A stretch of DNA of 44,209 nucleotides, taken from an uncultured Spirochaetaceae bacterium. GTDB lineage: Bacteria; Spirochaetota; Spirochaetia; Sphaerochaetales; Sphaerochaetaceae. Under the pieces are notes generated by a model. The model saw only the letters and a list, made by a program, of their open reading frames with translations. It was not told the origin of the DNA and did not search any database. Both the position numbers and the translations under genes were made by a program. Positions 1-44,209 of the stretch are shown piece after piece (the first letter of the stretch is position 1; every line of letters starts with the position of its first letter). The DNA lies in assembly GCA_944389155.1 (NCBI GenBank), contig CALXLI010000091.1, forward strand, positions 1-44,209. The letters run 5' to 3'.

Positions 1-1590
1 CTTGTACAATTCAAGAATCTGATTGTATTGCTGGAATCATACCCGCCATTTGCATAGCCTACAATACCACCTATGCCACCAGCATTGATATCATCTGTTC
101 TAGATATAGTCGACTCTCCAACAATACAGTTGCTGAACTCAATTATTCCACCTTTCAAACCAGTTCCTTCTATTATACCGTTATCTGTGATAGCCGCCTG
201 ACCAACTATACCCCCTGCACTGTTTGCTTGGATTTTGATTTCGCTGCCGTCAAGAAGCTCACAATTATCAATAGTGATTAGAGGAGCAGATAGATAACCA
301 AAAGCTCCTGCTCCATGGCATCCGCTGACAGAAGTCAAATCCATCGTGCATTCCACTGCAAGGTTCTTGACTGTTATAGGACCAGAACTGAATATAGATC
401 CGAACACTCCTGCACGATAATACTTGTTCGTAGCATCCGATTTCACATTCACCCCGGTAATCTTAGTCCTCTCTTCAGCAATACCCTCTACAGAACCTGC
501 TGCGAAAGACCATGCGTCATATCCTATCGGTTCCCACAGTTTATCATTCAAGTCAATATCATTGATGATCTTGATTGTCTTTCCGGAAAATGTCCTGTCA
601 AATCCAGCTGGTAGGCTTTCTATAAACTCAGAATCATCATCTTCTGTGGCATTGACTATTCTGGCAAGGCCTGCAAGCTCTTCAGCTGTACGGATTTCGA
701 TAATATCATCCTCATCATCAGCCTGCTCTATTATATGCATGGTGATTGCAGTCGTACCGTTCCAAGGGGCATTATCGACACTCCACTTTGCATAGAGAGT
801 CTGGCTCTTTTCCGGAACGAATGAAGCTAGATCTAGCTTAGCCCCTTCTCCATTCTCATTATCATACCATCCATCAAAAAGATATATTGTCGTATCAGGT
901 AACTCCGGATCAGTGAAAGATGACAGAGATTCACCTGCATTGACAGTCTGAGCAGCTGGCTCGCTGATGCTTATATCCGAAGCAAGATCATCTGGAAGAT
1001 TGAGATCGAAACTTATCGTATACCTTGATGCTGCCCATCCAGCATAAAGATCAAGATCATCTGTAATTACTTCGCTATTTGGATCAAACAAAGTTTCATC
1101 AACCTGATTGATTGGATCGGTATACCATCCTATGAAATCATAACCCGCAAGTGTCGGTTCATCATCAATCGTAATATATGAGCCTGATACTGCATCAGTG
1201 ATTGTTGCAGGCATGTCATTGACGGCAGACTCTTCAATTCCTACAGGAGGATTTGCATGGAATGTGATTGTATACGTTGAAGGCGGTGAGACTATCCTCG
1301 CCCACTTCGCAACAAGAACAATGTCAGCGTTAACAGGAAGAGAGAAATCATAAGGCTCTATCTCACCTTCGATGTACCAGCCAATAAATCTGTAACCTCC
1401 TCTAGCTGGCTTTTCCGGCTCAGATACAGGCATTCCCTCAGAGACTTTCACCGTAGCCTCTCCGTTCAGAACGCCACCTGATGCATCGAATGTAACAGTA
1501 TGTTCAATAGGAACATGCTGGCTATCGCACGATATGAATATTACCCCCCCCCACTATAAACAGAACAAGAGCTAGCAAAAGTTTTCTCAT
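1..1590 (-). CDS. InlB-repeat surface lipoprotein, 3'-partial, frame broken by poly-G tract
   Basis: The start is ATG at 1588-1590 with AAGGAG just upstream; the gene runs off the left edge. The first codons give a signal peptide (MRKLLLALVLFIV), then nine G (1544-1552) shift the frame into an early stop. With eight G the protein continues VIFISC-DSQ, a lipobox, and stays open to the window edge. That frame holds three InlB B-repeat (Listeria-Bacteroides) units recognisable by F(I/D)GWY and LYA(G/K)W motifs, then a Gly- and Asn-rich stretch with GAFGYL and GGIVGQA motifs typical of GLUG or beta-helix surface proteins. It is probably an exported, lipid-anchored adhesin-like protein; the ligand is unknown. 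As read, the gene is off. Upstream of the tract the good frame meets a TAG, so I see no other start that would rescue it. Confidence 0.8.
1544..1552 (-). repeat. poly-G tract (9 G on the coding strand)
   Basis: Nine consecutive G in the lipoprotein signal-peptide codons. Eight G restores the frame into the lipobox and the whole downstream reading frame; nine ends at a TAG seven codons after the tract. Such tracts can change length by slipped-strand mispairing, and are also prone to sequencing error. Confidence 0.85.
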
Positions 1591-1603
1591 ATTCTTCTCC
1601 TTT

Positions 1604-1740
1604 TTAAGAGAATTCTACTTTAATGCCTGCCTGTATACCAATAAAAAATGTCCTTTCGCTGATGTAAGTTATCAATATCAACTCCGGAAGACGGAGAATC
1701 ACCTTGGAATAGAATATACTGTAATGCATCAAATGATCTG
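1604..1740 (-). pseudogene. decayed 3' end of an outer-membrane beta-barrel gene (possible)
   Basis: The minus strand ends in a short open stretch, TYISERTFFIGIQAGIKVEFS and stop, with the alternating pattern and terminal aromatic residue of an outer-membrane barrel's last strand. A neighbouring frame just upstream reads GDSPSSGVDIDNL, which would join it smoothly if one frameshift were removed. No intact gene lies upstream, because 1778 onward is another gene. The stop is 13 nt before the lipoprotein start, so the two may once have been an operon. This rests on pattern only; the match is short. Confidence 0.35.
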
Positions 1741-1777
1741 ATTATTATGAATATCAACATTCATATTCCACAGCATA

Positions 1778-2620
1778 TCAATCCATAAACCAATCCAGCA
1801 CTGCCTGCACAGCCATCTCCTCACCATCCTTGTTCTTGTCATAGAATGGGAAATGCGTGCATTCATTTATCTTCAGTGTCTTGTGTTCTGCCTTGATTGC
1901 AGCGTCCAGAAGGCTTGCTGGCTTCGGGCCGACGACGAGATCCTCCCCACCAACGATTATAAGTGCTGGGACATCTATTTTCCCAGCTTTCAGGAAAGCC
2001 TCATGCATCAGGGAAAGAAGCTCATAGCTCTGCCGTGTATAGTTCCAAGACCAGTACTCCTTGCCAAGGTACGGATCATCTGAGGGAGCATCTTCATAGT
2101 AAAGCACATATTCCGGATCAGGATGCCACTCCTTCGGTTCCCTTTTCCTGACCGTAGAGACAGCCTTCAGCAAAAGAGGCGGCTTTTCATCCGAGACAGC
2201 AGGAGCGGCAAGAACGATCCTATCAAAATGAACGCTTTCCGATGCGAGGATCACAAGAGCTGATCCCATTGAATGTCCAAGCACATACAGATTGCTGTAT
2301 CGTCCTCTCAGATCACTTGCTGCATTCGTGACAACACGCAGCCAATCCTCTCCTTTTGCCTTGCTGAAATCCTCACCGGTCGTTCCACATCCGGGAAGCC
2401 GTGGACAGTATATATCGAATCCTTTTCCATACAGATCGATGGAAGGGCGCACAAGCTCACCGGGATATCCTGCATAACCATGGATGAGGAGCACCGCTTT
2501 GTCAGAAGCTCTGTCATTTCTGAGAGAGAAAGAACGCCCAGCCTTGCAGGGCTTTCCCTCATCCTGATAGACCCCTTCATACCAAGCCTGAGGGACAGAA
2601 TAAATGAAATCACTCACCAA
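1778..2620 (-). CDS. alpha/beta hydrolase (carboxylesterase/lysophospholipase type)
   Basis: A 280-residue alpha/beta-hydrolase. The oxyanion-hole motif HGYAG is at about 47-51, the nucleophile elbow GHSMG at 115-119 (Ser117), the acid probably Asp227 in GGED, and the catalytic His256 in CTHFP. The size and the GHSMG motif fit the Est30/monoacylglycerol-lipase group, which hydrolyses carboxyl esters in the cytoplasm; no signal peptide is present. Its start overlaps the end of the LuxR regulator gene by 7 bp, so it is the last gene of a four-gene unit with the AbiL-like pair. The substrate is unknown. Confidence 0.85.
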   Translation of the reverse strand: MVSDFIYSVPQAWYEGVYQDEGKPCKAGRSFSLRNDRASDKAVLLIHGYAGYPGELVRPSIDLYGKGFDIYCPRLPGCGTTGEDFSKAKGEDWLRVVTNAASDLRGRYSNLYVLGHSMGSALVILASESVHFDRIVLAAPAVSDEKPPLLLKAVSTVRKREPKEWHPDPEYVLYYEDAPSDDPYLGKEYWSWNYTRQSYELLSLMHEAFLKAGKIDVPALIIVGGEDLVVGPKPASLLDAAIKAEHKTLKINECTHFPFYDKNKDGEEMAVQAVLDWFMD

Positions 2621-3513
2621 GAAGCCTCCTGCAGGAGATTGAGCAGATCTATCCTTGACCGCACACCTGTCTTTGAGAATATGTTTGCGATGTGATTGTT
2701 CACTGTATTGACCGAGATATTGAGATTGTATGCAATTTCCTTGTTTGTCATGCCCTTCTTTATCTCAAGGATCACCTCAAACTCACGTTCAGTTATGTGG
2801 AACTCATTCTGCACATCCTCGAAAGCAATACCTTTCTCCCGGGTTTCCGAAGGCACGGCTGAGTCAAGCCTGGCAATCGCGATAAAGAGGAATACAAGTA
2901 TCGCGATGGTATAAGAGAGTGAGACAACAGATATGGAGATGCCCCTCAGAGATGGAAAGAGCATCGATGAGATGACAATCGGAAGCATTGCGAATGAGAT
3001 TATTATCATCGTAAGGCACATGGTCCTCACCGATTTATCCATGATTGTCTTCCACTGAGAAAACATAACGATGATGCAGTAAAGCACTATAAGCGTCCAT
3101 ATGACATACTGCAGCAACGAACAGACAGAAGCCTGTGTTATTATCCAAAGGATTGAATCTATAAGGTACAGGATACCTGCAACGAATGAAAGGGATTTCT
3201 CTGCGTGTGATGTAGGACGTGCGATTATCCAATTGCAGAAGAACGGAATCATTCCAAGGATGAATGCCGAATCAAGTACCAGCAGGATTTCCCAGACAAG
3301 GTGGAAAACAACCTGCATTGTGCCATCAAATGCCAGATACGAATACTGATCGAGGGCAAATGCCACAACAGCCCCCAGCAGCGTTGCGGTAAAGACAACG
3401 CAGGTGCGCGACCATGTATATCGCGCCCTGCGGTTCCAGACGATAGCCAATGCCAGATCCATGCTGACAATGGCAAGGGCTATCAGGCTTAAAAGAAGAG
3501 GGACAGCCTCCAT
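2614..3513 (-). CDS. membrane-anchored LuxR-family transcriptional regulator
   Basis: A 299-residue protein. The N-terminal 220 or so residues are strongly hydrophobic, with about six to seven membrane segments (for example 5-25, 40-60, 95-112 and 185-213). A LuxR/GerE helix-turn-helix follows from about residue 240 (ITEREFEVILEI, then MTNKEIAYNLNIS and NTVNNHIANIF). This architecture, a multi-pass sensor domain fused to GerE, is known in spirochaetes and Firmicutes; the signal is usually unknown. The start lies 3 nt after the rloB stop with AAGG inside rloB as ribosome site, and the end overlaps the hydrolase start, so it is translationally coupled on both sides. Confidence 0.85.
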   Translation of the reverse strand: MEAVPLLLSLIALAIVSMDLALAIVWNRRARYTWSRTCVVFTATLLGAVVAFALDQYSYLAFDGTMQVVFHLVWEILLVLDSAFILGMIPFFCNWIIARPTSHAEKSLSFVAGILYLIDSILWIITQASVCSLLQYVIWTLIVLYCIIVMFSQWKTIMDKSVRTMCLTMIIISFAMLPIVISSMLFPSLRGISISVVSLSYTIAILVFLFIAIARLDSAVPSETREKGIAFEDVQNEFHITEREFEVILEIKKGMTNKEIAYNLNISVNTVNNHIANIFSKTGVRSRIDLLNLLQEASW

Positions 3514-3516
3514 CTA

Positions 3517-4152
3517 CTACCTTCGTACCTTCTGGTTATGGGACATATCTGCAGTTCCGCAGATTGCTGTGATGTCCTCATTCAGCTGTGGCATAGCTGT
3601 AGCCTCCAGCCCTGTTGCTGCCTTTGCAACCACATTGTAGTTCCTTGCGTTGATATCGGCAGAAGCATGACGTGGGAATAGACGGATATGCGTATTAAGG
3701 CCCTTCGTGAGGAAATACTCAGCTGACATCTCAAATCCTGGTAAAGCGTCTCTGAGCTTAGCCTCAAGCGGGGATATATCTGCAATATATGAACTCGGAG
3801 CTCCAAGGTGGAAGATGAACCAAAGATCGAACTTAGGATTGCTCCAGCAAAGCTTAACCTTCTTCTTCTCAGCATAGTCAGCAAGCATTTCCTTGACTTC
3901 CTCGACATTGGTATTGACATCATCAAAGCCGAAGAGTGCCCATGCTGAATCGAACTTGCCATGGTTTCTTTCCCTTGCCGTATAATCGATAAGACCTTTA
4001 AGATCCTTTCCCTGAGGAGCTTTCAGCACTGTAAGATTGACAAAGCGGCAATCCTTCCTCATCTGAGAGAAATACAGTGCCTCAGCCTCAGTTGCACAGA
4101 CCAGAAGCAGTGTCTGCTTTGGCGCCGTTGTATTCTTCTTGCGCTTGATCAT
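3517..4152 (-). CDS. RloB-family protein (AbiLii-like, TOPRIM-related toxin partner)
   Basis: A 211-residue RloB-like protein. Residues 104-115 (SNPKFDLWFIFH) match the conserved SNPxFExWxxxH signature, and FDD at 76-78 matches the TOPRIM-like acidic motif. The usual N-terminal VCEGE motif with its acidic residue reads VCATE here (18-22), so the catalytic glutamate may be displaced or lost. In phage-defence pairs of the AbiL/RloAB kind this subunit is thought to be the effector, held by the ATPase. The start is 1 nt after the ATPase stop. Confidence 0.75.
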   Translation of the reverse strand: MIKRKKNTTAPKQTLLLVCATEAEALYFSQMRKDCRFVNLTVLKAPQGKDLKGLIDYTARERNHGKFDSAWALFGFDDVNTNVEEVKEMLADYAEKKKVKLCWSNPKFDLWFIFHLGAPSSYIADISPLEAKLRDALPGFEMSAEYFLTKGLNTHIRLFPRHASADINARNYNVVAKAATGLEATAMPQLNEDITAICGTADMSHNQKVRR

Positions 4153-4153
4153 C

Positions 4154-5437
4154 TTATGCCTCCTCTCCTTCTGATTCTGCCTTCTCCGGCTCTACCGGAG
4201 TACCATCATGAACAAAATAGAACTCGCTGGTAATCGGAAGAGAACCATAGACACCCTGCATGTAACGCTGCGTTGTAGGTACTTTTCCACGAGCTCCCTT
4301 GAAATCCGAAAGCGAGTAATAGACAGTAGAGCTCTCCTGATCCTTCTGTGCAAACCATACAGCATCGCGCCTTAAAAGGCCATCCTTGAGCAGGGATGGG
4401 TTGCAGTCAACAACGAGCATCTGGCTTTCCTTGTCGCAATTCTCGAAGATCTCGACAAGATGGCAGAGGATATCCGGATGCAGAAGCTGTCCGAAATCAT
4501 CGATGATGAGGGTCTTGCCTGTTATGAACGCCTCGAAGAATGCAAATCCAATCACTGTCAGACGACGGAGAGACAGAGACTCACCTGCGAATATGTTGGC
4601 ATAGCCTTCAGCCTTCTTGTCATTGACATAGATATGCGTGAATCTCAGGTGATCCTCGCCATTCTCGTTAGTCTTCACTTCGACCCTGTTTATATCCGTG
4701 ATATCAAGAGCCCAGAGATAGTTGAGTATCTGCTCGCCCCAGCCCGGGTGAGCCTTGAGCATATCACAGGCATACTGCTCAGCCTTTGAAGATACACCCA
4801 TAGGGAGGATGTGAAGTGTCTTCTCGAACCATGTATAAAGCTCAAGGGATGTCTGGCCACCCTTCCTTGCAGAGCCGGCAAGGAACGTTCTGTTCTCTGC
4901 AAGCTTTGCTGCCTGTCTCTTCTTCTCTCCCCTGTATAGCTTTCCAAAGCGATAGGAATAAAGGCCATCATCTCCCAGAATACGCTCGAACATCAGCTTC
5001 TTCGAGTTGTTGATGATGTAGTAAAGGGACTCCTCATAGATCTTCTCCTTGTTGGCCTTGAGGGTATAGCGGGCAATTGTCGTAGGATTTTCCTCTGTTC
5101 CCTCACCCTTATTGAGAAGAACCTCTATTGATATCGTAGCTGGTGTGGCTTTATCGATACCATATGCGAATACAGTTCCTGTAAGTGCACCCTGCAGTGG
5201 ATTCTCTGGACCATCAGAGGCCATGACTATTCTCTTTAGAACCTCCAAAGCCCTGACGAATGAACTCTTACCAGCTCCGTTAGGCCCGATTATAGCACTT
5301 GTCTTGATAACCTTCAGGTGATCATTGACTTCAACAAGCTTCGACTGAGGAAGCCTTGAATCCTTTACCGCCTGGAAGCTGATGGTCTGAGGTGACTTTA
5401 CGGACTTGAAGTTCGCAATAGTCATGTTTAGCAGCAT
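4154..5437 (-). CDS. AAA/ABC-type ATPase (AbiLi/RloA-like), defence-pair ATPase
   Basis: A 427-residue ATPase of the COG1106/AAA_15-AAA_21 group. Walker A is GPNGAGKSS at 51-59 and a signature-like AGESLSLRR is at 284-292. Walker B is LIIDD at 310-314, with LHP at 319-321. The C-terminal block LLRRDAVWF then YSLSDF then YGSLP is the hallmark of AbiLi-type ATPases. Two positions deviate: the Walker B acid is Asp314 where Glu is usual, and the switch region usually written TTHD reads VDCN. Upstream, GGAGG precedes the ATG, and 5438-5654 is the promoter region. The family partners RloB proteins in abortive-infection systems; this protein is followed directly by one. Confidence 0.8.
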   Translation of the reverse strand: MLLNMTIANFKSVKSPQTISFQAVKDSRLPQSKLVEVNDHLKVIKTSAIIGPNGAGKSSFVRALEVLKRIVMASDGPENPLQGALTGTVFAYGIDKATPATISIEVLLNKGEGTEENPTTIARYTLKANKEKIYEESLYYIINNSKKLMFERILGDDGLYSYRFGKLYRGEKKRQAAKLAENRTFLAGSARKGGQTSLELYTWFEKTLHILPMGVSSKAEQYACDMLKAHPGWGEQILNYLWALDITDINRVEVKTNENGEDHLRFTHIYVNDKKAEGYANIFAGESLSLRRLTVIGFAFFEAFITGKTLIIDDFGQLLHPDILCHLVEIFENCDKESQMLVVDCNPSLLKDGLLRRDAVWFAQKDQESSTVYYSLSDFKGARGKVPTTQRYMQGVYGSLPITSEFYFVHDGTPVEPEKAESEGEEA

Positions 5438-5654
5438 AAGCTCCTCCTTAATGATGGGTCACCCATCTGATTTACGATTATAGCAAAGCAGAGCAAAAGG
5501 GGCAAAAAAATAGGAAAAAGATATTTTCAGGCCCTTGGTAGCCCAGTTTTAACATTTCTATCAGAAAAAATGATGGAATGTAATGCTACATTACTGCATT
5601 TTAACGATAAGAACTTAGGGAAAGGGGGTATTGTAAAGAAAAAATATTCAAAAA
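5438..5654. other. intergenic region upstream of the AbiL-like operon
   Basis: This 217-bp AT-rich stretch has no gene. It contains a small inverted repeat (GTAATG-CTA-CATTAC at about 5581-5595) and must hold the promoter for the minus-strand defence operon, but I cannot place a convincing -35/-10 pair. A run AAAGGGGG is present at 5620-5627. Confidence 0.4.
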
Positions 5655-5676
5655 CTACTTAATATTTTTTAAGTAT
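5651..5676 (-). terminator. AT-rich terminator overlapping a stop codon
   Basis: On the minus strand the arms TACTTAA and TTAAGTA (5656-5675) are separated by six bases and followed by GTTTTTG. The hairpin includes the last codons and the TAG of the 5655-6026 gene. The stem has only two G-C pairs, so it is weak. Confidence 0.4.
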
Positions 5677-6026
5677 TTTTCAATCTCACCCTTTTCTGTA
5701 CATTTCATGCCCTCTTTCCACGGTCCTGAGGATATGACGACAAGAAGCGGAGCATCGCTTTCCGCCTCATGGTCAGAAACCCAGGATACGAAGCTGTCCT
5801 TGAGCTGTGGAACTACTTCAGAGAATCCTGAAAGGATGATAACGGAGAAGGAAGCAGAACTGATCCATCTTTTCAGTGTCTCGGAACCACCTCCGACGCT
5901 TACATCGCCTTTTACCTCTCGGCATAGGCCGGTTGCAGAGCCTGAGAAGACAAGCTCTGCAGATCTGTATTGCTTGAGATCCGGGATGTTTTCCGCTTCT
6001 GCATAGATAATCTTTGACATACTCAC
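5655..6026 (-). CDS. small protein of unknown function
   Basis: A 123-residue protein, or 121 if the second Met is used, that I do not recognise. It has no signal peptide or membrane segment. Two short hydrophobic strands (FSVIILSGF at about 61-69 and APLLVVISSG at about 93-102) suggest an alpha/beta fold. It overlaps the preceding lipoprotein gene by 4 bp (ATGA), which supports it as a real, translationally coupled gene, and it is the last gene of the pdxA-like unit. Confidence 0.6.
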   Translation of the reverse strand: MSMSKIIYAEAENIPDLKQYRSAELVFSGSATGLCREVKGDVSVGGGSETLKRWISSASFSVIILSGFSEVVPQLKDSFVSWVSDHEAESDAPLLVVISSGPWKEGMKCTEKGEIEKYLKNIK

Positions 6027-7126
6027 CTCAACAGATAATCATAAACCGAAAGCTCTTGTGATGGGATCTCAGGAGTCTCTACCTCGCTTACAGTGAACTG
6101 GCTCAGAGCCTCATCATTGCGTCTTTTAAGCGTATTGAGATCATCCAGGAGCTTTCTGACGTCAGCATTCGCAGAGAATGCGGAAACATCCTGCGCTATG
6201 CTTATCGCGCCATCGAAATCACCGGTGGCAGCAGTAAGAAGTGCTGAATTGTACCCGGACGGAACATGGTGCGCTGTTTCCCAAAGCGAAAGGAAAGCGC
6301 TTATTGCGTCCTTGTATCTGCCATCCTTGGCAGCATCATACGCTGTCTCTGCAGCTTCAAGCTTTGGCTTATTGTCCATCAGGGATACATCGTAGCTTCT
6401 TTCCGTCGGCACGAATGAACGGATTATGCCTTCATTGAAACCACGTATCATCCTTCTCAAAAGGATTTCAACACCATCGAAGCGAGGCCAGTAAGGATCG
6501 AATGATTCTGTCCGGGAATCGGAATCGATGAACGTCCTTGTTGCTACTATGCGGTCAGTTGCCGTATCGACGATTGATATCGAATAGCGGACAGAGACGC
6601 GCTGCCTGACATAATAATCATACCAGTATTCGGTTCTATACTCTTTATGCTCGTCATCCCATACAAGATCAGAGTTGCGGCGCGTGTATATGCGCTCTTC
6701 GACTGACATATCCTCAATACGCGGTATCATCACAGCATCATAGCCCATGTCCTTAAGCCGCTCAGATACCCTATAGCCAGAGTTTACGACCCAGGCAGTC
6801 GAAGTGGGATCGAGAAGATTGAAATAACGCGTATTGGTCAGGGTTGAGTAAAGCTGATCCGTTGCATACTCAGCGACTGAGCTGGAAATGCCGGATGTAT
6901 AGGACGAACGTACCTGTACATGCCCAGCCATCACATCAAGCCCTGCAATCCAGTGAGATGTTGGAATGTAACCGCGGTACTGTACGACAGGCATCACTGC
7001 AAGATTCCTATACGGGGCCATATTCACATCAGATGGATAAAGATAATCTATCCTGACGCTCGTCTGGCAAGCAGTGAGGAAAAGAAGCGCAGCAAATGCA
7101 AACAGAGAAAGAAAGAGTCTTTTCAT
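6023..7126 (-). CDS. lipoprotein, possibly CsgG/LpoB-like, with C-terminal helical repeats
   Basis: A 367-residue lipoprotein. A type II signal peptide ends in FLTAC with Cys20 as the lipidated residue. The first domain (about 35-240) starts with LAVMPV and contains a strand-rich region ending in a DTATDRIVATRTF-like stretch, reminiscent of the CsgG/LpoB outer-membrane lipoprotein fold. Residues about 255-325 form TPR-like helices (YDAAKDGRYKDAI, GYNSALLTAATGDFDGAI). The first domain assignment is by resemblance only. It overlaps the pdxA-like gene by 4 bp and the next gene by 4 bp, so the three are one operon. It probably acts at the envelope; role unknown. Confidence 0.7.
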   Translation of the reverse strand: MKRLFLSLFAFAALLFLTACQTSVRIDYLYPSDVNMAPYRNLAVMPVVQYRGYIPTSHWIAGLDVMAGHVQVRSSYTSGISSSVAEYATDQLYSTLTNTRYFNLLDPTSTAWVVNSGYRVSERLKDMGYDAVMIPRIEDMSVEERIYTRRNSDLVWDDEHKEYRTEYWYDYYVRQRVSVRYSISIVDTATDRIVATRTFIDSDSRTESFDPYWPRFDGVEILLRRMIRGFNEGIIRSFVPTERSYDVSLMDNKPKLEAAETAYDAAKDGRYKDAISAFLSLWETAHHVPSGYNSALLTAATGDFDGAISIAQDVSAFSANADVRKLLDDLNTLKRRNDEALSQFTVSEVETPEIPSQELSVYDYLLR

Positions 7127-8136
7127 ACCATATAGTTCCTATCAGAAAGCCGGAGGGCCTCCATGGTCGCTGTTACCATCGGCTTGATGCTTGCGCATCC
7201 CTTGCCGCCTTTTTCCAATCCTGCATCTCCGATGATCCCAAGGCGCAGGAAAGGCAATCCCCAGGTAAGCATATATGCCTCATCGGGAGAGGCGGAAGCA
7301 GATGCCGCATATCCTATAGTCGCAGTCATGACAAGCACCGCAGAGTACTCACCAACTGCGGCATGGCGAAACAGAAGCTCTGCAGATACAGGGCCTACGA
7401 CATCAATGCCTATCTTCCTGGCAATCTCTATAGCTGGGATTATGACATCACCTTCTTCCTTGCCGGTCCATTCTCCATCGCGGTCTGCAGGATTGAGAGA
7501 GCACACAGCAATCGGTTTATCCTTATCGAAGAACTTTGAGACCTTAAGCGAATCAATAGAGACAAGAGCCTCTATTATATTCTCCCGTGTCACTGATGAA
7601 AGTGCCTCCGCAAGGGAGCGGCGATGCGTGAGCGAGAAGATATTCATCTTTCCGGCAACTATCATGTTTATCAGTCTGGAAGAGGATGCAAACCTGGACA
7701 GAAGTGAAAACACCGACCGTTCCTCATACCCCGCAAGCTCCAGAGCCTTGGATGAGACAGGACTCGTAAGAAGTGAGGATGCAAGCCCATTCTGGATGAT
7801 CGATACAGCGCTATGCAGCGCCTCATAGCTTGCCCTGCCTGTCTCTGCGGAAACAGCACCATATCTGAATCCTGAGATATCTATTGAGGAAGACCGATAG
7901 AAAATAAACTGCACGCCCTTCTCTTCTGCCCTCTGCAGATCGTCCTCATCCTCTGCAATGTATGAAAAGCATGGATCGATGGAGAGGTCGGAAGCTGTAT
8001 GGCTGAAAACCCCTTCATCGCCCGTTACGATCACACCGCCATCGAATGTATCGGAAAGGGCTTTCGTTGCTTTTAGAATCATCTCTGGGGATGTGCCTGC
8101 TGCCTCACCCATGGAAAGGACTATATATCTGTACAT
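7123..8136 (-). CDS. PdxA-family protein lacking most metal ligands
   Basis: A 337-residue protein of the 4-hydroxythreonine-4-phosphate dehydrogenase (PdxA) fold: SMGEAAGTSPE near the N-terminus replaces MGDPAGIGPE, and LTSPVSSKA, GPVSAELLF and GLPFLRLG are in the right order and spacing. Of the three metal-binding histidines known in E. coli PdxA, the first may remain (SLTHRRSL for TTHLPL). NPHAGE reads NPADRDGE, YHDQG reads ATIGY, and DHGTA reads GDAGLE. It is unlikely to be a normal PdxA; it may bind a ligand or run another reaction. I chose the ATG at 8134-8136, not the upstream in-frame TTG, because it directly precedes MYRYIVLSMG and sits 6 nt after an extended -10 (TGGTATCAT). Confidence 0.8.
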   Translation of the reverse strand: MYRYIVLSMGEAAGTSPEMILKATKALSDTFDGGVIVTGDEGVFSHTASDLSIDPCFSYIAEDEDDLQRAEEKGVQFIFYRSSSIDISGFRYGAVSAETGRASYEALHSAVSIIQNGLASSLLTSPVSSKALELAGYEERSVFSLLSRFASSSRLINMIVAGKMNIFSLTHRRSLAEALSSVTRENIIEALVSIDSLKVSKFFDKDKPIAVCSLNPADRDGEWTGKEEGDVIIPAIEIARKIGIDVVGPVSAELLFRHAAVGEYSAVLVMTATIGYAASASASPDEAYMLTWGLPFLRLGIIGDAGLEKGGKGCASIKPMVTATMEALRLSDRNYMV

Positions 8137-8181
8137 ATGTGCATGATACCACAAGAGCGGGAACAAGGATATAATGCAATC
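8137..8181. promoter_or_regulatory. divergent leaderless promoters
   Basis: Only 45 bp separate the two start codons. On the minus strand TGGTATCAT (hexamer 8143-8148) ends 6 nt before the pdxA-like ATG. On the plus strand TATAAT (8170-8175) ends 6 nt before the ATG at 8182. Neither start has a Shine-Dalgarno sequence at normal distance. Transcription would start at or next to each ATG. Confidence 0.55.
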
Positions 8182-8331
8182 ATGTGCTGTGACGATTATT
8201 CATTGGACAAAGAAGATGAGGAGGAAGGCTCCTTCTCATATATCCCGAAGCTTCCAGACAGCTCCGAATATGAAACCGGAGAAAGCGAATATGGAGATCT
8301 TGACGATGAGGAATTCGATATAGAGTTCTGA
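8182..8331 (+). CDS. small highly acidic protein, unknown
   Basis: A 49-residue reading frame that begins MCCDDYSLDKEDEEEG and ends EFDIEF, about 40% Asp plus Glu. I do not recognise it. The start at 8182 is preferred over the in-frame ATG at 8137 because TATAAT ends exactly 6 nt upstream. The stop is 62 nt before the first TrpX-like gene, which has its own promoter. It could be an acidic adaptor or metal-binding peptide, or a chance frame; the promoter argues for a gene. Confidence 0.45.
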   Translation: MCCDDYSLDKEDEEEGSFSYIPKLPDSSEYETGESEYGDLDDEEFDIEF

Positions 8332-8337
8332 AGGATA

Positions 8338-8385
8338 TTGACAATGCAAGGTGTTCTTTCTTATAGTAACAGTGTTACTAAGGAG
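8338..8385 (+). promoter_or_regulatory. promoter with palindromic operator for the first TrpX-like gene
   Basis: TTGACA (8338-8343), 18-nt spacer, TATAGT (8362-8367), then AAGGAG (8380-8385) before the ATG at 8394. A perfect 15-nt palindrome AGTAACA-G-TGTTACT (8365-8379) overlaps the -10 and the start of transcription, the place for a repressor. A TrpR homologue is encoded at 20066-20413, so it is a candidate TrpR site. Confidence 0.65.
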
Positions 8386-8393
8386 AGAAACAA

Positions 8394-9365
8394 ATGAAAA
8401 AGCTGTTCACGTTCGTATCAATAATGCTGATTGCACTCATTCCTGCATTCTCACAAGGAGCCGGGGAAAAGGATGACGGAGTTCTCCGCATCGGGATATC
8501 AAAGCTCCTGGCACACCCTGCGCTGGATGCGATTGAGAATGGGATAAAGGATTACCTTGCCCAGAATGGCGTAGAAGCTGTTTTTGACACGCAGAATGCA
8601 AACGGCGAGATCAGCACAGCTTCATCGATTGCACAGCTTTTCAAGGATGAGGGCTGTGACATAGTCGTGGGAATCGCAACCCCGACAGCACAGGCCCTTG
8701 CAAACACTTTCGAGGATATCCCGGTGGTATTTGCATCAGTTACTGATGTCCCAGCTGCAGGGCTTGATGGAATAGAGAATGTATGCGGAGTATCTGATGC
8801 CGTACCTCTTGAAGAGCATTTCAGCCTGATAGAGCGTCTGACAGGAGCAAGGAGAATCGGGATGGTCTATACATCCGGAGAGGCCAATGGGATAGCGATG
8901 ATGGAGGCAATGAAGGCAATCTGCGAAAGAAACGGGGCTGAATTCGTCGCAGCATCGGTTTCAAACTCAGCAGAAGTGAAGATGGCCGCGGAATCGATAG
9001 TCGAGAGAATCGACGCAATGTACGTCGCAACGGACAATACCGTAGTATCTGCAATATCATCGCTTTCAGATACATGCAGAGATCAGGGCGTGCCTCTTTT
9101 CAGTGCAGACACTACATCAGCATTCGGATCTGATGTGCTTATCGCCGGTGGCTTTGATTATTATGCATCAGGGCTCCTCACAGGAGAGCTGATAAAGAGA
9201 ATCATAGATGGAGAGACCCCAAGCGAAATCGGGACTGTATTCCTTACTGACCTCGAGCTCTACATAAATATGGATACAGCTGAAACGCTTGGAATAACAG
9301 TCCCCACAGACATGCTTGAAAGCGCTGCCTACATCATCAAGGATGGAGAGAGCATGAGCATCTGA
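8394..9365 (+). CDS. ABC transporter substrate-binding protein, TrpX-like (copy 1)
   Basis: A 323-residue periplasmic binding protein of the ABC_sub_bind (TrpX) family. An export signal ends near residue 20 (FSQGAG) without a lipobox cysteine. Family landmarks are ISKLLAHPALDA, DTQNANGE, QLFKDEGCDIVVGIATPTAQ, TDVPAAG and YVATDNTVVSA. Known members bind tryptophan or related aromatic compounds. It is clearly paralogous to the 10419-11420 protein, sharing most of these blocks. It has its own promoter and no linked permease gene, so it probably feeds the permease and ATPase encoded at 11479-13195. Confidence 0.85.
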   Translation: MKKLFTFVSIMLIALIPAFSQGAGEKDDGVLRIGISKLLAHPALDAIENGIKDYLAQNGVEAVFDTQNANGEISTASSIAQLFKDEGCDIVVGIATPTAQALANTFEDIPVVFASVTDVPAAGLDGIENVCGVSDAVPLEEHFSLIERLTGARRIGMVYTSGEANGIAMMEAMKAICERNGAEFVAASVSNSAEVKMAAESIVERIDAMYVATDNTVVSAISSLSDTCRDQGVPLFSADTTSAFGSDVLIAGGFDYYASGLLTGELIKRIIDGETPSEIGTVFLTDLELYINMDTAETLGITVPTDMLESAAYIIKDGESMSI

Positions 9366-9366
9366 C

Positions 9367-10245
9367 TCATGCTTTCTGCCAAAGCTCCTTTATATAGTCG
9401 AGGCTATACTGAAGCTTTCCCTTCGTGTCCATCTCATTGCTGAAATCCTCCAGCGATATCGTCCCATCATAACCGGTTCTCTTAAGCTCCTTGAAGAACC
9501 GGGCAAGATCAGCCTGACCTTCCTTGAGCGGAACCCATACACGTTTCCAGCGAAGCGCGCCGAACTCATCCCTGCCATCTTCTTCCAGGCGGCCATTCTT
9601 TATATGTATATGGGCAACATACGGGCCAAGGATCTCGAAGACCTTGCGGTAGTTCTCATATCCTTCATTCACCATATTGCCTGGATCCACGATGATGCCT
9701 ATGCACTCTGGATCACAGCCTTCGATAAGACGGATTGCAGAGCTTGCGCTTGCGAATATATTGTCATGATGTATCTCAAAGACAATCTTGACACCATATT
9801 CCCTTGCCAGCGCCTCAAGCTTCTTTATATTCTCCTTTGTCTCCTTGAAGATCTCGGTATACGGTCTCTGGTTCTCATCATAAGTGTAGTTGTCGGTGAA
9901 AAGCCTTATCTGCTTTACGCCGATAGCCCTTGCCGCATCAAGAACCGGGATAAGCTCATCTTGCTTCTCTGGTGTAAGGTATGTAGTGAATCCAGTTATA
10001 TGAAGCCCTGCATCATCGCAGAGTTTCTTCAGAGGCCCAGCTATCTCCCCTATTCTCTTTATGTCGACAGTGCTCCTGTTCCAGATCCAATAGCGTCTGT
10101 CATATGGGATATCATCAGGCTTTTCATCAGGAATCTCTGCAACTCGCCACTCAACAGCGTCATAGCCAATGCCCTTGAGGATATCCACGCTTTCCTCGAG
10201 CCCATACTCAGGCATGCATACGGAAAAAACTCCAAGCTTCATCAT
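9367..10245 (-). CDS. sugar phosphate isomerase/epimerase (xylose-isomerase-like TIM barrel)
   Basis: A 292-residue AP_endonuc_2/xylose-isomerase-like TIM barrel. Metal-ligand positions of the family are visible: VFEIHHDN (Glu on strand 6 side), IIVDPGNM, AHIHIKNG and a late SLEDF with the second Glu. Members isomerise or epimerise sugars, inosose or keto acids; the substrate cannot be told here. The start follows GAGGAG with two ATG codons in a row. It lies backwards between the two TrpX-like genes, its stop 1 nt from the end of copy 1. Confidence 0.8.
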   Translation of the reverse strand: MMKLGVFSVCMPEYGLEESVDILKGIGYDAVEWRVAEIPDEKPDDIPYDRRYWIWNRSTVDIKRIGEIAGPLKKLCDDAGLHITGFTTYLTPEKQDELIPVLDAARAIGVKQIRLFTDNYTYDENQRPYTEIFKETKENIKKLEALAREYGVKIVFEIHHDNIFASASSAIRLIEGCDPECIGIIVDPGNMVNEGYENYRKVFEILGPYVAHIHIKNGRLEEDGRDEFGALRWKRVWVPLKEGQADLARFFKELKRTGYDGTISLEDFSNEMDTKGKLQYSLDYIKELWQKA

Positions 10246-10361
10246 CTTCTCCTCTATTATGTATTCAGATTAACACTGCTGAGGTTCTCTTTCAAAGAAA
10301 AACAACAAGCATCAATCCGGAATAAATTATGAATATTTATTCAAAACGCGCATACATGACA

Positions 10362-10408
10362 TTGAACTGCAAAATTGCTTTTTATATAGTTTACTTAACC
10401 TGAATGGA
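10362..10408 (+). promoter_or_regulatory. promoter with imperfect dyad for the second TrpX-like gene
   Basis: TTGAAC (10362-10367), 17-nt spacer, TATAGT (10385-10390). An imperfect dyad AGTTTA-CT-TAACCT (10388-10401, one mismatch) begins at the same point relative to the -10 as the palindrome in front of copy 1. The ribosome site GGAGG follows at 10406-10410. Confidence 0.55.
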
Positions 10409-10418
10409 GGTTTCAAAG

Positions 10419-11420
10419 ATGAAGAAACTGATTGCTATACTGCTTACGCTTCTTGTATCTTTCTCGCTTGTGGCAGGAGGAGCAAGGGAAACAGCGGACG
10501 ATGGATCCACGCTCATTGGAGTATCAAAGCTCCTTTCGCATGCAGCGCTTGATGCTGTAGAGCAGGGTCTGCAGGATTATCTTGCGACAACTGACCTGAA
10601 CGTAAGATATGACTTCCAGAATGCAAATGGAGATATCTCAACAGCAGCATCCATCTCACAGCTTTTCAAGGATGAGGATTGTGATATCGTAATCGGAATA
10701 GGAACAGCAACAGCCCAGTCGCTTGCAAATACATTCGCAGACCGCCCTGTGCTTTTCGCCGCTGTAACAGACCCAGCTGATGCAGGGCTTGTCGAAGATA
10801 ATTTCACGCCAGACCCGGAGTCCAATATCTGCGGCGTCTCTGACATGACACCTGTAGAGGAGCAGATAAAGCTTCTCAGCGATATCACGGGAGCGAAGGT
10901 CATAGGAAACGTATACTCATCAGGAGAGCAGAATGGAGTCGTGCTGATGGAGATGGCAAAGGCTGCCTGTGAAAAGCTTGGCCTTGAGTTCGTTCCCGTC
11001 GCAGTCTCCAATTCCTCTGAGGTAATGATGGCTACACAGTCAATAATCGATCGTGTCGATGCTATCTACATCGCAACAGACAACAACGTCATATCCGCGA
11101 TTTCCGCAATCGATGATGTCTGCACATCAGCAGGAAAGCCTCTTCTTTCCGCAGACCCATCCGGCATCGATGGCCTGAACTGCATGATTGCATGGGGCTT
11201 CAACTATTATGCAATCGGCGTTGCCCTTGGTGAGCAGGTTGAGGCAATCATCAACGGCACTGTTCCTGGCACGCTCGGAACTGAGATCCTTTCAGATCTT
11301 TGGGATTTCGAACTCTGGTTCAACCTTGATACAGCCGCAGACCTAGGCATTGAGATTCCGCAGGAATACCTTGATATGGCCCAGGTCGTCATCAAGGACG
11401 GAGTGAAGACAGAGAAATAA
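10419..11420 (+). CDS. ABC transporter substrate-binding protein, TrpX-like (copy 2)
   Basis: A 333-residue TrpX-family binding protein with signal peptide MKKLIAILLTLLVSFSLVAG. I place the start at 10419 because an upstream in-frame ATG at 10404 overlaps the GGAGG ribosome site. It shares VSKLLSHAALDAVEQGLQDY, DFQNANGD, QLFKDEDCDIVIGIGTATAQ and YIATDNNVISA with copy 1. A hairpin terminator follows, then the permease and ATPase, so this is the binding protein of a TrpXYZ-type importer. Likely substrate by family: tryptophan or a related aromatic compound. Confidence 0.9.
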   Translation: MKKLIAILLTLLVSFSLVAGGARETADDGSTLIGVSKLLSHAALDAVEQGLQDYLATTDLNVRYDFQNANGDISTAASISQLFKDEDCDIVIGIGTATAQSLANTFADRPVLFAAVTDPADAGLVEDNFTPDPESNICGVSDMTPVEEQIKLLSDITGAKVIGNVYSSGEQNGVVLMEMAKAACEKLGLEFVPVAVSNSSEVMMATQSIIDRVDAIYIATDNNVISAISAIDDVCTSAGKPLLSADPSGIDGLNCMIAWGFNYYAIGVALGEQVEAIINGTVPGTLGTEILSDLWDFELWFNLDTAADLGIEIPQEYLDMAQVVIKDGVKTEK

Positions 11421-11425
11421 TTATC

Positions 11426-11469
11426 TGCTAGAATCCATGAAGGCCGCCTTCAGGCGGTCTTCTCTCTTT
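11426..11469 (+). terminator. rho-independent terminator between binding protein and permease
   Basis: GGCCGCC (11442-11448), loop TTCA, GGCGGTC (11453-11459), then TTCTCTCTTT. It sits just after the copy 2 stop and just before the permease start, so it would cut transcription after the abundant binding protein and let a fraction through. An extended -10-like TGCTAGAAT (11426-11434) lies directly in front of the stem. Confidence 0.75.
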
Positions 11470-11478
11470 GAGGTTTAT

Positions 11479-12414
11479 ATGATTGAAGGTATTTTCGTAG
11501 AAGGTCTTATTTTCTCGATCATGGTCCTTGGCATCCTGATAAGCTACAGGATACTTGATCTGGCAGATCTGACATGTGATGGCTCAGTTGCCACAGGTGC
11601 GGCTGTTGCAACAATGTGCATCGTAAACGGACTTGGTATTACAATGGGTCTTGTCATGTCATTCCTGGTTGGAATCCTCTGCGGGCTTGTGACGGCAACG
11701 ATACATAACAAACTCCACATCCCCGGGCTTCTTGCAAGTATTCTGACAATGACAATGCTCTACTCTATAAATCTGAGAATCCTTGGGAACAAGGCGAATG
11801 TCTCACTGGTGCGCGTAGATACGCTCTATCGTCTTTTTCCGAAGGCCTTCTCATTCCTGCCTAGCGATTTTGCATCTCTTGCAGGCACGCTTCTTTTCGT
11901 GCTTCTCGTAAAGGTGCTGATGGATGTCTTCTTCCGCTCAGACATCGGAATGGCTATAGGAGCGCTTGGAGGAAATGAGCAGGTAATACTCTCACAGGGA
12001 ATGAACCCAGCCGTTCTCAAGCTCATAGGGCTGGGGCTTTCAAATGGCCTTATAGCTCTCTCAGGTGGACTGTTGGCGCAGTATCAGGGCTTTGCGGACG
12101 CCAACCTCGGACAGGGCATGGTCGTTCAGGGACTGGCAGCTATAATGATCGGGGAGTTCCTCTTCTCATCAAACCGCATATCCCTGATAACGCTGCGTGC
12201 TGTTTTCGGAGCTATAATCTACAAAGCACTGATGTTCCTAGGAAGGAAATATGGCTATCTGGTGGGAATAACACCGAATGACTTCAAGCTCCTGACTGGA
12301 ATACTTGTCATAATCTCCCTCGCAGTCGCACAGACAAGGGCAATGGCCTCGAACAAAGGTGCAAGGAAGAAGGCAATTGCAAGGGTAACAGGAAAGGAGG
12401 GAAAAGATGCTTGA
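11479..12414 (+). CDS. ABC transporter permease, TrpY-like
   Basis: A 311-residue inner-membrane permease of the BPD_transp_2 type, with about eight to nine hydrophobic segments. The start is ATG at 11479 (MIEGIFVEGL) with GAGG 5 nt upstream; an earlier in-frame ATG at 11437 falls inside the terminator and is unlikely. Family landmarks are LDLADLTCDGSVATGAA near the N-terminus and GLGLSNGLIALSGGLLAQYQGFAD in the middle. The end overlaps the ATPase start by 8 bp. Confidence 0.85.
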   Translation: MIEGIFVEGLIFSIMVLGILISYRILDLADLTCDGSVATGAAVATMCIVNGLGITMGLVMSFLVGILCGLVTATIHNKLHIPGLLASILTMTMLYSINLRILGNKANVSLVRVDTLYRLFPKAFSFLPSDFASLAGTLLFVLLVKVLMDVFFRSDIGMAIGALGGNEQVILSQGMNPAVLKLIGLGLSNGLIALSGGLLAQYQGFADANLGQGMVVQGLAAIMIGEFLFSSNRISLITLRAVFGAIIYKALMFLGRKYGYLVGITPNDFKLLTGILVIISLAVAQTRAMASNKGARKKAIARVTGKEGKDA

Positions 12415-13195
12415 AATCAGCCATGTAACAAAGGTTTTCTTTCCAGGAACAGTGAATGAGAAGGTTGCGCTCGAGGATATAAACCTGACAGTGAACGACG
12501 GAGATGTCATCTGCGTAATCGGCTCAAATGGCTCTGGAAAATCAACGCTTTTCAATATGATTGCCGGAACCTTCCCTGTCACATCAGGGACAATCAAGCT
12601 TGCAGGCAAGGACATCACCCACGCTCCTGAGTATAAAAGGGCATTCAATATAGGGAGGATATTCCAGGACCCGACAAAAGGCACAAGCGCAAACATGTCC
12701 ATACAGGACAATATGAATCTGGCTTCATCCAAGGGAATGAAAGGATTGAGGTTCGGACTGACGAAAGAGCGCAAGGCCGCATTCAGGAAGATGCTTGAGT
12801 CGATTGGACTTGAGGATAGGATGGAAGACAATGTCGGTCTTCTTTCAGGAGGACAGAGACAGGCACTGACACTCCTTATGACAACGCTTTCGCATCCCCA
12901 GCTCATGCTCCTTGATGAGCATACCGCGGCCCTGGACCCAAGGAATGCCGAGATCGTCATGAATCTTACAAAGGAGTATATAGAGCGCGACCATCTCACG
13001 GCGATGATGGTAACGCACAATATGCAGTTTGCTATTGACTATGGCAACAGACTGATTATGATGGATGAAGGCCACATCATCCTGGATGTAAGCGGAGTTG
13101 AGAAATCAAAGCTTACGGTACAGGGACTTGTAGCTGAGTTCAGGCATATAAGGAACAAGGAATTCGACTCGGACGAAGGACTCCTGACGAAGTGA
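12407..13195 (+). CDS. ABC transporter ATP-binding protein, TrpZ-like
   Basis: A 262-residue ATPase. Walker A is GSNGSGKST at about 38-46, Q-loop RIFQDPTKGTSANM, signature LSGGQRQ, Walker B LMLLDEHTAALDP, switch VTHNM. All key residues are present. It energises the permease at 11479-12414 to take up the ligand delivered by the two TrpX-like proteins. A strong ribosome site (AAAGGAGGG) lies in the permease end. The stop is 3 nt before the MATE gene. Confidence 0.9.
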   Translation: MLEISHVTKVFFPGTVNEKVALEDINLTVNDGDVICVIGSNGSGKSTLFNMIAGTFPVTSGTIKLAGKDITHAPEYKRAFNIGRIFQDPTKGTSANMSIQDNMNLASSKGMKGLRFGLTKERKAAFRKMLESIGLEDRMEDNVGLLSGGQRQALTLLMTTLSHPQLMLLDEHTAALDPRNAEIVMNLTKEYIERDHLTAMMVTHNMQFAIDYGNRLIMMDEGHIILDVSGVEKSKLTVQGLVAEFRHIRNKEFDSDEGLLTK

Positions 13196-13198
13196 GTT

Positions 13199-14533
13199 AT
13201 GAAGCATCAGTACTCAGGCAGGGAACTTTATTCACTTATAATCCCGCTTATAGCTGATTCATTCCTGAGCATCCTTATCGGCATGGCAGACACTGTAATG
13301 GTGTCAACATGCGGGGAAGCTGCAGTTTCAGGCGTATCACTGGTCGATTCAATATCAAACCTGCTCATAAACCTATTCAGCGCCTTTGCGACAGGGGGCG
13401 CTGTTGTTGTCTCGCAGTACCTTGGGCGTGGAGACGACGGCAATGCAAGGGTAAGCGCAAAGAATCTCATATATATATCTGCTGCAATATCCATAATGAT
13501 GACGCTGATTGTCCTTCCTCTGCGAAGGGAAATCATAAACACATTCTTCGGAACGATAGAGGATAGCGTGCGCATATATACAGATGAGTACTTTGTCCCT
13601 ATCCTCCTCTCATATCCATTCCTGGCACTCTACTCTGCCCTGACAGCGCTCTCAAGGGCTGAGAACAGAAGCTTCAGGACAATGGGAGTCTCCGCACTGA
13701 TGAACGTTATGAACATAGGAGGCAACGCCATCCTGATATATGGAGCGGGAATGGGACCACGGGGAGCTGGCATCTCATCTCTCCTTTCAAGAATAGCGGG
13801 CTTTGCCGTGATGGCATACATGCTTCATAAGAAAAGCGATATACTAAGCATCAGCGGGATAGTGAAAGGTCCGTTTGATCTCTCCATAATCAAAAAGATA
13901 CTGAGAATAGGAATACCTGCCGGACTTGAAGGCACAACGTTCCATATAGGAAAGATAATGGTCCAGGCCCTGACTGCATCCCTTGGCACATCAGCGATTG
14001 CCATCAATGCTGTTGCCGCTAACTTCAACGCATATTCGAACATCCCGGGAAACGGCATAAACCTTGCACTGATAACGATTGTCGGGCAATGCAGGGGAAA
14101 CGACAACTTCAAGGATATAAGCTATTACACAAAATACCTCCTGATGCTTGTCTATGCTTCAACCATCGCTATAAACATCCCATTCTTCGCATTGGCGCCG
14201 AATGTGATATCAATATATGGGCTTGAGCCATCATCGCTTGCTGAGGCTGTGCCGATATGCCGGCTGTGCCTTGTTGCCTGTTCCATGGTATGGCCTCTTG
14301 CGTTCTCGCTCCCGAATATGCTCAAGGCTGTCGGGGACGTTCGCTATATCCTCTTCGCATCCTTCTCGTCCATGTGGATATTCCGAGTTGGAGGGGCATA
14401 TCTTATGGTCAGGCTCTTCTCAATGGGCGTTGAGGCAATATGGTACGCGATGTACCTCGATTGGATAGCTCGCGCAGTATTGTTCTCGCTGCGTGTAATC
14501 AGCGGAAGATGGAAGACGAAAAGGGTCATATGA
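13199..14533 (+). CDS. MATE-family multidrug/metabolite exporter
   Basis: A 444-residue membrane protein with twelve predicted segments. MATE landmarks are LIIPLIADSFLSILIGMADTVMVS at the N-terminus, NLLINLFSAFATGGAVVVSQYLG, and the second-half repeat IGIPAGLEGTTFHIGKI. These carriers export cationic or aromatic compounds using Na+ or H+. The start is 3 nt behind the TrpZ-like gene without clear ribosome site, which suggests translational coupling and links export to the importer operon. The substrate is unknown. Confidence 0.85.
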   Translation: MKHQYSGRELYSLIIPLIADSFLSILIGMADTVMVSTCGEAAVSGVSLVDSISNLLINLFSAFATGGAVVVSQYLGRGDDGNARVSAKNLIYISAAISIMMTLIVLPLRREIINTFFGTIEDSVRIYTDEYFVPILLSYPFLALYSALTALSRAENRSFRTMGVSALMNVMNIGGNAILIYGAGMGPRGAGISSLLSRIAGFAVMAYMLHKKSDILSISGIVKGPFDLSIIKKILRIGIPAGLEGTTFHIGKIMVQALTASLGTSAIAINAVAANFNAYSNIPGNGINLALITIVGQCRGNDNFKDISYYTKYLLMLVYASTIAINIPFFALAPNVISIYGLEPSSLAEAVPICRLCLVACSMVWPLAFSLPNMLKAVGDVRYILFASFSSMWIFRVGGAYLMVRLFSMGVEAIWYAMYLDWIARAVLFSLRVISGRWKTKRVI

Positions 14534-14625
14534 AATTGACAGAAGCGCTATATCAATGGTAGCTTTACAGAAGCTGTTTCTATTGTAGATGCATGCTTAT
14601 ACCAACTGAAAAAGAGGTTTTAGAA

Positions 14626-16131
14626 ATGCCTTCAGATAATCAAAAGGGTATTGAATTCCCACAGCATGAACACGATAAGCAGAAAGGTGGGAAGAAACAT
14701 CAGAAGAAATCCATAGGATGGATAATCGGAGTCATCGTCCTTATCCTTATCTCAGTTACATTCATCCTTCCAACAACAGCGCTCTCTGGAGGTAATGCTT
14801 CCATAGAATTCGGAAGATACAACGGTGAGAAGATTGAGCTTGAATACGGGAATTTCTTCTACAACCAGATTTCCTCACTCGCATCGCAGTATCCTATGGA
14901 TGCGACAAACAGCTTCCAGATCTACTATCAGGCATACTATACAACAGTATTTGAGACAGCTCTGCGCCAGATGGCTGAACAGGCTGGAATCAAGGTGACT
15001 GACTCAATGGTAAACGATGCAATCATCCAAAGCGGTCAGTTCACCAACGAGAATGGTGTCTTTGACCCTGAAGTCTACAGGAATGCGCCACAGGTAGAGA
15101 AATCCGCTGTAAGGACACAGATCCAGGATGTCCTCCCATCACAGCTTGTACTCAGCGATATCTCATCTGTAAAGACTTCAGATGCGGAAAATGAGTTCGT
15201 GGCAGCCCTCAACGCAAACACAAGGGCATTTGAGTATATAACAGTAGGAGCTGAGACATATCCTGACACTGACACATGGGCATATGCAGAAGCAAATCCA
15301 GCTCCATTCCAAAGCATGGACCTTTCTTCGATAACAGTTGCAACTGAAGATGAGGCAAACACGATCCTTGCATCAATCGAAAGCGGAGAGACAACATTCG
15401 AGAACGCTGCAACGGAAAGCTCCACAGATAGCTATAGCGAGAGCGAAGGAGAGATGGGAAGCGTCATGTTCCTCACACTCGAAGGACAGCTTGTTGACAG
15501 CACGAACGCAGAGACTATCTTCTCCGGCTCTGTCGGTGATATAACAGGCCCATTCCAGACATATTCAGGATATACCCTATACAGGATAAACAGCGAAGCC
15601 GCTGCACCTGACCTTGAGGAGCTTGATACACTCAATGCTGTCAAGAACTATATAGCATCGCACGATGCAGAGACAATGAACGCTTATCTTCAGACAAAGG
15701 CTGATGAGGTTTACCAGACAGCTCTTGAGAACTGGGATGAAGCTGCATCTGTCTACGGCGTTACCGTAACTGAAGTCGGAGCAGCTGCACCTAACCCGGC
15801 ATTGTCGTCAATGATCAATGGTCTCTCGATAACAGATCCAGACCACAGGCTTTCAAATGCAGTGTATGGCAATGAGGACTACAACAGAGAACTCTTCACA
15901 TCAGAGATCGGCAGCGTTGCAAGCCCTGTGCAGTCTGGCAATGCATATATCATCACACGCTCTGTTGAGAGCGAGAGCCCGAGCGACCTGCAGTCTTCCT
16001 ATATCACATCGCTCTATCCATCATTCTTCGTGCCGTATGTAACGCAGTCAGACCTACAGTCATCTGTGATGTCATCAGACGGCTTTGAAGATAACTTCGT
16101 GGATGTATATTTCTCATCAATCGTTGGCTGA
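14626..16131 (+). CDS. membrane-anchored peptidyl-prolyl isomerase/chaperone (PpiD/SurA-like)
   Basis: A 501-residue protein. Start at ATG 14626 (MPSDNQ) with AGAGG upstream, rather than an in-frame ATG at 14593. A basic, hydrophilic N-terminus is followed by one membrane helix (about 32-52), then a SurA_N-like helical domain (FFYNQISSL to VLSDISSVK) and a parvulin rotamase domain (ESEGEMGSVMFL, then GSVGDITGPFQTYSGYTLYRI). A second, degenerate rotamase-like stretch ends the protein (SEIGSVASPVQSGNAYIITR). This is the PpiD plan: an inner-membrane anchor with periplasmic folding domains for exported proteins. A strong terminator follows. Confidence 0.8.
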   Translation: MPSDNQKGIEFPQHEHDKQKGGKKHQKKSIGWIIGVIVLILISVTFILPTTALSGGNASIEFGRYNGEKIELEYGNFFYNQISSLASQYPMDATNSFQIYYQAYYTTVFETALRQMAEQAGIKVTDSMVNDAIIQSGQFTNENGVFDPEVYRNAPQVEKSAVRTQIQDVLPSQLVLSDISSVKTSDAENEFVAALNANTRAFEYITVGAETYPDTDTWAYAEANPAPFQSMDLSSITVATEDEANTILASIESGETTFENAATESSTDSYSESEGEMGSVMFLTLEGQLVDSTNAETIFSGSVGDITGPFQTYSGYTLYRINSEAAAPDLEELDTLNAVKNYIASHDAETMNAYLQTKADEVYQTALENWDEAASVYGVTVTEVGAAAPNPALSSMINGLSITDPDHRLSNAVYGNEDYNRELFTSEIGSVASPVQSGNAYIITRSVESESPSDLQSSYITSLYPSFFVPYVTQSDLQSSVMSSDGFEDNFVDVYFSSIVG

Positions 16132-16151
16132 TCTGAGACATATACGAAAAA

Positions 16152-16174
16152 GGCGGCTTCGGCCGTCTTTTTTT
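16152..16174 (+). terminator. rho-independent terminator
   Basis: GGCGGC (16152-16157), loop TTCG, GCCGTC (16162-16167), then seven T. The last T is also the first base of the extended -10 of the next gene, so terminator and promoter abut. Confidence 0.9.
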
Positions 16175-16182
16175 GCTATAAT
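16174..16182 (+). promoter_or_regulatory. extended -10 promoter, leaderless start
   Basis: TGCTATAAT (16174-16182), a perfect extended -10, ends 6 nt before the ATG at 16189. The preceding bases are the T-run of the terminator, so no ribosome site can exist. The transcript would begin at the ATG. Confidence 0.7.
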
Positions 16183-16188
16183 ACAATC

Positions 16189-17139
16189 ATGGAGTACGAA
16201 AAGACTGTTCAGGCACCATTGCTTAACGCAGACAGAACCCTTTCGGATGAGGGATGGGCAAGATCGTGCCTTTGGACATACTCAAGGAAAGAAGCAAGGA
16301 CACAGGGGCTGAGGGAAAGCGATAGCTATTTCATCGCAGATAAAGAGCGTGGATTCATAATGCTCTTTGATTTCGCCGTAAACGGACTCAAGGCAAACAA
16401 TAAGATAATCTTTGTCGATACATCGACTGGTAGATATGCCTATGTTCTGTCAGGCAAGGTGATACTTAGGAAACAGTCACCTCTGCCAGAGAATGTCGAC
16501 ACGGACAGTGAAATAACATTTGCTGAGTATTCATCCACGATGGCTGCTGTAAAAAGAGGAACAAAGAGGCAGCTTCTGATAACAGCCCCATATATAGAAC
16601 TCCCAGATGGGAAGGTTGGACTGAAAGCCCACATCGAACTCGACAGGAAGGGACATGAATCCATAAGCGCGGCATTTGCAGAAAAGGACGATAGGACAAA
16701 ATGGGCACTGAGGACAATCGAAAGCCCCCTCAGCGCTGAAGGGATAATCTTCGCCGGCCATAATCCTATAATGCTCTCCCCTTCCGCTACAGCGGCATTC
16801 AGCTATTATCGTTCCAGGCTCTCGCGCACAACAACATCCGCGATGATAATAGGCAACCGATGGAGCATAACAGCGGGAGAAGACAGGTACATGAATGCAA
16901 TCACATATGATGGCAGGATAGAAAAACTCGGATCTATGCTCTTCACCCGCATGGGTGATAGATGGATCGCAAGCGAAGAGAACAGCCGCATCAGGATAGA
17001 AGCTGTGACGATAACAGGGCTCAGCGATCAGGATAAGACAATGGAATTCATACGTTGCTCTGGTTCATTCGAAAGGGAAAATGGAGAGGTAGTGGAATTC
17101 AATGATGCAGAGGGAATCATCTATTACGCAGGAGTATAG
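16189..17139 (+). CDS. DUF2804 family protein
   Basis: A 316-residue soluble protein that matches the DUF2804 pattern: a short N-terminal linker, then WSRCLW-like WARSCLWTYSRKEA, a KANNKIIFVDTSTGRYAY block, and strand pairs ending NRWSITAGEDRYMNAI and GRIEKLG. The family is widespread in anaerobes and unrelated in sequence to known enzymes; it looks like a lipocalin-type beta-barrel and its function is not established. It is transcribed alone from a leaderless promoter. Confidence 0.65.
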   Translation: MEYEKTVQAPLLNADRTLSDEGWARSCLWTYSRKEARTQGLRESDSYFIADKERGFIMLFDFAVNGLKANNKIIFVDTSTGRYAYVLSGKVILRKQSPLPENVDTDSEITFAEYSSTMAAVKRGTKRQLLITAPYIELPDGKVGLKAHIELDRKGHESISAAFAEKDDRTKWALRTIESPLSAEGIIFAGHNPIMLSPSATAAFSYYRSRLSRTTTSAMIIGNRWSITAGEDRYMNAITYDGRIEKLGSMLFTRMGDRWIASEENSRIRIEAVTITGLSDQDKTMEFIRCSGSFERENGEVVEFNDAEGIIYYAGV

Positions 17140-17164
17140 ACAGAGCCCGCTATTTTGATACAAT
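17137..17164 (+). promoter_or_regulatory. promoter of the DEAD-box helicase gene, near-leaderless
   Basis: TAGACA (17137-17142), 16-nt spacer, extended -10 TGATACAAT (hexamer 17159-17164). The ATG follows 8 nt later with no ribosome site between. Confidence 0.65.
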
Positions 17165-17172
17165 GACGACAT

Positions 17173-18984
17173 ATGGATGAATTACTCCCAGCTTTTAAAG
17201 CATTAGGCCTTACAGAAGAGACACTGAAGGCATTGAAGGAAAAGGGCTTTGAGGAGCCCACAGAGATACAGAAGCTTGCAATTCCCCGCCTCTTGGAGGA
17301 AGGAACGGAAATCGTAGGGCAAGCTCAGACAGGAACAGGAAAGACAGCTGCATTTGCCATTCCTATCCTTGAGACAATAGATGGCTCCTCCCAGACAGTC
17401 CAGGCATTGATCCTCGTACCTACACGGGAACTGGCAGGACAGGTCGCAGAGGAAATAGGATCGCTGCGCGGGACAAGGAAGCTTGAAGTCACACCGATAT
17501 ATGGTGGAGCAAGCATGGAAGCACAGCTGAAGAAACTGAAGCGCGGCGTGCACATTGTCGTCGGAACACCTGGACGGATACTCGATCATATAAGACGTGG
17601 ATCGCTTAAGCTTGAGAATCTGAAGTTCATGGTTCTCGATGAAGCTGATGAGATGCTGGATATGGGCTTTATCGATGACATCGAGCAGGTTCTCCGCGCA
17701 GTTCCTGAAAAGAAGCGCATGCTCATGTTCTCTGCGACAATGCCACCTGAGATCATGAAGCTTGCTGAAAGCTTCATGAAGAACGCAGAGGTCATCCGCA
17801 CACAGAAGAAAGAGAGCGCAACGCTCAGCGCCGACCAGATCTATTACGAAGTAAGGGAGTCTGATAAACTCGAGGCTCTTACAAGAATCATAGATAAGGA
17901 AAGCGATTTCTACGGTGTGGTGTTCTGCAGGACAAAGCTCCAGTGCGATGAGATCGGAGGAAAGCTCCGAGACCGTGGATACGATGCAGCCTCACTTCAT
18001 GGAGATCTATCACAGAGAGAGCGTGAGCAGATACTCAAGAAGATGAAGGATCATCAGATATCCATACTTGTTGCAACAGATGTCGCAGCAAGAGGGTTGG
18101 ATATCCAGGATCTTACCCATGTGATAAACTACTCCATTCCTCAGGATCCAGAGATCTACATCCATCGCGTAGGACGTACCGGAAGAGCGGGAAAGAACGG
18201 AACGGCTATAACATTCATAACCCCTTCTGAGGCAAGGAAGTTCTCGTTTATCAGGAAGGCATCCAGAGCCGAGATCAGAAAGGAAGAGATACCGAAGGCT
18301 GAGGATATAATCGAAGGAAAGAAAGCCAGGATTACAGCCCAGGTTGAGGAAGCCCTTCTTCAGGAACCGAAGAATGACTATCTCGATATAGCACGCAAAG
18401 TACTCATCGGACGCGATCCAGAAAGTGCATTCGCAAGCCTTCTCGGGTACTTCTACCGCAATGAGCTTGACATAACGCAATACAGGAAGATCGAGGCCAT
18501 CGCACCGAAGGCAAAGAAGGAAAGGGACAGGAAGAGAGACAAGGAAAGGAAGCCGCTTGAGGAAGAGGGCACAACAAGGCTCTTCATCGCAAGAGGCAGG
18601 AAGGACGGACTTACCAAGGGAATGCTTGCAAACATCATAATCGAGCAGTCCGGAGTAAGAGACGAGGATCTTTCAGATATCGAGGTGCATGATGACTGCT
18701 CTTTCGTAAGCGCCCCCTATTCTATCGCAGAGCGCATCCTCAAGTCCTATGCGGAGCGTACCGTAAAAGGCAAGCCGATTGTCACACGTGCAAAGCAGGA
18801 GAAGAAAGCCGAACTGAAGAGAAAAGCTTCAGGCAAGCGCGATGCAATGAAAGGCAGGAAGAGAAGAAAGGACTGGGAGGATGATTTCCAGCCATACGGC
18901 AGGGATACAAGAGATGGGGATGACGGCCGTCTTTCATTCCCTGAGAGAAAACGCAGCAAGGCAAAGAGAGGAAGAAGGAGATGA
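17173..18984 (+). CDS. deaD: DEAD-box ATP-dependent RNA helicase (DeaD/CsdA type)
   Basis: A 603-residue helicase with the full motif set: AQTGTGKT, PTRELA, TPGR, DEAD, SAT, then GLDI and HRVGRTGRAG. A DbpA-type RNA-binding domain follows (TRLFIARGRKDGL at about 475-487 to KGKPI near 537), and a Lys/Arg-rich tail ends the protein. Members unwind structured RNA in ribosome assembly and cold adaptation. The end overlaps the start of the UDP-galactopyranose mutase gene by 4 bp. Confidence 0.92.
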   Translation: MDELLPAFKALGLTEETLKALKEKGFEEPTEIQKLAIPRLLEEGTEIVGQAQTGTGKTAAFAIPILETIDGSSQTVQALILVPTRELAGQVAEEIGSLRGTRKLEVTPIYGGASMEAQLKKLKRGVHIVVGTPGRILDHIRRGSLKLENLKFMVLDEADEMLDMGFIDDIEQVLRAVPEKKRMLMFSATMPPEIMKLAESFMKNAEVIRTQKKESATLSADQIYYEVRESDKLEALTRIIDKESDFYGVVFCRTKLQCDEIGGKLRDRGYDAASLHGDLSQREREQILKKMKDHQISILVATDVAARGLDIQDLTHVINYSIPQDPEIYIHRVGRTGRAGKNGTAITFITPSEARKFSFIRKASRAEIRKEEIPKAEDIIEGKKARITAQVEEALLQEPKNDYLDIARKVLIGRDPESAFASLLGYFYRNELDITQYRKIEAIAPKAKKERDRKRDKERKPLEEEGTTRLFIARGRKDGLTKGMLANIIIEQSGVRDEDLSDIEVHDDCSFVSAPYSIAERILKSYAERTVKGKPIVTRAKQEKKAELKRKASGKRDAMKGRKRRKDWEDDFQPYGRDTRDGDDGRLSFPERKRSKAKRGRRR

Positions 18985-20081
18985 AGAACCATTACTCTTT
19001 TCTGATCGTTGGCTCAGGCCTTTTCGGATCGGTATTCGCCCATGAAGCTATCAGGAAAGGGCATTCCGTGCTTGTGATTGAAAAGAGAGATCATATCGGT
19101 GGAAACATCTATACAGAGAAGAAGGACGGCATAGACATACACGTTTATGGCGCCCATATCTTCCATACATCCGATAAGCTGATCTGGGATTACGTTACAT
19201 CCCTGGTCCCGTTCCATCCGTTCATAAACTCCCCTATCGCGAATTACAAAGGCCAGATACTCAACATGCCGTTCAACATGAACACATTCTCAAGAATGTG
19301 GAACATAGCGACGCCTGACGAGGCAATGGCGATAATAAACGAACAGCGGAAGGAAATAAAAGGAGAGCCAAGGAACCTGGAGGAACAGGCTATAAGCCTC
19401 GTTGGCCGTGATATCTACGAAATACTTGTAAAAGGATATACGGAAAAGCAATGGGGCAGAAGCGCAGCAGAGCTTCCTCCTTCGATCATAAAGCGCCTGC
19501 CTGTAAGATTCACCTATGACAACAACTACTTCAATGATATATACCAGGGGATACCTGATGATGGGTATACAGCCCTCATTGAGTCGCTGCTTGATGGCGC
19601 TGATGTAATCACTGGAGAGGATTATCTTGAAAAGCGTTCATATTGGGACTCCCTTGCTGATAGGACGCTTTATACAGGATGCCTGGACAGACTCTATGGC
19701 TATGAATACGGAAAGCTGCAGTACCGCTCCGAGATATTCAGACAGGAAAGGATTGAGAAGGAGAATTATCAGGGCGTTGCTGTCGTGAACTATACCGACA
19801 GGGAAACAGAGTGGACAAGGATAATCGAGCACAAGCATTTTGCGAAGCATCAATCCCCTGTTACCTGGATCAGCCGTGAGTATCCTGTTGACTACGAGAA
19901 GACAGACGAACCTTTCTATCCTATAAATGATGACAGCAACAATGCATTATACAGGAAATACAGGGAAAGGGCGGAAAAAGAGGAACGCCTTATAATAGGA
20001 GGCCGTCTTGCCGACTATGCGTATTACGACATGGACAAGACGGTTGAAGCTGCTCTGAAGCTTGCTCAGATATGCGTATGA
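18981..20081 (+). CDS. glf: UDP-galactopyranose mutase
   Basis: A 366-residue flavoenzyme. The N-terminal FAD site is LIVGSGLFGSVFAHEA, then EKRDHIGGNIYTE and YGAHIFHT; the substrate region contains PVRFTYDNNYFND and WISREYPVDYE, and the C-terminus has GRLADYAYYDMD. It converts UDP-galactopyranose to UDP-galactofuranose for cell-surface glycans; no galactofuranosyltransferase is seen nearby. The start lies in the end of the helicase gene with AAGGAG directly before it. The last 16 bp overlap the end of the opposing trpR gene. Confidence 0.92.
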   Translation: MKNHYSFLIVGSGLFGSVFAHEAIRKGHSVLVIEKRDHIGGNIYTEKKDGIDIHVYGAHIFHTSDKLIWDYVTSLVPFHPFINSPIANYKGQILNMPFNMNTFSRMWNIATPDEAMAIINEQRKEIKGEPRNLEEQAISLVGRDIYEILVKGYTEKQWGRSAAELPPSIIKRLPVRFTYDNNYFNDIYQGIPDDGYTALIESLLDGADVITGEDYLEKRSYWDSLADRTLYTGCLDRLYGYEYGKLQYRSEIFRQERIEKENYQGVAVVNYTDRETEWTRIIEHKHFAKHQSPVTWISREYPVDYEKTDEPFYPINDDSNNALYRKYRERAEKEERLIIGGRLADYAYYDMDKTVEAALKLAQICV

Positions 20082-20413
20082 TCCTCGTCATAGCGGGAAG
20101 AGAGAAGGTGGCGCATGAAGCCATCTTCTTTTTTCAGCATCTTTGAGCCCCTTGTTATCTTGCAAAGGGACAGGCCACGCTTTGCAGCAATCTCCCTTTG
20201 AGGCTTTCCCTTGTAGATATCATCCATCAGAAGCCAACGTGTGACAAAGTCCTTCTTCTCGGATTCTGTGAACATATCATCAAAAAGAGCCTTCATCTCA
20301 CCTGGATCGGTTGTTGAGGAAAACACGCTTATTATATCTTCATAGGCCGCCATTGCTTCCTCTTCGGGGGTTGGAGGCACGACCTTCTTTCTTTTTCTAT
20401 CTACAGTATCCAT
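20066..20413 (-). CDS. trpR: Trp operon repressor homologue
   Basis: A 115-residue protein. The helix-turn-helix region KPQREIAAKRGLSLCKITRGSKMLK matches TrpR ([24 protein letters not shown] in E. coli) rather than the YerC branch, and a preceding FTESEKKDFVTRWLLMDDI fits the TrpR dimer core. TrpR proteins repress tryptophan synthesis or uptake genes when bound to tryptophan. I chose ATG 20413 (MDTVDRKRKK): TTGACT, 17 nt, TACTCT lies upstream and the -10 ends 6 nt before the ATG. A longer frame from a TTG that overlaps the stop of the next gene upstream is possible. The likely targets are the TrpX-like promoters at 8338 and 10362. Confidence 0.85.
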   Translation of the reverse strand: MDTVDRKRKKVVPPTPEEEAMAAYEDIISVFSSTTDPGEMKALFDDMFTESEKKDFVTRWLLMDDIYKGKPQREIAAKRGLSLCKITRGSKMLKKEDGFMRHLLSSRYDEDHTHI

Positions 20414-20460
20414 ATAGAAAGAGTACGAGGAGAACGCTGACAAGTCAACCCTGCAGAATC

Positions 20461-21981
20461 TCAAAGCGCTGGTGAGAAAAGACGGAGGAAATATCTTGCT
20501 ATGCGCTTTATCAGGCCAACGTCCTTCGCATCTGAAATAGTCTGTTCCTTTGACATCTCGAAGGTTTTCAGGAAGTCCTTCTTCACCGCATCGACAATCG
20601 AGGAACGGAAGAACAGCACAGAAAGCTCGAAGTGGAGATAGAACGATCTGAAGTCGATATTCGTAGTTCCGACAACAGCAACATCATCGTCGACAAGGAA
20701 TGTCTTGGAATGTATGAAGCCAGGGATATACTCATAAATCCTCACACCTGATTCCAAAAGCTGCAGATAGTTCGAGCGCGACACCTCAAACACGGTTTTC
20801 TTATCAGGATAATGAGGTGTTATGATCCTCACATCAACGCCTGAGCGTGCGGCTATCGAAAGAGCCTCTATCATTGAATCATCAGGAACAAGATAAGGAG
20901 TTGTTATCCATATATTCCGTTCAGCCATGCTTATCATCTTGAGATAGACATTCTCCGTAGTTGTATCAGCATCCAGCGGATTATCCCCGAATGGCTGGAC
21001 AAAGCCATCGCTTCTCCCCTTCTCGGTCGGAAGATAATATGCAAGATTATCCTTTCCACCTGCGACTCCCATCCACATCTCAAGGAAAAGAAACGTGAAG
21101 TTCATCACCGCAGAACCTTTTATCTTAACGGCATTATCCTTCCAATACCCAAAGCGTATGACATCATTCGAATACTCATCAGAGAGATTCAGGCCACCTG
21201 TATAGCAGATATTCCCATCGATATCGAAGATCTTCCTGTGATCCCGGAAATTAAGACGTGGATTGAAATGGAAGCGCACAGGGTTGAACGCCACAGCTTT
21301 CAGCCCCTTTTCCCTCAGCTCTCTGTCATAGTGCTTTGGAAGAGCGCTTATAGATCCCATATCATCATATATGACACGGACATCCACGCCCTCTTTCACT
21401 TTCTTCTCAAGCTCGGAAAGTATAAGTGACCACCAATGCCCCTTACCTATTATGAAATACTCTATGAATATGAATCTCCGTGCTTTCCTTACCTCTTCCA
21501 GAAGATCGATAAAGAATGCGTCAGCATACTCAAAGTACGTGCATTCGGTATCGAGCCATGCATCCATTCCCGTAGAGTTCTTCACAAACAGAGAGAGCTT
21601 CCTGAATTCAGGAGAAAGAGCATAAAGCTCCTCATCTGCATTCTGAGGTATCGAATCCTCACGAGGCAGTGATCGTCTGAATGCCTCTGTCTTCTTCCTG
21701 GAAAAATACCCCAGCTTCTTATTCGCCATAAGAAAGTACAGGACTGCACCGTATATCGGGAAAATGCATATGAGGAATATCCAGACAGTACGGTAAGCTG
21801 GTTTTTCAGGTCTTGTGAAAACAACGAAGCTCATTATTATCGAGAAGATATAGAGAACTATGAAATAGCCCTTCACATAACTTGCCCAGAACACAAAATA
21901 GGCAATGACCGCAAACTGCAGGATAAAGGCAAGCACAGACCAGAAAAGCCGTGATGTAAAGAGCTTGAAAAGCTTTCTCAT
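20461..21981 (-). CDS. cls: cardiolipin synthase (phospholipase D family)
   Basis: A 506-residue membrane enzyme. Two N-terminal membrane segments (about 10-30 and 37-57, then a third near 66-86) precede two phospholipase D domains with HKD motifs: NFRDHRKIFDIDG and, later, GFIHSKTFLVDDDVAVVGTTNID. This is the bacterial Cls arrangement, which joins two phosphatidylglycerols to make cardiolipin at the inner membrane. The start overlaps the queH stop by 4 bp (ATGA). Confidence 0.9.
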   Translation of the reverse strand: MRKLFKLFTSRLFWSVLAFILQFAVIAYFVFWASYVKGYFIVLYIFSIIMSFVVFTRPEKPAYRTVWIFLICIFPIYGAVLYFLMANKKLGYFSRKKTEAFRRSLPREDSIPQNADEELYALSPEFRKLSLFVKNSTGMDAWLDTECTYFEYADAFFIDLLEEVRKARRFIFIEYFIIGKGHWWSLILSELEKKVKEGVDVRVIYDDMGSISALPKHYDRELREKGLKAVAFNPVRFHFNPRLNFRDHRKIFDIDGNICYTGGLNLSDEYSNDVIRFGYWKDNAVKIKGSAVMNFTFLFLEMWMGVAGGKDNLAYYLPTEKGRSDGFVQPFGDNPLDADTTTENVYLKMISMAERNIWITTPYLVPDDSMIEALSIAARSGVDVRIITPHYPDKKTVFEVSRSNYLQLLESGVRIYEYIPGFIHSKTFLVDDDVAVVGTTNIDFRSFYLHFELSVLFFRSSIVDAVKKDFLKTFEMSKEQTISDAKDVGLIKRIARYFLRLFSPAL

Positions 21982-22508
21982 TTCCTATCCCTCAGAGAGA
22001 ATTCACAGCCACAGTAGTCCTGCCTGTAAAGCCCCAGGCTTTTTGACAGAAGGATAGATCTGTTGAATCCGTCCTTCTTCTTGAAATCTATCTTCTCAAA
22101 CCCCGGGAACTGCTCACCTATGCTGAAGATAGCAGGGCTGGACTTGAATCGTGATACAGTAAGCGTCGTGGTGAAGGAATCAATGCCAAGCTCCCTGGCC
22201 TTCTCTGCGGCTCTGGCAAGATTGAAGCGGAAACACAGCAGGCAGCGCTCTCCATGCTCTCTATCCGCTTCGTGCCCTTTCACTGCATCAAGCCATGCAT
22301 CATGATCCCATTCATCCAGTATGACGCTCAGACCATAATGATGAGCTACAATGAGAAGATTCTCATATCTTTTCATGAATTCTTCATATGGAAAGATATT
22401 GCTGTCCGAAAAGAACAGAACAGGCTCATATCCTTCAGAAACAAGCCTCTCTATGCTGGCCGTTGAGCAAGGCCCGCAGCATACATGTACCAATATCCTC
22501 TTTCCCAT
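21978..22508 (-). CDS. queH: epoxyqueuosine reductase QueH
   Basis: A 176-residue protein with the QueH cysteine set: VHVCCGPCST at the N-terminus, ERCLLCFRFNLARAA in the middle, and YCGCEFS near the end. QueH reduces epoxyqueuosine to queuosine in tRNA, replacing QueG. The start is ATG 22508 (MGKRILVHV); a promoter TTGTGT, 17 nt, TATCAT ends 11 nt upstream and no strong ribosome site is present. It is the first gene of a two-gene unit with cls. Confidence 0.9.
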   Translation of the reverse strand: MGKRILVHVCCGPCSTASIERLVSEGYEPVLFFSDSNIFPYEEFMKRYENLLIVAHHYGLSVILDEWDHDAWLDAVKGHEADREHGERCLLCFRFNLARAAEKARELGIDSFTTTLTVSRFKSSPAIFSIGEQFPGFEKIDFKKKDGFNRSILLSKSLGLYRQDYCGCEFSLRDRK

Positions 22509-22561
22509 AGTCTGAGAGGATGATAACATACTGAAAATCAAGACACAATGGTAGGTTAAAA

Positions 22562-23629
22562 ATGAGAAAATATAAACAAGTACCGGCTATAGTGCTGTTT
22601 GTGATTGCATTTGGGCTTTCTACCTTGGATGCAGTACCTAGAGCTATCATCCTTGTGCTGCTCGCTGCGGCAGTGGTCATGCTGGCGCTCTCATCAAGGA
22701 GTTCTTACTATTTCAGCAAGGCCTCAAAGATAATCAGGGAAAAGGACGTATCACGCTTTCCGGAAGCTGTTGGATACCTGAATAAGGCAATAGATGCAGG
22801 AATGCCAGAGAATTATCTTGTGATAGCAGCATCTGTGCTTATGCAGTACGGAGATCAGGAGAAAGCGAGGAAAGCACTTGAAAGCGTTGTGGAGAGCCGC
22901 AAGAAAGAAACAGCGGCGCTTGCCAAGATCACTCTATCCATGTACTACTTTGCCAACGATGAGATAGAAAAGGCAATAGAGCTTTGCGAGAGCGCAAAAG
23001 AAGATGGATCAACAGATAGGAACCTCTATATAAACCTTGGTGTCTATTATCTCAGGATCGGAGACAGGAAGAACTTCAGGAAGAATGTAAAGGAAGCTGT
23101 TTCACGTTATCCATCATCCCCTGCTGTAATAGACTCGCAGTCGATAGTATACATGCTGGATGGCCGATGGGATCTGGCAGGAGCCGCCCTGTTCGCTATC
23201 TTCGACACACTCACGCCATCATTTGCAGATCCCTATGTCCACATGGCTTTCATACATATGCATTACGGGGAGATTGCAAAAGCACGGGAGGAGCTTGAGA
23301 AGGCTGAATCAACGCTATTTACGAATATTTCGGTGTATCAGCCTGAAATGATTGAGAAAATGAAGAAAGCACTGGAGACAAGCGATGAGATAATCCCGCT
23401 CATACAGGCTATCGAGAACGATATCACCGCAGCATCCTCAGGCCTTATCCCTGAATGGACAAAGGGAGAGAGCACAGATGAACGCACCCATCTTCCATCC
23501 TTCCCGGAAGAACCAGACTTCAAGAAGGCAGTACTGCCGGAGAAGGACATCGTGGACAACGATGATGAAGATGTGAATACCGAACTCACAGAAGCCGATG
23601 AGAAATGGCTGGAGCGGCACAAGGACTAA
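22562..23629 (+). CDS. membrane-anchored TPR-repeat protein
   Basis: A 355-residue protein. Two membrane helices (about 8-23 and 26-45) are followed by several TPR-like units, seen as paired helices with alanine and aromatic spacing: EAVGYLNKAIDAG, LVIAASVLMQYGDQEKARKAL, NLGVYYLRIGDRKNFRKNV and HMAFIHMHYGEIAKAREELEKA. The tail is acidic (VDNDDEDVNTELTEADEKW). Such proteins usually scaffold other proteins; no specific role can be given. It is divergent from queH, and its last 4 bp overlap the end of the opposing patatin gene. Confidence 0.75.
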   Translation: MRKYKQVPAIVLFVIAFGLSTLDAVPRAIILVLLAAAVVMLALSSRSSYYFSKASKIIREKDVSRFPEAVGYLNKAIDAGMPENYLVIAASVLMQYGDQEKARKALESVVESRKKETAALAKITLSMYYFANDEIEKAIELCESAKEDGSTDRNLYINLGVYYLRIGDRKNFRKNVKEAVSRYPSSPAVIDSQSIVYMLDGRWDLAGAALFAIFDTLTPSFADPYVHMAFIHMHYGEIAKAREELEKAESTLFTNISVYQPEMIEKMKKALETSDEIIPLIQAIENDITAASSGLIPEWTKGESTDERTHLPSFPEEPDFKKAVLPEKDIVDNDDEDVNTELTEADEKWLERHKD

Positions 23630-25620
23630 TACTTCAGAGACAGGAGGAATGAGGCTGCAAAGTCATTTGCCCACGAATCATATCCAAGGCGGATCCTTAT
23701 AGGCAGATCTACAAGCCCTATGAGCGAAAGCGCTGTCTGCAGCTCAACTCCTGTCGATACGCTGACCTCAGCATCACGTATCAGAAGATCGCAGTATATG
23801 CCAACCTCTGAGTTCTCGATGATCATAAACTCTCCGAATGTCGGTGAATATGGGATATCATAGCCAAAGCCAAGGGATACCATCGTTATATGGTACTGAG
23901 CTGGGGTTATGAAAGCTGCATCCTTTGCCACATTCGGGCTTGTGTATCCATCTGAAAGGAATAGAGGCACCCTGCCATCTCCATCGAAGCGCATCGCCAG
24001 CCTTGAGAATACCCTTGCATCTATATAAAGGGAATCTGCAGGAGGAAGCTTGAAACGTGCCGATACATCAACATCCATGAAGTGCCTAGGCTCTGCAAAT
24101 CCATTCCCACGTGCGACCATCATGTAGCCCAGTGCGATATCAGGATTGAACCAATCCAGCACAAGGCTTCCATCAAAGAAACCAGTCAAGACCAACGCAT
24201 CCCCACCATCAAAGTCCGTCCTGTATTCAAGGGACTCCTTGAAAGATACATCAAAAAGCCCTTCAGTCGCCCAGATAACCCAATCAAGGCCCTGTCTTGC
24301 ATAGAGCTCTGGGATATACCATGGGTCATGATTGAAATCCAGAGACCCCTCAAGTGTAAGACGAAGGTTATCAAGAGGATAATAAGCTACATAGCCTTCA
24401 AGCATTGGATATGCACCTGCAGTCTGCGGTGTCACGAAATCAAAGGCAAAGCCAAGAGATACACCAGCTTCAAAGCCAAGATGCCTATAATCAAAATCAA
24501 TGGCGAAATCTGAGCTGTTGTTCAGGTAGCGTCTGAAATCCCTATCAACATTCTCCTCAAAGCATATTCCCAGCGTATACGATGGTGATATAGCCTCAAC
24601 ACGCTGGAAGTACTTAAGCCCATGGGTTGCTGCTGCAATGCTCCCATCATATCCCCTGCGCAGCGTAGCCATATGCCTTGGCAGCTCTGTGCGGTATATC
24701 CCCTCTAGCTCATCAGCCATTCCGGATGCGCTTTCATATCCTATTTCCGCCATCTGCGCCATCTTGTCGAAGTCCATGAATGAGAATTGCTCGACATCAC
24801 AGCGTATCCAGATGAAATCATCATGTGCTTTCATATCCTCGGCAGCTTTCTGGTTCTTCCCTATATCAAATGAGGAGTTGAGGATCGTGATTATGTTTCT
24901 CAGATTTATAGTTGCAAGGTTATAGAATGTCGTGGATACGATAACGGTATCAGAATACTCGAAAGCCGCATCTATCGGAGCTAGTGATATAACACCTCCA
25001 TCGATAAGAAGGTGCCCGTTGTATTCACGAGGTGAGAAATAAGCAGGAAGAGCGAAGGACGCAAGAAGCACCTCTGTGAAATCACCTTCGCATATCCTTA
25101 TCTCGCGCTTTGTTACAAGATCATCGCAGACAACCATCACAGGTATATCAAGATCTTCAAGGCGAAGGTCCGGTCCGACGACATTCTTTACAAGGGTTTC
25201 CAGTCCAGATGGCTGCAGAAGCCCACCTTCTATCGGCAATGTAAAGGAAAAGAGAGAAGAGAGATCTGCCGCGGTGAGGACTTCTATTATCTGATCAGGA
25301 GAAAGCCCTGCAGCATAAAGCAGCCCTATTATAGACCCCATGCTGTTCGAAACTATGAAATCAGGGACAATACCTGAATCTTCAAGATATGAAAGAACAC
25401 CGAGATGAGCCAACGCCCTGGCACTTCCCCCTGTCAGGACCAGGCCTATCGGATCACGCTCTCCACGCGTTCTTTCAAGTATCCTTTCACGGAACTGCTC
25501 GTCTCCATATGTAACAGGAATATCTGAAATGATGATTGCTTCTGCATTATCATAAGATGCAGAAAAAACTGAAAAAGACAGACAAAGAACAACAATCAGC
25601 GCAACTAACCTTCTGAGCAT
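23626..25620 (-). CDS. patatin-like phospholipase with C-terminal outer-membrane barrel
   Basis: A 664-residue protein. Signal peptide MLRRLVALIVVLCLSFSVFS; patatin domain about 30-310 with GLVLTGGSARALAHLGVL, nucleophile region VSNSMGSIIG and dyad Asp in LLIDGG. The usual GxSxG elbow reads SNSMG, with Ser for the first Gly. The last 300 or so residues alternate hydrophobic and polar and end SFLLSLKY, as in outer-membrane barrels, giving the PlpD-like (type Vd) plan of a lipase with its own barrel. The start is ATG 25620: TATCGT ends 6 nt upstream and there is no ribosome site. Confidence 0.8.
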   Translation of the reverse strand: MLRRLVALIVVLCLSFSVFSASYDNAEAIIISDIPVTYGDEQFRERILERTRGERDPIGLVLTGGSARALAHLGVLSYLEDSGIVPDFIVSNSMGSIIGLLYAAGLSPDQIIEVLTAADLSSLFSFTLPIEGGLLQPSGLETLVKNVVGPDLRLEDLDIPVMVVCDDLVTKREIRICEGDFTEVLLASFALPAYFSPREYNGHLLIDGGVISLAPIDAAFEYSDTVIVSTTFYNLATINLRNIITILNSSFDIGKNQKAAEDMKAHDDFIWIRCDVEQFSFMDFDKMAQMAEIGYESASGMADELEGIYRTELPRHMATLRRGYDGSIAAATHGLKYFQRVEAISPSYTLGICFEENVDRDFRRYLNNSSDFAIDFDYRHLGFEAGVSLGFAFDFVTPQTAGAYPMLEGYVAYYPLDNLRLTLEGSLDFNHDPWYIPELYARQGLDWVIWATEGLFDVSFKESLEYRTDFDGGDALVLTGFFDGSLVLDWFNPDIALGYMMVARGNGFAEPRHFMDVDVSARFKLPPADSLYIDARVFSRLAMRFDGDGRVPLFLSDGYTSPNVAKDAAFITPAQYHITMVSLGFGYDIPYSPTFGEFMIIENSEVGIYCDLLIRDAEVSVSTGVELQTALSLIGLVDLPIRIRLGYDSWANDFAASFLLSLKY

Positions 25621-25728
25621 ATCAATACGATACAGGATAATCGGCAGATTGCCCATAGAGCAGGAACAAAATTGCACGTAAATCCTTGCTTGTCTTCAAA
25701 CACTTTGCTATTATTCATAAGACATATC

Positions 25729-25810
25729 GCCGGCGTGGTGAAATTGGTAGACACAGTAGACTCAAAATCTGCCGGGGCAACCCTTACCGGTTCAAGTCCG
25801 GTCGCCGGTA
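25729..25810 (+). tRNA. tRNA-Leu (anticodon CAA)
   Basis: An 82-nt cloverleaf with a long variable arm. Acceptor GCCGGCG pairs with CGCCGGT; discriminator A at 25810, CCA not encoded. The anticodon stem GTAGA/TCTGC encloses loop CTCAAAA, anticodon CAA, which reads UUG. T arm: CCGGTTCAAGTCCGG. An extended -10 TGCTATTAT lies about 15 nt upstream. It is the last feature before the AT-richer sgc-like block. Confidence 0.93.
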
Positions 25811-26074
25811 TTGCAACCAAGCATATAGCAAATAATTGGATTTTCAGGTAACAGGAATCTGTTACCAATAGTTATCTATCAACGTTCCTATTTTTGACTG
25901 TCTTAAGAAACATAGCGATAATATAAACAGAAAGAGGTACTGCCAATGACCGGTTTGAACCTCACCTATACAAGACTAAAAACCGTCCAGATAATCAAAA
26001 CCAATATTCTTCAAACGTTGATATACTTGTGGAATCGAATAACTACACTGCATGAGAAATCATCTCGATGATTG
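25811..26074. other. intergenic region between tRNA-Leu and the sgc-like operon
   Basis: This stretch of 264 bp has no gene. It contains a perfect hairpin GGTAACAG-GAAT-CTGTTACC (25847-25866), perhaps ending the tRNA transcript, and a hairpin AATCAT-CTCG-ATGATT (26058-26073) directly after the deoR stop, followed on the minus strand by TTCTC, a weak terminator for the long operon. No integrase gene or copy of the tRNA end is seen. Confidence 0.5.
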
Positions 26075-26845
26075 TTATACAAGCATCAATTCTATGGATT
26101 GATCTTTTATTGCTTTTACGTATTCATCTCTCAATCCCTTATCCGTGATTATCAAATCAATATCACTCAGTGGACACACGAAGACTAATGCTGATGACTC
26201 AAATTTCTTGTGGTCTGTGACAAGTATCGTACGTCTTCCGCATTTCGTGATTTCCTTCTTAATCTCAACTTCCTGATAATTGAAATTATATATGCCATTT
26301 TTCGCATCTACCGCATCACAAGCCAAAAACGAAACATCAACTTTAAAATGCTTGATAGCTTCCTGGGTCAACGAACCAATCACAACACCGTAATCCCTTC
26401 TAATAAGCCCGCCTGTGAATATAACGGAAGATGAAGGATCAAAATCTACCGAATAGACGATTTCCAGGTTATCTGTCACAATTGTCAGATTCTTTTTTGA
26501 AATAAGCTCACAAGCTATGAAATATGTTGTAGAGCCAGAATCAAGAAAGATGCTTTGACCTTCTTTTACCTGTCCTGCTGCTTTCTTGGCTATCCTCTTT
26601 TTCTCATCCTGCATCAATTGCATCTTTTCATTATGAATGCGTTCATAGGTCGTTGATGTTGACCTTAAAGCCCCACCATGGACACGATCAATATAATTGC
26701 CATCAGCTAACACATCCAGATCTCTCCTTATTGTCGCTTCCGAAGCTCCAGTTTTCACTGCTAACTGATGGACTGTTGCAAACTCAGAAGAATTTATTGC
26801 TTCCAATATATTCCTTTGTCTATTATTCAAAACAATCTGAGACAT
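26075..26845 (-). CDS. DeoR-family sugar-responsive repressor (SgcR-like)
   Basis: A 256-residue DeoR regulator. N-terminal helix-turn-helix with the family signature (ATIRRDLDVLADGNYIDRVHGGA at about 36-58), then a sensor domain with IFLDSGSTTYFIA, FTGGLIRRDYGVVIG and the C-terminal DLIITDKG. Such repressors bind a phosphorylated sugar. It is the last gene of the operon, preceded by GAGGGG. It probably controls the operon through the inverted repeats at 36402-36475. Confidence 0.9.
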   Translation of the reverse strand: MSQIVLNNRQRNILEAINSSEFATVHQLAVKTGASEATIRRDLDVLADGNYIDRVHGGALRSTSTTYERIHNEKMQLMQDEKKRIAKKAAGQVKEGQSIFLDSGSTTYFIACELISKKNLTIVTDNLEIVYSVDFDPSSSVIFTGGLIRRDYGVVIGSLTQEAIKHFKVDVSFLACDAVDAKNGIYNFNYQEVEIKKEITKCGRRTILVTDHKKFESSALVFVCPLSDIDLIITDKGLRDEYVKAIKDQSIELMLV

Positions 26846-26861
26846 TCACCCCTCTGAATCA

Positions 26862-27782
26862 TCAAATGATGTTCTTAATCCTATTCACAATTCCATCAAC
26901 ATTCAATGAATGCAATTCAAAAAGGTCATCACAGCTGCCAGATCTGCCAAATACGTCATTTATACCATGAGTTATGACTTTGCCACGGCCAAGTTTAGCG
27001 ACATACTCACACACTGCGCCTCCCAGTCCCCCTATTATATTATGATCTTCCACGGTCATTATGTTCTTGGTATCGCTTACAGCCTTCTCTATTGCGATTG
27101 TATCAATGGGCTTGATTGAATACATATCTACAACTCTTACGCTGATACCATCCTCTTTGATTCTTTCAGCTGCTTCAAGACAATGATGGACCATACGGCC
27201 ACAAGCCATGAGAGTAATATCCGATCCTTCGAGAAGTACCTTGCTACCTCCAATGCAGAACTCTTCTGATTCATCATATAACTCAGGAGATGGTTGTTTT
27301 GTCAACCGCAAGTAAAACGGACCATATGTTTCTCCCGCAATACAAGTTAGTTTATAGGACATAATAGGTGTTGATGGAACAAGAATTCTTATGTTTGGAA
27401 TGGCCCGGAATATAGCCATATCTTCTGTAGCCTCGTGTGTTGCTCCATCATATCCAGTTTCAATTCCACTATGAGTTCCGACAACTTTTACATCAAAATT
27501 ATTATAACAAACCTGATTTCTGACTTGATCCAAGGCTCTCATTGATACAAAAACGGCAAAAGAACCAACAAAAACAGTGTTCCCACAGGAAGCAAGTCCT
27601 GCCGCAACAGAAACCATATTCTGTTCTGCTATTCCGACTTCGATGAATCTGCCAGGAAACTCATCGGCAAACTTCTGATAATTTAATGGTGAAATACAAT
27701 CTGCATCAACAACAAAAATATTAGGATTTTTCCTAGCCATATCATATACGGCATTTCCATATGTAATCCTTGTGGAAATCAT
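26862..27782 (-). CDS. transketolase, C-terminal subunit
   Basis: A 306-residue protein with the pyrimidine-binding and C-terminal domains of transketolase: FIEVGIAEQNMVSVAAGLASCG carries the TPP-activating Glu, then HSGIETGYDGATHEATEDMA and VEDHNIIGGLGGAV. It needs the partner encoded upstream for the diphosphate-binding half. The start is ATG 27782 in a TGATG overlap with the partner gene, with GGAGG 8 nt upstream. In dedicated catabolic operons such split transketolases often act on one unusual ketose phosphate. Confidence 0.9.
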   Translation of the reverse strand: MISTRITYGNAVYDMARKNPNIFVVDADCISPLNYQKFADEFPGRFIEVGIAEQNMVSVAAGLASCGNTVFVGSFAVFVSMRALDQVRNQVCYNNFDVKVVGTHSGIETGYDGATHEATEDMAIFRAIPNIRILVPSTPIMSYKLTCIAGETYGPFYLRLTKQPSPELYDESEEFCIGGSKVLLEGSDITLMACGRMVHHCLEAAERIKEDGISVRVVDMYSIKPIDTIAIEKAVSDTKNIMTVEDHNIIGGLGGAVCEYVAKLGRGKVITHGINDVFGRSGSCDDLFELHSLNVDGIVNRIKNII

Positions 27783-28606
27783 CAATGTGCCTCCTTTAAC
27801 TGTCTCATAGCTTCAAAGTACTGCTCTTCGGATGGAACTGCGCCATGCCAAGTTGCACTATTTTCCATAAATGAAACTCCATTGCCTTTGGTTGTTTTAG
27901 CGATTATTGCGATAGGTTCATCAACTTTCTCATCAAACAAATGCTCAAAGCAATTAACCACATCTTCCATATCATTACCTTTATTTATAGTAACAACATG
28001 CCAGCCAAAAGAGGCAAACTTTTCCTGTGGTGATCCTATCGGCATAAGTTCCTCATTAGAGCCAGACATCTGAACTCCATTATGGTCAAGAATACAGACA
28101 AGATTTGAAAGCTTGTATTTTGCAGCACTCATCATGGCTTCCCAGATCTGTCCCTCCTGAAATTCACCGTCACCGATTAGGCAGTATGTCTTATAGCAAA
28201 GCTTTTTGAACTTAGCATTCAAAGCCATACCAACAGCTGCTGATAATCCCTGCCCCAATGGACCTGAAGACATATCTATACCTGGCGTTTTTATGTTAGG
28301 AGCTCCCTGAAGATGGCCACAGACATTCCGAAGCTTAGCAAGATCTTCAACAGGGAAAAAGCCTCTTCTAGCCAATGCTGCATACAAAATAGGAGCAGAA
28401 TGTCCCTTGCTCAATACAAACCGATCCCTATCGATTTTACACGGGTTATCTTCATCAATATTCATAAACCTGAAATATAATGCTGTAATTATTTCAGCAG
28501 ATGAATAACAACCTCCAATATGTCCAGATTTTGCTTTATAAATTGAATTCAATGTATCAATTTTCAGCTGCTTTGAAATATCTTTCAATTCACGAACAGT
28601 GCGCAT
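27782..28606 (-). CDS. transketolase, N-terminal subunit
   Basis: A 274-residue TPP-binding half. The TPP motif is IGDGEFQEGQIWEAMMSAAKYKLSN (GDG at about 147-149, closing Asn later); substrate and cofactor histidines are in SGHIGG, SKGHSA and the SSGPLGQGLSAAVG loop. GGAGGAG precedes the ATG. With the C-terminal subunit it transfers a two-carbon ketol unit between sugars; donor and acceptor are unknown here. Confidence 0.92.
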   Translation of the reverse strand: MRTVRELKDISKQLKIDTLNSIYKAKSGHIGGCYSSAEIITALYFRFMNIDEDNPCKIDRDRFVLSKGHSAPILYAALARRGFFPVEDLAKLRNVCGHLQGAPNIKTPGIDMSSGPLGQGLSAAVGMALNAKFKKLCYKTYCLIGDGEFQEGQIWEAMMSAAKYKLSNLVCILDHNGVQMSGSNEELMPIGSPQEKFASFGWHVVTINKGNDMEDVVNCFEHLFDEKVDEPIAIIAKTTKGNGVSFMENSATWHGAVPSEEQYFEAMRQLKEAH

Positions 28607-28608
28607 TT

Positions 28609-29502
28609 CTACTCCTCCTTTCTTATGAACCTATTCAAAAAACGCGAAGATTCCTTTAACACATAACATCTGTCTGAAGGGTTATCATTCAATTCACATG
28701 TAATCCACCCATCATAACCGATAGCTGCCAACGAATTGAAAATTCTCTCAAAATTGATTATACCCTTCCCAAATTCAACGAAATTATCCAATGACAGCCT
28801 ATCATCTTTATAATCCTTCAGATGGACTCTTTTGATTCTATGGCCAAGAATCTCTATCCAATGCTCAGGGATACCGAAAGGCATTACATTAGCCACGTCA
28901 AGGTAGACTTTCACATAATCTGAGCCTATCGAATCTATGAAGTCACGCATCTCTAAAGGAGACAGTAAGAACTTACTCCAAGTATTTTCGACACAGACAA
29001 CAACTCCTGCACTTTCTGCATAATCTGAGATTCTGCAGAATGCTGATAGGGCTCTTTCATAAGCTTTATCATACCGTATCACCTCAGATGATGGATCATA
29101 AGAACATGCACTGTCTAAAGAATAATGAGGATGAAGACCTCCTACGCTATACTCAAATGACACAAAGCCAGGAATAGCAAGTATAGCCGACACCTCCAAA
29201 CTTTGAGCCAAATCTATTTGTCGAACAAGCAGATCATAAGCTTTCTGACGTATCGTATGGTTATCACTGGTTAACGATGCTTCCCAATTCAAAGGACTTG
29301 TCAAAGAATTGATAGCTACGCCCGTATTCTGACTAATATGCTTGATTTGCGCTAAATCAGAAGTCTTTGAATCAATTTTGACTGCATCATTAGACAATAT
29401 TACAAGCTCTATTCCATCAAAATCAAATGACTTAGCCAACAAGAATTTCTCCTCAATTGACGTATCTTTTGGAAACCCCCAATAGTGCATAGCTTTTTTC
29501 AT
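28609..29502 (-). CDS. sugar phosphate isomerase/epimerase (xylose-isomerase-like)
   Basis: A 297-residue AP_endonuc_2-type TIM barrel. Metal-ligand motifs are VVCVENTWSKF (first Glu, about residue 175), VYLDVANVMPFG (Asp), KRVHLKDYKD (His) and WITCELND (last Glu). Family members are ketose epimerases and sugar isomerases. It overlaps the M42 gene by 4 bp (ATGA). In this pathway it may convert the imported sugar, or its phosphate, to the ketose for transketolase; that is inference. Confidence 0.85.
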   Translation of the reverse strand: MKKAMHYWGFPKDTSIEEKFLLAKSFDFDGIELVILSNDAVKIDSKTSDLAQIKHISQNTGVAINSLTSPLNWEASLTSDNHTIRQKAYDLLVRQIDLAQSLEVSAILAIPGFVSFEYSVGGLHPHYSLDSACSYDPSSEVIRYDKAYERALSAFCRISDYAESAGVVVCVENTWSKFLLSPLEMRDFIDSIGSDYVKVYLDVANVMPFGIPEHWIEILGHRIKRVHLKDYKDDRLSLDNFVEFGKGIINFERIFNSLAAIGYDGWITCELNDNPSDRCYVLKESSRFLNRFIRKEE

Positions 29503-30593
29503 AATTCATACCGCCCTAGTGGAAACTCTGGAGTGATTCTACTTGTCATTTCAGCAACTAATCCACCCAACGCCTCTATGTCCTTAATTGAAACAACTTC
29601 AACAGGAGAATGTGTATACCTTGCAGGAAACCCTAAATCGAGACAGGATATGCCATTTTGTTCCATCTGTATATATGCAGATTCTGTTATTATCCCAAGA
29701 GACGCAAAACGCTGCACCGGTATATTGTTTTCATGAGCTGTTTTCTCCGCGAACTTTACAAGGTTCTCATTTGGAATCATACCATTGAGAGTCCCTCTCC
29801 CATGAAAATTATAGAGGTTCACAGTTGGCCCTGATCCTACAGAATTCTGATATTTGTCAGATAAATCCGGTGTATCGCCAGCAAGGATAACATCCAAACC
29901 TAGTGCAATATCAGGTTTTATTGCCCTCGCGGCAAATACTGCACCTCTTATATTGAATTCCTCCCAGACCGTTCCAACCAGAAAAACATTGCACTTCGGT
30001 CTATTCCTGTGGAGTTTATCTGCAGCAATCACCAAAGCTGCAAGACCTCCTCTATCGTCAAGTGCTGTACCACAAACTTTATCATCAGCCAACTCCATAA
30101 ACGAAGGTTCATAAATGACTGGACATCCAACATCTATTCCAAGACGATATACATCTTCTGCACAGCATGCACCAATATCTATGTTCAGAGAAGTAACTGG
30201 TTCTACCTTATATTTTTCTTCGGGAGATGACGCATGATGTGCTTTATTTCCAAATACTCCTGGCACGAATCTGCCATCCTTGGTCCTGATGAATAATCGG
30301 CAACAAGGCAAGACTTTCTCTGGAATTCCACCTAATCTATCAACATTTATATATCCATCGTCTCTGATTTTTCTAACAATGAATCCCAAGGAATCCATAT
30401 GTGCATAAACCATAATATTCAAAGCATTCTGCTCAGTCCCTTTTATACAGGCAATGACAGACCCCATTTTATCCAGATAGATATCATCTACATAATCTTT
30501 GATTTCATTGTAAAAAACCTTGGCACATTCCTTCTCATACCCAGAAGGTGCAGGTGCCAAACACAGCATTTTTAAAATATCAACAGTATTCAT
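29499..30593 (-). CDS. M42-family metallo-aminopeptidase (SgcX/FrvX-like)
   Basis: A 364-residue M42 peptidase-like protein with all metal ligands: AHMDSLG (His and Asp), LDDRGG (bridging Asp), TVWEEFNIRGA (catalytic and ligand Glu), LDVILAGDTPD (Asp) and YTHSPVEVV (His). Known members trim short peptides as large oligomers. SgcX and FrvX are relatives that sit in sugar operons, where they may cut a peptide or amide bond on the substrate. It overlaps the epimerase gene by 4 bp (ATGA). Confidence 0.88.
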   Translation of the reverse strand: MNTVDILKMLCLAPAPSGYEKECAKVFYNEIKDYVDDIYLDKMGSVIACIKGTEQNALNIMVYAHMDSLGFIVRKIRDDGYINVDRLGGIPEKVLPCCRLFIRTKDGRFVPGVFGNKAHHASSPEEKYKVEPVTSLNIDIGACCAEDVYRLGIDVGCPVIYEPSFMELADDKVCGTALDDRGGLAALVIAADKLHRNRPKCNVFLVGTVWEEFNIRGAVFAARAIKPDIALGLDVILAGDTPDLSDKYQNSVGSGPTVNLYNFHGRGTLNGMIPNENLVKFAEKTAHENNIPVQRFASLGIITESAYIQMEQNGISCLDLGFPARYTHSPVEVVSIKDIEALGGLVAEMTSRITPEFPLGRYEL

Positions 30594-31240
30594 TTAACCT
30601 CCAATTGAATTCGTTCGAGTTCCTTAATGGATTCATAGGCATCTGTCCCTGAAAACACTAAGCGACCAAGAACAACTCCAGAGAATCCATGTTGTCCTAA
30701 AACTTTTACATGCTCTCTAGAAAGGCCTCCATCAGCCAACAGTTCAACTGTCGATGGAATATATCTTCTTGATCTTTCTGCCTTCATGAATGCTTCTAAA
30801 TCAAAATCCTCCTGCCTTCTGCCAGTTGGTTTTGATGTCAAAAAAAGCAATTTCTTGATTTTATCAACATATGGCAAAATACATTCCAACGATGTTTCTG
30901 CCAATAATGCCAAACCACATACCATATCAAGGTCTTTGCATATAGAAGAGTATTCAGCTATATCATCCAAGATCTCAATATGTACAAAGACTTCCGTACA
31001 ACCTATCTTTTTTATATCACTAAGATATAAGAGCGGATCTCTGACCATAAGATGAAACTGCTTATTTTCAGCTTTGCTTGCATTGCATATTGCCTCAGCA
31101 GTTCTAAGACCAAATGTTATATTTTCTGAAAGACTCCCATCTTCAATATCAATATGCAAGTTAGGACAAAGTGATATCCTATCCAATTCTTTCTGATAAC
31201 AAAGACAATCCGCAGATGCAATAGATGGATATATATTCAT
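30590..31240 (-). CDS. ribulose-phosphate 3-epimerase-like protein (SgcE-like)
   Basis: A 216-residue TIM barrel of the Rpe family. Kept: PSIASAD, LHIDIEDG (metal His and Asp), NITFG, HLMVRDP (His) and ELLADGG (metal Asp). The NPGFGGQ loop is changed to SKPTGRRQED, so the substrate may differ from ribulose 5-phosphate. This matches the SgcE/AlsE side branch. A GGTGGTGAT ribosome site lies 2 nt before the ATG. Confidence 0.85.
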   Translation of the reverse strand: MNIYPSIASADCLCYQKELDRISLCPNLHIDIEDGSLSENITFGLRTAEAICNASKAENKQFHLMVRDPLLYLSDIKKIGCTEVFVHIEILDDIAEYSSICKDLDMVCGLALLAETSLECILPYVDKIKKLLFLTSKPTGRRQEDFDLEAFMKAERSRRYIPSTVELLADGGLSREHVKVLGQHGFSGVVLGRLVFSGTDAYESIKELERIQLEVK

Positions 31241-31243
31241 ATA

Positions 31244-31984
31244 TCACCACCACTTTATCTGATCTGTTACGTATTTTCTGTATTCAATGAACTCTTTTGA
31301 AGCTATATCTCTTGGTCTAGGGATATTAATCTCAAGTTCTTCCTTTATTTTCGCAGGTTTATTTGTAAGGATAATGACCTTGTCTGCCAGATATATAGCC
31401 TCCTCAATATTATGCGTAATGAAGATAACTGTACTCTTAAAATTCTTCCATAATCGTATTACCTCATCTTCTAGATAGAACCTCATCTTTATGTCCATTT
31501 GACCATATGGTTCATCCATAAGAAGCAAATCCGGATGCATCGCAAAACTTCGGCCTATCACTATTCTTTGTTCACTGCTAACTGAAAGCTGGTGCGGGTA
31601 TTGTTTTCTGAATTTCTGTAAGCCAAGAAGATTAAGTACCTCGTCAGTCCGTTTTTTTATGACATCTTTGCTTTCCTTTTTTATCTTCATGCCATATGCA
31701 ATATTCTCTTCCACTGTAAGCCACGGAAAAGCTGAAGGTTCTTGAAATGCAAAAGATATATTATGGATTTTTGGATCAGCAGGAATCCCATCAATTAATA
31801 TCTCACCTGATGTTGGAATAATCAAGCGTGTAAGTAGATTAAGAAATGTCGTTTTTCCACAACCTGTAGGGCCTACCACACATACAAATTCCTCATTTTT
31901 GATATTAAATGATATATCATCCAAAACGAGGAGATCACCAAAGGCGTGTGTAAGATTTTTTACTTGTATCTTATTTTCACTCAT
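31244..31984 (-). CDS. NitT/TauT-type ABC transporter ATP-binding protein 2 (degenerate signature)
   Basis: A 246-residue ATPase. Walker A is GPTGCGKTT, Q-loop AFQEPSAFPWLTVEEN, Walker B LLLMDEPYGQMD, switch FITHNIEEA. The signature is LSVSSEQR where LSGGxxQR is expected, so both glycines of the motif are lost. The start ATG 31984 (MSENK) has GAGG upstream and follows the first ATPase gene by overlap. It likely pairs with ATPase 1, which has the intact signature. Confidence 0.9.
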   Translation of the reverse strand: MSENKIQVKNLTHAFGDLLVLDDISFNIKNEEFVCVVGPTGCGKTTFLNLLTRLIIPTSGEILIDGIPADPKIHNISFAFQEPSAFPWLTVEENIAYGMKIKKESKDVIKKRTDEVLNLLGLQKFRKQYPHQLSVSSEQRIVIGRSFAMHPDLLLMDEPYGQMDIKMRFYLEDEVIRLWKNFKSTVIFITHNIEEAIYLADKVIILTNKPAKIKEELEINIPRPRDIASKEFIEYRKYVTDQIKWW

Positions 31985-31986
31985 AA

Positions 31987-32760
31987 TCATACCTCGGAAT
32001 CAATTGATAAATCAGTGTTCTCGGAAATCTTCTGCCTAAGCAAAAGGAACTCTTCACTCATCAGATCACGCGGACGTGGCATATTTACTTCATAGATTTC
32101 CTTGACACGAGCAGGACATTCAGTAAGCAAAACTATTCTATCCCCTAACGCCAATGCCTCCTCTATATTATTCGTAACAAAGATTACTGTCCGCTTTTCA
32201 ATAGACCATATATTGGAAATCTCTTCTTCCATTGAATAACGAGTCTGAGCATCGAGTGCGCCAAACGGTTCATCCATAATCAATATCTCAGGATTATTAG
32301 TATAGGCTCTTGCAATTCCAACTCTTTGTTTCATTCCACCTGAAAGTTGTGGTGGACGATGAGATTCAAAGCCCTGTAAACCAACAAGGTTTATATATTT
32401 CTGGGCCCTTTCCCTTCTTTCAGACTTTGCCTCACCCTTAAACCGTGGTCCAAGCTCAACATTCTCCATAACAGTAAGCCATGGGAAAACTCCTGTTTTC
32501 TGGAAAACCATTCCCATATCTGGATTTGGACCATCTATTTTGACACCATCGAGTTCAACAAAACCTACATCCGGAGTCTCTAAGCCTGCAATAATATTGA
32601 GCAATACTGTCTTACCGCAATGCCCTGGACCCAATATCACAAGGAACTCATTATCGAAAATATCCAATGAAAGGCTATCAATCACTTTATGATAATCTTT
32701 TTTCTTAAGTTTATAGCTTTTTGATATTTCATTTATTCTTAATCGCAGTTTTTTATCCAT
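31987..32760 (-). CDS. NitT/TauT-type ABC transporter ATP-binding protein 1 (switch His replaced)
   Basis: A 257-residue ATPase. Walker A is GPGHCGKT, Q-loop MVFQKTGVFPWLTVMEN, signature LSGGMKQR, Walker B ILIMDEPFGALD. The switch motif reads FVTNNIEEA, with Asn where His is expected. The start overlaps the end of permease 2 by 8 bp. It is one of two ATPases for the same importer. Confidence 0.9.
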   Translation of the reverse strand: MDKKLRLRINEISKSYKLKKKDYHKVIDSLSLDIFDNEFLVILGPGHCGKTVLLNIIAGLETPDVGFVELDGVKIDGPNPDMGMVFQKTGVFPWLTVMENVELGPRFKGEAKSERRERAQKYINLVGLQGFESHRPPQLSGGMKQRVGIARAYTNNPEILIMDEPFGALDAQTRYSMEEEISNIWSIEKRTVIFVTNNIEEALALGDRIVLLTECPARVKEIYEVNMPRPRDLMSEEFLLLRQKISENTDLSIDSEV

Positions 32761-33523
32761 GACATACCAACTTCTCTAGATAATTCGTAACGACAGCTAA
32801 AAATACGCCAACAAGACCTATTACAACCATTCCAACCATGATGAGAGGCACATCGAAAGCATCCATTCCTCTTTGGATAATGAATCCCAAACCTTCTTGA
32901 GCACCTATCATCTCCGCAGCCATGACAACCATCAATCCGCCACTGGTAGCTGTCCTGAATCCTGCAAAAATAGCAGGCATTGATGCAGGAAGAGCTATAT
33001 TGAATAATAATTTCATACTATTGGCGTTAAACATCTTCCCTACGTCCAAATATAGAGGATCAACAAGCTTTATACTTGTAGCCGTATTTAGAACAATTGG
33101 AGTGAATGTTCCTATAAAGACAATCAATATCTTAGGAATCTCACCTATTCCGAGAAGCATGACAATAAGTGGCAGCCATGCGATTGGTGGAATAGGCCGA
33201 ATCAATTCAAACAAGGAACCGACCGTTGCTTCTGCAGTCTTGTTCCAGCCAATCAGAATTCCAAAAGGGATTCCGATGCTGCAAGAGAAGAACAACGCAA
33301 TAAGAACTCTGCGCAAGCTCGCCCATATGTGTCCCCAAATGTACTGGTTATTAATGGGATTTGTAAATGTTTTCACAAACCGATCAATGACATCGCCTGG
33401 CGTAGGAACAAGTACTCTATTGACACTTGAGGCAAAAAACCAAAGAACGATAAGTAACAGCACAGAAATAACTGGTAATACTAAATATAAAATCTGCTTG
33501 ATAAGTATGTTCTTATTATTCAT
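32753..33523 (-). CDS. NitT/TauT-type ABC transporter permease 2
   Basis: A 256-residue BPD_transp_1 permease with six membrane segments. The EAA-type coupling loop is at about residues 163-182 (DVGKMFNANSMKLLFNIALP). IPFGILIGW and PIPPIAWLPLIVM are typical of SsuC/TauC relatives. It is a paralogue of permease 1, and the two probably form a heterodimer in the inner membrane. Confidence 0.9.
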   Translation of the reverse strand: MNNKNILIKQILYLVLPVISVLLLIVLWFFASSVNRVLVPTPGDVIDRFVKTFTNPINNQYIWGHIWASLRRVLIALFFSCSIGIPFGILIGWNKTAEATVGSLFELIRPIPPIAWLPLIVMLLGIGEIPKILIVFIGTFTPIVLNTATSIKLVDPLYLDVGKMFNANSMKLLFNIALPASMPAIFAGFRTATSGGLMVVMAAEMIGAQEGLGFIIQRGMDAFDVPLIMVGMVVIGLVGVFLAVVTNYLEKLVCHG

Positions 33524-33527
33524 GATC

Positions 33528-34310
33528 TTACACGGTCCTCCATTTCACAACGACACTTTCGATTTTCTTGAACACATAAGAGAATATGTAGCCCATGATT
33601 CCAATGGAGACCATGCCAACCAGAATTATATCTACACGGCCAAAAGACCTTCCCATATTAATCATATATCCAACACCGGCATTTGCCGCCAATAATTCAG
33701 CAGCAACCAGCGTACTCCAAGCACTATTTAAAGCAATTCTTATGCCAGTAAATGTCAGGGGCATCGCAGACGGTATGGCCACAGAAGTAAATACTTTGAA
33801 ATTTGAAGCACCGAATGTCCTTGCAACATTGATCATTGTTTTATTCGTCTCTTTGATGCCTGTATAAGCATTAATAAGACATGGCACAAAGGAGGCAAAG
33901 AATACAATCATGGATTTTGCTCCTAACCCTATTCCAAACCATATTATGGTAAGAGGAATCCATGAGATAGGAGGAATAGGCCTAATGAATTCAAAAATCG
34001 GCCTTACAAACCTATCTATCCCTTTATACCATCCCATAAGCCAGCCAAGTGGCACACCAATGGCTATAGCTAAGAATAATCCAGTACATGCCACCTGCAA
34101 ACTAACGAGAATATTGGTAGGGAGAGTTGATCCATCAGGACGGCTGTCAGTCATTTTAATCAAAAATGTCCTAAATACTACCACTGGTGATGGAATAATA
34201 CCACCATATCCTAGAGAAACAATAAGCTGCCACAATATAAGAAATACAACAACTGACAGGATTGCATATATATTATATCTGAATTTACTTATCTGTTTTT
34301 TTCTACTCAA
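33528..34310 (-). CDS. NitT/TauT-type ABC transporter permease 1 (TTG start)
   Basis: A 260-residue BPD_transp_1 permease; EAA loop NVARTFGASNFKVFTSVAIP, and PIPPISWIPLTIIWFG. I chose the TTG at 34308-34310: GGGAGG sits 7 nt upstream. A longer frame from 34382 would add an odd, Cys-rich 24-residue N-terminus lying over a strong hairpin, so I reject it. Confidence 0.85.
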   Translation of the reverse strand: MSRKKQISKFRYNIYAILSVVVFLILWQLIVSLGYGGIIPSPVVVFRTFLIKMTDSRPDGSTLPTNILVSLQVACTGLFLAIAIGVPLGWLMGWYKGIDRFVRPIFEFIRPIPPISWIPLTIIWFGIGLGAKSMIVFFASFVPCLINAYTGIKETNKTMINVARTFGASNFKVFTSVAIPSAMPLTFTGIRIALNSAWSTLVAAELLAANAGVGYMINMGRSFGRVDIILVGMVSIGIMGYIFSYVFKKIESVVVKWRTV

Positions 34311-34327
34311 CTTGAGTCCTCCCTTTA

Positions 34328-34368
34328 TAGGGGTTGGTTGAAAGCCAATGCTTTCCAAACAACCCCTA
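34328..34368 (-). promoter_or_regulatory. strong stem-loop between binding protein and permease genes
   Basis: Arms TAGGGGTTG (34328-34336) and CAACCCCTA (34360-34368) enclose a second stem GAAAGC (34340-34345)/GCTTTC (34350-34355) with a four-base loop. On the minus strand it lies 10 nt after the stop of the binding-protein gene and 18 nt before the permease start. No T-run follows; AAAGGGAGG follows instead. It probably stabilises the 3' end of the binding-protein message or partly ends transcription. Confidence 0.7.
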
Positions 34369-34378
34369 CAGACTAAAG

Positions 34379-35527
34379 TCACTGATTTTCAAACAAATCT
34401 ATTATTATCGAACCATCAAACGTAGCCTTCTTGAAATCCTCAAGATCCTGCAAAGTATATGAACCTATATTAGTTGCATAGAACTCCAACAGATTATAAT
34501 GACTGTCAAACAATGGAGTGAAACCAGATTCAGTTGTTGAAGATACCATATTGTAAGCTTCTTCAAGTGTAGTAATCTTATCTTTTGTAAGTGTCGTTAG
34601 ATTTGCTTCCTTTGTACTTGTTATGCCACTGTTTTCATTGATAGCAGTAAAGTACTCTGCAGCTTTATCCAGATTTGCACCATCATTAGCATATACCCAC
34701 TCAGCTGTCTTATAATACAATTCTACAAATTTTGCTATCGCTTCTTTCTTTGCTGGGTCGTTATAGCTATTCGGATTCGCAACAAGTGTTATTGATATAT
34801 CACTGTTGAGCCCAAGAGCAGTAATCACAGGTGTATATGCTTTATTCAGAGCTTCACCATATGAATATGATCCCCATACACCGCCAATCTCAGCTCTTCC
34901 AGCCAATAGAGCTGTGTTAACACCGGAAACATCCATATGAATGATGCTGACATCATCAAGGCCAAGCCCCAGTTCTGCAAGCCCTTGAGAAAGAGTATAG
35001 TGCAATGTTGTTCCAGTTGTTACGGCTATCTCCTTCCCTCTCCATTCCTCAGCAGTACCATATACACCGGAAGGTGTTGTTGGGCCTGTCTTTACAATAT
35101 CGGAATCATTCTTTGCAAAAATATTGATGGATGCATTATCTTTTGCAGCAGGTCCTATTACAACAAGATCATTTCGCAAAACACCATTAAATACTCCACC
35201 AATACCAGTGGTTCCACAATCCCATGAATTACTTGTCAAAGCTTCCATTTGGACTGGACCACCAGAAAATGTAACAATATCAGCATCAATATTTGCCTTA
35301 TCATATCCTCCAAACTGTTCAATCAGGAATACGATAAAAGCATGATGCGTTCCCGCATGTGTTGATATTACAAGCTTTGTGTTTTCAGCAAGAGGAGCAA
35401 CATCATCATAAAGATGAGCCTCATCTTCTGAAAGTTCATTAGTTTTAGCTACTTCGCTTGCGCCTCCAGCAAAAATGGCCGAACCAATTATCAATAAAAT
35501 CGAAAGAAAAGCTATTATTTTCTTCAT
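34379..35527 (-). CDS. NitT/TauT-type ABC transporter substrate-binding protein
   Basis: A 382-residue periplasmic binding protein of the NMT1/SsuA/TauA group. Signal peptide MKKIIAFLSILLIIGSAIFA then GGASE, with no lipobox cysteine. Typical blocks are SNSWDCGTTGIGGVFNGV, WRGKEIAVTTGTTLHYTL and HMDVSGVNTALLAGRAEIGGVW. Family ligands are small, often anionic molecules (sulfonates, nitrate, pyrimidines); sugars would be unusual. The ribosome site AAGGAGG precedes the ATG. It is upstream of the two permeases and two ATPases. Confidence 0.88.
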   Translation of the reverse strand: MKKIIAFLSILLIIGSAIFAGGASEVAKTNELSEDEAHLYDDVAPLAENTKLVISTHAGTHHAFIVFLIEQFGGYDKANIDADIVTFSGGPVQMEALTSNSWDCGTTGIGGVFNGVLRNDLVVIGPAAKDNASINIFAKNDSDIVKTGPTTPSGVYGTAEEWRGKEIAVTTGTTLHYTLSQGLAELGLGLDDVSIIHMDVSGVNTALLAGRAEIGGVWGSYSYGEALNKAYTPVITALGLNSDISITLVANPNSYNDPAKKEAIAKFVELYYKTAEWVYANDGANLDKAAEYFTAINENSGITSTKEANLTTLTKDKITTLEEAYNMVSSTTESGFTPLFDSHYNLLEFYATNIGSYTLQDLEDFKKATFDGSIIIDLFENQ

Positions 35528-35548
35528 ACATCCCTCCTTTTCTGTTTT

Positions 35549-36355
35549 TTATTTTCTGAAATTCTTTACTACCGTCATGAATTCCTTTACACGGTTTTCA
35601 TCTACTTGATTCTCAAACTTTCCATCATATTTGAATGTTGTACCGACAACTGCTCCATCGGCAATTTTCAACAATGCTTCAATGGTTTCTACACGACATC
35701 CTGTGTTAGCAAAAACAACAGTATCACCAACAGTTTCTTTAGCTCTGCGAAGAATTTCCGGATCAGTTGCAGACCCTGCGGTTGCACCAGATACACATAA
35801 TGCATCGGGCTTACAATTAAAGACCGTTGTTTTGGCTATTGATTCAATAGTTCTATCACCAAGATAACTGGCAGCTTCAGGGACTATATTGAAAAGGAGT
35901 TTGATATTTTCTCCACCGATTTCATGCTGATGCCGAACAACTTTTCCACAATCAGTATTCCAAAGACCAAAATCACTAGCATAAACACCAGAAAAGATTT
36001 CTCTTACAAAAAGTCCACCTGTTGCAACAGCAACATCAATCGAGGCAATTGGATCCCATAAACAATTAACACCAAACGGTATTTTCACAAAAGGCTTTAA
36101 CTCACCTATCAAACAAGCCATTGCTGCGACTGTCTCTCGCTTGATATCAGTTAGGTAGGGCATACTGAATTCATTGCTGAACATAATCGCATCGACACCA
36201 CCATTCTGCAATGCCACTACATCTTCCCTGGCTTTTTCATAAATCCAATCCATACCTTTCTTCTTGTCATAAAGAGGATCCCCTGGAAGAGCCTGCAAAT
36301 GACACATAGCAATTATCGCCTTTTCCGTACCAATAATTTCTTTTAACCAGCTCAA
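35549..36355 (-). CDS. BtpA/SgcQ-family protein
   Basis: A 268-residue TIM-barrel protein of the BtpA family (MCHLQALPGDPLYD, VDAIMFSNEFSMPY, PFGVNCLWDP, CKPDALCVSGATAGSATDPE, VFANTGCRVETIEALL). BtpA was first seen in photosystem I assembly; SgcQ is its homologue in the E. coli sgc operon, reaction unknown. I chose the TTG at 36353-36355 (read MSWLKEIIG) because AAGGAG precedes it and the family starts there; the GTG at 36382 lacks a ribosome site. It is the first gene of the operon. Confidence 0.88.
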   Translation of the reverse strand: MSWLKEIIGTEKAIIAMCHLQALPGDPLYDKKKGMDWIYEKAREDVVALQNGGVDAIMFSNEFSMPYLTDIKRETVAAMACLIGELKPFVKIPFGVNCLWDPIASIDVAVATGGLFVREIFSGVYASDFGLWNTDCGKVVRHQHEIGGENIKLLFNIVPEAASYLGDRTIESIAKTTVFNCKPDALCVSGATAGSATDPEILRRAKETVGDTVVFANTGCRVETIEALLKIADGAVVGTTFKYDGKFENQVDENRVKEFMTVVKNFRK

Positions 36356-36382
36356 TTGCTTCTCCTTATTTTCTTTTTTCAC

Positions 36383-36984
36383 AGGGTATCACTAAAATTA
36401 CATTTTGCAAGTTAATTTGCAAAATAAATCATATTTTATGATTGTTTTTGCATTTTTTATTAAATAATCATGATTGTTAACAACAACTTTGAACAAAACT
36501 CGTATTGGCATAAGCAAATACAGAATTGTAATATGCTGTTTATCTTCAGGGATCCTGATGCATACCATTTACTGATAACAAGGAAAAAGAATACAATGTA
36601 ACAACATCTTCCTTTATTATGATTCATCTATGATGTAAAACATGTATACGCTTATAAGGATTTACAAAACCTGCTCAAGGGGAACATATAAAAGCCAAGC
36701 TGGCTTATCGCTTGATACAATCCCTAACCTTGAAGCTCATTGCCTGCTCCCTTGCTATATTCTTGCAGGATATATCTAACGTTATTCCCCATAAGGAAAA
36801 ACAAACTTGCCATATAAGCCGTTATTGGACAATCTTCAGATTCGATGATAAAGCTTATCCAACATGTCACACTTTTGGATTTATTAAAGAATTAAGCCAT
36901 ATATTATCATAATCATCAATCTTTGATAGATTCTATTCTGCTTTCATTCTGCTATTTTTTATTCATATGCTTCGTAAACTAACA
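36383..36984. other. control region of the sgc-like operon and gene-free DNA
   Basis: About 600 bp with no convincing gene. The first 100 bp hold three inverted repeats (listed separately) and the operon promoter. The rest is AT-rich; a 66-codon plus-strand frame at 36712-36912 has no ribosome site or recognisable motif. A small dyad AAGCCA-AGC-TGGCTT is at 36692-36706. No repeat of the tRNA-Leu end is seen. Confidence 0.5.
36402..36475. promoter_or_regulatory. cluster of three inverted repeats, likely operators
   Basis: (1) ATTTTGCAA, 6 nt, TTGCAAAAT (36402-36425), perfect. (2) AATCATA-TTT-TATGATT (36427-36443), perfect. (3) AATCATGATT (36466-36475), perfect. All lie within 120 bp upstream of the btpA-like start. 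The AATCAT/ATGATT element recurs in the hairpin after deoR (26058-26073). The DeoR protein of the operon is the obvious candidate ligand for one of these. Confidence 0.6.
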
Positions 36985-38079
36985 TCAATCCCATGGAAAA
37001 CCTTCAAATACAGGGCGGCCTGTGTATTTGCTGGCTTTTTTCTCTCCTTTGATTACCTTCAGGACCTCAAAGCACATCTCCTCCTGTTCAACTTCTCCAG
37101 GATACACAAAAACAGGAGCTATCCACCCACATCGCTCTTTTATGCCGTCTGTAATATCGCTGAAACGTACAAGCCCGCCTGTGAGAAGTATCGCATCAAT
37201 CCTCCCTGACAGCACAGTTGCCATAGCACCGATTGATTTGCATATCTGATAGATCATCGCATCCCATACAAGAGAAGCATGTTCATCCCCTTCTTCCTTC
37301 ATCTTATGCACTTTGTCTGAATCGGATGTGCCGAAATGGCTTACAAAGCCCCCAGAGCGCGAGCACATTGCCTCCAGCTCCTGAGGTGTATGTGTCTCAA
37401 GATATCTAGCTGTCTCCATAAGCGGAATAGAACCAAGGCGGGTAGGCGTGAAAGGACCATCTCCGCCAGCGCCTTCTGTCCCATCTATCATCTTCCCATC
37501 CTTGTGGGCAGCCACTGTAATACCGCCATCTATATGGGCAACTATGAAGGAACAATCCTCATATCTTTTCCCGATTTTCCTTGCATGAAGCCTTGCAATG
37601 CCTTTCTGATTGAGAACATGTGACTGAGCGCGTCTATATATACCTTTCAGGCCAGTGATACGCGCGATGTCCTCAAACTCATCTACATTTGTCGGATTGA
37701 TTGTGTACATAGGTTTGTTATATTCGCACCCAAACTCATATGCCATCATCACACCAAGCTTTGCAGGATGATCGCTGCCTCCCTTATCATCCTTCGTATC
37801 CTGATAAAGTCTCTCATCAATTTCCATCACGCCCTCTTTCTGAGAGTATGCACACCCTCCGCGGCCTATGAATACATCGATATCAGAAATACAAAGGCTG
37901 TGAGCTGAAAGGGATGAAAGCACGACGCTTTTGCGCATGGGAAGCTGCTGATCTGTCGTATTATACATAAGAAGCTCTGGCGCATCATGGAATACGCTCT
38001 CTGTAAAGAGATTCTTCTCATCTTCAAAAACGCTTATCTTGGTTGATGTAGAACCGGGGTTGATCACTAAAAGCTTCAT
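36985..38079 (-). CDS. buk: butyrate kinase
   Basis: A 364-residue acetokinase-family enzyme. Start at ATG 38079 (MKLLVINPGSTSTKISVF), with the phosphate motif NPGSTSTK. Other landmarks are FIGRGG, THPVDEF-like TNVDEFEDIARITGL, VAHIDGGITVAAH, GAGGDGPFTPTRLGSIP, and LTGGLVRF near the end. It makes butyrate and ATP from butyryl phosphate, or works on branched-chain acyl phosphates; no phosphotransbutyrylase is next to it. TATCAT ends 6 nt before the ATG with no ribosome site at normal distance. It faces away from the gtrA-like gene 61 bp off. Confidence 0.92.
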   Translation of the reverse strand: MKLLVINPGSTSTKISVFEDEKNLFTESVFHDAPELLMYNTTDQQLPMRKSVVLSSLSAHSLCISDIDVFIGRGGCAYSQKEGVMEIDERLYQDTKDDKGGSDHPAKLGVMMAYEFGCEYNKPMYTINPTNVDEFEDIARITGLKGIYRRAQSHVLNQKGIARLHARKIGKRYEDCSFIVAHIDGGITVAAHKDGKMIDGTEGAGGDGPFTPTRLGSIPLMETARYLETHTPQELEAMCSRSGGFVSHFGTSDSDKVHKMKEEGDEHASLVWDAMIYQICKSIGAMATVLSGRIDAILLTGGLVRFSDITDGIKERCGWIAPVFVYPGEVEQEEMCFEVLKVIKGEKKASKYTGRPVFEGFPWD

Positions 38080-38140
38080 AATGCAATGATAATCCTTTGC
38101 TCCTAGACATTCCACACTCAGTTGGGTACGATTCATTCCC
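38080..38140. promoter_or_regulatory. divergent promoters, buk and gtrA-like, both near-leaderless
   Basis: Plus strand: TAGACA (38104-38109), 17 nt, TACGAT (38127-38132), then 8 nt to the GTG start. Minus strand: TATCAT (38086-38091 on the other strand) ends 6 nt before the buk ATG. Neither start has a ribosome site. Confidence 0.6.
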
Positions 38141-38542
38141 GTGAAGAAAAGACCAAATGATTTCATCATCTATTGCATATTCGGCTTTGCTGCAACGCTT
38201 GTGAACATGATCAGCTACGAGCTCCTGTTCAGAAGAGCAGGGCTGGACAATGTTCCTTCTGTAATGCTCTCATGGTTTCTTGCAGTAACCTTTGCCTTCT
38301 TCACGAATAAGTACATAGTATTCAGCGTCAAAGGCGCAAAAAGCAGACATACAATCATTCAGGAGCTCCTGTATTTCTATCTTATGAGAGCTGCCAGTGG
38401 AGTGCTTGATGTAGCAATCATGTACATTGCTGTAGATATCCTTGCCCTCAACCACACGATCTGGAAGTTCATATCAAATCTTGCAGTCGGAGTATGCAAC
38501 TATCTTGCAGGCCGTCTTTTCATATTTGCAAAGGAAAAATAG
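38141..38542 (+). CDS. GtrA-family membrane protein (GTG start)
   Basis: A 133-residue protein with four membrane helices (about 8-25, 40-56, 75-95, 103-122). The family pattern GFAATLVNMISYELLF, then SWFLAVTFAFFTNKYIVF and NYLAGRLFIF is clear. GtrA proteins are thought to flip lipid-linked sugars across the inner membrane. The start is GTG 8 nt after the -10. Confidence 0.85.
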   Translation: MKKRPNDFIIYCIFGFAATLVNMISYELLFRRAGLDNVPSVMLSWFLAVTFAFFTNKYIVFSVKGAKSRHTIIQELLYFYLMRAASGVLDVAIMYIAVDILALNHTIWKFISNLAVGVCNYLAGRLFIFAKEK

Positions 38543-38570
38543 GCCTATAATAGGAATTATAGGAGTCAAT

Positions 38571-39194
38571 ATGAAAAGACATCTCACTCTTGCTATGATC
38601 TTAATCGTTATCTGCAGTTCAGTATTTGCGGTATCACAAGATTATATTGATGGATATCTCGCAGGATATGCAGACGGAACAGATGGTCAGGCAGCTCTAT
38701 ATACTGATACCAAGCAATCGAATCAATCAACGAATTCAAACTTTGCAATCCATTATTACGTTGACGAATTCGGAGATGCAACTGATCAGGGATACATTTC
38801 GCAGGAATATCTTTCATATGGAACGTTCAGCAACTCAGCAACTACAAACTCTGAAATCAGCTGGTATCTTATCGCATCCCCAGATGAACTATCATTCGTA
38901 ATTTTTGAATATGATAGTTTCAGGGTAAAAGGCAGTTCAGGATTTCCCACGGAATATACAGTATCAATCAAAACGGAAACAGGTGATATAATCCGTCTAT
39001 ATGCAGAAAACCATTCAGACAGAATTTCCATAAGCCAAAGAGATCAAACACGGCTTCTCTCTGAACTTAAAAAAGGACAGACTCTGAAGATCGCAATTGC
39101 CGAACAGACTGACTACTCACCTTCATCATACAACCTTGGAGAATTAGACTGCACTGGATTTGAAGAGACCTATAACCAACTGATATCAAGATGA
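38571..39194 (+). CDS. secreted protein of unknown function
   Basis: A 207-residue protein with a signal peptide cleaved near SSVFA-VSQDY. The mature part begins with a Gly/Tyr/Asp repeat-like stretch (DYIDGYLAGYADGTDG) and continues as a strand-rich domain (SWYLIASPDELSFVIFEYDSF, YTVSIKTETGDIIRLYA). I do not recognise the family. TATAAT and TAGGAG lie upstream, with a 20-nt leader. Start chosen at ATG 38571 because the earlier frame has no ribosome site. Confidence 0.7.
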   Translation: MKRHLTLAMILIVICSSVFAVSQDYIDGYLAGYADGTDGQAALYTDTKQSNQSTNSNFAIHYYVDEFGDATDQGYISQEYLSYGTFSNSATTNSEISWYLIASPDELSFVIFEYDSFRVKGSSGFPTEYTVSIKTETGDIIRLYAENHSDRISISQRDQTRLLSELKKGQTLKIAIAEQTDYSPSSYNLGELDCTGFEETYNQLISR

Positions 39195-39195
39195 T

Positions 39196-39984
39196 TCAAA
39201 CCACACCGATTGTCTTCAAAGCTTTTGCTATACCATCATGATCGTTGTCAGCGGTATGAAGCGATATCCGTGAAGCAAGAAGAGCCGGCGCATTTCCCAT
39301 CAGGAAGCCATACCCAACAGTTCTGAGCATCTCCTCATCATTGTAATTGTCCCCAAACGCAATTGCAGATGAGAGGGGGATGCCGTACCGCATGCACATC
39401 AGCTTTACGCTTTCAGCTTTTGACACCCCTCTTGCCATTATCTCGATAAGATAGTTATCTGACTTGACGATTGCATATTCAGGGAAACGGGTTTTCAAGC
39501 TCATCTCAATCTCATCGGTTTCCGAAGGATTGCATATCAGGAAGATCTTGCTTATCATGTCGCCTTCAACAGAATCAATCGAACCCTCCATCGCCTCAGC
39601 TTCTACTATGTTCTCTTCATTCCTGACCCTGGGATCATTCCGGCTCTTAACGTACCAGTCGTCAAATGAAAATATGTTCCATGCAGCATCGAAGTTCTCT
39701 GCAAATGAAATTATTGCCCTACCCTCTTCTTTGCTTATCCCTTTATGGAAAATCACATTACCACGCTCATCAATGACAAGCGCCCCGCTGTATGAGATTA
39801 TTGGAGTCTTCAGCAAATAGCGATTGAGTATCGGATATATTCCAGATGGACTTCTTGCAGAGACGATGACGAAAGGAATATTCCTCTCTGCCAGCTTCCT
39901 TATAGCAGATAATGTATCTGGGGTTATCCTATGATTGCTGCTTAGCAGTGTTCCATCGACATCGCTGAATACAATATTTTCCAT
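39196..39984 (-). CDS. Cof-type HAD phosphatase
   Basis: A 262-residue haloacid dehalogenase-family phosphatase. Motif I FSDVDGTLLSS (Asp8/Asp10 pair), motif II VIVSARSP, Lys of motif III KAESVK, motif IV FGDNYNDEEML, and the IIB cap between. Such enzymes remove phosphate from sugar phosphates or flavin and pyridoxal phosphates. TATATT ends 6 nt before the ATG with no ribosome site. Confidence 0.9.
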   Translation of the reverse strand: MENIVFSDVDGTLLSSNHRITPDTLSAIRKLAERNIPFVIVSARSPSGIYPILNRYLLKTPIISYSGALVIDERGNVIFHKGISKEEGRAIISFAENFDAAWNIFSFDDWYVKSRNDPRVRNEENIVEAEAMEGSIDSVEGDMISKIFLICNPSETDEIEMSLKTRFPEYAIVKSDNYLIEIMARGVSKAESVKLMCMRYGIPLSSAIAFGDNYNDEEMLRTVGYGFLMGNAPALLASRISLHTADNDHDGIAKALKTIGVV

Positions 39985-40028
39985 GCCTTGAATATATCCT
40001 CAACCGAAGATTTATAGAATAGTCAGTA

Positions 40029-40087
40029 TTGTTATAAAAATAACATATTGTTATATTGTAGACAGCCTTGTTATATTCTGCTATTAT
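40029..40087 (+). promoter_or_regulatory. dapB promoter with three TTGTTATA repeats
   Basis: TAGACA (40059-40064), 17 nt, TATTAT (40082-40087) with TGC in front (extended -10), then a leader with CGAGG before the ATG at 40106. TTGTTATA occurs at 40029, 40048 and 40069, 19 and 21 nt apart, so on nearly one face of the helix; ATAACA (40040-40045) is an inverted copy. This looks like a regulator-binding array. Confidence 0.6.
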
Positions 40088-40105
40088 CCAGCCACGAGGT
40101 AAAAA

Positions 40106-40876
40106 ATGAAGATAGCTATTGTTGGATATGGCAAGATGGGGCGGATGATACGTTCCATCATCGATAAATCCGAAACAGACGCTGTACAGACGATAATCGA
40201 TCCCATTGAAGCTGAGGATGTGAGTGCCAGCTCTGTGTCCTATGCGGCCCTTGATTCATCCGATGCTGTCATAGATTTCTCATCTGCAGAGTCAGCTGCG
40301 GGCAATATGGTTCTCTACTCCCAAATAGGCATTCCTGCTGTTGTCGGCACAACAGGCTGGTATGATGAACTTCCTGCAATCAAGGAAAGACTGGATTGGG
40401 ACAAGACCAGAATAATCTATTCAGGGAACTTCTCAATCGGCGTGCAGATATTCCTTCACCTCGTCTCTGAATGCGGACATCTGATAAACAGAATCGACTC
40501 ATACGATGTGGCCGTGAGCGAAGTTCATCATAGGGAGAAGGCAGATGCCCCATCCGGCACAGCGCTTATGGCGGCAGACAGGATTCTGAAGGCAGTTGAC
40601 AGAAAACGCGGCCTTCAGATAGGGAACCCCGCGGGAAAGATAGAGAAGGATCTGCTGTCTGTCTCATCATCACGGGTAGGCTATGTACCGGGAATCCACA
40701 CCGTTATGGTGGACGGAACAGCCGATACGATCGAGATTACCCATACAGCACGCTCTCGAGAAGGTTTTGCTGAAGGAGCAGTCAGGGCAGCTAGATGGAT
40801 AACGATGCAACCGACAGGGCTGTACACTATGGATGATTTTCTAAACGATCTTATAGGAGGGAACAGGAATGCATAA
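40106..40876 (+). CDS. dapB: 4-hydroxy-tetrahydrodipicolinate reductase
   Basis: A 256-residue reductase. The nucleotide site VGYGKMGRMI is at the N-terminus; VGTTGWY and the catalytic block SEVHHREKADAPSGTALM are in place, and the C-terminus has HTARSREGFAEGAVRAARW. It reduces the DapA product with NAD(P)H in lysine and peptidoglycan synthesis. First gene of dapB-dapA-dapL-lysA; it overlaps dapA by 8 bp. Confidence 0.93.
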   Translation: MKIAIVGYGKMGRMIRSIIDKSETDAVQTIIDPIEAEDVSASSVSYAALDSSDAVIDFSSAESAAGNMVLYSQIGIPAVVGTTGWYDELPAIKERLDWDKTRIIYSGNFSIGVQIFLHLVSECGHLINRIDSYDVAVSEVHHREKADAPSGTALMAADRILKAVDRKRGLQIGNPAGKIEKDLLSVSSSRVGYVPGIHTVMVDGTADTIEITHTARSREGFAEGAVRAARWITMQPTGLYTMDDFLNDLIGGNRNA

Positions 40877-41774
40877 GTTCAGAGGTGTATATACAGCGCT
40901 CATAACACCATTTACGGATATCGGAACTGTTGACTACCAAGCCTTGGAAAGGATTGTGGATCAGCAGATTGAAGCAGGAATAGATGGTCTTGTCCCGTGC
41001 GGAACTACAGGAGAAAGCCCTACTCTTTCCCATGAAGAGCATGACAGGGTGATTGCCCAGACAATAAAGTATGCTAAGGGAAGAGTACCGGTCATTGCAG
41101 GAACAGGATCGAATGCAACAACTGAAGCGATAAGGCTTTCGCAGCACGCAGAAGATGCTGGAGCGGATGCTGTGCTACTTGTCAATCCATACTACAACAA
41201 GCCAACGCAGAAAGGCCTATATCTGCACTTCAAGGCTATTGCTGAATCCGTGAGGATTCCATGCATACTGTACAATATCAAAGGCCGCACAGGTGTGAAC
41301 CTTGAAACAGAGACACTTGTACGTCTTGAAAATGACTGTCCAAACATAGTAGCAGTCAAGGAAGCCTCTGGATCAATTGAGCAGATGAAAGAAGTAATCG
41401 AAGCGACAAATGATGATTTCATGGTGCTTTCAGGTGACGATAATCTTGCATTGGACCTCATAAAGATGAATGGAGATGGCGTCATATCTGTCGCATCAAA
41501 TCTTTTTCCTGATGAGATGGTGAGGATGATCCATTCAGCACTGGATGGAGACTGGGCCGATGCTGATAGGCTTGATGCATGGTTCAGGGATTTCTTCTCT
41601 GTCTGCTTCATCGAAACAAATCCTATTCCTATCAAGACAGCAATGGCACGGATGGGATGGTGCAGGGAATCATTCCGCCTTCCGATGTGTCCGCTTGAGA
41701 AAAGAGAACACAGGGAAAGGCTCTTTGCGATAGTCGATAGAATGTCAGAAGATATAAAGGAGGGGCGCATATAA
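40869..41774 (+). CDS. dapA: 4-hydroxy-tetrahydrodipicolinate synthase
   Basis: A 301-residue DHDPS. PCGTTGESPTLSHEEH carries the Thr pair, NPYYNKPTQKGLYLHF the Tyr, and VAVKEASGS the Schiff-base Lys. It condenses pyruvate with aspartate semialdehyde. AGGAGG lies in dapB; the stop overlaps dapL by 1 nt. Confidence 0.94.
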   Translation: MHKFRGVYTALITPFTDIGTVDYQALERIVDQQIEAGIDGLVPCGTTGESPTLSHEEHDRVIAQTIKYAKGRVPVIAGTGSNATTEAIRLSQHAEDAGADAVLLVNPYYNKPTQKGLYLHFKAIAESVRIPCILYNIKGRTGVNLETETLVRLENDCPNIVAVKEASGSIEQMKEVIEATNDDFMVLSGDDNLALDLIKMNGDGVISVASNLFPDEMVRMIHSALDGDWADADRLDAWFRDFFSVCFIETNPIPIKTAMARMGWCRESFRLPMCPLEKREHRERLFAIVDRMSEDIKEGRI

Positions 41775-43003
41775 TGGCCAGAGTCAGCGAAGACTTCATG
41801 AAGCTCCAGTCAGGTTATCTTTTTCCGGAAGTTGCAAGAAGAATAAGAGCCTGGCAGGAAAAGAATCCAGGGGAAAAGGTAATGAAGCTCAGCATCGGAA
41901 ACACAACCGAAGCCCTTCCTAGATACATAGCAGATGAGATGAAAAGGAAGATCGATCTTCTTCTGGACAGAAATACCTATACAGGATATGGAGACGAGCA
42001 GGGCGACACCCCGCTAAGGGAAGCCCTTTCCAAGCACTACTACGATGAATATGGAGTGACACTCTCCCCTTCTGCATTCTTTGTTTCAGATGGAGCAAAA
42101 AGCGATGCCGCGAATATACAGTCAATATTCAGCCGTGATTCTATTCCAGCTATCCAGAATCCAGCATACCCCGTCTACGTGGACTCAAATGTAGCAGGTG
42201 GGCACACAGGAAGCTATGATGAGGAAAACGACGGATACAGCGGTATCGTATACATGAGGGCAGATGCTTCAAACGGCTTTGTGGCAGAACCTCCGAAAGA
42301 ACATGCAGATCTCATCTACCTTTGCTTTCCGAACAACCCGACAGGAGCTACAGCAACAAAGGATCAGCTTAAGGCTTTCGTGGATTATGCACATAGGGAG
42401 AATGCCGTGATAATCTTCGACAGCGCATACTCTGATTATATAGAGACTCCCTCGATACCCCATTCAATCTATGAGATAGAAGGAGCGGAAGACTGCGCCA
42501 TAGAGATTGGATCATTTTCAAAGAACGCAGGTTTCACAGGTGTCAGGCTTGGCTGGACCATCGTTCCTGAGACGCTGAAGGCCGAGGGAGCAGAAGATGG
42601 GACTGTGCATAGGCTATGGAACAGAAGACAGTGCACATTCTTCAACGGTGCGTCGAATATATCCCAGGCAGGGGGCATAGCAGCTCTATCAAAGACAGGA
42701 CGCAGGGAATGCATGCAGCTTGTGGAGTATTACAAGGAGAATGCAAGAATCATATACAAGGGAATGAAGGAGCTTGGCTTTGAATGCTATGGCGGTATCG
42801 ATAGCCCTTATATCTGGACAGGATGTCCAAGCGGAATGACAAGCTGGGATTTCTTCGACTATCTATTGGACAAGGCCCATGTAGCAGTGACTCCGGGATC
42901 AGGATTCGGCAGTGCAGGAGAAGGTTTTGTCAGGATATCTGCATACGGGCATAGAGAGGATGTGCTTGCTGCAGTGCAGTCCATAAAGGAGAGACTCGGA
43001 TGA
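41774..43003 (+). CDS. dapL: LL-diaminopimelate aminotransferase
   Basis: A 409-residue class I/II aminotransferase. DapL features: GYLFPEVARRIR, KLSIGNTTEALP, YGDEQGDTPLREALS, QNPAYPVYVDSNV, CFPNNPTGA and the PLP Lys in SFSKNAGFTGVRLGW. It turns tetrahydrodipicolinate into LL-DAP in one step, so DapC, DapD and DapE are not needed; this route is known in spirochaetes, chlamydiae and plants. Ribosome site GGAGG lies in dapA; the ATGA end overlaps lysA. Confidence 0.93.
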   Translation: MARVSEDFMKLQSGYLFPEVARRIRAWQEKNPGEKVMKLSIGNTTEALPRYIADEMKRKIDLLLDRNTYTGYGDEQGDTPLREALSKHYYDEYGVTLSPSAFFVSDGAKSDAANIQSIFSRDSIPAIQNPAYPVYVDSNVAGGHTGSYDEENDGYSGIVYMRADASNGFVAEPPKEHADLIYLCFPNNPTGATATKDQLKAFVDYAHRENAVIIFDSAYSDYIETPSIPHSIYEIEGAEDCAIEIGSFSKNAGFTGVRLGWTIVPETLKAEGAEDGTVHRLWNRRQCTFFNGASNISQAGGIAALSKTGRRECMQLVEYYKENARIIYKGMKELGFECYGGIDSPYIWTGCPSGMTSWDFFDYLLDKAHVAVTPGSGFGSAGEGFVRISAYGHREDVLAAVQSIKERLG

Positions 43004-44209
43004 GCAAGAAGAATCTTCCCCTTCCTGAAAGCGTTTTGAAGGAGTTTGCAGATAGGGTCCCTACCCCGTTTCATATCTATGACGGAATGGCAATCAGAGA
43101 GAATGCAAAGGAGATGATGAGAGCATTCTCATGGTCAGATGATTTCATAAACTACTTTGCAGTGAAGGCCTTGCCGAACGTGAACGTAGTCAGGCTTCTT
43201 GCAGAATGCGGCTTTGGTGCGGATTGCTCATCGCTTCCAGAGCTCTACATCGCAAAGGAAGCAGGAATCCCTGGTGAGAAGATAATGTTCTCGTCAAACG
43301 ACACACCTGATGAGGAATTTGAAGAAGCAGCAAGACTTGGGGCAATACTCAACCTTGACGATGAATCCTATATAGACGACGTAATCAGGGTATGCGGAAG
43401 GCTTCCAGAGACTTTGTCATTCCGCTACAACCCAGGGCTTGAAAGAACAGGAAATGCAATAATAGGCAATCCAGTGGAGGCAAAATACGGCGTAACACAT
43501 GCCCAGATAATAAACTGTTACAGAAAAGCAAAAGCGAATGGAGTCAGGCACTTCATGCTCCATACTATGGTTGCATCCAACGAGCTCAATGAAGATTATA
43601 TCGTCGAAACATTCAGGATGCTCTTCTCCCTTGTTGCCGAGCTGAAGGAAAAGGCAGATGTTGATATCGAGAGAATCGATGCTGGCGGTGGCATAGGAAT
43701 ACCATACAGAGAAGAAGATGAGGCCATCTCATTCCAGCATCTTTCAGAACGCATACACGAACTTTACCAGACGATGATAGTCGAAAAAGGGCTGAAGAGC
43801 GTAAAGCTTTCATTTGAATGCGGAAGATGCATAACAGGACCATATGGCTGGCTTATATCACGTGTAAGGCATGTTGAACGGAAATACAAGGACTATGTAG
43901 GTCTTGATGCATGCATGGCTGATCTCATGCGCCCTGCGCTCTATGGTGCTTACCATCACATAACGGTAGTGAATAAGAAAGATAGACCAAGAGATCACGT
44001 ATATGACGTAGTTGGATCGCTATGTGAGAACAATGACAAGTTCGCAATAGACAGAGCGCTTCCTGAAATAGAGAAAGGAGATCTTGTAGCAATACATGAC
44101 ACAGGCGCGCATGGCCACTCAATGGGGTTCAACTACAATGCAAAGCTCAGGCATGCGGAGTATCTTATCGAAGATGATGGGATATACTGCATAAGACGGG
44201 CTGAGACAT
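43000..44209 (+). CDS. lysA: diaminopimelate decarboxylase, 3'-partial
   Basis: 403 codons are open to the window end. PLP Lys is in YFAVKALPN, then FGADCSSLPEL, HFMLHTM, DAGGGIGIPY, FECGRCITGPYG and CENNDKFAIDR with the substrate Cys, and HDTGAHGHSMGFNYN. It removes CO2 from meso-DAP to give lysine. Usual length is about 400-430, so little is missing. A DAP epimerase is not in the window. Confidence 0.92.
   Translation, partial: MSKKNLPLPESVLKEFADRVPTPFHIYDGMAIRENAKEMMRAFSWSDDFINYFAVKALPNVNVVRLLAECGFGADCSSLPELYIAKEAGIPGEKIMFSSNDTPDEEFEEAARLGAILNLDDESYIDDVIRVCGRLPETLSFRYNPGLERTGNAIIGNPVEAKYGVTHAQIINCYRKAKANGVRHFMLHTMVASNELNEDYIVETFRMLFSLVAELKEKADVDIERIDAGGGIGIPYREEDEAISFQHLSERIHELYQTMIVEKGLKSVKLSFECGRCITGPYGWLISRVRHVERKYKDYVGLDACMADLMRPALYGAYHHITVVNKKDRPRDHVYDVVGSLCENNDKFAIDRALPEIEKGDLVAIHDTGAHGHSMGFNYNAKLRHAEYLIEDDGIYCIRRAET

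Follow-up and report, generated by a model that had tools for sequence, protein, structure and literature searches.

Complementary motif changes in two ATPases of an SsuA/NitT-type ABC importer suggest a normal and an altered ATP site

The two ATPases of an ABC importer encoded by an uncultured Spirochaetaceae bacterium carry complementary changes in their nucleotide-binding motifs. The pair, found in more than 50 related operons from several phyla, appears from its sequences always to yield a normal ATP site together with an altered one, a combination familiar from drug exporters. Judged on this basis, the two proteins probably form an obligate heterodimer in which one site hydrolyses ATP and the other holds it. 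The importer genes are located in the window, that is, the whole stretch of 44,209 nucleotides that was analysed.

Importer operon and ATPase motifs

The importer block contains, successively, the genes of a substrate-binding protein (SBP), permease 1, permease 2, ATPase 1 and ATPase 2, with a BtpA/SgcQ gene ahead of them (Table 1). The open reading frames of the two ATPases, both on the minus strand, overlap by 4 bases; the translation used for permease 1 (P0005) begins at 34310. Both ATPases pass the Pfam gathering score of the ABC-type ATPases (PF00005; 99.7 and 103.9 bits at a cut-off of 25). The association of an SBP, NitT-type permeases and ATPases in one operon, in an order shared by most relatives, assigns the importer to the SsuA/NitT-TauT type. 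None of the named members (TauB, SsuB, NtrCD, SaoA) could be recognized in the ATPases, the best scores being 214–216 bits against a curated NCBIfam cut-off of 360. Naming of the window genes by NCBIfam equivalogs was dropped, as every match lay under its cut-off. The operon as a whole (26075–36382) unites BtpA/SgcQ, Rpe-like, M42 and DeoR genes with an ABC importer, and recalls the sgc operon of E. coli (sgcQ, sgcE, sgcX, sgcR), the importer replacing PTS genes.

Table 1. Genes and ATPase motifs of the importer operon in the window
Feature	Position	Strand	Remarks
Downstream genes: Rpe-like epimerase, M42 peptidase, TIM-barrel epimerase-like protein, split transketolase, DeoR regulator	26075..31240	-	context
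ATPase 2	31244..31990	-	P0001, 248 aa; PF00005 99.7 bits; clade support 100
ATPase 2 switch ITHN, His193	31409..31420	-	His 54/54
ATPase 2 D-loop YGQMD, Gln164 replacing Ala	31493..31507	-	Gln 54/54; absent from control D-loops
ATPase 2 signature LSVSS, Ser138 replacing second Gly	31574..31588	-	Ser 54/54; Ser in 0/87 controls
ATPase 2 P-loop GPTGCGKT, canonical	31850..31873	-	
ATPase 1	31987..32760	-	P0002, 257 aa; PF00005 103.9 bits; clade support 98
ATPase 1 switch VTNN, Asn197 replacing His	32167..32178	-	Asn 53/53; 0/87 controls
ATPase 1 D-loop FGALD	32251..32265	-	
ATPase 1 signature LSGGM, canonical	32332..32346	-	
ATPase 1 P-loop GPGHCGKT, positions 3–4 Gly-His vs [ST]-Gly	32608..32631	-	altered; 43/43 vs 0/87 controls
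Permease 2 of importer	32753..33523	-	best NCBIfam SaoP/TauC-like, below cut-off
Permease 1 of importer	33528..34382	-	best NCBIfam SaoP/TauC-like, below cut-off
Substrate-binding protein (SBP)	34379..35527	-	TIGR01728 SsuA family, E 3.4e-18, below cut-off; NMT1 just below cut-off
BtpA/SgcQ-family protein, operon head	35549..36382	-	PF03437 290 bits; TIGR00259 308 bits, over cut-off

The sequence-only reading had reported an intact LSGG signature with Asn at the switch (VTNN) in ATPase 1, and a switch His (ITHN) with an LSVSS signature in ATPase 2; all four motifs were read in the respective open reading frames. Two further changes were identified: the altered P-loop GPGHCGKT of ATPase 1 and the Gln in the D-loop (GQMD) of ATPase 2. 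The Walker B motifs are LIMDEP in ATPase 1 and LLMDEP in ATPase 2, the catalytic Glu being intact in both. Terms such as “broken” or “degenerate”, when applied to the altered motifs, would be deductions from the motifs themselves.

The D-loop is assigned to the composite ATP site together with the signature. According to the general rule, such a site takes Walker A, Walker B, the Q-loop and the H-loop from one nucleotide-binding domain (NBD) and the signature from the other (PMC7756269). Placed in this scheme by their motifs, all four changes map to one composite site, and the other site is canonical; the chance of four changes landing on one site is about 1/8. The pair thus shows the pattern of a transporter with one degenerate site, namely a changed signature in one NBD and a changed switch in the other, within the same composite site. 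A homodimer of either ATPase would contain no canonical site, and a mixed dimer exactly one.

Conservation and co-inheritance of the two ATPases

The search with ATPase 2 in 100 related genomes revealed 15 close homologues beyond the window's own (53–71% identity; next match 43%), and scanning the genomes of bacteria and archaea revealed 26 further ones at 54–75% (next at most 44%). By record name, the matches of the scan belong to Clostridia, Desulfobacterota, Spirochaetota (one Brachyspira MAG among them) and one Planctomycetota MAG. The family is sparse, ATPase 2 being present in 3 of 291 genomes of a clostridial sample and in 7 of 241 of a desulfobacterial one, with the starting genomes included in these counts. 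Wherever the contig permits, the ATPase 1 partner is located in the same operon as ATPase 2. The desulfobacterial operons are organized differently (ATPase 2, SBP, permeases, ATPase 1; or ATPase 2, permeases, ATPase 1, SBP), yet the ATPase pair stays linked. Only one orphan ATPase 1 was found (G434/L184), in a decaying operon (L184, 9300–11300) in which ATPase 1 is intact, the permeases are truncated and an N-terminal stub is left of ATPase 2. Another, weaker match to ATPase 1 (G192/L185) turned out to be a canonical relative that does not belong to the family. In locus L047 (G040:C126, 3017–5222) ATPase 1 contains an in-frame TAG and the two ATPase genes lie about 1.5 kb apart; this copy is possibly damaged or interrupted.

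The changed residues are conserved throughout the family. Among the ATPase 1 copies the switch is Asn in 53/53 and the signature LSGG in 52/52. Their P-loop, in all 43 readable copies, has Gly instead of Ser/Thr at position 3 and a non-Gly residue (Gln, His, Leu, Arg or Glu) instead of Gly at position 4. Among the ATPase 2 copies the switch His, the Ser at the second signature Gly (LSxS) and the D-loop Gln are each found in 54/54; the C-terminus of the protein (...IKWW; 31244–31260 in the window) is also nearly invariant in the family. As controls, 87 other ABC ATPases were taken from the family loci and from more distant matches. They possess the switch His and the Gly at P-loop position 4 in 87/87 and the second signature Gly in 86/87, the sole exception being an RbsA-like protein with LSVA that adjoins one relative (L050). 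Positions in the P-loop, signature, D-loop and switch, as well as the residue that follows the Q-loop Gln, are among those at which the two ATPase classes differ from the controls. Chance variation common in the family is ruled out by these controls, and a sequencing or assembly error is likewise rejected, because the same residues recur in many genomes (53 copies of ATPase 1 and 54 of ATPase 2).

The codon usage at two of these positions is also informative, at a mean divergence among copies of about 40%. Ser138 of ATPase 2 is encoded by AGY in 41 copies and by TCN in 13; lineages have crossed between these codon families and yet retained the residue, which indicates that Ser itself is under selection. 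Asn197 of ATPase 1 is encoded by AAC or AAT, each one base away from a His codon, and His is present in none of the copies.

A tree of 86 ATPases places ATPase 1 and ATPase 2 in one clade each (support 98 and 100, respectively), and both clades divide into the same three operon groups. The distance matrices of the two proteins are correlated (r=0.79), with 0 of 5000 permutations reaching as high a value, and some of this match reflects the shared history of linked genes. Since each ATPase has one origin, the co-occurrence across genomes represents conservation and not many independent events. The sequence-only reading had proposed to ask whether the two changes co-occur in homologues: every readable pair has both, and the trees are congruent. 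No homologues with signature and switch changes varying independently were found among the family copies, the orphan L184 lying in a decayed operon. The motifs and their co-occurrence hence support its further proposal of a heterodimer that would combine one canonical and one doubly degenerate site.

Proposed division of labour and alternative explanations

ATPase 1 and ATPase 2 would pair as an obligate heterodimer that serves an importer with a binding protein and two different permeases. Site A, which would be formed by the P-loop, Walker B and His of ATPase 2 and by the LSGG and D-loop of ATPase 1, is canonical, and ATP hydrolysis at this site would drive transport. Site B would consist of the altered P-loop and Asn switch of ATPase 1 and of the LSxS signature and Gln D-loop of ATPase 2. 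This site should bind ATP-Mg, because the Lys, Asp, Glu and Q-loop Gln are kept, and would hydrolyse it slowly or not at all, so that the dimer would stay assembled from one cycle to the next. Hydrolysis there may be slow and not absent, since the catalytic Glu is retained and an Asn switch is tolerated in MRP1, where Asn or Gln at the switch of the catalytic site gave wild-type-like transport (PMC7756269). The cost of the importer would then be about one ATP per cycle. AlphaFold2 gave confident models of both ATPases as single chains (mean pLDDT 90.3 and 88.7); the closest solved folds to the ATPase 2 model (mean pLDDT 90) are CmpD (Z 30.4, rmsd 1.9) and NrtC (Z 30.2, rmsd 1.8), over 243 residues.

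Homodimeric NBDs are common in importers, MalK being an example, and each ATPase might form a homodimer of its own, perhaps with different partners; neither homodimer would have a canonical site, however, and the genes come as a pair with mirror trees, which leaves this explanation with hardly any credibility. Within a heterodimer, both sites might hydrolyse ATP, with Asn replacing His, the kept Glu serving as the base and the changes tuning rate or coupling. The catalytic Glu, Walker Lys and Q-loop Gln retained in ATPase 1, as well as the wild-type-like transport of MRP1 with an Asn or Gln switch (PMC7756269), are in line with this arrangement, but site B also lacks both signature glycines, its P-loop and D-loop are changed, and His is kept in 87/87 controls. 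Hydrolysis at both sites is considered unlikely.

The fixation of the altered residues bears on two other explanations. If one active site suffices, site B could be decaying and its changes functionless, as single-residue changes in the degenerate site of Pdr5 left activity unaffected (PMC7756269); decay predicts drift, whereas no variation is seen across phyla at Asn197, Ser138, Gln164 or Gly46, at the divergence given above, and this explanation is very improbable. Site B might, instead of being a slow ATP site, act as a regulatory nucleotide or ligand sensor that gates the pump. Residues that are fixed and not drifting (Ser138 across codon families, the invariant Asn) would suit such a role, but the conserved P-loop Lys and Walker B fit ordinary ATP-Mg, so a sensor is judged improbable, if somewhat less so than decay. 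The heterodimer with one hydrolytic and one ATP-holding site is accordingly the reading we prefer. A broader interpretation is offered only tentatively: the pair may represent a widespread importer family with a single hydrolytic site, in which selection turned the second site into a novel kind of fixed element with a regulatory or ATP-holding role (Asn switch, LSxS, GPGQ-like P-loop, Glu kept).

Related transporters, substrate and significance

The cyanobacterial nitrate and bicarbonate importers NrtBCD and CmpBCD (8wm7, 9u9z) belong, like the window importer, to the NitT/TauT family and possess two different ATPases. NrtCD and CmpCD are solved heterodimeric importers, the closest to ATPase 2 by fold and to ATPase 1 by sequence. 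In the alignments, NrtC, NrtD and CmpD differ from the window pair in that P-loop, signature and D-loop are all canonical and the His is present, and the NrtC and CmpC chains comprise 665–690 residues (PDB table) versus 257 in ATPase 1. TauABC and SsuABC, the sulfonate importers, contain one ATPase gene and one permease gene; together with neighbouring families they give the best matches for the window SBP, permeases and ATPases, all below cut-offs. The window permease 2 has Asn at the EAA-loop Gly. Permease asymmetry was rejected as a partner feature of the ATPase changes, as this Gly is found in 50/50 copies of permease 1 and is replaced by N/K/R in 10/52 copies of permease 2, and the difference is not family-wide.

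In TAP, TM287/288, MRP1 and Pdr5, as in the window pair, one composite site is canonical and the other altered; the signature is changed and, in some of these proteins, the H-loop as well. In contrast to the window pair, these are exporters and most of them lack the catalytic Glu. Exporters with degenerate sites are usually devoid of this residue (PMC7756269), and its loss is described as the hallmark of their degenerate site in PMC7544095; ATPase 1 retains it as DEP in 44/44 copies. The altered site is therefore not classed as a degenerate site of the exporter type and would at most resemble one in the way it works. Among importers, the fused-NBD RbsA/NupO proteins have one degenerate site with a divergent signature (PMC11466899). 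They carry two NBDs per polypeptide and a second Walker A without Lys, whereas the window pair has separate NBDs with the Lys kept; the ATPases are separate open reading frames in the window, and no fusion was found among the relatives examined. The asymmetry had been called unusual for binding-protein-dependent importers. This holds for the separate-subunit SsuA/NitT type, for which no report of degenerate sites was found in literature searches of open-licence papers, but not for importers in general, as the fused type is already known; the window pair is a separate-subunit variant. Separate and different ATPase subunits are also present in DppABCDF, which is, however, a peptide importer with [4Fe-4S] clusters; according to PMC12136057, it binds only one nucleotide without the binding protein.

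The genes near 55 family loci include sulfatase-like genes (25), class III aminotransferase/PbfA-like genes (9), transketolases (6), sulfatase maturase-like genes (6) and TauE-like exporters (2), many of the sulfatase matches being weak (24–32% identity). Sulfatases and anaerobic sulfatase maturases often adjoin the importers of relatives (e.g. L045, L074, L077, L195), suggesting uptake of organosulfur compounds. Based on these neighbours and the SsuA-like SBP, the substrate of the family is probably a sulfonate, a sulfate ester or a similar organic anion, varying among operons; a link to a single substrate pathway was rejected because the neighbours vary among loci. The window operon contains a split transketolase and two genes resembling epimerases; as a guess, its substrate may be a sugar-like sulfonate, sulfate ester or related anion.

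It has long been asked whether type I importers consume one ATP or two for each substrate molecule, and an importer that naturally combines a canonical site with a fixed altered one would offer a direct test. The kept catalytic Glu separates the loss of signature and switch from the loss of Glu, which often occur jointly in exporters. The pair suggests that the fused RbsA type is not the only importer lineage in which the asymmetry of a consensus and a degenerate site arose.
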